This document shows, one piece after another, positions 1 through 32,356 of a stretch of DNA of 32,356 nucleotides. The stretch comes from a virus. The notes beneath the pieces are model-generated. The model did not search any database. It was not told the DNA's origin and saw only the letters and a program-made list of their open reading frames with translations. The DNA is taken from the IMG/VR virus record IMGVR_UViG_3300050821_006232, positions 1 to 32,356 of that record; one strand, given 5' to 3'. Every line of letters starts with the position of its first letter. Within the stretch, counting starts at the first letter, position 1. The position numbers and the translations under genes are program-made.

Positions 1-795
1 TTTGGCCCCTACAACATTCAGATATGGAACTTTTGGCATCCCTCGGGCGCGAACCAGTGTTGGGGCTGCGACGGTTGGACGAACAACGATTTTTCATATG
101 GGGGCGCAAACAATAATTTCATCGAGGACAACCTGTTTGAGCAGACCGCCGGGGCGCCCGCTCACATGCGGCACTACATCTCGTCTGAACTCGGTGGGCG
201 CTACGTTTCGCGATACAACACCTTCAGCAACAACTTTCCCGACAACAACGCCGATCTGCACGACGCACACGGTCTATGCCTGGTCAGCAGCAACGGAGCA
301 GGCAGCCGCGGCGGTGAAATTTATAACAACACGATCACTGGCACTGGGTACGACAGGGCGACGCAACTTCGAGGGGGAAGTTGGTTAGTTTACAACAACG
401 TAATCACTGCTGGAGGTGGGAATCCCATTGAATTTGACGAGTACCGCGCGGAGGCCCCCGGCTCTTGTGATACGACAAACAACCTGGCGCCCATTATGCC
501 CCCTTGGCCGGTTCCCGGGGCCATCCCTGTAGCGGCCACGTGGAATCAGAACGCCGCATGGATTTCGCACGTGACGGACGGAAGTGCATATCAACTGCCG
601 CAACAAATCTTTAATACTTTCACTTGGAACAACACGGCTCCTGGCGGGGCGCTCATAAATCCAGCCGTTCCTGCGGGTCTTGAGCAGACCTACATCCAGA
701 GCAACCGAGACTACTTTGCTGGGAGCACGAAGCCTGCGGCACTCTCCGGGTATGCCCCCTACACGTATCCAGATCCGTTGCGATCGACACCGTAA
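1..795 (+). CDS. Partial right-handed beta-helix protein, probable tail fibre/spike C-terminal part
   Basis: The frame is open from base 1 to a TAA at 793-795, giving 264 residues with no N-terminus, so the gene starts left of the window. The sequence carries short Asn/Gly/Ile-rich turns such as EIYNNTITGTG and LVYNNVITAGGG, the spacing pattern of parallel beta-helix (pectate-lyase-like) folds found in phage tail spikes and depolymerases. It is Asn- and aromatic-rich and ends in a Pro/Tyr tail. The next gene starts 15 bases downstream and is holin-like, the usual fibre-then-lysis order. Receptor binding or polysaccharide cleavage is inference; I cannot identify catalytic residues. Confidence 0.75.
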   Translation, partial: FGPYNIQIWNFWHPSGANQCWGCDGWTNNDFSYGGANNNFIEDNLFEQTAGAPAHMRHYISSELGGRYVSRYNTFSNNFPDNNADLHDAHGLCLVSSNGAGSRGGEIYNNTITGTGYDRATQLRGGSWLVYNNVITAGGGNPIEFDEYRAEAPGSCDTTNNLAPIMPPWPVPGAIPVAATWNQNAAWISHVTDGSAYQLPQQIFNTFTWNNTAPGGALINPAVPAGLEQTYIQSNRDYFAGSTKPAALSGYAPYTYPDPLRSTP

Positions 796-809
796 AAAAG
801 GGAGACTTC

Positions 810-1205
810 ATGGACGCAAACATTGCCATCACGCAGTTCACCACTGGCGCTCTGACCGTCGCTGCGATGAACTGGCTCAAGGGCCAGCCGTGGTTTCCAC
901 TGGTCCAGGCGGGGAAAGCCAAGCTAAATCGCTCCGTAGCGGCCTTTGTCGCGTTGTGCGGTTCGCTAGGGATACATTTCGTGTGGAACCCTGTAGATCA
1001 TTCGCTGCTCATCCAGAATCTAACGCTTAGTGTGATCGGCTTGAGCCTGTACCATTGGGTGAGTCAGATGGCCACGCAGGAAGTGATCTACCAGGCGACA
1101 AAGGCGAAGAGTGACCCGGCGGTCGTCGCGGCCGTCGCGCCGACAACAATGGCGCCGCCGCAAGCGATGATGAAGATGAAGGTGCAAGATGAAGAAAAAC
1201 CCTGA
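810..1205 (+). CDS. Small membrane protein, putative holin
   Basis: 131 residues, ATG preceded by a GGGAGA ribosome site. Hydrophobic stretches lie at about residues 8-24, 44-62 and 68-86 (for example SVAAFVALCGSLGIHFVW), followed by a soluble Ala/Pro/Met-rich tail with charged MKMKVQDEEKP. Two to three spans plus a charged C-terminus fit a phage holin. The position directly after a fibre gene and overlapping a second membrane protein (TGATG junction) fits a lysis cassette. No endolysin is visible here, so it may lie outside the window. The call rests on topology and context, not on a recognised family. Confidence 0.5.
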   Translation: MDANIAITQFTTGALTVAAMNWLKGQPWFPLVQAGKAKLNRSVAAFVALCGSLGIHFVWNPVDHSLLIQNLTLSVIGLSLYHWVSQMATQEVIYQATKAKSDPAVVAAVAPTTMAPPQAMMKMKVQDEEKP

Positions 1206-1513
1206 TGAGCAACGGAAATCTAACCTACCCCGAGGCCCAAGTGAACGGAAACGCTCCAAGATTCGAATGGAAGGTGCCCGTCTTTCTCGTGGTAATGAAT
1301 CTAATCGCAGTTGCGGTGCAGTGGGGCGCGCTGTCGGTCAAGCTTGAGGAACTAGCGCGGCATCAGGAACAGCAGGATCACCACATGGAATTCATTGATG
1401 AAGAGTTGAAGAGGCGCGGCGAGGAATCTGGCGAACTGCGAGAGTTTCGGCACGAGATGGAGCGCCGTTCCGATTCGGTCGATAAGAAGCTGGACGAACT
1501 GAGAAGGCGATAA
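1205..1513 (+). CDS. Membrane-anchored coiled-coil protein, spanin/lysis-accessory-like
   Basis: 102 residues. Its ATG overlaps the stop of the upstream holin-like gene (TGATG), so translation is coupled. A single hydrophobic segment at about residues 25-45 (VPVFLVVMNLIAVAVQWGAL) is followed by a highly charged heptad-rich helix with many Glu, Arg and Lys up to the end. This N-in anchor plus periplasmic coiled coil resembles an inner-membrane spanin or an XhlA-type accessory protein. No outer-membrane lipoprotein partner with a lipobox is seen next to it. The function is inference from topology and position. Confidence 0.5.
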   Translation: MSNGNLTYPEAQVNGNAPRFEWKVPVFLVVMNLIAVAVQWGALSVKLEELARHQEQQDHHMEFIDEELKRRGEESGELREFRHEMERRSDSVDKKLDELRRR

Positions 1514-1571
1514 ACAGTACAGCGAACTGCACGGTGAGGGTAAGTCCGTAGCTAATCCAATAGGCGATCAT
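1392..1571 (-). CDS. Possible small membrane protein ORF, antisense to the coiled-coil gene
   Basis: A 59-residue leftward ORF starts at ATG 1571 directly behind GGAGGAGT. It begins with a good membrane span (YWISYGLTLTVQFAVLFIAF) but then runs antisense into the last 120 bases of the coiled-coil gene, where its sequence becomes basic and low in hydrophobicity. The ribosome site and the span resemble those of the microproteins just upstream. A TTGACA on this strand (1637-1632) followed after 19 bases by TATAGA could be a promoter. The C-terminal half may be meaningless read-through, so this is a weak call. Confidence 0.3.
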   Translation of the reverse strand: MIAYWISYGLTLTVQFAVLFIAFSVRPASYRPNRNGAPSRAETLAVRQIPRRASSTLHQ

Positions 1572-1651
1572 ACTCCTCCGACTCTAAGGTTCGCTGCCGC
1601 ACGGAGTCTATACCCTTAAAACGGTAAGAGATGTCAAATTATTCCCTTCGG

Positions 1652-1720
1652 TTAGTCCCAATCTAGGAAAAAGACAATCAGGACCACTATTCCGAGCAAG
1701 ACTTCCGCTATTTCGATCAT
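1652..1720 (-). CDS. 22-residue single-span membrane microprotein
   Basis: ATG at 1720 has a perfect AGGAGG seven bases upstream. The 22-residue product starts MIEIAEVLLGIVVLIVFF and ends with a charged DWD, so it is almost entirely one membrane span with an acidic C-terminus. It lies 33 bases downstream of the zinc-binding small gene of the same operon. It is too short for automated gene callers, but the strong ribosome site and the clean amphipathic design support it. It could be a regulator of a membrane enzyme or a superinfection-exclusion peptide; no family is recognised. Confidence 0.5.
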   Translation of the reverse strand: MIEIAEVLLGIVVLIVFFLDWD

Positions 1721-1753
1721 TAGAATGCCTCCTGGGGATACCAACGCCGCTTA

Positions 1754-1924
1754 TTAGGCGCTCGTACGCACACTTTTGCAGCCACATGGACCTTGGGCTA
1801 CCAAAGCTTCGTTTCCGTTGCTGTCGGACACCCAAGCGTCGCCAAACTCGTATTGGCAGCCGTAGCGATCCTCATGCAGACTTACTTTGTGGTCGCAGTC
1901 GGGGCATAGTTTTTCGTTTTCCAT
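1754..1924 (-). CDS. Small Cys-rich protein, putative zinc binder
   Basis: 56 residues. I chose the internal ATG at 1924 because AGGAG sits eight bases upstream, whereas the longer open frame (to 2119) is low-complexity antisense of the neighbouring genes. The sequence has CPDC near the N-terminus and further Cys residues at YGCQYE and PCGC, which would suit one zinc site. Its start lies inside the end of the next upstream membrane-protein gene (43-base overlap), as is common in this operon. The function is unknown. Confidence 0.65.
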   Translation of the reverse strand: MENEKLCPDCDHKVSLHEDRYGCQYEFGDAWVSDSNGNEALVAQGPCGCKSVRTSA

Positions 1925-2082
1925 TTGTTTTTCTCCTTGAGACAGGCGTATCCCAGGTACAAAATTGCCCCCGTGCCGGCCAAAGTCGGCGCATCGGCTT
2001 CGGCTGAGGTCGCGACTCGCTGACCCGCATTCACCACGGCCAGCCCGGCCATAACCCACACAAGCGCGGTTGCGAGTTTCAT
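1882..2082 (-). CDS. Small membrane protein (66 aa)
   Basis: ATG at 2082 follows AAAGGA at a spacing of about ten bases. An N-terminal hydrophobic segment (MKLATALVWVMAGLAVVNAG) could be a signal peptide or anchor. A second short hydrophobic stretch (LAGTGAILYLGYACL) precedes a basic tail KEKNKWKTK. The start overlaps the upstream gene's stop by ATGA. Two short spans with a positive C-terminus suggest an inner-membrane protein. No family is recognised. Confidence 0.6.
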   Translation of the reverse strand: MKLATALVWVMAGLAVVNAGQRVATSAEADAPTLAGTGAILYLGYACLKEKNKWKTKNYAPTATTK

Positions 2083-2333
2083 ACGTGGCGTCCTTTCGTG
2101 CGCGAGATGCGCCCGTCATTGCCTAGAAACTGGTACAGGCCCCAATCAATCGGCAACACGAGCTCGCCGTGCACGTTGACAACATCTGTTGTCGTTCCGT
2201 CCTCGATGGTGTGTTCAATGGGCGCGTGGAACCGCAGATTCCAACCTAGGGCGCGGTCCTCGTGGATGTAGGCGCACACGCGATACGCGCGGCATGCCAA
2301 CTTCGCCCGGTCAATCGCTTCTTGTCTGGTCAT
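2079..2333 (-). CDS. Hypothetical protein (84 aa)
   Basis: 84 residues starting at ATG 2333. There is no clear ribosome site, so initiation probably depends on ribosomes finishing the upstream 51-residue gene, which it overlaps by 23 bases. The N-terminus is helical and basic (TRQEAIDRAKLACRAYRVC). The middle has the look of a small beta domain (HGELVLPIDWGLYQFLG). It ends in ATGA, coupling it to the membrane protein below. Function unknown. Confidence 0.55.
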   Translation of the reverse strand: MTRQEAIDRAKLACRAYRVCAYIHEDRALGWNLRFHAPIEHTIEDGTTTDVVNVHGELVLPIDWGLYQFLGNDGRISRTKGRHV

Positions 2334-2466
2334 CCAAGCACCAAGGACAGCGTTTCCCTTTCTGGTATCCGTGTTTCAGACATTCGAGACCTCGCTCCGC
2401 GGTAATAAACGCAAAAGCCAGGATCATGAGCACAACAGCAAAGACTAGTACGGCGATTTTGAACAC
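2311..2466 (-). CDS. Signal-anchor microprotein with C-terminal CPWC motif (51 aa)
   Basis: A GTG start at 2466 has GAGGGG eight bases upstream. The product begins with an N-terminal membrane span (about residues 4-22, FKIAVLVFAVVLMILAFAF) followed by a soluble part with three cysteines: ECLKHGY, then CPWC near the C-terminus. A CxxC pair outside or at the membrane could bind metal or act in thiol exchange. It overlaps the stop of the upstream zinc-finger gene by 22 bases and the next gene's start by 23, so it sits within the coupled chain. It is below the length cut-off of most gene callers. Confidence 0.6.
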   Translation of the reverse strand: MFKIAVLVFAVVLMILAFAFITAERGLECLKHGYQKGKRCPWCLDDQTRSD

Positions 2467-2639
2467 GCTCGCTTCCCCTCAGTTTCGTGATACTCCACAT
2501 CGAAAACAGGATTAAGCAAATCCATCTTGCGCATATCCTCAAGGCAGTCCACGTGAAAATGCCACTGCGGGAATCCACCCTTGAGCTTGAAGTGCGGCCC
2601 GGTGACGTCAATCGGTTCGTTGCACCACGCGCAGATCAT
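2445..2639 (-). CDS. Small zinc-finger-like protein (64 aa)
   Basis: 64 residues starting at ATG 2639, overlapping the upstream gene by ATGA. The N-terminus holds CAWC, followed by HFKLKGGFPQWHFHVDC. The arrangement C-x2-C, then H-x-H and C about 25 residues on, is a plausible single zinc site of the treble-clef or LIM-like type. The C-terminal third is charged. No obvious ribosome site precedes it, so coupling to the membrane protein upstream probably drives translation. Role unknown; DNA or RNA binding is possible. Confidence 0.6.
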   Translation of the reverse strand: MICAWCNEPIDVTGPHFKLKGGFPQWHFHVDCLEDMRKMDLLNPVFDVEYHETEGKRACSKSPY

Positions 2640-2860
2640 TTGCCGTTGTCCCACAGGTACATTTCCAATGCTACGAATCCGATACTGGCTGCCAAGCCAA
2701 CAAAGGCGCACACAGCCCATAGAGCAAAGTCCGCGGCGGCGCGCCAGCCCTCGTGATGAACAGCATCGCCAGTTAACGTGCCTAGAGCGGCCGCAAGCGC
2801 AAAGAACAGGACAAAAATGTAGACCGGCATTAAGGCCACAGCCAGAACCTTGCGCGTCAC
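2636..2860 (-). CDS. Two-span membrane protein (74 aa)
   Basis: I place the start at GTG 2860, where GTGA overlaps the stop of the 29-residue peptide upstream. A GTG four codons earlier (2872) is the alternative. Two hydrophobic spans are seen (VLAVALMPVYIFVLFFALAA and DFALWAVCAFVGLAASIGFV), separated by a short polar loop GDAVHHEGWRA. It ends with ATGA into the zinc-finger gene. Small two-span proteins in phage early operons are often exclusion or membrane-remodelling factors, but nothing here identifies one. Confidence 0.6.
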   Translation of the reverse strand: MTRKVLAVALMPVYIFVLFFALAAALGTLTGDAVHHEGWRAAADFALWAVCAFVGLAASIGFVALEMYLWDNGK

Positions 2861-2946
2861 GGCGCACCCCACCAGCGCCAGCAGATCCCGGCGGCGAGCG
2901 TCAGGAACGTGATCGCCAAGTAAAGCAGTTGCCTGCGTAGAATCAT
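2857..2946 (-). CDS. 29-residue membrane microprotein
   Basis: ATG at 2946 has GAGG seven bases upstream. The peptide is MILRRQLLYLAITFLTLAAG followed by ICWRWWGAP: a basic N-terminus, one membrane span, then a Trp-rich interface. Its stop overlaps the GTG of the next membrane protein (GTGA), giving tight coupling. A hairpin (2966-2988) lies just upstream. The organisation repeats the pattern of the other microproteins in this operon. No homologue is recognised. Confidence 0.55.
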   Translation of the reverse strand: MILRRQLLYLAITFLTLAAGICWRWWGAP

Positions 2947-2965
2947 TCGCTTACCTCGAAAGTGT

Positions 2966-2988
2966 GGGCGAGCTTAACGCACTCGCCC
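2966..2988 (-). other. Hairpin in the leader of the 29-residue gene
   Basis: GGGCGAG pairs with CTCGCCC (7 bp, 9-base loop) in the 122-base gap between the gene ending at 3069 and the ATG at 2946. No U-tract follows on the leftward strand, so it is more likely a regulatory or RNA-stability structure than a terminator. The rest of the gap (2989-3068) shows nothing I can interpret. Confidence 0.35.
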
Positions 2989-3068
2989 GTGTCCGGTGAC
3001 TAGTCGGAAGCGCAAACCCAGGGGAAGGGACCGCGCGAGGATAACAACGCGGTCACGCCTGGATAAGA

Positions 3069-3254
3069 TCAAGGCTGCGGCAGTCGCCCCGCAGTCAAAC
3101 AGAAGGCCAGAACGACCAGCGCCGAGAGCACGATACACGCGCATGCAACCCACAACATGCCCCACGCGGCCTGAGCCAGTGGCGACCGTTGGCGACGTGC
3201 CTCCGCGCGGGCTACGATGTCGCGTTCGGTGAGTCGGTCAGATAGCGGGCTCAT
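3069..3254 (-). CDS. Single-span membrane protein (61 aa)
   Basis: ATG at 3254 (ATGAGC) overlaps the upstream stop and has GAGGTG seven bases before it. The first 28 residues are charged and cytoplasmic-looking (SDRLTERDIVARAEARRQRS). One strong membrane span (LWVACACIVLSALVVLAFCL) follows, with a very short outside tail. The start is preferred over longer open frame sequence because of the overlap and ribosome site. Unknown function. Confidence 0.6.
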   Translation of the reverse strand: MSPLSDRLTERDIVARAEARRQRSPLAQAAWGMLWVACACIVLSALVVLAFCLTAGRLPQP

Positions 3255-3796
3255 CGGTCCACCTCGTTCAGATCGCGCACGCGGTACCCGGCGCGCGTAA
3301 GAATCTCCGCGATTTCGTCGAGGGTACTGGGCGTCCACTCCACCCCGTCTAGTAACTCTTGGATTAGGAGCATGGCTTCGTGGTCGTTCACGCAAGCACC
3401 GCCACGCTGTACGCGCCGTTGCGGGCGCTTCAGGCGCTTCAGGCGTTTCAGTTCTTCTATTTCCTCGTGGATGCTCTCATAGGGGCAGCGTCCTGACGGT
3501 GCAGGCGTTCGGGAAGTAATAAGCGCGTCATTCCATTCCATCCCACAGGTGCCGCACGTGCCGAAGTCCTCAACGGTCCTACCGTCACCGTCTAACTGGA
3601 CTCTTGCGCCGTTGTCTACGCTGATTAGGGAAGCGGCTATAATCGCTTTCAACTGCGCGATGCGCGCCTGTTTCGCTCCGGTGGTTTCGTAGACGGGTAC
3701 GCGCAGGCCCGAAGCGTTGGCGATGTTGCGCGCGAAGCGGTCTGCCGCCTTCCGGGTGGTGAACACCTTGCCGCATGTTTCGTAGGTGCGTTTCAC
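3251..3796 (-). CDS. Phage hypothetical protein with CGTCG...CPYE domain (181 aa)
   Basis: A GTG start at 3796 overlaps the upstream stop (GTGA). The central part FGTCGTCGMEWNDALITS followed by PAPSGRCPYESIH is a Cys-containing module I associate with small phage proteins of unknown role; it may bind zinc. Around residue 120 a run LKRLKRLKRP reflects a 9-base tandem repeat near 3425-3450. The C-terminal 50 residues (HEAMLLIQELLDGVEWTPST and on) form a separate acidic helical domain. It ends in ATGA, coupled to the membrane protein below. Confidence 0.6.
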   Translation of the reverse strand: MKRTYETCGKVFTTRKAADRFARNIANASGLRVPVYETTGAKQARIAQLKAIIAASLISVDNGARVQLDGDGRTVEDFGTCGTCGMEWNDALITSRTPAPSGRCPYESIHEEIEELKRLKRLKRPQRRVQRGGACVNDHEAMLLIQELLDGVEWTPSTLDEIAEILTRAGYRVRDLNEVDR

Positions 3797-3948
3797 GATT
3801 GCACCTCCGCGTCATCGGGCAGGCCGCCAATTTCAATGCAGGCGTCCATCTCTTCTGTGTAGAGGATCAAGCCGCCTTCGTCGATGCCTACCTCGGCATC
3901 GGGTTCCAGCGTGTCAAGCCACCGCTTCAACTCTTTAACCGCTATCAT
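3793..3948 (-). CDS. Small acidic phage protein (51 aa)
   Basis: ATG at 3948 has AGAGG seven bases upstream, which favours it over the longer open frame to 4101 whose N-terminal part is only the hairpin-rich leader. The sequence (VKELKRWLDTLEPDAEVGID, then EGGLILYTE) resembles a widespread family of tiny phage proteins with a short helix, D/E-rich loop and beta strand. It ends with GTGA into the next gene. Function unknown. Confidence 0.65.
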   Translation of the reverse strand: MIAVKELKRWLDTLEPDAEVGIDEGGLILYTEEMDACIEIGGLPDDAEVQS

Positions 3949-3965
3949 GTTGCTGCCTCTCTTCC

Positions 3966-4049
3966 GCTCCGCAGTCTGACGGAGCTTGTCAAGTCTGATA
4001 GCCTCATCAGGCACCGTGTAACGGTGCGACGGGGAGTGTCCCTCCCCGT
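3966..4049 (-). ncRNA. Structured intergenic RNA: four consecutive hairpins
   Basis: Between the DUF932 gene and the 51-residue gene four perfect inverted repeats follow each other: 3966-3971/3980-3985 (6 bp), 3995-3999/4006-4010 (5 bp), 4011-4017/4021-4027 (7 bp, 3-base loop) and 4029-4036/4042-4049 (8 bp ACGGGGAG/CTCCCCGT, 5-base loop). The leftward transcript would fold into a compact multi-stem element. No clean U-tract follows the strongest stem. It could be an attenuator, an RNase-processing site or a small phage RNA; I recognise no family. Confidence 0.45.
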
Positions 4050-4055
4050 TTCGGC

Positions 4056-4886
4056 CTAGCTCGCTCGCTTCAGTTCCGCAAACTTCTCGGCCAGGGACCA
4101 CAACGCGCGATTCAGTTTCACATCGCCGTCAATCCCTTTGACCGCTCGGGAAGTGACACGGTGCGACCGATAGCCCGTGCGCTGCCAGGTTCGCACACCC
4201 TTTAAGCTATTCTCCTGAATGCGGTTGAACGTGTGCCACAGGTCGGGCCGGTTGTCGTCGGAGCGTCGCGCAGACAGCAGAATGTCCGGGGTTACGTCGG
4301 TGTGAGCCTTGCCTGTTTCCTCGTCTACCGGGAATCGCAGGCTGTGCGCGTGTTCGGCAAGCAAGCGTTGTTCTGGCATAGATAGAGGCGTTGCTTTCCA
4401 CGTTTCGATAGCGTCCATGACGCGCGGACCATTCTCAATGATTCGGCTGGTTCCTTCGATCACCTCGTCAATAACGCAGCCAGTGTGGCGGATGTTGATT
4501 GACTCCATCGTGGAATCGGAGACCACAGCACCGTTGGAGCAAATGAAACGGAACACTCCGGCCATGAGCTTATAGGCGGACGTTCCGTCATGGGAGTTAA
4601 TGAGTACAGCCTCGATTACGTGTTCCCCAACTACCGCGCGTTGTTCAAGACTTCCCGCAGAGCGGAACCGAATCATATGCTTTGTGAAGTCTTGTTTCCC
4701 CTCGATGCGGGACCGGGATTGCGTCACACTAACCGGAAGAAACCCGGCCGAGCGCATACCGTCGATCACGGAGCTAGTGGGAATAAACGCATACCGCGAG
4801 CTCTGCGCGTGGTACGGAGTCTGCGCGAAAGCGGACGGCGCGTAGCGTTGTATCTGTTCATTGGAAAGCGATTGTGTGTAGTTCAT
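4056..4886 (-). CDS. DUF932 phage/plasmid-like protein
   Basis: 276 residues, start ATG 4886 with GGAG about ten bases upstream. The signature NSHDGTSAYKLMAGVFRFIC followed by SNGAVV, and later NRIQENSLKG, matches the DUF932 family (Pfam PF06067, phage/plasmid-like TIGR03299), common on phages and conjugative plasmids. The length is typical. The biochemical role of the family is not established; proposals include DNA metabolism or anti-restriction. It stands alone in the operon, flanked on both sides by hairpin-rich spacers, which suggests separate control of its mRNA. Confidence 0.85.
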   Translation of the reverse strand: MNYTQSLSNEQIQRYAPSAFAQTPYHAQSSRYAFIPTSSVIDGMRSAGFLPVSVTQSRSRIEGKQDFTKHMIRFRSAGSLEQRAVVGEHVIEAVLINSHDGTSAYKLMAGVFRFICSNGAVVSDSTMESINIRHTGCVIDEVIEGTSRIIENGPRVMDAIETWKATPLSMPEQRLLAEHAHSLRFPVDEETGKAHTDVTPDILLSARRSDDNRPDLWHTFNRIQENSLKGVRTWQRTGYRSHRVTSRAVKGIDGDVKLNRALWSLAEKFAELKRAS

Positions 4887-4899
4887 CTTCGTTTCTCCC

Positions 4900-4970
4900 G
4901 CCTGATTGTCGTCTCAGGCTTGTAGAACCCTTTGGCTAGGCGTTCACCCCGCGCTACCAGAGCAGCGCGG
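4900..4970 (-). other. Two hairpins in the DUF932 leader
   Basis: In the 93 bases between the 119-residue gene and DUF932 two perfect stems occur: GCCTGA/TCAGGC at 4900-4905/4914-4919 (8-base loop) and CCGCGCT/AGCGCGG at 4949-4955/4964-4970 (8-base loop). The first lies next to the DUF932 ribosome site and could influence its initiation. The second directly follows the upstream gene and may act as a weak terminator or a 3' end stabiliser. Confidence 0.4.
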
Positions 4971-4979
4971 AGAAACAGC

Positions 4980-5339
4980 CTACTCCCTTTGTCCCCTCGC
5001 TTTGGCGATGGCTTCCCGCGCGGCTTTGATCGTTTCGCAGCCGTTCCAAAACTTCTCAGATTCCAGCAGCGAAACGCAACGCTCCAGCCAGTGAAGTAGA
5101 TCGGGAGCAGCGGCGATCAGGCGGGCGTTGGCTTCGGTCGGTCCATATAAGGGTAATTGTCCAGACGACATACCACCGTCGGGCTGGGTCAGTTCGCCCG
5201 CGCGTATCCATCCTGTACCTACATGCCACGGTCCGGGTGTGTGACTCATGGTCGCCTGAAGTTGTGGATTCGGGCGCTTGTCTATGGAGGCGTTGTACTC
5301 TTGTGCGTACGCTTCCTCACTGCCGCGTCGTTTCCTCAT
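4980..5339 (-). CDS. SHTPGPWHV-type small phage protein (119 aa)
   Basis: The core MSHTPGPWHVGTGW and, 30 residues on, EANARLIAAAPDLLHWLE define a very common phage protein family of unknown function that usually begins at that Met (here ATG 5249). I extend to ATG 5339 because GAGGAG lies just upstream and the ATG overlaps the stop of the microprotein before it (ATGA); the extra 30 residues are basic and polar. The C-terminal part is a charged helix. Either start is possible. Confidence 0.75.
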   Translation of the reverse strand: MRKRRGSEEAYAQEYNASIDKRPNPQLQATMSHTPGPWHVGTGWIRAGELTQPDGGMSSGQLPLYGPTEANARLIAAAPDLLHWLERCVSLLESEKFWNGCETIKAAREAIAKARGQRE

Positions 5340-5443
5340 GGTCTCCTCGTTTCGCGCCAAGCTTCCCAAGCGGGCAAGCCCAGCGAAACCAGCAGAATAA
5401 ACGCGGGAATGAGTAGGAAAAGCGGAGAGGGTAGCGGTATCAC
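5336..5443 (-). CDS. 35-residue membrane microprotein
   Basis: A GTG at 5443 overlaps the stop of the 145-residue gene (GTGA), and the stop overlaps the ATG of the next gene (ATGA), so the frame is locked between two coupled neighbours. The peptide has a Pro-rich N-terminus and one span (PLFLLIPAFILLVSLGLP), then a charged amphipathic tail WEAWRETRRP. The double overlap is strong evidence that it is translated. No family is recognised. Confidence 0.6.
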   Translation of the reverse strand: MIPLPSPLFLLIPAFILLVSLGLPAWEAWRETRRP

Positions 5444-5877
5444 GATTGCACCCCCGCCAGTGTATAGAAGGGTTCGACGGACCACGTGTGCGCGTCGTCG
5501 TCCCAATAGATCGGACGTGGCGCTACAAACGTCTTTACCGGCCCAAAGTCCACGTCGGGGTACTTCGTGCGATAGTCGGCGGTCACTTTCTCATCCTCGG
5601 CGTGCCGTGCGCGAAGGTGCGCAACAAAGGCGTCGTATTCTTCAGCGGTCCAGCGGTACGACCGTGCACCCTCGCGATAGGTGACGCGGCACCCTCCCTG
5701 CCTCGCAAGAATGTCAGCCTCAAATTCTTCGCGTGTGCCGTTGTACCAGCTACCTATGTATTCCAGCGTGCTCGGCGCGGCAGAATACTTCTCAATCGTC
5801 CGCAGATTCGTCGGCCCATAAGCGCGATATTCCTGCTGGTCCTGATAACTCAACTTCCACTCAAAACGTATTTCCAT
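5440..5877 (-). CDS. Hypothetical protein, first gene of the leftward operon (145 aa)
   Basis: 145 residues, ATG 5877 with AAGGA eight bases upstream. It is soluble and rich in aromatic and charged residues (FEWKLSYQDQQEYRAYGPTN; RSYRWTAEEYDAFVAHLRAR), probably an alpha/beta fold with a helical centre. As the gene next to the divergent control region it would be the first expressed of the leftward operon, a position typical for early host-takeover proteins. I do not recognise the family. Confidence 0.6.
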   Translation of the reverse strand: MEIRFEWKLSYQDQQEYRAYGPTNLRTIEKYSAAPSTLEYIGSWYNGTREEFEADILARQGGCRVTYREGARSYRWTAEEYDAFVAHLRARHAEDEKVTADYRTKYPDVDFGPVKTFVAPRPIYWDDDAHTWSVEPFYTLAGVQS

Positions 5878-6075
5878 CGGTGTTTCCTTCCAGCCCGTTG
5901 TCAGCAGGCTTTAGCGAGATTTGAGGCTGCGGGGAGCATCCTCGCCCTACATAAGAGCATTCCACCCGCCATAGCAGACGCTAGCTAACCCGCTTAACTG
6001 CAATAGTCTCAATTTGATACAGCCACCAAACAGGAAACTATTTGCATACTCGCGGCAATAAAGTATCCTCGCCCC
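5878..6075. promoter_or_regulatory. Divergent control region between leftward and rightward operons
   Basis: 198 bases separate the two oppositely transcribed gene sets. A good rightward promoter candidate is described separately. On the leftward strand I see TTGAGA and several A/T-rich hexamers but no convincing paired -35/-10. A near-repeat, GCATCCTCGCCC at about 5937 and GTATCCTCGCCC at 6063, could be a shared protein site. No gene is visible in it. Confidence 0.5.
6041..6069 (+). promoter_or_regulatory. Candidate promoter of terminase small subunit (leaderless geometry)
   Basis: TTTGCA (6041-6046), 17 bases, then TATCCT (6064-6069). The ATG of the terminase gene begins seven bases after the -10, where transcription would start, and there is no ribosome site in between. 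Both hexamers match consensus at only four of six positions. Confidence 0.35.
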
Positions 6076-6717
6076 ATGCCAGCAACCCCGGCTACATCCA
6101 AACCTGAGCGCGTTCTCAGCGACCTGTCAGCCGAGCAACGCTATACCCTCTTCGCGCGAGCTTACGTATTTACGAATCAGGGCAACGGCACCAAATCCGC
6201 AGTAACAGCGGGTTACAGCCCCAGGTCTGCTTATTCCACTGCTTCGCGCTTGCTAAAACATCCTAAAGTAGTGGCCCGGATCGAAGAAATGCGTGCGCGG
6301 CAGGCTGCCAAAATGGAGTTAACGCCTAATACTGTAGTCCAAGAGCTTGCAAGGCTTGGATTTAGCAATATGCAAGATTTCGTCGATGACGAGGGGAAGT
6401 TTATCGGGATGGCGGGTTTGACACGCGACCAGACCGCAGCTATTCAGGAAATTGAGATAGACGAGAAGAACGGAAAGCGAAAGGTCAAGCTAGCTAACAA
6501 GCGTGAATCGTTAGAGTTACTGGCAAAGCATTTCAAGCTGCTGGGTGCCGACGATCACGGGGTAGGTAATCAGATACAAGTGATCGTAGTCAACAGCCCC
6601 CGGCCAGAGCGCACGTCGGAGATGGTAGGCCAGGCCACCGTAGAGGCTATTTGTGAGGCGATCGACACGCCATCCGAGCTCCCAGCAGGCCCACCGCCGG
6701 ACATCTCAGAAGAGTAA
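6076..6717 (+). CDS. terS: Terminase small subunit
   Basis: 213 residues. The N-terminal half (RYTLFARAYVFTNQGNGTKS, then AVTAGYSPRSAYSTASRLLK and PKVVARIEEMR) is the DNA-binding module of the Terminase_2 family (Pfam PF03592), in which a helix-turn-helix recognises the packaging site. The centre is the oligomerisation region, and a Pro-rich tail probably contacts the large subunit. No ribosome site precedes the ATG. Unusually, about a dozen small genes separate it from the large subunit at 11342, so the terminase pair is split. Confidence 0.88.
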   Translation: MPATPATSKPERVLSDLSAEQRYTLFARAYVFTNQGNGTKSAVTAGYSPRSAYSTASRLLKHPKVVARIEEMRARQAAKMELTPNTVVQELARLGFSNMQDFVDDEGKFIGMAGLTRDQTAAIQEIEIDEKNGKRKVKLANKRESLELLAKHFKLLGADDHGVGNQIQVIVVNSPRPERTSEMVGQATVEAICEAIDTPSELPAGPPPDISEE

Positions 6718-7005
6718 GCCGCTTGTATGCCAGATTATTGCGAAGCAGTTCCCAAGCTACTGATTCTAATCATGACATAACTCTTCTGCTGGAATACTCA
6801 CGCGCCCCGTGCGCCGTCCGCTCGGTGCGCAGTGCGCCGCGCCGCGAGCCAGGCTTTGCTTGCGCCGGCGGCCTTGGCCCCTCCTCCCCGGATTGCAATT
6901 TCTATTAAAAAAGGCACTTCCTAATGGCGCTTTCGGCCGCAGGCCCACTCTGAGATTTTTGGGAGGAAACTGATTTTTTTTTGGCGGCAGATACGGAGAA
7001 AGGGC
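6718..7005 (+). other. 288-base intergenic spacer with GC-rich repeat block and T-tracts
   Basis: No gene is supported here. Bases 6805-6890 are extremely GC-rich with three GTGCGC copies. They are followed by a T/A-rich part with runs of A (6905-6910) and T (near 6973-6982). The switch from GC block to T-tracts could hold a terminator for the small terminase gene, but I find no long perfect stem. Confidence 0.35.
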
Positions 7006-7042
7006 TTGACATGCCCGTATATACACGATAGGACGTATATAC
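7006..7042 (+). promoter_or_regulatory. TTGACA element plus tandem GTATATAC palindromes (operator)
   Basis: A consensus -35 TTGACA lies at 7006-7011. Downstream are two identical copies of the perfect 8-base palindrome GTATATAC at 7017-7024 and 7035-7042, 18 bases apart, the second touching the ATG at 7044. The -10 is not clear (TAGGAC or GATAGG between the palindromes). The next gene encodes a ribbon-helix-helix protein, a class that binds tandem short palindromes, so autoregulation is likely. Confidence 0.55.
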
Positions 7043-7043
7043 C

Positions 7044-7403
7044 ATGACAAAGCGCCAACTTCTAATCAAGGTGGACGATTCCGACAAGGAAAGATGGAAG
7101 GCGAGTGCGGATGAGTGGGGGGTGAGTTTGTCGGAATGGATTCGCCGCAAGTGCAACGCGCCAGAGATAGAAGTGGCCGGGGAGGTATTTGCGGGGCCGG
7201 TGGTGACAGGGAGAAGGGGGCCGCGGTCAAGGGTAGACGATGCGACGATGGCGCACGATTTAGCCACGGGGACGGTACGGTCTGAGAATCCGGTGGCAGT
7301 GGCGACGAGGGCTGGCAAGAAGGAGAAGTTGGGTCCGGAATATTTTTCGATATGTCCACACAATCTAGTGAAAGCGGGGTGTCCGAGATGCAAGGGGAGA
7401 TGA
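7044..7403 (+). CDS. Ribbon-helix-helix DNA-binding protein with C-terminal zinc knuckle
   Basis: 119 residues. Residues 3-37 (KRQLLIKVDDSDKERWKASA followed by WGVSLSEWIRRKC) match the Arc/MetJ/CopG ribbon-helix-helix pattern: a polar strand, helix, turn, second helix. The C-terminus has CPHNLVKAGCPRC, a likely zinc site. The middle is Gly/Arg/Val-rich and disordered. It is the first gene of a long coupled operon and sits directly behind two palindromic sites, so it is probably that operon's repressor. AGGA at 7030 is a modest ribosome site lying inside the operator. Confidence 0.7.
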   Translation: MTKRQLLIKVDDSDKERWKASADEWGVSLSEWIRRKCNAPEIEVAGEVFAGPVVTGRRGPRSRVDDATMAHDLATGTVRSENPVAVATRAGKKEKLGPEYFSICPHNLVKAGCPRCKGR

Positions 7404-7594
7404 ATCCGGTGACAGGGCGGTATTTGGATCCGACGATGGACTACAAGTTGCCGTTCGAGAGGCATGTAGCGGAGTCGGTGTGGCAGCGGTGCGGGTGCCA
7501 GAGTTGCCAGGAGTACCGGCATTTGATATTGACGCGGCCGGGGAGTTTGATAATGAATTTCGAGACGTTTCGGCACAAGGACGAGAGGTACTGA
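7400..7594 (+). CDS. Hypothetical protein with CGCxxC motif (64 aa)
   Basis: I chose ATG 7400, which overlaps the stop of the regulator gene (ATGA); longer in-frame starts at 7352 and 7388 lack ribosome sites. The protein contains WQRCGCQSCQEYRH, a cluster of three cysteines and a histidine that could hold zinc, in an otherwise polar sequence. It is the second gene of the coupled rightward chain. Family unknown. Confidence 0.55.
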   Translation: MNPVTGRYLDPTMDYKLPFERHVAESVWQRCGCQSCQEYRHLILTRPGSLIMNFETFRHKDERY

Positions 7595-7600
7595 GGGGCA

Positions 7601-7804
7601 ATGCTGGACTGGTTGAATTGGGCGCTTGGTGGGCGCCCGATGGTAAAAATTTGCTTCTGCTTCGTAGACGTAGTGTCGGGAAGGCCAATTTACCTCTGGC
7701 GGGATTTGAACGGTCGATACTTTATGGCAGAGCATCGTTGGAGTTGGTTCCGTGTGGAGAGCATTCACGCGGCGGGGATATGGAGGATCGGCGATGCGGG
7801 CTGA
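7601..7804 (+). CDS. Hypothetical protein (67 aa)
   Basis: Starts at ATG 7601, six bases after the previous stop, with GAGGGG in the gap. It is rich in Trp, Phe and Ile with a beta-strand-like pattern (VKICFCFVDVVSGRPIYLW, WSWFRVESIHAAGIW) and looks like a small single-domain beta protein. There is no signal peptide and no clear membrane span. The role is unknown; membership of the coupled operon suggests an early or middle function. Confidence 0.5.
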   Translation: MLDWLNWALGGRPMVKICFCFVDVVSGRPIYLWRDLNGRYFMAEHRWSWFRVESIHAAGIWRIGDAG

Positions 7805-7828
7805 CAAAGCGGGGCAGGGGCGGCTGAG

Positions 7829-8131
7829 ATGCCATTGACAGAGAGGGACAAAGTTAGGTTGAAGGAGTATCGGAAGGAGAACGCCGCGAAGCTGAAAGCG
7901 TATCGGAAATCGGTTCGCCATTCCGAGGCTGGGATATTGAAGTATCAAGTGCAACGCGCTCTCTATAGAGCAGTTAGGCGTGGAACTGTTATCCGGCCAA
8001 AGAAGTGCTCCAAGTGCGGAGTGCGCTGCAAACCGCAAGGACATCACGAGGATTACACCAAGAGATTTGAAGTGGTCTGGCTGTGCGCCAGTTGTCACCG
8101 ATTAAGGCACGTGGAATTAGAGCGCACATGA
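7829..8131 (+). CDS. Small HNH-like zinc protein
   Basis: 100 residues, AGGGG eight bases before the ATG. A basic helical N-terminus (RLKEYRKENAAKLKAYRKS) is followed by CSKCGVRCKPQGHHEDYTKR and then WLCASCHRLRH. The C-x2-C ... HH ... C-x2-C-H order is that of the HNH/treble-clef fold seen in small phage HNH proteins. The His-His pair could be catalytic, but the domain is minimal, so it may only bind DNA. It overlaps the next gene by ATGA. Confidence 0.65.
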   Translation: MPLTERDKVRLKEYRKENAAKLKAYRKSVRHSEAGILKYQVQRALYRAVRRGTVIRPKKCSKCGVRCKPQGHHEDYTKRFEVVWLCASCHRLRHVELERT

Positions 8132-8358
8132 GCAGGCGCACGCGGTTACTGCGGGAGACGAAGCAGCAAACCGTTTGGCGTTTCATCTGCGAAGGTTGCG
8201 GCGCCGAAGGGCAACTTGGTCTATTCAAAAAGGATGGTATGAAGCCGTTTGGTTGTCCAGAGCAGTGCGGAGCGACTTACGTACCGTGGCAGCCGACGCC
8301 GGGGAAGTGGCAACTTCGCTGTGTCGTTAAGCCGATGGGCATGGATCGTGGCAAGTGA
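8128..8358 (+). CDS. Small zinc-finger protein (76 aa)
   Basis: The start at ATG 8128 overlaps the upstream stop (ATGAGC). FICEGCGAEG and, 15 residues later, FGCPEQCGATYVPW provide two CxxC-like pairs forming a probable zinc ribbon. The N-terminus is Arg-rich (SRRTRLLRE). It ends in GTGA, coupling it to the next gene. It is one of a series of unrelated small Cys-rich proteins here. Nucleic-acid binding is a reasonable guess only. Confidence 0.6.
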   Translation: MSRRTRLLRETKQQTVWRFICEGCGAEGQLGLFKKDGMKPFGCPEQCGATYVPWQPTPGKWQLRCVVKPMGMDRGK

Positions 8359-8537
8359 GCACACCAGGGCAGGGCACGCCCCAACGATGCACGTATTGCG
8401 GCAGAACGAAGGCTAAGCACAAGGGGCCGGATGGAAAGTATCGTGCGTGTCTCGATGTGGAAAGATTCAAACGGGCGTTGAAAGAAGCGTACGAGACAGC
8501 GGTTGCGGCCAGCACGAAAGGTGGTTCGGGGCGATGA
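8355..8537 (+). CDS. Small protein with CTYCG zinc motif (60 aa)
   Basis: A GTG at 8355 overlaps the upstream stop (GTGAGC). The N-terminal part has RCTYCGRTKAKHKGPDGKYR followed by ACLD: two cysteines, a histidine and a third cysteine, a pattern that fits one zinc ion. The rest is a charged helix. The stop overlaps the next ATG. Unknown family. Confidence 0.55.
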   Translation: MSTPGQGTPQRCTYCGRTKAKHKGPDGKYRACLDVERFKRALKEAYETAVAASTKGGSGR

Positions 8538-8710
8538 GCGTGACGCAGCAACCTAGTAAGAAGTGTGCATTCTGTGGCGAGGGATTCGTCTGTGAGCACG
8601 GCAAATGCAACGTTTGCCAGAAGTGCCGCACCTGTGAACGGTTAGACGAGGCGTGGGACGACTTAGGCGCTGAGTTGGGGCGAATGGGTAAAGAGGAGCC
8701 GGGATGGTGA
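8534..8710 (+). CDS. Cys-rich zinc-ribbon-like protein (58 aa)
   Basis: ATG 8534 overlaps the upstream stop (ATGAGC) and has GGGG close by. The sequence holds eight cysteines in KKCAFCGEGFVCEHGKCNVC and QKCRTCERL, enough for two zinc sites (a zinc-ribbon or RING-like cross-brace). An acidic tail follows. The longer open frame upstream is antisense-like and rejected. Function unknown; such proteins are often adaptors or nucleic-acid binders. Confidence 0.6.
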   Translation: MSVTQQPSKKCAFCGEGFVCEHGKCNVCQKCRTCERLDEAWDDLGAELGRMGKEEPGW

Positions 8711-8751
8711 GCGCGGAGGATCGCGGTGCGGAGAAGAAAGAGGGGCGATGA
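8707..8751 (+). CDS. 14-codon linker ORF between coupled genes
   Basis: A GTG at 8707 (GTGAGC) overlaps the previous stop, and the 14-residue frame ends in a TGA that overlaps the next ATG (ATGAGC). The peptide is charged (AEDRGAEKKEGR) and probably has no function of its own. It would carry ribosomes across the 37-base gap and couple the two genes. It could also be chance. Confidence 0.3.
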   Translation: MSAEDRGAEKKEGR

Positions 8752-8948
8752 GCGACGAGAGACGCACACACTTTTACGTGGTGTTCTGCAATGGCAGACC
8801 GGGAGAATGGCGCTCCAGGCTGTTCGAAGACACGATTGCAGGGCCGCTGGCGTATCGGACTAGGAAAGCGGCTGACGATGCGGCAAGCAAAGCAGCGGCG
8901 ATGTATGGATGGTCAAAGGTGGTTAGGTGCGAGGTGACAGAGCCATGA
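8748..8948 (+). CDS. Hypothetical protein (66 aa)
   Basis: ATG 8748 has AGAGGGG a few bases upstream. The sequence (FYVVFCNGRPGEWRSRLFED, then AYRTRKAADDAASKAAAMYG and WSKVVRCEV) suggests a small alpha/beta domain: strand, loop, amphipathic Ala-rich helix, strand. It carries no metal site, unlike its neighbours. Ends in ATGA with the next gene. Family unknown. Confidence 0.55.
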   Translation: MSDERRTHFYVVFCNGRPGEWRSRLFEDTIAGPLAYRTRKAADDAASKAAAMYGWSKVVRCEVTEP

Positions 8949-9187
8949 GCGAGAGCGGCGTAGGCACGGGGAGGGAGGTGGCGGGCGGGACAGGGTTCCA
9001 CGCTTGGTGTACCCGCGTATTTTTGATTAGTACAGCTGTGGTTGTATTCGGCATGTTTTTTTTCGTGCTCTTGTGCGGGGTCTATGACTCTCCAGGCTGG
9101 ATGATCGTTGTAGGTAAGGCCCTAGGTCTAGGTTGGCTCACATCGGCAGCCTTATCCATCCTGAGTATTCCGTGGGGCAGAAAATGA
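8945..9187 (+). CDS. Two-span membrane protein (80 aa)
   Basis: ATG 8945 overlaps the upstream stop. A Gly/Glu-rich N-terminus (SESGVGTGREV) is followed by two membrane spans (VFLISTAVVVFGMFFFVLLC and MIVVGKALGLGWLTSAALSI) and a basic end WGRK. The codons for VGTGR sit in a 17-base block repeated at the start of the following gene. It is the only membrane protein in this rightward set. Unknown function. Confidence 0.55.
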   Translation: MSESGVGTGREVAGGTGFHAWCTRVFLISTAVVVFGMFFFVLLCGVYDSPGWMIVVGKALGLGWLTSAALSILSIPWGRK

Positions 9188-9204
9188 GCGTAGGCACGGG
9201 GAGG
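8958..9204 (+). repeat. 17-base direct repeat at the 5' ends of two adjacent genes
   Basis: GCGTAGGCACGGGGAGG occurs at 8958-8974 and again at 9188-9204, just behind the start codons of consecutive genes. Both copies are read in the same frame as (S/G)VGTGR. It may come from duplication at a gene seam or be conserved to set initiation strength. Confidence 0.75.
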
Positions 9205-9639
9205 TTAAGGGAGCTGCGAACGGAAATCCTGCGTATCAACAAGTTTGCGAGCCGCTATCCGATAACTAATGCCGAGGGATGGAGCGTGCTCGTAGAAATG
9301 GCGGAGCGTTCGCTACGAGATGACGTGGAGGCTGCGCTAGCAGCCGCCCCTCCCGCCGCTGTCACGGATGCGGCGTTGACTGGGATGCAACCTGGACAAT
9401 ACAGGATGTGGAGAGACGCTGGAGGACCAGCGCCGCACGAAAGGAATGATGCGATGGAAAAGCCAACGACCGACGCACGCTTAGTGGAATTGATCGGGAT
9501 ATTCGAGGAAGGAACAACGGGATGGCCTATATCCCAGGATGGAAGTACACCGCTTAGCCAGGATGACATCGGAGACGTTTATGCATGGCTCCAGTGGGCA
9601 CAGGCGATGAACGCGCCGAAGGATGGAGTCGCGGAATGA
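9184..9639 (+). CDS. Hypothetical protein (151 aa)
   Basis: ATG 9184 overlaps the upstream stop (ATGAGC). The N-terminal half is helical (LRELRTEILRINKFASRYPI; WSVLVEMAERSLRDDVEAAL) and ends in an Ala/Pro linker. The C-terminal half (MEKPTTDARLVELIGIFEEG, GDVYAWLQWAQ) looks like a second small helical domain that could once have been a separate gene, since it begins with Met and a short basic segment. The stop overlaps the next ATG. No family is recognised. Confidence 0.55.
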   Translation: MSVGTGRLRELRTEILRINKFASRYPITNAEGWSVLVEMAERSLRDDVEAALAAAPPAAVTDAALTGMQPGQYRMWRDAGGPAPHERNDAMEKPTTDARLVELIGIFEEGTTGWPISQDGSTPLSQDDIGDVYAWLQWAQAMNAPKDGVAE

Positions 9640-10892
9640 ACATTACCAGACATCAAATTGAATTTTGCTTTAAGCAGGCTACGCAGGGGGGAAGATTCTC
9701 ACCGGGATATTGCGTGGACAGAATTTTGGAATTGGTTAACACCGACAGCACAGGCGCGAGCGGCGCACCGAGCAGTGAGGCTGGGGTGCGGTTGGATGAA
9801 GCGCCTGCCTTAGACGATAAAGACGGGTGGGTATATGACCCTGACGCGAAACTAAAGCGCATACGCGAAAGCATGAAGTTCACGTTCACTCTCGAAGAGA
9901 TTACGACCGCTCTGGATTGTGCGAGCGAGGGGCGGCCAAACTGGCAGGGCGTCAAGCCGGACTTGCTCGGCAATCAGCTCGTGCGTGTGGTGCGGCGAAA
10001 GCTGGAGCGCACGCTAGCCGAGATGCCGCCCGCCGCACCGCTGCGCGAGTTCCTGCAAGCTGAGATAACCGAGCATCAGCGCCAGAATGGGTACGCGGAC
10101 ATGGCAGGCGTGAGCTACAACGTCAACTTGGGCTATATCGACGGCTACAGGCTGGTGCTCGCTTTCATCGAGGGGAATCCGACGTGGGAGCGCGGGGCAG
10201 CCGTGCAAAACAGTGGAGGAGATCGAGCGATGGCTGGCGCACGCCTACTGGAGAAGTTGGCGGATAGCTGGATTCGCACGGGGCAACTTGGAGAAGGTCT
10301 GCGAACTGATGAATACGTGACCAAGCACAAAGAAGCGATCATGGGCATCTACGAGTACTGCGGGAAAACGTTGACGGAATATCTGAGACATGAGGCGCTA
10401 GCCGCGAACGAATCAACCCCGCTGGTTGGCCCAGAGGCAGGCGGGTCCAGTCCGGCGCAGGGTTGCGCACCTTACACGGCTGAATATATACGCGGTTACA
10501 ACGACGGTTGCACAGACGCTAGGGAGAACACGTTGCGCGAGTTGGCAGGCGGGTCCAGTCCGGCGCTTCCAGCGAAGTGGCTGTACGTCAACGGTAAAGA
10601 AGTCAACGCAGACTCCATCGCAAAGTGGTTCTTCCAAGTGGACGATAAACGTCAAGGTGAGTGTAGGCAGCTAGTAGATGCAGCAATCGAGGCAGCACGC
10701 CGCGAACCGTCGTTGACGAACCCCAACGGAAGTTTCACTAAGCAGGTGATTGATGAGGTTTTAGTTCCCGGCCCATGCGGAGTCAGCGGGCACTTTCGGT
10801 TTCAGATGAATGGAAACAGTTGCATCATGTGCCAGCGCGAGAGCGAATTAGTACGGGAAACACGCCGGGAGTGCGCCGATGGTAAAGCGTGA
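9636..10892 (+). CDS. Composite hypothetical protein (418 aa)
   Basis: ATG 9636 overlaps the upstream stop (ATGAAC). Several helical segments are joined by Ser/Gly/Pro linkers: an N-terminal segment (NITRHQIEFCFKQATQGGRF), a central one (LEEITTALDCASEGRPNWQG), a segment beginning MAGARLLEKLADSWIRTG, and a C-terminal part ending with CIMCQRE. Two of the linkers encode GGSSPA from a 23-base direct repeat. The internal Met-led block and repeated linkers suggest that formerly separate small genes were fused. The function is unknown and no catalytic motif is visible. Confidence 0.6.
   Translation: MNITRHQIEFCFKQATQGGRFSPGYCVDRILELVNTDSTGASGAPSSEAGVRLDEAPALDDKDGWVYDPDAKLKRIRESMKFTFTLEEITTALDCASEGRPNWQGVKPDLLGNQLVRVVRRKLERTLAEMPPAAPLREFLQAEITEHQRQNGYADMAGVSYNVNLGYIDGYRLVLAFIEGNPTWERGAAVQNSGGDRAMAGARLLEKLADSWIRTGQLGEGLRTDEYVTKHKEAIMGIYEYCGKTLTEYLRHEALAANESTPLVGPEAGGSSPAQGCAPYTAEYIRGYNDGCTDARENTLRELAGGSSPALPAKWLYVNGKEVNADSIAKWFFQVDDKRQGECRQLVDAAIEAARREPSLTNPNGSFTKQVIDEVLVPGPCGVSGHFRFQMNGNSCIMCQRESELVRETRRECADGKA
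10436..10566 (+). repeat. 23-base direct repeat encoding a GGSSPA linker
   Basis: An identical 23-base sequence (it begins GGCAGGCGGGTCC and ends CCGGCGC) occurs at 10436-10458 and 10544-10566 inside the composite protein gene. Both copies are in the same frame and encode AGGSSPA. Exact identity at the DNA level points to a recent duplication or recombination seam. Confidence 0.8.
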
Positions 10893-11028
10893 AAGGCTGT
10901 GCGCCAACTGCGGCCACAGCTACGCGCAGCACACGAAAGGGATAGACCATCCACAGAAGTATTGCAGGCACTGTCCGTGTTTGGAGTGGGTTGAGCCGCT
11001 GGGCAAACAGTCGGAGGGACAAGGATGA
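10879..11028 (+). CDS. Small Cys/His zinc-binding protein (49 aa)
   Basis: ATG 10879 has GGGAG seven bases upstream and lies inside the last 14 bases of the previous gene. The product has LCANCGHSYAQH followed by YCRHCPCLEW, a C-x2-C-x2-H plus C-x2-C-x-C pattern that should bind zinc. It ends with ATGA into the next gene. It is just under the usual length threshold, but the overlaps and metal motif support it. Confidence 0.6.
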   Translation: MVKRERLCANCGHSYAQHTKGIDHPQKYCRHCPCLEWVEPLGKQSEGQG

Positions 11029-11297
11029 GTGGCGTAGATGAACAAGTAACTTTCGTGGAGCTATCGGTCAAGCTCTCGACCGGGCAATTCGAGTCTCGCG
11101 TCAATGTGCCCATAACCGCTACTGCCGGGCAGCGCAAGAAATTCGTTGAAACGTGGTTTGCGTTGCTTCAGCAAGCGTTGGACATTGCGAAGCCAACTGG
11201 TGCGATAGCCATCGAAGAGGCCCGCACTGAGGTGGTCGAAACGGCAGCCCTTCCGCTGGAGGGATCGCAGGAGGCTAAACGTCCACATCCCAGGTAA
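11025..11297 (+). CDS. Hypothetical protein preceding the large terminase (90 aa)
   Basis: ATG 11025 overlaps the upstream stop and has GAGGGA nearby. The N-terminal half forms beta-strand-like sequence (VTFVELSVKLSTGQFESRVN), then a helix (QRKKFVETWFALLQQALDIA) and an acidic/Pro tail. Its last codons contain a perfect AGGAGG (11269-11274) that may serve the large terminase. Family unknown. Confidence 0.55.
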   Translation: MSGVDEQVTFVELSVKLSTGQFESRVNVPITATAGQRKKFVETWFALLQQALDIAKPTGAIAIEEARTEVVETAALPLEGSQEAKRPHPR

Positions 11298-11341
11298 CGC
11301 TTAACACCGCCGACGTCTATTTCCCGTGGACAAAGCAAAAA

Positions 11342-12856
11342 TTGTTCCACGAATGCCCTGCAAAATACCGTTTGCAGGTGGGCGGCTTCGGTTCCGGAAA
11401 GAGCCGCCCGCTTCTATGGGAAGGCGTCTTTCACGCGCTCGAGTATCCCGGCTCCGAGTCCATCATCCTGCGCACCACTATGCCGGACCTCAAGCGCACG
11501 GTCATTTCCAAGTTCAAGGCTGACGTTCCCGCTTCGCTCTACGACTACTACCACGAAACCGATCACATCGTTTATTTCAAGCCGGTCATGGTGCCGGTGC
11601 GCGATGAGCACGGCATCCCGGCACTCGGTCCCGACGGCAAGCAACTGACCAAGTTGGTCACCTCCAAACTCTATTTTGGTGCCTGCGAAAACGAGGATGA
11701 CACCACCAAGTTTCTCTCGACCGAATGGGTGTTTGTCGGGTTCGAAGAACTCGGGGAATTTCCCTTTGCCGTGTGGAACGCCTTTGCCGGCCGCAACCGG
11801 TGCCCAGTGTGGGGCAGTCGCTCGTGCATGGCCGCGGCCAGCAACCCGACCGGGGTAGGGTGGGGCTGGATGAAAAAATTGTGGGTCGATCACGTGCCGT
11901 TCGTGGGCATGGATCCCACCAAATATAACGCTCGCGACTACGTCTATATTCACAGTACCGTCGACGACAACCCCATTTACTCGAAAGACCGCGAATACGT
12001 CCGCGTCCTAGAGGCTGATCCCCGCCGCGACGTGGTGCGCTGGGGCAAGTTGGACCTCGTTCCCGGCCAGTATTTCGATAACTGGAACGTGCAACGCCAC
12101 TTCCGGCGAGCGTCGGACTTCACGTTTCAGGATTGGCAAGAAACGTGGATTGGATGGGACTACGGTTTCGGCCACTACGCTTGCATCACGTTTCACACCA
12201 AAGCGATGTTTTACGACAAGCTGCGCCGGCAGCATCGCATGGTCAACGTGACCACGCGCGAGATTGTCATGCACGAAGCCACGCCAAAAGAGCAGACCGA
12301 AGCGTTGATTGCGTCCATCCCTCGCGACAAGGACGGCAACTTCAAGGAAAAGATTGCCGCGGTGTATCTGTCCTGGGAGCGCTTCAACCGCACCGTGGGC
12401 CAGTTCACGGTGGCCGATGAGATTGGCGACCTCCTCAGCTCGGCGGGCTTGGTGCGGCCAAGCCGTGCCAGCACCGATCGCGTGGCCGGCTGGCAGAAAA
12501 TGTATTCCCTGCTGGATACCGACGACTGGTTTGTTCTTGACACCTGCCCCACCGTGGCCGAGAGTATCCCCGAACTGGTCCGGCACAAAGAGCGCATGGA
12601 AGACGTCATCAAGCCCAAGGGCGCGGTGCTCTCAGACGACGTCGGCGATTCGGTGCGCTACGGCATCGCGGGCCACCTGCTCGACGCCGAGGACGAACCC
12701 GACGAAGTAAAACTCAAGCGGCGCCTGGACAAGATCGAAGACCCCTTCCGAAAGCATGTGGAGCAGTACCGGGCCTGGATTGAAAAGAAAAAAGAGCAGG
12801 AAAACCCGAGTAAGATCATTATTATGCCGACATGGCAATCAAGGCTCAAACAGTGA
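11342..12856 (+). CDS. terL: Terminase large subunit (packaging ATPase and nuclease)
   Basis: 504 residues from TTG 11342. Walker A is at residues 14-21 (GGFGSGKS), Walker B with catalytic Glu at 130-136 (VFVGFEE), and the coupling motif is near AASNPT. The RuvC-like nuclease domain begins around residue 266 (IGWDYG), with late acidic residues at DDVGDSVRYG. It translocates DNA into the prohead through the portal and cuts genome units. TTG is only the first canonical start: the frame is open upstream to 11279 and encodes a typical terminase N-terminus (ADVYFPWTKQKLFHE). AGGAGG at 11269 is followed by ACG, not ATG, at the expected distance. The true start may be 11279. Confidence 0.93.
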   Translation: MFHECPAKYRLQVGGFGSGKSRPLLWEGVFHALEYPGSESIILRTTMPDLKRTVISKFKADVPASLYDYYHETDHIVYFKPVMVPVRDEHGIPALGPDGKQLTKLVTSKLYFGACENEDDTTKFLSTEWVFVGFEELGEFPFAVWNAFAGRNRCPVWGSRSCMAAASNPTGVGWGWMKKLWVDHVPFVGMDPTKYNARDYVYIHSTVDDNPIYSKDREYVRVLEADPRRDVVRWGKLDLVPGQYFDNWNVQRHFRRASDFTFQDWQETWIGWDYGFGHYACITFHTKAMFYDKLRRQHRMVNVTTREIVMHEATPKEQTEALIASIPRDKDGNFKEKIAAVYLSWERFNRTVGQFTVADEIGDLLSSAGLVRPSRASTDRVAGWQKMYSLLDTDDWFVLDTCPTVAESIPELVRHKERMEDVIKPKGAVLSDDVGDSVRYGIAGHLLDAEDEPDEVKLKRRLDKIEDPFRKHVEQYRAWIEKKKEQENPSKIIIMPTWQSRLKQ

Positions 12857-13488
12857 ACCGACGCGGCTTTCTAAGGATGCTAGGGACGGGCGCAGCCGTT
12901 GGCGGAGTGGCAGCGGTGGCTCCGTCGCAGGTGTGGCCCTTCCGTAAGATTTTCCTGCCGCAGTTCTGGATGCCGAAGCCTTGGTTTGAAGTTTCGCGCG
13001 AGGAACTTACTGCCACGATGGCCACGTTTAGGGATGGTCTATCGCGGGTAGCCTATCCCGGCTCCGTAAACGAAGCATTGATCGAAGCACTACAACTTGA
13101 GCAATTCGCCAAAGAGATTCCGGATCTTATGGACATCCACAAGTGGGAGCGATTCGCGGCCATCCCCGGAGTCGAGGTGCATTTCGAACCCACGAATCCC
13201 AATAATCCAAGCGCCGTGAAGTGCGCGGAGGCCGCCACCAAAGTCCTAAACATGCGTAACGGCAATCGCATTCTGTTCAATGATACAGACCTCGACCTTT
13301 CGCAGTGGCAAGCAGCTTGGCATGGCCCGGACTTGGTCCGCGGCGATATGTCCCTTGAAAACCTCAACCGTAGCGAAATAATCGCCGGTTCACTGAAAGA
13401 GAAACCGGCCTACAAGCTTCGCCGGGCGGCCCGCAAGCTTGTCGATTCCCTGAAAGTGTCCAACGAAGACCTTGGATGGGACGGATGA
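12853..13488 (+). CDS. Phage protein with twin-arginine-like N-terminus
   Basis: 211 residues. I take GTG 12853, which overlaps the terminase stop (GTGA), over ATG 12832. The N-terminus NRRGFLRMLGTGAAVGGVAA has the RR-x-F-L-R pattern and hydrophobic core of a Tat signal, followed by WPFRKIFLPQFWMPKPW. Similar leaders occur in other environmental phages. Residues around 78-97 (IEALQLEQFAKEIPDLMD) resemble the start of the capsid protein here (VEGVELEAFAKGIPDLV). The remainder is unrecognised. Whether it is really exported is unknown; it may be a minor head protein. Confidence 0.65.
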   Translation: MNRRGFLRMLGTGAAVGGVAAVAPSQVWPFRKIFLPQFWMPKPWFEVSREELTATMATFRDGLSRVAYPGSVNEALIEALQLEQFAKEIPDLMDIHKWERFAAIPGVEVHFEPTNPNNPSAVKCAEAATKVLNMRNGNRILFNDTDLDLSQWQAAWHGPDLVRGDMSLENLNRSEIIAGSLKEKPAYKLRRAARKLVDSLKVSNEDLGWDG

Positions 13489-13634
13489 AGCGCAAGCCCA
13501 AGCAGCCGCTCATATTCGCGATAGCGGAAGCAATGTTCCTATCTGGTCTGAAAGCCCCGCCGACTAAGCGCAGTAAGGAACTGAAGCGCTGCTTCGACTG
13601 TTACATAAAGACCTTGGATGCAAGGATGAAATAA
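13485..13634 (+). CDS. Small basic protein (49 aa)
   Basis: ATG 13485 overlaps the upstream stop (ATGA) and its own TAA overlaps the next ATG (TAATG). The product is Lys/Arg-rich (KRKPKQPLIFAIAEAMFLSG, KELKRCFDCYIK) with a short hydrophobic middle and one CxxC. It is too short for standard callers, but the double overlap supports it. Function unknown. Confidence 0.55.
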   Translation: MKRKPKQPLIFAIAEAMFLSGLKAPPTKRSKELKRCFDCYIKTLDARMK

Positions 13635-14110
13635 TGTTCCGCCACACCCGCTATCTGGAAGACCTCGTTGCGCGCCTCGAGCGGCAAATCGAAGTGCTGC
13701 GCGCGGAAAACACCATTGCCTTATCCGAGCAGGCCGAGCGCATGAAAGCGGAATCGCAAGTGCTCCATGAGCGCGACAAAGCCGAAATCGAACGCCTGCT
13801 CGCCCTGAACCACGAACAGAAAATGCGGCTTGACCGGCTGGAACTGTCGGTGTTCGCGGGCGCCGGCACCGAAGCAGGGCGATCCTACGTGGCGCGCACC
13901 GAAGTGGCCACGGGCGAACCGCAAGAGCCACCGGTAGAAGTGGAATCCGACCAGGGCACGCCATGGCAGCGGATCCAGCGCCGGATGATCGCCGAGGATG
14001 AGCAGCAATGGAACATCCGCGAAGCCGCGAAAAAGGCTGCGATACAGGCCGGCATTGTTCCTACGCCACCGGAGATTCGCCCGGGCAACGATCTGTCAAA
14101 GACACACTGA
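13634..14110 (+). CDS. Coiled-coil protein (158 aa)
   Basis: ATG 13634 overlaps the previous stop. Residues 6-70 form a long heptad-rich helix (YLEDLVARLERQIEVLRAEN followed by AERMKAESQVLHERDKAEIE), then a Gly/Pro/Glu linker and a shorter C-terminal helix (WNIREAAKKAAIQAGI). The design suggests an oligomeric structural or assembly factor encoded between terminase and portal. No enzyme motif is seen. Confidence 0.6.
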   Translation: MFRHTRYLEDLVARLERQIEVLRAENTIALSEQAERMKAESQVLHERDKAEIERLLALNHEQKMRLDRLELSVFAGAGTEAGRSYVARTEVATGEPQEPPVEVESDQGTPWQRIQRRMIAEDEQQWNIREAAKKAAIQAGIVPTPPEIRPGNDLSKTH

Positions 14111-14123
14111 AAGGAAGGAACAC

Positions 14124-14345
14124 ATGAATGGAATCGGATGGGCAGTGAAGCAGATGCAGAACGGAGACAAGGTTACTCGCCCGGGCTGGAACGGCAAGGG
14201 CATGTGGCTCGCGCTACAGGTTCCGGACGCCAACAGCAAAATGACGCTCCCGTACATCTATATGCACACCGCGGACGGGAAACTCGTTCCTTGGCTCGCC
14301 AGTCAGACCGATATTCTCGCGATGGACTGGCAGGCAGTTTCCTAG
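14124..14345 (+). CDS. tad2: DUF2829 / Tad2-like anti-Thoeris protein
   Basis: 73 residues, ATG behind AAGGAAGG. The sequence matches the DUF2829 family closely: WAVKQMQNGDKVTRPGWNGK, then GMWLALQVPD, SKMTLPYIYMHTADGKLVPW and LASQTDILAMDW. DUF2829 proteins include Tad2, which assembles into a tetramer and sequesters the cyclic ADP-ribose signal (1''-3' gcADPR) of the bacterial Thoeris defence. The full family length and its key Trp/Gly residues are present, so it should be functional. It sits among late genes, although it would be needed early. Confidence 0.85.
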   Translation: MNGIGWAVKQMQNGDKVTRPGWNGKGMWLALQVPDANSKMTLPYIYMHTADGKLVPWLASQTDILAMDWQAVS

Positions 14346-14348
14346 TCG

Positions 14349-14975
14349 GTGAGCGCGCCGCAACTCCAATTCGTTAAGGTCGGCGGCGAAACGGGGATTG
14401 TGGTGCATTCGGCGGCGGCACTGCACTGGCTGCTTAAAAATCCCCCACCGGCGTCTCTTCCAGTGTATCTTTCCCGTGTCGTAGCGAGTGAATTGAAGAA
14501 GGAGGCACTTATGCCACAGGCAAAAGACGGCAGCAAACACGCCAGCTTCGGCAGGGCAAAGCTTCACGATGACATGAACGAGAACAAGAAGTCGCACGCA
14601 GGCCCGAAGTCCATGGAAGCCCCGAAGAAAGAAAGCAGGGGCGAAGCGGAACCAAAGGCCAAAGGCGAAGCCGAGGGCGGCGAAGACAACATGGAAACCA
14701 TGCCCGAAACCCCCACAGCCATCGAGCAACACGTGCAGCAGCACGGCCCTGCCGATGAAGTCCACCATAAGATTGGTGGCGACGGCATGCACCACGTCTT
14801 GAGTCACCACGGCGGGCAGAAGCACAAGTCGGTCCACGGCACCCACGACGAGGCTCACGCTCACATGGGCAAGGCCATGGGCGCGATGGCCGGGCCGCTG
14901 CAGGCCGACGGCGGCGGAATGAGTCCCGTAGCGCCTCCACCTGCCGGCGGCGGTGGCATTCCCGGGATGATGTAG
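14349..14975 (+). CDS. His/Gly/Pro-rich protein, two possible starts
   Basis: 208 residues from GTG 14349, or 154 from ATG 14511, which has a much better ribosome site (AAGGAGG, six bases away). The first 54 residues look protein-like (VKVGGETGIVVHSAAALHWL). The rest is Lys/Glu-rich, then His-rich (DEVHHKIGGDGMHHVLSHHG) and ends in Gly/Pro repeats. Histidine clusters could bind metal. It may produce a long and a short form from one frame. The short form would leave 14346-14510 non-coding. No family is recognised. Confidence 0.6.
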   Translation: MSAPQLQFVKVGGETGIVVHSAAALHWLLKNPPPASLPVYLSRVVASELKKEALMPQAKDGSKHASFGRAKLHDDMNENKKSHAGPKSMEAPKKESRGEAEPKAKGEAEGGEDNMETMPETPTAIEQHVQQHGPADEVHHKIGGDGMHHVLSHHGGQKHKSVHGTHDEAHAHMGKAMGAMAGPLQADGGGMSPVAPPPAGGGGIPGMM

Positions 14976-14976
14976 G

Positions 14977-15144
14977 GTGCCGTTTCAGTCTAAGGCGCAG
15001 CAGCGATTCCTTTACGCTAACCCGGACAAGGTCGGAGGGAAGGCGAAGCTTGCAGAGTGGTCCGCTGCCACTAACTTCGGATCACTACCCGAAAAGAAAA
15101 AGTCGTCTAAGATGGCCGAAGCGTTCAAGAAAGCCAAAAAGTGA
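14977..15144 (+). CDS. Small basic protein with QQRFLYA motif (55 aa)
   Basis: A GTG at 14977, one base after the previous stop. The N-terminus FQSKAQQRFLYANPDK recalls a frequent phage mini-protein beginning MPFKSEAQRRFLY. The rest is Lys-rich with a helix KMAEAFKKAKK. Its stop overlaps the next GTG (GTGA). The function of the family is unknown to me. Although short, it is supported by the motif and coupling. Confidence 0.6.
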   Translation: MPFQSKAQQRFLYANPDKVGGKAKLAEWSAATNFGSLPEKKKSSKMAEAFKKAKK

Positions 15145-15368
15145 TTGACCATCCCTTCGACCGTCTACTCAGCAAAACGCAGTACACCGACGCCGAAAAG
15201 GCGCTCATCTACGCGGTTATGCGACTGTCCACGCAGGACGGTTGGAACCATCTGACGCCCGGCGAGGTCTACGACAAGATGATCGCGGAATTCGAAGAGA
15301 TCAAGATGCTGGCCGGGCAATCGGACGTTCCTGAGGACAAGCCCAGCCTCACCCCACGGATTCAGTAG
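15141..15368 (+). CDS. Small acidic helical protein (75 aa)
   Basis: A GTG start at 15141 overlaps the upstream stop. The sequence (IDHPFDRLLSKTQYTDAEKA, then VMRLSTQDGWNHLTPGEVYD and KMIAEFEEIKML) is soluble, helical and acidic. There is no metal or nucleotide motif. It is followed by 35 bases without a gene. Possibly a small head-assembly or regulatory protein; family unknown. Confidence 0.55.
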   Translation: MIDHPFDRLLSKTQYTDAEKALIYAVMRLSTQDGWNHLTPGEVYDKMIAEFEEIKMLAGQSDVPEDKPSLTPRIQ

Positions 15369-15403
15369 TGCAAAAAACTCCAACGTGATAAACCTTCCGC
15401 CCA

Positions 15404-15601
15404 ATGGTCGGCAAGGTATCGAAGGCGAGCGTCGACTATGAGCATCCGGCCAAGGGCATGGATCACTGCCGCGACTGCCGGTACTTCGAAGCGCCGCACG
15501 GCTGTCATAAGGTTGAGGGCGCAATCGAACCCGAGGATTGGTGCTGGCTATGGAAGCAAAAGTCCCGAATGGCGACAGCATTCCGCAAAGCGGCCCAATG
15601 A
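15404..15601 (+). CDS. Four-cysteine HiPIP-like small protein
   Basis: 65 residues. Cysteines at 22, 25, 34 and 47 form C-x2-C-x8-C-x12-C with Trp before the last Cys (HCRDCRYFEAPHGCHKVEGA, then EPEDWCWLW). This resembles the cluster-binding half of high-potential iron-sulfur proteins, and similar small proteins occur in other environmental phages. It has no signal peptide, unlike most HiPIPs, so the site may hold a cluster or zinc. The ribosome site is weak. Its stop overlaps the next ATG. Confidence 0.6.
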   Translation: MVGKVSKASVDYEHPAKGMDHCRDCRYFEAPHGCHKVEGAIEPEDWCWLWKQKSRMATAFRKAAQ

Positions 15602-15873
15602 CCAAAAGCTATCCCAGCAGCGTCGCACTCACCGTCACCGACCCAAAGACCGGCAAGGAAACGTTTCGCTGGTTTCCGGTAAAGTCGCCCGAGCACGAAG
15701 CGCAGCTACGCGAATACGTGCGAAAACAGCGTGAAGCCATTGCCGCGATGAAGCACCGTGTATACTCGGCGCTGCTGCTGGACGATTTCATTAAGTACAG
15801 GCGGAGGGACGATGGCGACCAAAGACCGGTGGATGGGAAAGGTCTCGAAGCAGATAAAGTCGTCGGGACATGA
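15598..15873 (+). CDS. Hypothetical protein (91 aa)
   Basis: ATG 15598 overlaps the upstream stop (ATGA). The N-terminal half looks like a beta hairpin (VALTVTDPKTGKETFRWFPV) and the second half a helix (AQLREYVRKQREAIAAMKHR). The last 20 codons overlap the next gene by 62 bases, which is long; the C-terminal tail is charged and may be non-essential. Family unknown. Confidence 0.5.
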   Translation: MTKSYPSSVALTVTDPKTGKETFRWFPVKSPEHEAQLREYVRKQREAIAAMKHRVYSALLLDDFIKYRRRDDGDQRPVDGKGLEADKVVGT

Positions 15874-16006
15874 AGGCGTTTTTAGCGCGGCGGCGGAGCG
15901 CGCCGGGAAGAGTACCTCGGAATTTGCCAAGGAACATGAGCACTCGCCGGGGAAAATAGGTAAGAGAGCCAGGCTTGCGGAGGCCTTCGCTAAGGCAAGA
16001 CATTGA
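15812..16006 (+). CDS. Small basic phage protein (64 aa)
   Basis: ATG 15812 has GGAGG five bases upstream, better than the longer in-frame start at 15758. The sequence (DRWMGKVSKQIKSSGHEGVF, then AGKSTSEFAKEHEHSPGKIG and AFAKARH) resembles a frequent small phage protein family with the pattern W-x-K/V-helix, G-x-F/L, K-rich tail. It is thought to lie near head genes; its role is not known. It overlaps the previous gene by 62 bases. Confidence 0.6.
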   Translation: MATKDRWMGKVSKQIKSSGHEGVFSAAAERAGKSTSEFAKEHEHSPGKIGKRARLAEAFAKARH

Positions 16007-16012
16007 GATAGA

Positions 16013-16582
16013 ATGCCCACCACTATGGGGACAAAATGGGTTGTGAAGGATCTGCGTGGGCTGACCTTCGGTCGACTTAAAATTGTCGATCAGTATCCTG
16101 TGCGTCATAGGAATGGGAACGCACGATGGGTTGTCGAATGCGCCTGCGGAACGATAAAGATCGTTCGCTCATGCCACTTACTCCGCGGAACGACCACGAG
16201 TTGCGGTTGCTGGAACGAAGAGAAAAGACACCTAAAGGCTTTTTCGCGCGCGACGTTCGTGGAGCACATGTTCACGAGGTATCATAACGGTGCAAAGGCA
16301 AGAGATGTACGATGGGATTTGACGCGCGAACAAGTGGATGAACTGCTTTCCGGAAACTGTTTTTATTGCGGTGTTGAACCGCTTTTCAGAAGCAAAATGC
16401 GTGGCAGCATAGGGGCTTTTTGCTTCAACGGAATCGACCGCATGGTCAATGCCTTGGGGTACTTCCCTGAAAACTGCGTATCATGCTGCGGAATCTGTAA
16501 CGTTGCCAAGCAAGACATGTCATTACATCAATTTGCGACGTGGGTTGAACGCCTGAAAGCAAATTTCCGCGTCGGAGGTTAA
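16013..16582 (+). CDS. HNH homing endonuclease
   Basis: 189 residues (or 185 from the second ATG at 16025). The N-terminal module (LRGLTFGRLKIVDQYPVRHR, WVVECACGTIKIVRS, TTSCGC) is the zinc-bearing DNA-binding domain seen in phage HNH homing enzymes. The nuclease core has CFYCG at about 116, NGIDRM near 139 and CCGICNVAK near 158. No ribosome site precedes it; TAGAAT at 16009 could be a -10 element. It is inserted directly before the portal gene (TAATG overlap), typical of a free-standing homing endonuclease in a late-gene junction. Confidence 0.85.
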   Translation: MPTTMGTKWVVKDLRGLTFGRLKIVDQYPVRHRNGNARWVVECACGTIKIVRSCHLLRGTTTSCGCWNEEKRHLKAFSRATFVEHMFTRYHNGAKARDVRWDLTREQVDELLSGNCFYCGVEPLFRSKMRGSIGAFCFNGIDRMVNALGYFPENCVSCCGICNVAKQDMSLHQFATWVERLKANFRVGG

Positions 16583-19182
16583 TGGCGACAAGCGTACTGG
16601 ACCTGAACGCGGAAGAAACTCAGCCTCAAGGCGTAGAGGCCGAGGACGATGCTCCGGAATATAGAATTGGCGTTCTGGCTGGGTGCGAGTATTCGCCAGA
16701 GCCTAATGCCAAGCTGAATGAACTTCAAAAAAATGCCTTCAAGGATTTATGCACGAAGGCCTGTAAGCGCGACCTGCCCGCAAGACTCATAGAAATTATA
16801 CAATCGTGGGAAAGTGCGTTGTTTTACCGCGGATTCCAGTTCCTAATTCCACTACGCGGGGGTGGCTGGCAGATTCCCGGCGAGAGTACCGGCTACGGCC
16901 CGTCGATGCAGATGGACCTCGCGCTGCTCCCCACCAACATTTACTCCGCACAAGCGCAGATCCTCATTTCGACGCTTACCAGAGCTATTCCGACGGTGCG
17001 TTTCGAGCCTCAAGACGGCGCCAACGACGCGCAAATTACCGCTGCCGAATCAGCCGAGAAGTTCATCAAGGTCATCGAGCGCAACAATGACTTGATGATG
17101 GTGCAAAACGACGCTGCGCGGTATCTCTACACCGACGGGCGCGCGATTTATTGGTCACGATTCGAGAAAGATGGCCAACGCTTCGGATGGGAAGAGGACG
17201 ATCGTCCTGACAACATCGTTCCCGAGAACGAACCGGCGGAATTGCCAGCGGAAAGCGGCCAAGGCGGCATTCCGGGCATGGCGCCGGAGGGTGAAGAGGG
17301 TCCGGAAGTCGAAACTCCCGCTGCCGCAGCCCCGGGCGCGCCGCCAGAAGGCTCGCCAGCCGAAGAACAGGGCGAAACTCCCGAGCAAGAGGCACAAGAA
17401 CAGCCCACCAAGCAGCCGCGAACGCCTCGCGGCCAAGAAGTACGCACCGCACACGGTAAACTCGAATTCAAACTCATTCCCATGAGTGCGAATGACCTCC
17501 AAGGGTGCGATGCGGTGCAGTATGAGACCGAAGTGGACGTCTCCCGCGCCAAAGGCATGTTCCCGTGGGCTGCCGACGACATCAAAGGTGGCTCCATGGG
17601 CCAAAGCGAGGGAGAAATTGCTCGCTTGGCCAGGCAAAACGTGAAATTGGGCATGCAAAGTACCTACATCACGTCTGATTCCGTTGCCGACGACGTGACC
17701 ATCCAAAGAACGTGGTTTCGGCCGAGCTACTTCACGCATATTGCCGACAAACCGACCCGTACAGAGATTATTTCCATGTTTCCCGACGGCGCGCTGGTGG
17801 TTTATGCAGGAGAGACCTTTTGTTATGCACGAAACGAGTCGATGGAGGCGTCCCTCGCGCTAATTCAGGCATTTTCGGGCGATGGGCAGAATCGCAATGC
17901 GCTTGGCACGTCGATGATGCCGATTCAGAAGCGCGTCAACAACTGGCTCGACCTTTTGAACGATTCTTTCATCCGCACCGTGCCAAAAAAGTGGATGGAC
18001 AGCAAAGCGTTCGACGTAAACGCGCTCAAGAAGCAAACCAACATTCCCGGCGACATTGGAAGCTTCAAACGGCAGCCTGGCGTGCAAGTTTCCGAGCTTT
18101 GCTGGGTGGAACCGCAGGTAACCGTCTCTCCGACGCTCGCCATGTTCGTGAAAGAGTATATCGGGCCGATTTCGGAGTTAATGAGCGGCGCGTACCCGGC
18201 TTTGGCGGGATCCAGCGACCTGGGCGGCAACGATACCAAGGGCGGGATCGAGATTCAGCGGAATCAAGCGCTTGGACGGCTAGGGCCGACTTGGCACTCG
18301 ATTCAGAACGCGGAAGCGACCTCCATGCGGCAATTAGTGATGTGGGGCGCGAAGTGCCGCGATAAATCCATCAACGAACGCATCCCCGGCGGCCGGCCAG
18401 TAGAATTGGAAGTCAATGACCTGCGCGCGAACATCCTCTGCTTCGCGGAGACGGATGAATCGTTCCCTGAGAACCATGCCGACAAGAAAGCGCAACTCAT
18501 CGAGGTATTCGAAGACTCTGCGAAGACCCCGCAGCTTCAGGAAGTGCTTTATAACGCTTCGAACCTCGAATTCCTGCAAAGTGTGTACGGCCTGAGTGAC
18601 CTCTATATTCCGCAGGTAGCCAGCCGGAACAAGCAACTGGGTGAGTTTGAGATTCTGCTCAAGAGCGCGCCGGTGCCGAATCCGAAGGTGATGCAAGCGA
18701 ACAGTGTCGTCCAACAGCTAAAAGTAATGGGTGCGGACCCGCAGAAGTTGCAGATGCTCGAGCAACAAATCGCGCAGATGCCGCCTGAGATTTGTTCGAT
18801 TCAGATTGACTCGCAGGTGGAGGATTCCGAAACCGAAGCGGCAACGTGCTGGCAGTGGCTCACGTCACCGGAGGGCCGCAAATCGAAGCGGCTTAATGCA
18901 CAGGGCTACAACAACGTGCGGCTCCATTTCCTTGACCACACGCAGGATGCCATGCAGAAAAAGGCTGCCGCTGGACCCGACAAGGCGAAGCCGCCAGCGG
19001 AGAGCATCAACATCAAGGATTTGCCGACCAGTGGCGCGATTCAACTCGCGAAGAAGGGCGGCATCGACCTTACGCCCGCGGACTACGCGGAGCAGGAAGC
19101 TAAAGAAGCGGCACTCAAGACCGCGAAGTCGGAACCAGCGCCAGCATTGGCACCGGCGCATCCGGCCGCGCCTCCAGGCTAA
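16582..19182 (+). CDS. Portal protein
   Basis: 866 residues, coupled to the upstream HNH gene by TAATG. The N-terminal core (ALLPTNIYSAQAQILISTLT, then AAESAEKFIKVIERNNDLMM and DGRAIYW) and the later segments (GTSMMPIQKRVNNWLDLLND, GGIEIQRNQALGRLGPTW) resemble the large portals of P22-like podoviruses. It would form the dodecameric ring through which terminase drives DNA. A Pro/Glu/Ala-rich insert at about residues 213-289 interrupts the core, and the C-terminal 120 residues are Lys/Glu-rich and helical (barrel region). The identification rests on order, size and sequence character. Confidence 0.82.
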   Translation: MATSVLDLNAEETQPQGVEAEDDAPEYRIGVLAGCEYSPEPNAKLNELQKNAFKDLCTKACKRDLPARLIEIIQSWESALFYRGFQFLIPLRGGGWQIPGESTGYGPSMQMDLALLPTNIYSAQAQILISTLTRAIPTVRFEPQDGANDAQITAAESAEKFIKVIERNNDLMMVQNDAARYLYTDGRAIYWSRFEKDGQRFGWEEDDRPDNIVPENEPAELPAESGQGGIPGMAPEGEEGPEVETPAAAAPGAPPEGSPAEEQGETPEQEAQEQPTKQPRTPRGQEVRTAHGKLEFKLIPMSANDLQGCDAVQYETEVDVSRAKGMFPWAADDIKGGSMGQSEGEIARLARQNVKLGMQSTYITSDSVADDVTIQRTWFRPSYFTHIADKPTRTEIISMFPDGALVVYAGETFCYARNESMEASLALIQAFSGDGQNRNALGTSMMPIQKRVNNWLDLLNDSFIRTVPKKWMDSKAFDVNALKKQTNIPGDIGSFKRQPGVQVSELCWVEPQVTVSPTLAMFVKEYIGPISELMSGAYPALAGSSDLGGNDTKGGIEIQRNQALGRLGPTWHSIQNAEATSMRQLVMWGAKCRDKSINERIPGGRPVELEVNDLRANILCFAETDESFPENHADKKAQLIEVFEDSAKTPQLQEVLYNASNLEFLQSVYGLSDLYIPQVASRNKQLGEFEILLKSAPVPNPKVMQANSVVQQLKVMGADPQKLQMLEQQIAQMPPEICSIQIDSQVEDSETEAATCWQWLTSPEGRKSKRLNAQGYNNVRLHFLDHTQDAMQKKAAAGPDKAKPPAESINIKDLPTSGAIQLAKKGGIDLTPADYAEQEAKEAALKTAKSEPAPALAPAHPAAPPG

Positions 19183-19253
19183 ATTGTCGTTTTGGTGGTC
19201 ATTTTATTACCAGTGGGAAGGAATATTATTCTCACGCTTTTACCAAACCGCTG

Positions 19254-19281
19254 ATCGGGGTGCAGCGGACTAATCGGGGGA
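19254..19281 (+). promoter_or_regulatory. G-rich leader repeat upstream of the scaffold-like gene
   Basis: ATCGGGG (19254-19260) and ATCGGGGGA (19273-19281) precede the ATG at 19289. The same pair recurs before the genes at 25430 and 26552. The second element can serve as ribosome site (GGGGGA). The rest of the 106-base gap (19183-19253) is A/T-richer and shows only an imperfect inverted repeat. Confidence 0.55.
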
Positions 19282-19288
19282 CACACAC

Positions 19289-20689
19289 ATGATGGATGAC
19301 GTAGCAATTCCGGGGATGGGTGGAGATGCGGGCGCAGGTGGCGGAGACGGCGGCGGCGGGGCAGCGGTAGCAGAACCTGAAGTTACTCCTGGGGCAGAAG
19401 GTACGCCAGCGCCAGAAGGGGCACCGGCAGAAGGTGGAGAACCAACTCCGGAAGGTGGAGAACCTAAGCCGGAAACTCCTCCGGAAGAGACAGATCCAGA
19501 AGCAGGGTTACACGAAGACAGTCGCATCGTTGACGTAAAGACCCGCCAGCAGATTGCGGAACTTCGCAAGACCAATCCAGCGCTGGCCAAGGTGGCCAGC
19601 GACGCCATTTTCGGCCGCCAGGCGGTAATGAAGGAGTTTCCCGAAGCGAAGTCTATCGGGGACGTCCTGAAGTCGGTTCGCGCGCAACGTGCCACACTGG
19701 AAGCCGTCGGCGGTGAAGAGGGCATTACTAAACTCAACGAGGAAGTCACCGACTACCGCAAAGAGATTGACCAGTTTGCCGCCGGGGACCGCGAACTACC
19801 GGCGCAACTCCTCGAAGCCAATCCCGACGGGTTCGTAAAGACCGTCGACAACTCCCTGCAACTTCTGCTCGAAAAGTACGGTGCTGAGCCTGGCGGGCGC
19901 TTCGATCAGGTGTTAGCGGTGCCGTTTGCGCAGCGAATTAATGACGCAGGTATGCCACAAGCTATTGCCGCGCTAATCGACCACGTTAAGGCTGGAGACG
20001 GGGAAGCGGCCTACGCAAAATTGCAGCTAATAGATAAGTGGCTAAAGAACGTCGACGCCTACGCCAAGAAAGTTGGGGAAGGCCGGGCGGCGGCGCCAGA
20101 CCCGCGCGAACAGAAACTCTCCGAGCGCGAACAAAACATCGAACGCGCGGAAACCGAGCGCTACGAGGCCAGCATCGGGGCCGACGTCAACAAGCTGAAT
20201 AACTCTGCGCTTCAACCCTTGCTCGACGGCGTCTTTAAGCAGATTCCCGAACTCAAGGCCGAAGGCAAGCAGCGCTTCACGCACATGGTTCAATCCGAAG
20301 TGTGGAAGGCCATGAAGGCCGACAAGGTGTTTCAGCGCAACGCCCGTGCAGTCATGGCCAAGAAGGATCCCGCAGCTTCGGCCAGATTCATCAACGCCAA
20401 ATTCGCGGAACTGCTCAATGGTCCCGACGGCATTTTCATCAAAGTGCGCAACGAGATGTATCCCAACATCGGGCGCGCCAAAAAGCCCGCGATCGTGCCG
20501 AAGCCAGCCGCGGCGAACGGCCAGCCAGCGAAGGTGGCCTATGCTGGCGGCAGACCGAAATTCCAAGATGTAAGCTGGGAGTCCGAAGGCGGAAAGACCA
20601 GCGACATCATGTGGATTCGCGGCGAAGCCATCCTCAAAGATGGCAAGCAAATCAAATTCGATCCCAATTCCCCGCCGAATCGGTTATAG
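19289..20689 (+). CDS. Putative capsid scaffold protein
   Basis: 466 residues, ATG ATG start with a GGGGGA leader. The first 75 residues are a Gly/Ala/Pro/Glu low-complexity tail. Then follows a charged, largely helical body (TRQQIAELRKTNPALAKVAS; EQKLSEREQNIERAETERYE) and a basic C-terminus. Position between portal and capsid protein, acidic disordered N-terminus and helical core are those of P22-type scaffolding proteins. No protease motif is visible. The role is inferred from position and composition. Confidence 0.68.
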   Translation: MMDDVAIPGMGGDAGAGGGDGGGGAAVAEPEVTPGAEGTPAPEGAPAEGGEPTPEGGEPKPETPPEETDPEAGLHEDSRIVDVKTRQQIAELRKTNPALAKVASDAIFGRQAVMKEFPEAKSIGDVLKSVRAQRATLEAVGGEEGITKLNEEVTDYRKEIDQFAAGDRELPAQLLEANPDGFVKTVDNSLQLLLEKYGAEPGGRFDQVLAVPFAQRINDAGMPQAIAALIDHVKAGDGEAAYAKLQLIDKWLKNVDAYAKKVGEGRAAAPDPREQKLSEREQNIERAETERYEASIGADVNKLNNSALQPLLDGVFKQIPELKAEGKQRFTHMVQSEVWKAMKADKVFQRNARAVMAKKDPAASARFINAKFAELLNGPDGIFIKVRNEMYPNIGRAKKPAIVPKPAAANGQPAKVAYAGGRPKFQDVSWESEGGKTSDIMWIRGEAILKDGKQIKFDPNSPPNRL

Positions 20690-20791
20690 TTCGCGACAAC
20701 CTGGGTAAAGCCGTAGTGGGACCAATGGCGGGAAGAGGTTATTGGGAAATTTCCTCTTCCTGCTTCCTTGCCACTGTGCTAGCGTCCGCGA

Positions 20792-20868
20792 CGCGGAGTA
20801 GCTTAGGTCGGGAAAGCGCGAGCCTCATTAGCTCGAAAACACCGGTTCAAATCCGGTCTCCGCAACCA
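20792..20868 (+). tRNA. tRNA with CAT anticodon, initiator-like acceptor end
   Basis: Complete cloverleaf with encoded CCA. Acceptor CGCGGAG/CTCCGCA has a C1-A72 mismatch, the hallmark of bacterial initiator tRNA. The D arm is GCTT/AAGC with loop AGGTCGGGA. The anticodon stem is CGAGC/GCTCG with loop CTCATTA (anticodon 20826-20828), and the T arm is ACCGG/CCGGT with loop TTCAAAT. The three G:C pairs typical of initiator anticodon stems are missing, the D stem has C11:G24 as in elongators, and position 37 is T instead of a purine. It is therefore a hybrid; tRNA-Ile(CAT) is also possible. Confidence 0.85.
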
Positions 20869-20890
20869 AATCTTAGACGGAGGCGCTGCG

Positions 20891-21055
20891 ATGGGAAGTC
20901 GCCACGGTTTCACGATCGGTGCTTTTGTTTTCGTGCTCGGGCTGGCATTATTTTTCATCGCCGCGGTTGCTTGGCCGGTTCCGGTAGACCCGTACCGCAA
21001 CAAGATGATTGCCGGCGGCCTGTTCTGCGTGTGGCTATCGACGGTACTTCCCTAA
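20891..21055 (+). CDS. Small membrane protein (54 aa)
   Basis: ATG 20891 has GGAGG eight bases upstream. It has a strong span (FTIGAFVFVLGLALFFIAAV) and a weaker second one (MIAGGLFCVWLSTVLP) separated by a short polar loop PVDPYRNK. It lies between the tRNA and the methyltransferase, in the accessory island. No family is recognised. It is below the length of many gene callers. Confidence 0.55.
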   Translation: MGSRHGFTIGAFVFVLGLALFFIAAVAWPVPVDPYRNKMIAGGLFCVWLSTVLP

Positions 21056-21058
21056 ACC

Positions 21059-21607
21059 GTGCCACAACTCGCGCCTATCGCCGCAAAATACGGTTCCGAC
21101 AAGTGTTCATGGCACTCCTACGGGCGCGTCTACGACAATCTTTTCATCGAAGGCAAGACCATCCGTAAGGTGTTGGAAATCGGCATCGGCTACAAAGGCC
21201 TGCTCGCGGAGTCCTATCCCAACGCAGCTAGTCTTTTTATGTGGGAAGAGTATTTTCCCGACGCCGAAATCTACGGGCTGGACATCCGAGAGGATGCACT
21301 GATAAACGAGGGGCGGATTCATTCACACGTCTGTGACCAAAGCAGCGTATCGTCTTTGCTCGCGGCGCGCCAAGCGGTTGGCGGCGGATTCGATTTGATC
21401 GTGGACGATGGGTCACATAAGCCGGAACATCAAATCCTTTCTGCCGCGGTGTTGTGGCCCTGCGTCGCGCCGGGTGGACGCTACGTGATCGAGGACGTGT
21501 GGGATGCTGCGGAAGTCGCGCCGTTCCTGCCCTTCGCGCACGAAATTATCGAATTAAAAATTGGTCGCGTGCGGGATGACCGCTTGATTGTTTCGAAGTT
21601 GAGTTAG
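21059..21607 (+). CDS. SAM-dependent methyltransferase
   Basis: 182 residues, GTG start three bases after the previous gene. Opening YGSDKCSWHSYGRVYDNLF, SAM motif I VLEIGIG at about 38-44, an acidic strand-end IYGLDIRED, and FDLIVDDGSHKPEHQ at about 111-125 match the small class-I methyltransferases of the macrocin/mycinamicin O-methyltransferase type, which act on sugars, with Asp-Asp and His at the metal/active site. It is followed by a glycosyltransferase-sulfotransferase fusion, so a glycan substrate is likely. It is somewhat short for the family but has all core motifs. Confidence 0.75.
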   Translation: MPQLAPIAAKYGSDKCSWHSYGRVYDNLFIEGKTIRKVLEIGIGYKGLLAESYPNAASLFMWEEYFPDAEIYGLDIREDALINEGRIHSHVCDQSSVSSLLAARQAVGGGFDLIVDDGSHKPEHQILSAAVLWPCVAPGGRYVIEDVWDAAEVAPFLPFAHEIIELKIGRVRDDRLIVSKLS

Positions 21608-21620
21608 GATATGCCCCACC

Positions 21621-22955
21621 ATGACCATCGGATTCTGTACCACGTGCAAGGGCCGAGCCCAACACATCAAAGCCACGCTTCCACGCAACCTCGCTGACAA
21701 TCCTTCCGCAAAATTCATTCTGGTCGATTACAACAGCCCCGACGATCTAGCGCCCTACCTTGCCGAGAATCACTCCTTGGACATGGCAAGCGGCCGGCTG
21801 GTGGTCTATTCCTACACGCGGTCTGGACCGTTCCGGATGGCACACGCGAAAAACCTTGCTCACCGGCTAGCGATTGGCGAGGGCGCGGACGTGCTTGTGA
21901 ACCTCGATGCCGACAATCTGACCGGCGCGGGCTTTGCGGACTACGTTTCGGATATGTTTTGGCGGGCGGCAACCGACCACGCCATGTTCAGCTTCCCGAA
22001 TATCTACTTGTGGGCGCGCATGATCCAAGGGCAGATGAAACGCGGGGTAAGCGGACGCATCGCCATGGCCGCGAAGGCCTTCCTGCTCTCTGGCGGCTAC
22101 GACGAACGGTTTTCCGATTGGGGACCAGACGACAAGGATATGAACGTGCGCCTCGAGCGGCTCGGCTTCCTGCCGGTCGAAATTGATCGCCAATACCTCG
22201 ACGCCATCCATCACAGGGACAAGATTCGGTTCAAAGAATACCCGCACGCCAGGCCAGGGCCGGGAGTCACGTCACACGAAGGCTATGTTCCGAATGACTG
22301 CACGATCGCCAACTTCGGCAACTTCGGCTGCGGCATGGTCTTCCGCAACTTCGATTTCGGGAAGCCGATCATCTTGCGGCCGCTCCCGACGCGAATCTTC
22401 GGCATCGGCATGCAGAAAACGGCCACTACCTCGCTGGATGCGGCCCTGAAGATACTCGGCTTCGATTCCGCGCACTGGCTTGACGGTAAGTGGGCGGTCG
22501 CGATTCTGAAAGAGATGCGCGCCAAGGGCCGCTCCGAAACCCTCGAAAAGCACTATGCCCTGTGCGACCTGCCGATCGCCATTCTATTCAAAGAACTGGA
22601 CCGCGCGTATCCGGGATCGCGATTCATCCTCACGGTGCGCGATGAAGTAGATTGGCTGGTGAGTGCGCGGGACCACTGGAGTTACGAGCACAACACCCAC
22701 CGGCCAGACTGGGACAAGTGGCCGGCAGCGGACGTCATCCATCGCGCGACCTACGGACAAAAACAGTTCGACGCGGCTGTTTTTCTGGCAAGATACCGCC
22801 AACACAACGCGGAAGTGAAAGAATACTTTCGCAATCGGCCTGACGATCTGTTAGTGATGGACATGAGCAAAGGCGCAGGCTGGCAGGAATTATGCCCGTT
22901 TGTGGAAAGGCCGGAGCCCCCCATTCGGTATCCGAGGAAATATGCAGCGTACTAA
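21621..22955 (+). CDS. Glycosyltransferase-sulfotransferase fusion protein
   Basis: 444 residues. Residues 1-235 form a GT-A glycosyltransferase: N-terminal TIGFCTTCKGRAQHIKATLP, metal-binding DAD in VNLDADN at about 92-98, and the acceptor loop GGYDERFSDWGPDDKDMNVR of the galactosyltransferase C-type. From about 258 a sulfotransferase follows: the PAPS 5'-phosphosulfate loop GIGMQKTATTSL, then the 3'-phosphate motif FILTVRDEVDWLVSARDHW at about 334. One enzyme would add a sugar and sulfate. TAGGAT lies before the ATG, with no clear ribosome site. The fusion and its place in a capsid operon are unusual. Confidence 0.82.
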   Translation: MTIGFCTTCKGRAQHIKATLPRNLADNPSAKFILVDYNSPDDLAPYLAENHSLDMASGRLVVYSYTRSGPFRMAHAKNLAHRLAIGEGADVLVNLDADNLTGAGFADYVSDMFWRAATDHAMFSFPNIYLWARMIQGQMKRGVSGRIAMAAKAFLLSGGYDERFSDWGPDDKDMNVRLERLGFLPVEIDRQYLDAIHHRDKIRFKEYPHARPGPGVTSHEGYVPNDCTIANFGNFGCGMVFRNFDFGKPIILRPLPTRIFGIGMQKTATTSLDAALKILGFDSAHWLDGKWAVAILKEMRAKGRSETLEKHYALCDLPIAILFKELDRAYPGSRFILTVRDEVDWLVSARDHWSYEHNTHRPDWDKWPAADVIHRATYGQKQFDAAVFLARYRQHNAEVKEYFRNRPDDLLVMDMSKGAGWQELCPFVERPEPPIRYPRKYAAY

Positions 22956-23157
22956 GCATCGCAGGAAGCGCAGGCTGAATTACACCGTCACGGGAGTGAC
23001 TCACAGGCATGGCGCCGTCATCTTGGATTTTCAAGAGCGCCCGACCGGCGCTGTCTATCAAACCGTTTTCGAAGTAGGGCAGAAGGTTCACGTTGATTAT
23101 CACTTCAACGAGGACCGCGGCAACACGGCTGGCACGACGATAACCCCATTGTTGTGA
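22942..23157 (+). CDS. Small basic protein (71 aa)
   Basis: ATG 22942 has GAGGAAA immediately upstream and overlaps the fusion gene by 14 bases. The N-terminus is very basic (QRTKHRRKRRLNYTVTGVTH), followed by a beta-type sequence (GAVILDFQERPTGAVYQTVF) with the feel of a small OB or SH3-like barrel. It may bind nucleic acid or the capsid interior. Family unknown. Confidence 0.55.
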   Translation: MQRTKHRRKRRLNYTVTGVTHRHGAVILDFQERPTGAVYQTVFEVGQKVHVDYHFNEDRGNTAGTTITPLL

Positions 23158-23169
23158 AAGGGAGGCACC

Positions 23170-23415
23170 ATGGCAAAGAGAAAGAAGTGGCAACCCGAAG
23201 AAGGCGAAGTAACGACGGTCACGACTTCGGAATCAGGGGAGTCCGTACCGGAATCGAAGCAAGTCACTCTCAGCCTCGATGAAGCCAAGGCCATCGTCAA
23301 CAGTGCCGTGCAGCCCGCTGTGCCAGGAGAACAGTTCGTGCGTCCGTCGCTGGAACTGCTCGACGCCGCCAAGGCGATCGTGAACGCGGCGGTGCAGCCC
23401 AAAGCGCCAGTCTAA
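23170..23415 (+). CDS. Small protein with internal duplicated helix (81 aa)
   Basis: ATG 23170 follows AGGGAGG. After a basic/acidic N-terminus the sequence has two copies of one helix: LDEAKAIVNSAVQP at about 39-52 and LDAAKAIVNAAVQP at about 65-78. The duplication within so short a protein suggests a peptide that binds a repeated surface, such as the capsid lattice or chaperonin. No known family. Confidence 0.6.
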   Translation: MAKRKKWQPEEGEVTTVTTSESGESVPESKQVTLSLDEAKAIVNSAVQPAVPGEQFVRPSLELLDAAKAIVNAAVQPKAPV

Positions 23416-23425
23416 GAAAAGGTGA

Positions 23426-23584
23426 ATGGCAAGGAAAACCGTTCTAGGAATCAAGCGGTCGTGCCACAACAGTCACGAATGGGTGCTCGCGCTCTGCTGC
23501 GGGCATGAGGTGACCATCACCACCAACACCAGGCCTAGCCGCAGGCCGGTGCGGTGTCTGAAGTGCCAAAAAGGGACGCGGTGA
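23426..23584 (+). CDS. Small zinc-ribbon-like protein (52 aa)
   Basis: ATG 23426 behind AAAGG. The product has RSCHNSHEWVLALCCGHEVT followed by RCLKCQKG: Cys/His positions C-x2-S-x-H, CCGH and C-x2-C that fit a zinc ribbon. It is basic overall. It is too short for automatic calling, but a ribosome site and coherent metal ligands support it. Nucleic-acid binding is inference. Confidence 0.6.
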   Translation: MARKTVLGIKRSCHNSHEWVLALCCGHEVTITTNTRPSRRPVRCLKCQKGTR

Positions 23585-23631
23585 CTTCTCTGTATTGACG
23601 CATCGGGCGAACCCTGCGTAGCCTAGTAGGC

Positions 23632-23718
23632 ATGGACCCCGTGTTGGCCGAACTACTCGCTCGCTACCCGGACGCCGATCCCGAGTATCTGCGCCGCTTA
23701 TTTTTGATGTGTGATTGA
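23632..23718 (+). CDS. Possible 28-residue acidic peptide
   Basis: ATG 23632 starts a 28-residue frame (DPVLAELLARYPDADPEYLR and so on) that reads like an amphipathic helix pair. There is no good ribosome site. TTGACG at 23595 followed after 18 bases by TAGCCT would put transcription start near the ATG. It could be a leaderless mini-gene or chance. Confidence 0.35.
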   Translation: MDPVLAELLARYPDADPEYLRRLFLMCD

Positions 23719-23996
23719 CCGCCTTTACAGATTTTTCTTGACTCACTTCCTCTAAACTGAAAATCTCTCGCGCGATGGATGAAAAATCGCGGGCTGCGAG
23801 CTGCCCAACCGGTCAAGCCGGGAAAAAAATCTAGCGCCATCCAGCGTAACGTACCGTCGTCTTTCTCAAAGCACATCGGGGCGCAGTAACCATCGCACGA
23901 TTGAACCCGGCGATGCATTCCAGTGGCGCAGTAAGCACGGCGCGGCGAAGCTGACCCGGCGAAGGCCGGAAATTCGCTGCCACTGAGACGATATGC
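23719..23996 (+). other. Unassigned 278-base leader before the capsid gene
   Basis: No convincing gene is seen in this stretch. It has an A/T-rich start with TTGACT (23738), an A-run near 23822-23828 and ATCGGGG at 23875. It ends in a nested hairpin: CAGTGGC 23921-23927 with GCCACTG 23979-23985 enclosing CCGGC-GAAG-GCCGG at 23956-23969. A leftward frame here (23664-23918) has some protein-like stretches but no ribosome site. Confidence 0.4.
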
Positions 23997-25340
23997 TTGA
24001 GGTGCGTAATCGCAGCCAATCCAGTCGCAGAAGCGGCCGTAGAAGGCGTTGAATTAGAAGCGTTTGCAAAGGGAATTCCTGATCTTGTCTATAAAGGCAA
24101 GACCATCTACAACTTCTTCAAGAAACACTCCAAAACGTATCCCACCGCAGTGACCACGCAAGCTGGCGGCGTTTCCCGTCCAGCGTTCCGCATTCCCGTC
24201 CGCATGCAATCCGGCTGCGCGATCTTCCAGGCCACCGGCAACGGCGATGCTCTTGGGCGCGGCACCGGTTCCCTGTGGGTTTCGGGCGACCTTTCACCGG
24301 TCGGGCTGTTTGCCGGCTGCGAAATTACCTACCTCGCTCGCATGGCCACGCAGGGTCCGAAGCGGTCCTTAATTTCACTCCGAGCAGAGGAATTAAAGAA
24401 TTCCTTCAATTCCTTTATGCAAGGCGTGGACGCGCAGTTCTTGTCGGATGGCGCCGGCTCCGTGCTCCAGATTCCCGCCACGGCGGTCATCACCACCGGC
24501 GGCACCGGCAACCAGACGTCGATCATTTCGGGGCTTGGCGGCCAGGCGAACCAACTGCAGGAACAGCAAGTGGTGCAGTTCTTCCTCGCCGAAGGTGGCG
24601 CACCGCGCGCAGGCACCGCAACCGTGTCGTACGTGGACGGCGCTTCGGACATCGTCTACTTCTCTACGGCTCTGCCTGCCGGCACCGCTGCCGGGGACTT
24701 CATCGTGATTCAGGGTTCCACCGGCGCGCTCAATTCCGGCGTGCAGGGTATCTACGCCTATCAAGTTGCCGGAAACACCGGCACGGTGCTGAACCTGAAC
24801 AAAGCGACTTATCCCGGCCAACTATCCACGCCGAACATCAACAAGGGCGGCCAGCCAATCAACACCACCGATGCTTATAAGGCGCAAATCCTTATCGGCC
24901 GCGGACTCGGTGCGGAGAATGAGGCGGTCACCGATTTCGTGTGGATCTGTGGTCCCGACCAGCAACTTGCCGTCACTCAGCTTTACACCGGCGTGCTGAC
25001 GCAGAACTACGTTCCACCCGGCGATAAGGCTTTGGACATGACCAAAAAGAACATGGTCACCACCTACGGCGACCGTCCGCTGAATATTTCCTATTCGGCG
25101 CGGCAGGGACGCCTCGACGCAGTCTGTCCCGAGTGCTGGGGGATCGCGGAAACGGTAGAGCCGAGCTTGTATGACTTCGGAGACGGCGTCACAACGATGC
25201 CTATCCCCGATTTCGCGGGGCAGGGTTCTTACCTGACGTCTTCGATCTTCTTCTACAACTGCTTCTTGAATCTCTACAATTCCAACATGAAAGCAGGGGT
25301 CTACATTTCTTCCGCTGCAGTGCCGAGCGTGAACAGCTAA
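23997..25340 (+). CDS. Major capsid protein
   Basis: 447 residues from TTG 23997. A long soluble protein with a helical N-arm (VEGVELEAFAKGIPDLVYKG followed by IYNFFKKHSKTYPT), a central part rich in Gly/Ser/Thr and beta strands (GSLWVSGDLSPVGLFAGCEI, FSTALPAGTAAGDFIVIQG) and a C-terminal domain. Position after portal and scaffold, length and composition suit an HK97-fold capsid protein. The start is doubtful: TTG has no ribosome site. The better-placed GAGGTG (23999-24004) is followed at four bases by ATC 24009, just before AANPVAEAAV. Confidence 0.83.
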   Translation: MRCVIAANPVAEAAVEGVELEAFAKGIPDLVYKGKTIYNFFKKHSKTYPTAVTTQAGGVSRPAFRIPVRMQSGCAIFQATGNGDALGRGTGSLWVSGDLSPVGLFAGCEITYLARMATQGPKRSLISLRAEELKNSFNSFMQGVDAQFLSDGAGSVLQIPATAVITTGGTGNQTSIISGLGGQANQLQEQQVVQFFLAEGGAPRAGTATVSYVDGASDIVYFSTALPAGTAAGDFIVIQGSTGALNSGVQGIYAYQVAGNTGTVLNLNKATYPGQLSTPNINKGGQPINTTDAYKAQILIGRGLGAENEAVTDFVWICGPDQQLAVTQLYTGVLTQNYVPPGDKALDMTKKNMVTTYGDRPLNISYSARQGRLDAVCPECWGIAETVEPSLYDFGDGVTTMPIPDFAGQGSYLTSSIFFYNCFLNLYNSNMKAGVYISSAAVPSVNS

Positions 25341-25370
25341 ACGGGTCGGTCGAGAGGAAAGGGTCGGACG

Positions 25371-25396
25371 GGGAGCGGCCGTGAGAAGGCGCTCCC
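25371..25396 (+). terminator. Hairpin after the capsid gene, weak terminator
   Basis: GGGAGCG (25371-25377) pairs perfectly with CGCTCCC (25390-25396) over a 12-base loop and is followed by TTCCTTC. It lies 31 bases after the capsid stop. A partial terminator here would keep capsid mRNA above the downstream genes; the U-tract is broken by C, so it should leak. Confidence 0.45.
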
Positions 25397-25408
25397 TTCC
25401 TTCATCAA

Positions 25409-25425
25409 ATCGGGGTATCGGGGGA
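25409..25425 (+). promoter_or_regulatory. G-rich leader repeat upstream of the GroES-like gene
   Basis: ATCGGGG (25409-25415), one base, then ATCGGGGGA (25417-25425), ending four bases before the ATG at 25430. It is the compact version of the leader seen at 19254-19281 and 26527-26544. The GGGGGA part can act as the ribosome site. Confidence 0.55.
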
Positions 25426-25429
25426 TAGC

Positions 25430-25801
25430 ATGGATAAGGCAACACGCGCGGCGGCGCTTAAGCCACTGCCGCCCAAGGAAACCAAGCCGCGAGGATTAAT
25501 CTTTAGGACGCTGCGGCCACGGGGCAAGTGGGTGCTCGTTAAGCGGCTGACCCAGGACGAGGAACTAAGTCCAGAGGGCACAATCATCGTCGACAAGAGC
25601 CAGCGCAAGTCTTCGGTTGGCCGGGTTATAGCGGCGGGCATCGAAGTCACCGATCTATTCACTGGCGACGAGGTGCTGTTCTCCAAGTTCGCGATGACAC
25701 TCGAGGACGTTGAGGAGCAGACCGGGGAAAAGGATTTGTTTCTCGTTCGCGGGGAAGAGATTTACTCCGTCCTCGAACCAAGCGAGCCCAATGCACATTG
25801 A
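25430..25801 (+). CDS. GroES-like co-chaperonin (Cpn10 family)
   Basis: 123 residues. After a 25-residue basic N-tail the sequence follows the GroES pattern: LRPRGKWVLVKRLTQDEELS (PLHDRVIVKR in GroES), the mobile-loop position with GTIIVDKSQRKS, then VGRVIAAGIEV, a VGD-like FTGDEVLFSKFA, and FLVRGEEIYSVLE. Like T4 gp31, a phage Cpn10 can replace host GroES and help GroEL fold the capsid protein, and it is encoded right after the capsid gene. The IVL tip of the mobile loop is replaced by TIIV. Confidence comes from the ordered match along the whole domain. Confidence 0.78.
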   Translation: MDKATRAAALKPLPPKETKPRGLIFRTLRPRGKWVLVKRLTQDEELSPEGTIIVDKSQRKSSVGRVIAAGIEVTDLFTGDEVLFSKFAMTLEDVEEQTGEKDLFLVRGEEIYSVLEPSEPNAH

Positions 25802-26525
25802 AGGCCCTGAACCGCGCGAGTGTCCCGCCGAGTATCAGGACCGCCTTGTCGAGCACTTCGGTCTGAATCGCTACGGCACTCCTAACTCCCGCTTCGTGTG
25901 GGGGCAATCCAACACCATCCGCATGGGCAACGTGTGGCGCGATAAATTCGGCAACGAGTCGCGCGGCTATCGCGACGTCTACCAGAGCTTCGCGTCGCCC
26001 TGCTGGATCATTCAGCGTTGGAAGGCGCCGGAAGAGTACGGCACGCCAGAACTCTACTACCAGCAAACGTGGGACGACTTTTCGCGACTATTCATGGTCG
26101 GAGAGTATCCCTGGACCGGGAGATACGAAACAGTGCAGATGATGCAGCGCCAGGAACTTATCAACGGGCGCTTAGAGATTGAGCACTTTGAACTTAGCCA
26201 CATCCTCATCGACAAGATCATTCCGCTGATTCAAGCTACGCAGGAACTTTCGCTCGAGCAACGGCAGGCGGCGCTGCAAGCGATCGACGCAGCGGAGCAG
26301 AAGAAACAGACCGAAGAGATCACGGACATGATGATGAACAACTTGCCCTCGTACTACGGGCCGGTGTCGTTCTCGAAGCAGGGGTGCCGCACTTCGCTGC
26401 TAGACCGGAAAATGTACGCGATTCAGAAGCAGTGGGACCGGCTATCGCGTGGTGGCGCGCGGCCGGATTTCCGGCGCGGGTTTCAGCAGGCAAATCGGCC
26501 AGTCATCAAACGTTTTGTGAACTAA
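25791..26525 (+). CDS. Conserved phage structural-region protein (244 aa)
   Basis: ATG 25791 lies inside the end of the GroES-like gene (11-base overlap), so translation is coupled. The N-terminal domain (YQDRLVEHFGLNRYGTPNSR, IRMGNVWRDKFGNE, SPCWIIQRWKAPEEYGT) is aromatic-rich. The C-terminal half is helical (SLEQRQAALQAIDAAEQKKQ) and ends basic. I recognise no enzyme motif. Position suggests a capsid-associated or head-completion protein. Confidence 0.6.
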   Translation: MHIEGPEPRECPAEYQDRLVEHFGLNRYGTPNSRFVWGQSNTIRMGNVWRDKFGNESRGYRDVYQSFASPCWIIQRWKAPEEYGTPELYYQQTWDDFSRLFMVGEYPWTGRYETVQMMQRQELINGRLEIEHFELSHILIDKIIPLIQATQELSLEQRQAALQAIDAAEQKKQTEEITDMMMNNLPSYYGPVSFSKQGCRTSLLDRKMYAIQKQWDRLSRGGARPDFRRGFQQANRPVIKRFVN

Positions 26526-26526
26526 A

Positions 26527-26544
26527 TTCGGGGTAATCGGGGGA
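26527..26544 (+). promoter_or_regulatory. G-rich leader repeat upstream of the 342-residue gene
   Basis: TTCGGGG (26527-26533), two bases, then ATCGGGGGA (26536-26544), eight bases before the ATG at 26552. It is the third copy of the leader found before the scaffold-like and GroES-like genes. Confidence 0.55.
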
Positions 26545-26551
26545 AAACATT

Positions 26552-27580
26552 ATGGCAACAGCACCGTTTGTACCGGCGACGCACAGGCTTGAGCAGTCAC
26601 CAAGGGCGGAACGCGAAGCCCAAGCCATGCAGAACAACGAGAATCAAAAGGGCATCACGCTCGAGGTGAGCGATGACGGTCTGGCTCCGCAGTACGTCGT
26701 CTACGTCTATAACGTCCTAGAGTTGCAACACGTGCGGGAGATGCCGCCAAACTTCTCGCATTTCGTGATTCCTCCGTGCGCCAAAGGGGAAAAGGTTTCC
26801 TACACGCAGTTGCCGGCATTCGTCCGCAACAAATTCAATAAATTCGGCTCTTTCGAGTATTACTACAAGCGCGAGGATGGGCGAAAGTCGGCCGGGCAGT
26901 TGCTCAATCCCGGCAGTTTCCCCTCGATTGACTGGGACCGCCAGTTGTACCAGAACAATCCGCAGGTCAACGACCAGCAAGGCAATAACCTGAATAATTT
27001 CGGCTGCTGGTGGTCGCTCACCCGGCCTGATGATGCGAAGCTCGAGCAGGAGATTGCCACGTTCACCGCCCGCGCTCGCCAGACCATGAACGAGCTAATT
27101 CGCACGGCGAATATGCTGGAAGCTTCCGTGGATGCGCAGGGACGCTCCCGTAAGGGCGAAATTTCGCCGATGATGCACTTTGCCGCCGATTACCTGCACG
27201 TCCGCGCCAGTTGGCATACGACTCACGAGCACATGGTTACCTGCCCCACGTGCGGAGAACCAATCACCGCCGGCCTCGCCTACCACCGCAATAGCTTTGG
27301 GGACCGCTGCATCGTCGACAAAGCGCGCTGCGAAGCCTTGGGGATTGGCGTCGTGCGGGAAGTCCGCGAGATTGTGGAACCTGCGCCGTCCGAACCGTTG
27401 GAGGAAGGCGACGTGGAAACCAGTCCGGAGGTTGACGAAGCGGAAATCATCCGCCTGGCGAAAAACATTATTACCGCCCGCAAGGCCAAGGCGAAAGAAG
27501 CACAGCGCAAGGCTAGAATCGCGGCCGCAGTGGCGAGGGCGACGGCGCATTTAGACAAGCCTGACCCGGACGCGACGTAA
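26552..27580 (+). CDS. Hypothetical head-region protein with zinc motif (342 aa)
   Basis: ATG 26552 with a GGGGGA leader. The first 150 residues are a mixed domain with an acidic linker (VSDDGLAPQYVVYVYNVLEL; GSFEYYYKREDGRKSAGQLL). The middle is helical (FTARARQTMNELIRTANMLE). Around residue 225 CPTCGEPITAGLAYH followed by DRCIVDKARC gives Cys/His ligands for zinc. The C-terminus is a long basic coiled helix rich in Ala, Lys and Arg. No enzyme fold is evident. The metal site and basic tail suggest contact with DNA or the portal complex. Confidence 0.58.
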   Translation: MATAPFVPATHRLEQSPRAEREAQAMQNNENQKGITLEVSDDGLAPQYVVYVYNVLELQHVREMPPNFSHFVIPPCAKGEKVSYTQLPAFVRNKFNKFGSFEYYYKREDGRKSAGQLLNPGSFPSIDWDRQLYQNNPQVNDQQGNNLNNFGCWWSLTRPDDAKLEQEIATFTARARQTMNELIRTANMLEASVDAQGRSRKGEISPMMHFAADYLHVRASWHTTHEHMVTCPTCGEPITAGLAYHRNSFGDRCIVDKARCEALGIGVVREVREIVEPAPSEPLEEGDVETSPEVDEAEIIRLAKNIITARKAKAKEAQRKARIAAAVARATAHLDKPDPDAT

Positions 27581-27588
27581 ACGATCTT

Positions 27589-27653
27589 CCTTGGGGGCGT
27601 TCTCGTAACCTACGCTGTCACCCCGACGGCGCCGAGCGCGAACTCCCCCAAGG
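27589..27653 (+). other. 9-bp inverted repeat enclosing a 47-base loop
   Basis: CCTTGGGGG (27589-27597) and CCCCCAAGG (27645-27653) are perfect complements in the 100-base gap between two head genes. The loop is itself GC-rich. It could be a regulatory RNA fold or protein site; there is no U-tract, so a terminator is unlikely. Confidence 0.45.
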
Positions 27654-27680
27654 TCGCAACTTTAGAGAAAAGGGAGGGTA

Positions 27681-28508
27681 ATGGGAGCATCGCCAAGCTT
27701 TCAGCAACAGGCCTTCCCGACGATGGACGAGATTATGCAGTTAGCTCGTTCGATCGTGGACGACACCTTCCCAGGCATTGCTGGCGCGCAAGGGCGTATC
27801 TTCACCAACGATGCTCCCTTCACCATCCCGTATTTCAATTCCGCATTCCGGTGGATTCAGCGCAAATTGCGCAACGAAGGCGCGAGCTTCCCGATCATCG
27901 ACAACTGGATCCTGCCGAATCTGGCCATAGCCAATCCTCTCAGTCCGGACGTGCAAACGTATGTGAGTTTCGCGGGCTTCTTCGACGGAACCACGATGCA
28001 TGCGACGCCGCGGCTGCCAAGCGATTGCCTGCAGGTTTTGGAAGTGCAAGAGCGCCCTACCGGAACGAATTTGCCGTTTTGTCCGATCTACCAGCCGCAA
28101 GGCGGGTTAGCGTCGTGCTTCCCGTACCAGTGCAACGGCTGCTGGGAGTGGCGGCAATACCGCATCAATTTGCCCGGCGCGACGCAGGCCACCGACCTTC
28201 GCATCCGCTATCAAGCCGGATTGCCTCCGCTCGACGTTCCGGCGTCGCAGTTCGCCACCACCACGGTCAACATCCTCGACTGCGATGACGTGATCGCGAA
28301 TCACTTGGCCTTCATGTACGCAACAGCCCGCGGCGCGCAGGACACCACGCAGGTCAAAGCGGCGCGCGATGAGGCTTTCGACGACATGGCGAACGAGTGG
28401 GTGCGCCGATCGCAAGGCGTGAGTTATAGCCGGCAGCCCTACGGTGGCGGCTACTGCGGCGACTACTACTCGGGGTATTTCCTTGGGCAGACGGGGATAA
28501 CCGCGTGA
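27681..28508 (+). CDS. Head-tail adaptor/connector-like protein (275 aa)
   Basis: ATG 27681 follows AAGGGAGG. The N-terminal helices (FPTMDEIMQLARSIVDDTFP) and NDAPFTIPYFNSAFRWIQRK lead into a beta-rich middle (DCLQVLEVQERPTGTNLPF) and a C-terminal helix (DDVIANHLAFMYATARGAQD), ending in a Tyr/Gly tail. The pattern suits a connector protein that closes the head below the portal (gp4/gp6-type). Its stop overlaps the GTG of the next gene. Inference from order and fold character. Confidence 0.55.
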   Translation: MGASPSFQQQAFPTMDEIMQLARSIVDDTFPGIAGAQGRIFTNDAPFTIPYFNSAFRWIQRKLRNEGASFPIIDNWILPNLAIANPLSPDVQTYVSFAGFFDGTTMHATPRLPSDCLQVLEVQERPTGTNLPFCPIYQPQGGLASCFPYQCNGCWEWRQYRINLPGATQATDLRIRYQAGLPPLDVPASQFATTTVNILDCDDVIANHLAFMYATARGAQDTTQVKAARDEAFDDMANEWVRRSQGVSYSRQPYGGGYCGDYYSGYFLGQTGITA

Positions 28509-29317
28509 CTCAATACCGCTTTGACGGGAGCGTTCGCAACGCCATCGGGCAAGCCATACCGGGCGTCGAAGTCTTTGTTTGCACGCAACCCTTGACCTCG
28601 GGTGCGGGAGTCGTTCCGCCGACGCCACTTGCAACGCTGTTTGCCGATCCGGCCGGCGCAACGCCTCTCGCGAATCCCGTAGTGACCGACGGCAACGGGA
28701 ACTTCTTTTTCTACACGGCGACAGGCTTTTACACGCTGGTCTACTTCGATCCTTTCGACCGCATCGTTACGCAGTTCTTTCCCGATCAAGTCGTGCTTGC
28801 GCCTGGCGGCGGCAGCGTAACCAGCGTCGGGTTGACCATGCCTGCGGAATTCGCCGTGGCAGGCTCGCCGGTAAATAGTTCCGGCGTGCTCGCTGTGACC
28901 AAGGTGAACGAGGCCGCAAACACTTTTTGGCGTGGCCCGACTTCAGGCGGCGCGGCGGCACCTAGCTTTGGTCCGATCGTTTCTGCTGACATTCCTGCCA
29001 GCGTGTTTTTTGGCACCGTGCCACTTAGCTTCAATGCGGCCCCGGCATTTAACGCTTCGCTATTTGTCCAGCCAACGTTCCTGATGACGCTCACTGGGAA
29101 TGTGACCTCAAGCAGCGTCACAAATCCGACTGCCGGCCAAACCATCACGTTTGTGATTACCCAGGACGGGACAGGTGGACGCACGTTCGCATGGCCGCCG
29201 AATTTCAAGGGCGCATCGGCGATTGCGCCGGACGCCAGCAGTGTCTCGGTTCAGAGTTTTGTGTACGATGGAACCAATTTCAGAGCCATAGGAGCAGGAA
29301 GCACAACCGGATCATAG
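28505..29317 (+). CDS. Putative tail-fibre/structural protein with carboxypeptidase-regulatory-like domain
   Basis: A GTG at 28505 overlaps the upstream stop (GTGA). The N-terminal domain (YRFDGSVRNAIGQAIPGVEV, then PVVTDGNGNFFFYTATGFYT) is the beta-sandwich of the CarboxypepD-reg type, common at the attachment ends of fibres. The rest is a Gly/Ser/Thr/Val-rich, repetitive beta region (LTGNVTSSSVTNPTAGQTIT) with a Tyr/Phe C-terminal strand. It probably binds the portal-adaptor complex or host surface. The HNH gene follows seven bases later. Confidence 0.6.
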   Translation: MTQYRFDGSVRNAIGQAIPGVEVFVCTQPLTSGAGVVPPTPLATLFADPAGATPLANPVVTDGNGNFFFYTATGFYTLVYFDPFDRIVTQFFPDQVVLAPGGGSVTSVGLTMPAEFAVAGSPVNSSGVLAVTKVNEAANTFWRGPTSGGAAAPSFGPIVSADIPASVFFGTVPLSFNAAPAFNASLFVQPTFLMTLTGNVTSSSVTNPTAGQTITFVITQDGTGGRTFAWPPNFKGASAIAPDASSVSVQSFVYDGTNFRAIGAGSTTGS

Positions 29318-29324
29318 GACGACG

Positions 29325-29846
29325 ATGGAGCACCTTTATTCAATAGTTATATGCAGGGATTGCTCAAAAGAGTGGACCATGCGGCGCGACGCCATAAAGA
29401 CGTGGAAAGGTCGCTGCCATTCGTGCGCCTCAATCAAGCTGGCAAAGTCCCCTAGGATTAAAAGATTGCGGAGTCAGAACGCCAAAATGCAAGTCCTTCG
29501 GCAAGGCGGTGTACCAAACGCCAGGAAGTTCGACGGTGTTAATAACTCCATGGAAAAACATCCCCGATGGAAGGGCGGTGTCACCCCGGAGAATCAGAGG
29601 CAACGGTCTTCGGCCTCGGCGATCGAATGGCGCATAGCCGTATTTGCGAGGGACGAATTCACTTGCGTGGTCTGTGGACAGGTCGGCGGTAAGCTTCACG
29701 CGCACCACATCAAGAGTTGGGCCGAATTCCCAGAACTAAGATTCGAGGTCGGTAACGGCGTGACGGCGTGTAAGAAATGCCACAAAGAAATACTTCACCA
29801 AGGTAGTTTTCATCGAAAGCTTTTTGCCGTCCAGGGAGTCGCATAA
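29325..29846 (+). CDS. HNH homing endonuclease
   Basis: 173 residues, ATG behind AGGA. The N-terminus has a zinc finger (CRDCSKEWTMRRDAIKTWKG, CHSC) and a Lys/Arg-rich linker with the NSMEKHPRWKGG module frequent in homing enzymes. The HNH core is complete: FARDEFTCVVCGQVGGKLHA, HHIK and ACKKCHKE. Free-standing, inserted between a fibre gene and the first of two paralogues. There is no sign of a flanking intron. Confidence 0.88.
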   Translation: MEHLYSIVICRDCSKEWTMRRDAIKTWKGRCHSCASIKLAKSPRIKRLRSQNAKMQVLRQGGVPNARKFDGVNNSMEKHPRWKGGVTPENQRQRSSASAIEWRIAVFARDEFTCVVCGQVGGKLHAHHIKSWAEFPELRFEVGNGVTACKKCHKEILHQGSFHRKLFAVQGVA

Positions 29847-30233
29847 ATGTCGGCTCCGGTTATCACCATAAACGCGGCGGTGCTGCAGGACAATACGCAG
29901 CGGATCCAGAGGTTTGTCGGCACGCTCACGATTGGCCCTGCGGGCGCAACGTATCCGGCGGGTGGCATTCCGATTCAAGCCGTTCTTGCCGCAGCGCTTT
30001 TGCCTGCAAGCACTCTCGGTCCAATCACGCTCGGGCTACTATCCACGCTCGGAACGGGCTACATCTATAGCTACATTCCGTCGGCCGGAAAAGTGCAAAT
30101 CCTAGAAGTGCCACCGAGTGCCTCTCTGACGACAGCCGGGCCGCTGCAGCAGCTTGGAAGTGGCGCGAATTCGCTTTCTGGCGTCGCGGCCGACGTGATC
30201 GCTTTTGACGTGTGCTACGAGAAGAACACGTAA
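29847..30233 (+). CDS. Structural paralogue A (128 aa)
   Basis: ATG 29847 directly follows the HNH stop; AGGGAG is nine bases upstream. The sequence (ITINAAVLQDNTQRIQRFVG, LTIGPAGATYPAGGIPIQAV, LGTGYIYSYIPSAGKVQILE) is Ala/Gly-rich beta material like decoration or tail proteins. It shares EVPPSASLTTAGPLQQL and SGANSLS with the next gene, so the two are tandem paralogues. The function may be capsid decoration or part of the tail tube. Confidence 0.65.
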   Translation: MSAPVITINAAVLQDNTQRIQRFVGTLTIGPAGATYPAGGIPIQAVLAAALLPASTLGPITLGLLSTLGTGYIYSYIPSAGKVQILEVPPSASLTTAGPLQQLGSGANSLSGVAADVIAFDVCYEKNT

Positions 30234-30247
30234 ACGAGGTTGGACAC

Positions 30248-30313
30248 GTGAACCGGGGCACGGATGCCGACAACAAAGCCCGGCGGCGCAAGCCGAGCAA
30301 GGAAAGGAAGTGA
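30248..30313 (+). CDS. Possible 21-residue basic peptide
   Basis: A GTG at 30248, eight bases after GAGG, opens a 21-residue frame (NRGTDADNKARRRKPSKERK) that ends immediately before the ATG of paralogue B. It could couple translation across the 80-base gap. The sequence is so polar that chance cannot be excluded. Confidence 0.35.
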   Translation: MNRGTDADNKARRRKPSKERK

Positions 30314-30709
30314 ATGAGCGTATCTGTAGTCGTTAAGCCAGGGTTCGTGCAGGACAACGTGCAGCACTCGGTCGAGTATACGGGTGAACTCACAATCGGC
30401 GCGGGTGCCAGTGACGTTTATCCGGCGGGAGGTATTCCGATCTTGGCAGCGTTGATCGCGGCGCTATTCCCGACCACCAACGATACCAAGCCGCATTACG
30501 TCGAACTGCATTCCACGTTGGGGACGGGGTACATCTACACGTACATCAAATCGACGGGCTGCATGATGGTTCTCGAAGTGCCGCCTTCCGCTTCGCTGAC
30601 AACCGCTGGCCCTTTGCAGCAACTCACTTCGGGCGCAAATTCGTTGAGCGAAGTTTCAGCGGACGTGATTGCGTTCCTTATCAAGTGGCGGAGGAACGCT
30701 TCCGGCTAA
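30314..30709 (+). CDS. Structural paralogue B (131 aa)
   Basis: ATG 30314 has AAAGGAAG just upstream. Its sequence parallels paralogue A throughout: VQHSVEYTGELTIG, VYPAGGIPILAALIAALFP, LGTGYIYTYIKSTG, EVPPSASLTTAGPLQQL and SGANSLSEVSADVIAF. The second copy has diverged, so the duplication is old. Tandem copies suggest heteromeric stacking or distinct decoration forms. Followed by a GIY-YIG endonuclease. Confidence 0.65.
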   Translation: MSVSVVVKPGFVQDNVQHSVEYTGELTIGAGASDVYPAGGIPILAALIAALFPTTNDTKPHYVELHSTLGTGYIYTYIKSTGCMMVLEVPPSASLTTAGPLQQLTSGANSLSEVSADVIAFLIKWRRNASG

Positions 30710-30751
30710 AGCATTCAACATAAAGGGGGCGCGCATCTTTCAAAACGCGCA

Positions 30752-30757
30752 TATAAT
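30752..30757 (+). promoter_or_regulatory. Consensus -10 element (TATAAT) before the GIY-YIG gene
   Basis: A perfect TATAAT lies six bases before the ATG at 30764, and no ribosome site exists in between. The spacing would produce a leaderless transcript starting at the ATG. I find no good -35 at 16-18 bases upstream, where the sequence is GCGCGC-like. Confidence 0.45.
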
Positions 30758-30763
30758 CTCGCC

Positions 30764-31369
30764 ATGTTTATCTACGCGATAACCAATGACGTAAACGAGA
30801 AGGCTTACATCGGACTCTATTCCGGCCAGGAATTGCGCATCCGATGGATTAGGCATAAGTCCTCGGCTCGTCACAACTCCCGACTCGCCATCCATCGCGC
30901 CATGCGGAAGTATGGGATTGAAAAGTTCCACATCACCTGCATCTGGTCGGGACATTTCCAATGCAGCAAGAAAGAAGCCCTCGAAAAACTCGGGGCGCTG
31001 GAGAGGTATTACATTCGATGCTTTCAGACCAAAGGACCGCTTGGCTACAACTCAGCCGACGGTGGGACCGTTAACGCAGGATTTAAACACACAGAAGAGA
31101 CGAAAGCAAAACTGCGAGCCAAGGTTGTAAGTGCGGAAAGTCGCGCCAAGATGAGCGCGATTCACAAGGGCAAGACTATCTCCGAGGCTCACAAGCAAGC
31201 GAACCGGGAAAAGTTGAAGGGCAACAAGCATTTGCTGGGGTATTTCCCGTCCCCCGAAACTAGGAAAAAAATTAGCGCCGCTGGCATGGGCCGCGTTCAA
31301 TCACAAGCCACCCGCGCAAAGAGAAGCGCTACTATAAAAGCACTACTAGCCAAGGTGACTAATCAATAA
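30764..31369 (+). CDS. GIY-YIG homing endonuclease with NUMOD3-type repeats
   Basis: 201 residues. The catalytic module is at the start: IYAI (3-6) and YIGLYSG (15-21), with Arg residues after it (RIRWIRHK) and a conserved Glu in ALERYYIRCF. The C-terminal half has three short basic DNA-binding motifs of NUMOD3 type: GFKHTEETKAKLRAK, GKTISEAHKQANREKL and FPSPETRKKISAAGMGR. It is free-standing and likely has its own promoter. It sits between paralogue B and the last structural gene. Confidence 0.9.
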   Translation: MFIYAITNDVNEKAYIGLYSGQELRIRWIRHKSSARHNSRLAIHRAMRKYGIEKFHITCIWSGHFQCSKKEALEKLGALERYYIRCFQTKGPLGYNSADGGTVNAGFKHTEETKAKLRAKVVSAESRAKMSAIHKGKTISEAHKQANREKLKGNKHLLGYFPSPETRKKISAAGMGRVQSQATRAKRSATIKALLAKVTNQ

Positions 31370-31403
31370 TTTTAAGGGGAATCAGGGATTCGCAGTCGCA
31401 ACT

Positions 31404-32356
31404 TTGTCTAAATTCCTCGGATTATATACGGAAGCCGACGCAACTTCGCTGCCCGAAGGCGCAAGCCCGCTCACGATCAATGACGATTTTGAAATCGGAG
31501 AAGTGTACCAGCGCGGGGGCAAGCAAAGCGTCTATCAGTTCGGCTCCGCAATCAAAGGCTTCGAAGTCACTGTCAACGGCAAAGTCTTCATCCCCTCGGG
31601 CAGCGGCGCGGCGCCGATTGCGTTTGGAGCAGGTAATTGCTTTCTCACTGGCACTACTTCCACAACACTTTCGGAAACAGATTCAACCCTGAATGCCCTT
31701 GGATCGCCGTCGGTCGTGGTTCTCCCGATCACGACGATTGGAGACAACACGCCGACCGGAGCGCCAAGGACGATCAATTCCGTCGTCGACACCTTGGGCA
31801 ACAACTACACGCGGATAGCTGGTCCTACCCCGTACCGCCAATTCAATCCTGCCAGTTCCGTGCGGTTTAATTACGAATTGTGGGCAGTGACGCTGCCTAC
31901 GGGCACTCCTAATTTTCCCACGTATGGCGTGACCGTTACTTTCAACCGTCCGGACACCGGCCCATCTGGTAATGATTCGGTGGGATTCGCTTCGCTTGTC
32001 GCCTTTGCGAACTGCTCATCCATCGAAGCAATCAGTTTCGTAAAAGGCGCGGCCGGTAATCCGAATCCTTCCGGACCGACACTCACGACCTCTGCAAATC
32101 GAGTGGTGGTGGCCATCGCCACGATCGACACGGCAGTAACTCTGCCCGAAGTGCCCCCGGGAACGTACATCCAATGTGGTGACTGGTTGGCGTCCGGATC
32201 AGAGGCTAACGTGGCGGTAACCCCCTACGGCACCGGAAGCTTCAACCCTGTATCGCCACCGGGAACCTACACACCCGTATGGAACTACGGTTTTACATTC
32301 AATGAAACCGTCATGGCACTGCTTTCGCTCGTGCCAGCCACGGGAGGCGGTCCACC
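31404..32356 (+). CDS. Partial structural (tail/fibre-type) protein, open at right edge
   Basis: The frame is open from 31359 to the window end. I list TTG 31404 as first usable start. The sequence begins SKFLGLYTEADATSLPEGAS and PLTINDDFEIGEVYQRGGK, an opening often seen in phage virion proteins, then a beta-rich, Thr/Asn/Pro-rich body (NYELWAVTLPTGTPNFPTYG, ATIDTAVTLPEVPPGTYIQ). No ATG or GTG exists upstream in frame. AAGGGG and AGGGA lie near 31374-31388 without a canonical codon behind them. At least 317 residues remain in view; the end lies beyond the window. Confidence 0.65.
   Translation, partial: MSKFLGLYTEADATSLPEGASPLTINDDFEIGEVYQRGGKQSVYQFGSAIKGFEVTVNGKVFIPSGSGAAPIAFGAGNCFLTGTTSTTLSETDSTLNALGSPSVVVLPITTIGDNTPTGAPRTINSVVDTLGNNYTRIAGPTPYRQFNPASSVRFNYELWAVTLPTGTPNFPTYGVTVTFNRPDTGPSGNDSVGFASLVAFANCSSIEAISFVKGAAGNPNPSGPTLTTSANRVVVAIATIDTAVTLPEVPPGTYIQCGDWLASGSEANVAVTPYGTGSFNPVSPPGTYTPVWNYGFTFNETVMALLSLVPATGGGP

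Follow-up and report, generated by a model that had tools for sequence, protein, structure and literature searches.

Gene organization of the locus

The window, as we call the whole stretch of DNA analysed, is a virus record of 32,356 bases, both ends of which fall within open reading frames. Analysis of the window revealed two open reading frames on the same (+) strand, at positions 21059-21607 and 21621-22955, separated by 13 nt. The first starts with GTG and encodes a predicted SAM methyltransferase of 182 aa that carries KVLEIGIG and VDDGSH. The second, the main feature of the locus, is a single stop-free frame of 444 aa containing NLDADN, GIGMQKTATTSL and VRDEVDWLVSARDH, and is assigned as a glycosyltransferase (GT)-sulfotransferase fusion from the reading frame, a match to PF17784, an AlphaFold (AF2) model and 52 viral homologues. 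Both frames and their motifs were recovered as they had been described in an initial annotation of this DNA. The matches to PF17784 (E=1.2e-31) and MycE (3ssm, E=2.5e-21), the 52 homologues in IMG/VR and the PF17784 match of all 42 aligned copies argue that the two genes are not a product of chance.

The methyltransferase start is preceded by 3 nt and the stop codon of a gene coding for a 54-aa protein (20891-21055, +) with two hydrophobic stretches and a GGAGG ribosome-binding site, homologues of which were found in the same gap of the sister phages L026, L032 and L036. A tRNA-Met(CAT) gene was identified by ARAGORN at 20792-20868 (+), and sister phages L021 and L023 likewise carry tRNA-Met in this gap.

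The gap is bordered upstream by a 466-aa protein (19289-20689, +), scaffold-like by its position and conserved in sister phages at 31-45%, and downstream by a 447-aa protein (23997-25340, +), major-capsid-like by order and conservation (73-84%). An 866-aa protein at 16582-19182 (+) is portal-like by size and order (54-65%). The initial annotation had placed the two genes inside a capsid operon. TerS (PF03592, 2.6e-25) and TerL (PF04466, 2e-7) genes are located upstream of them and the genes on either side, which are on the same strand (866, 466 and 447 aa), keep their order in sister phages, which mostly agrees with that placement; on the other hand, profile searches gave no match for the portal-, scaffold- and major-capsid-like proteins, which are named solely by their size, gene order and conservation, and the model of the 447-aa fold (pLDDT 36) lends its capsid identity no support. 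No match to a sigma-70-like promoter was found on the coding strand between 19200 and 24100, using the consensus only. Further downstream, the window carries an HNH endonuclease (PF01844, 9e-7; 29325-29846) and a GIY-YIG/NUMOD3 homing endonuclease (9e-10; 30764-31369).

Domains and conserved residues of the fusion

The N-terminal half, residues 1 to about 245 (21621-22355, +), is predicted to adopt the GT-A fold of a GT2/GT7-like enzyme. Comparison of the AF2 model with solved structures gave Z 17.9 and rmsd 3.0 over 216 residues to 8vh7, and the matches with Z about 17-18 comprised heparosan synthase 2, K4 chondroitin polymerase and WrtF. The DxD metal motif is present as D96-A-D98 (21906-21914, +) in all 42 copies. 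Further sites of this half are DD 170-171 and His198, and the residues D96, A97, D98, N99, G158-Y160, D171 and H198 were invariant among the 42 aligned fusion copies. The window protein scored below the curated cut-offs of PF10111 (22.5 vs 27.3) and PF02709 (21.1 vs 23), while 36 and 35 of the 42 copies, respectively, matched these families at E up to 0.001.

The C-terminal half, residues 258-444 (22392-22952, +), was assigned to the PAPS-dependent sulfotransferases by fold and by PF17784 (Sulfotransfer_4; residues 258-440, 110.7 bits against a cut-off of 22.8), to which every one of the 42 copies was matched. The 5'-phosphosulfate loop FGIGMQKTATTSL lies at residues 260-272 (22398-22436, +), and G263, K266, T267, T269, S271 and L272 of this GxxKTxTxS loop did not vary in any copy. 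The D316-L-P motif (22566-22574, +) aligns with TDLP of the schistosome sulfotransferases; D316, which we take to be the catalytic Asp, and P318 were invariant, as were H285-W286 and T338. The 3'-phosphate motif RDEVDWLVS, residues 340-348 (22638-22664, +), was nearly so, R340 being retained in 41, W345 in 42 and S348 in 39 of the 42 copies.

The C-terminal half aligned with SgdX2 (8y9p) and Cpz8 (9kf2) with Z 19.8 and rmsd 2.9-3.1 over 182-183 residues, and also matched Schistosoma sulfotransferases, Z being about 19-20 across the solved neighbours. The AF2 model of the whole fusion, built with 42 homologues, had pLDDT 91.3 and pTM 0.90. The single-chain GT-sulfotransferase proposed in the initial annotation is thus borne out by PF17784, by fold matches for both halves and by one uninterrupted frame. 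That proposal was to fall if profile searches put the C-terminal half outside the sulfotransferase fold, or if the PAPS-binding residues were lost in close homologues; the half was found within this fold and the residues were conserved throughout the 42 copies. A dead domain would probably drift; catalytic and cofactor residues that never vary are the trace to be expected of two working active sites. From sequence and model together, a GT-A half for sugar transfer followed by a PAPS sulfotransferase half is the nearly certain domain chemistry.

The nearest solved sulfotransferases, namely Cpz8 (caprazamycin), SgdX2 and the oxamniquine-activating enzymes, would be consistent with an auxiliary metabolic gene whose product acts on a host lipid or small molecule. 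A GT with a DAD motif and a polysaccharide-synthase fold points instead to a sugar acceptor, the gene is carried by phages and no biosynthetic cluster is in view, and we regard a small-molecule role as improbable.

The methyltransferase

The 182-aa METHYLTRANSFERASE was matched to the catalytic domains of MycE (3ssm) and of the demethylmacrocin O-methyltransferase 8ia9 (E=2.6e-16), DDGSH and IEDVW being aligned; in MycE these motifs contain the metal (Mg) ligands as well as the catalytic His. A match was also obtained with phrog_21658 (E=2.6e-16). At 182 aa the protein is shorter than the two-domain architecture of about 400 aa found in MycE and TylE. Phage relatives of the methyltransferase adjoin GT genes in prophage McProf and in the glycan gene cluster of cyanophage S-SCSM1. 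Since its kin are macrolide-sugar O-methyltransferases and its phage relatives are GT-adjacent, a sugar can fairly be taken as its probable substrate, and the sugar-type assignment of the initial annotation, which these nearest solved and phage relatives favour, is retained.

The methyltransferase was missing from all other fusion loci, and L001 has the fusion without it, hence the gene is an extra of the window phage. The methyltransferase is thus no standing partner of the fusion, and the methylated and sulfated glycan of the earlier proposal would at most be specific to the window phage.

Distribution and origin of the fusion

IMG/VR was scanned with the window protein, then with its alignment with the first relative, L001 (71% identity), and then with the 42-row alignment. 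The last scan yielded 61 loci, some of them near copies (L059/L066/L084 and L078/L079), and 52 matched nearly all 444 residues. The search for the same fusion in other viral genomes, recommended in the initial annotation, was thus positive. When whole records were searched, the fusion was found in 48 of 48, being uninterrupted and near full length in 46; it was broken in frame in G034 and cut by the contig end in G041. An artefact of assembly or frame is ruled out by these 46 records.

A phrog_2-type terminase large subunit was present in 29 of the 48 fusion records, and the protein families around the fusions included terminase, portal, helicase, polymerase and tail proteins, which indicates that the carriers are tailed phages. 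They have many backbones: among the fusion loci, the portal-like protein of the window was common to L001, L059, L066 and L084 only. Two terminase matches in these records read through stop codons, through one TAG in G035 (C1:10451-12022, the record of L081) and through two TGA in G011 (C1:13714-14757, the record of L054), which may reflect stop-codon reassignment, an intein or intron, or a broken gene.

Bacterial and archaeal genome contigs yielded 19 loci, 17 of which carried the GT half only while two, L097 and L098, both MAG contigs, carried the fusion. The L097 contig is phage, with a terminase and with neighbours common to the viral contig L062; no terminase, portal or capsid family was among the 25 families listed for 28 proteins of the L098 contig. 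Beyond these two seeds the fusion was absent from 780 bacterial genomes (385 + 395, from the class and phylum of L097 and L098), in which single sulfotransferase or GT halves did occur. The fusion is thus essentially viral and almost absent from bacteria. That the gene is an ordinary bacterial one caught up in viral contigs is ruled out by the TerL genes in 29 of 48 records and by the 780 bacterial genomes with two seeds only.

INPHARED phages contained no full-length fusion, and one GT-half match was found (MT837976). Two BFVD models, A0A6J5QD79 (412 aa) and A0A3G4ZUI3 (Edafosvirus, 880 aa), aligned over more than 400 columns at an elevated rmsd; they are possible GT-sulfotransferases of a distant kind. 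A bacterial open reading frame, L132:1309-2787 (reverse-complement coordinates), has, as read from the sequence, a Sulfotransfer_4-like domain and behind it a stretch similar to inositol monophosphatase/PAP phosphatase, and may be a sulfotransferase-PAP phosphatase fusion. The bacterial Sulfotransfer_4-like proteins at L129:790-2094 (reverse-complement coordinates) and L130:679-2103 have a long repeat-like N-terminal extension, so this domain is also fused to other things elsewhere.

In the phylogenetic trees of both halves, constructed with a quick method, a single branch separated all the fusions from the other sequences, with SH-aLRT values of 99 (GT) and 91 (sulfotransferase). As judged from these trees, the fusion arose once, and its two halves stayed joined as it spread. 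The linkage is thus old and retained, which favours a coupled activity.

The variable region in sister phages

Relatives of the portal-like protein were found at 40 loci and belong to one uncultured phage lineage, whose capsid-like and portal-like proteins had no match in INPHARED and whose TerL had distant matches there (about 27%). In 26 of these phages, counting the window, the scaffold-like and capsid-like genes were 0.24 to 5.1 kb apart, and the contents of the gap varied. Apart from tRNAs, it held proteins of a 150-200-aa family in 14 sister phages, as well as putative homing endonucleases and a DNA methyltransferase-like protein, labels read from the sequence. Neither fusion carrier has in its gap a member of the 150-200-aa family (e.g. 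L012:14572-15192), which may represent an Ig-like decoration protein of the head. The gap of L012 contains two tRNAs (15896-15971 and 16036-16110), called tRNA-Pyl, whose anticodon is CTA and which are possible amber suppressors.

The fusion occupied the gap in 2 of the 26 phages, namely the window and L027, whose contig is that of L001, and so the particle can evidently do without it. The fusion genes of the window and L027 were sisters, or nearly so, in both half-trees; on the contrary, the portal-like protein rejected the two as a clade (AU p=0.0002). The same slot was therefore probably reached by transfer of the gene between phages, although recombination of the portal-like gene would explain the conflict as well. 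The fusion is a mobile accessory gene of tailed phages.

Neighbouring genes

No fixed partner genes were found across the fusion loci. The commonest neighbour was a phrog_19005-type protein (13 loci), which is absent next to the copy in the window. This protein, 260-330 aa long and located on either side of the fusion (e.g. L001:10067-10927, with E=2.8e-33 to phrog_19005; L050:7150-7926; L062:1422-2306), has a conserved GDC..AA.GHA motif of papain/C39-like appearance. At L058, sugar-pathway enzymes were among the neighbours, namely a DegT aminotransferase and an epimerase/dehydratase.

In the 27 records carrying both genes, the fusion lay within 4 kb of TerL in 8, against 5.7 expected by chance (P=0.19), so that no enrichment of the fusion near TerL was seen. 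The tie of the fusion to capsid genes is consequently not borne out as a general feature and a virion role is, in general, unreadable from position. PAPS reductase was found in 4 of the 48 fusion records, indicating that as a rule these phages lack PAPS handling of their own.

Genes resembling thymidylate synthase, by way of which hydroxymethylated bases are usually made, were likewise found in 4 of the 48 records, many of which are fragments. TET/JBP was found in none of the 48, a count to be read with a control that was silent too and with the window and many records being fragments. Both results weigh against a hypermodification of phage DNA, by which the GT and the sulfotransferase would act on a hydroxylated base and hide the genome from restriction. 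We consider this most unlikely, even though base-modification systems with GT and sulfotransferase are stated in an underground estuary virome study to have been reported in phages (PMC10829341).

Proposed function

The GT-A domain would transfer a sugar from a nucleotide-sugar, with the metal held by the DAD motif, and the C-terminal domain would put sulfate from PAPS, assumed to be supplied by the host, on a hydroxyl, most simply that of the sugar just added. We infer that both sites are active and, from the fusion of the halves, that they act in sequence on one acceptor. Expression is probably late, as the gene is on the strand of the head genes and behind that of a sugar-type O-methyltransferase. 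The GT half has its fold neighbours among enzymes that synthesize or decorate polysaccharide, and the product is probably a sulfated glycan or glycoconjugate. The presence of the fusion in about fifty environmental phages, and almost never in bacteria, suggests that phages probably make sulfated sugars, which most likely serve to decorate the phage particle itself or the surface of the host.

The main rival to a glycan on the virion is a host-surface polysaccharide or lipid that is glycosylated and sulfated by the fusion, with changed receptors as the outcome (superinfection exclusion, or release from debris). The resemblance of the GT half to GTs that polymerize or decorate capsule and O-antigen (heparosan synthase, K4CP, WrtF) is consistent with such a target, as is a mobile accessory gene found at many genome places and untied to TerL, and GT clusters of jumbo cyanophages are thought to modify the outer polysaccharide of the host (PMC7824862). 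However, the position among head genes and on their strand suggests a late timing, when a change of receptors would be least helpful; the fusion has no membrane segment, and no polymerase or flippase was seen nearby. A host-surface target is accordingly possible but, in our estimate, doubtful.

The virion is favoured as the target by the head-gene strand, by the lack of a sigma-70-like promoter match and by the parallel with actinobacteriophages, in whose GT and O-methyltransferase cassettes the glycan decorates virion proteins. By this analogy virion proteins would most likely be decorated here as well, an assignment we hold at slightly less than even. The reading as a whole, a bifunctional, glycan-making mobile accessory enzyme whose product would decorate the virion, stands about evenly balanced. 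The computation shows the domain identities, the conserved active-site residues, the single fusion origin, the virus-borne spread and the position in a variable slot. We tentatively propose, with less confidence, that a widespread group of tailed phages builds sulfated glycans on its own virions, perhaps methylated in the window phage, by means of one once-arisen two-domain enzyme that moves as cargo.

Conservation of the active-site residues in about fifty phages, together with a fusion almost free of bacterial carriers, argues that glycosylation coupled to sulfation is under selection in phages. Within the literature searched, such a system, if the proposal is true, would be the first in bacteriophages to sulfate the virion. 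A single protein makes it possible to test what a phage sulfates, and why. Sulfation of virion glycans would alter the charge of the particle, how it adsorbs to soil and host, and antibody recognition, and the fusion enzyme is a possible tool for making sulfated glycans.

Comparison with known systems

The initial annotation had also held that the fusion looks new. NCBIfam contained no model for the fusion or for either half, and neither a GT-sulfotransferase fusion nor a sulfated virion glycan was found in the literature searched, which was open-access only; the combination thus still appears new, but phage sulfotransferases as such do not. Those reported earlier, from OM43-phage-type contigs and cyanophages, belong to another Pfam family (PF13469), with their function called unclear and no GT fusion mentioned (PMC10580990), and a sulfotransferase is listed as an auxiliary gene of glacier viruses (PMC8290583). 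The domains and the idea of a phage glycan cassette are known; what is new is the single-chain combination and its wide, conserved viral spread.

The GT half shares the GT-A fold and the DxD motif with heparosan synthase 2, K4 chondroitin polymerase and WrtF, at 14-18% identity, and the fusion has one GT domain whereas the heparosan and chondroitin polymerases have two. Stand-alone bacterial GTs (L099-L112, mainly alphaproteobacteria) show 32-40% identity over residues ~1-205; they are without the sulfotransferase half and all fall outside the fusion clade. Cpz8, SgdX2 and the schistosome oxamniquine sulfotransferases have the fold, the PAPS loop, the Asp in DLP and the 3'-phosphate motif in common with the fusion, but are stand-alone enzymes with natural-product or drug substrates, while the domain described here stands behind a GT and is phage-carried. 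The 182-aa protein has the catalytic domain with DDGSH and ED ligands of the MycE/TylE-type sugar O-methyltransferases. It aligns only with chain residues 182-328 of 419 in 3ssm, and the N-terminal domain of MycE and the stretch after residue 328 are absent from it.

A parallel in gene context is found in the virion glycosylation cassettes of actinobacteriophages. In cluster O mycobacteriophages, three GTs behind an O-methyltransferase are reported to act on proteins of the capsid and the tail tube (PMC11600133), and a second source describes capsid glycans of Che8 and the shielding from antibodies that capsid glycans provide (PMC11256854). A phage GT adjoining a sugar-type O-methyltransferase, as in these cassettes (PMC11600133, PMC11256854), was also found in the window, where the two genes are adjacent (21059-21607 and 21621-22955). 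The cassettes comprise several genes, with no mention of a sulfotransferase in the passages cited, whereas in the window phage the GT and the sulfotransferase are joined in one fusion.
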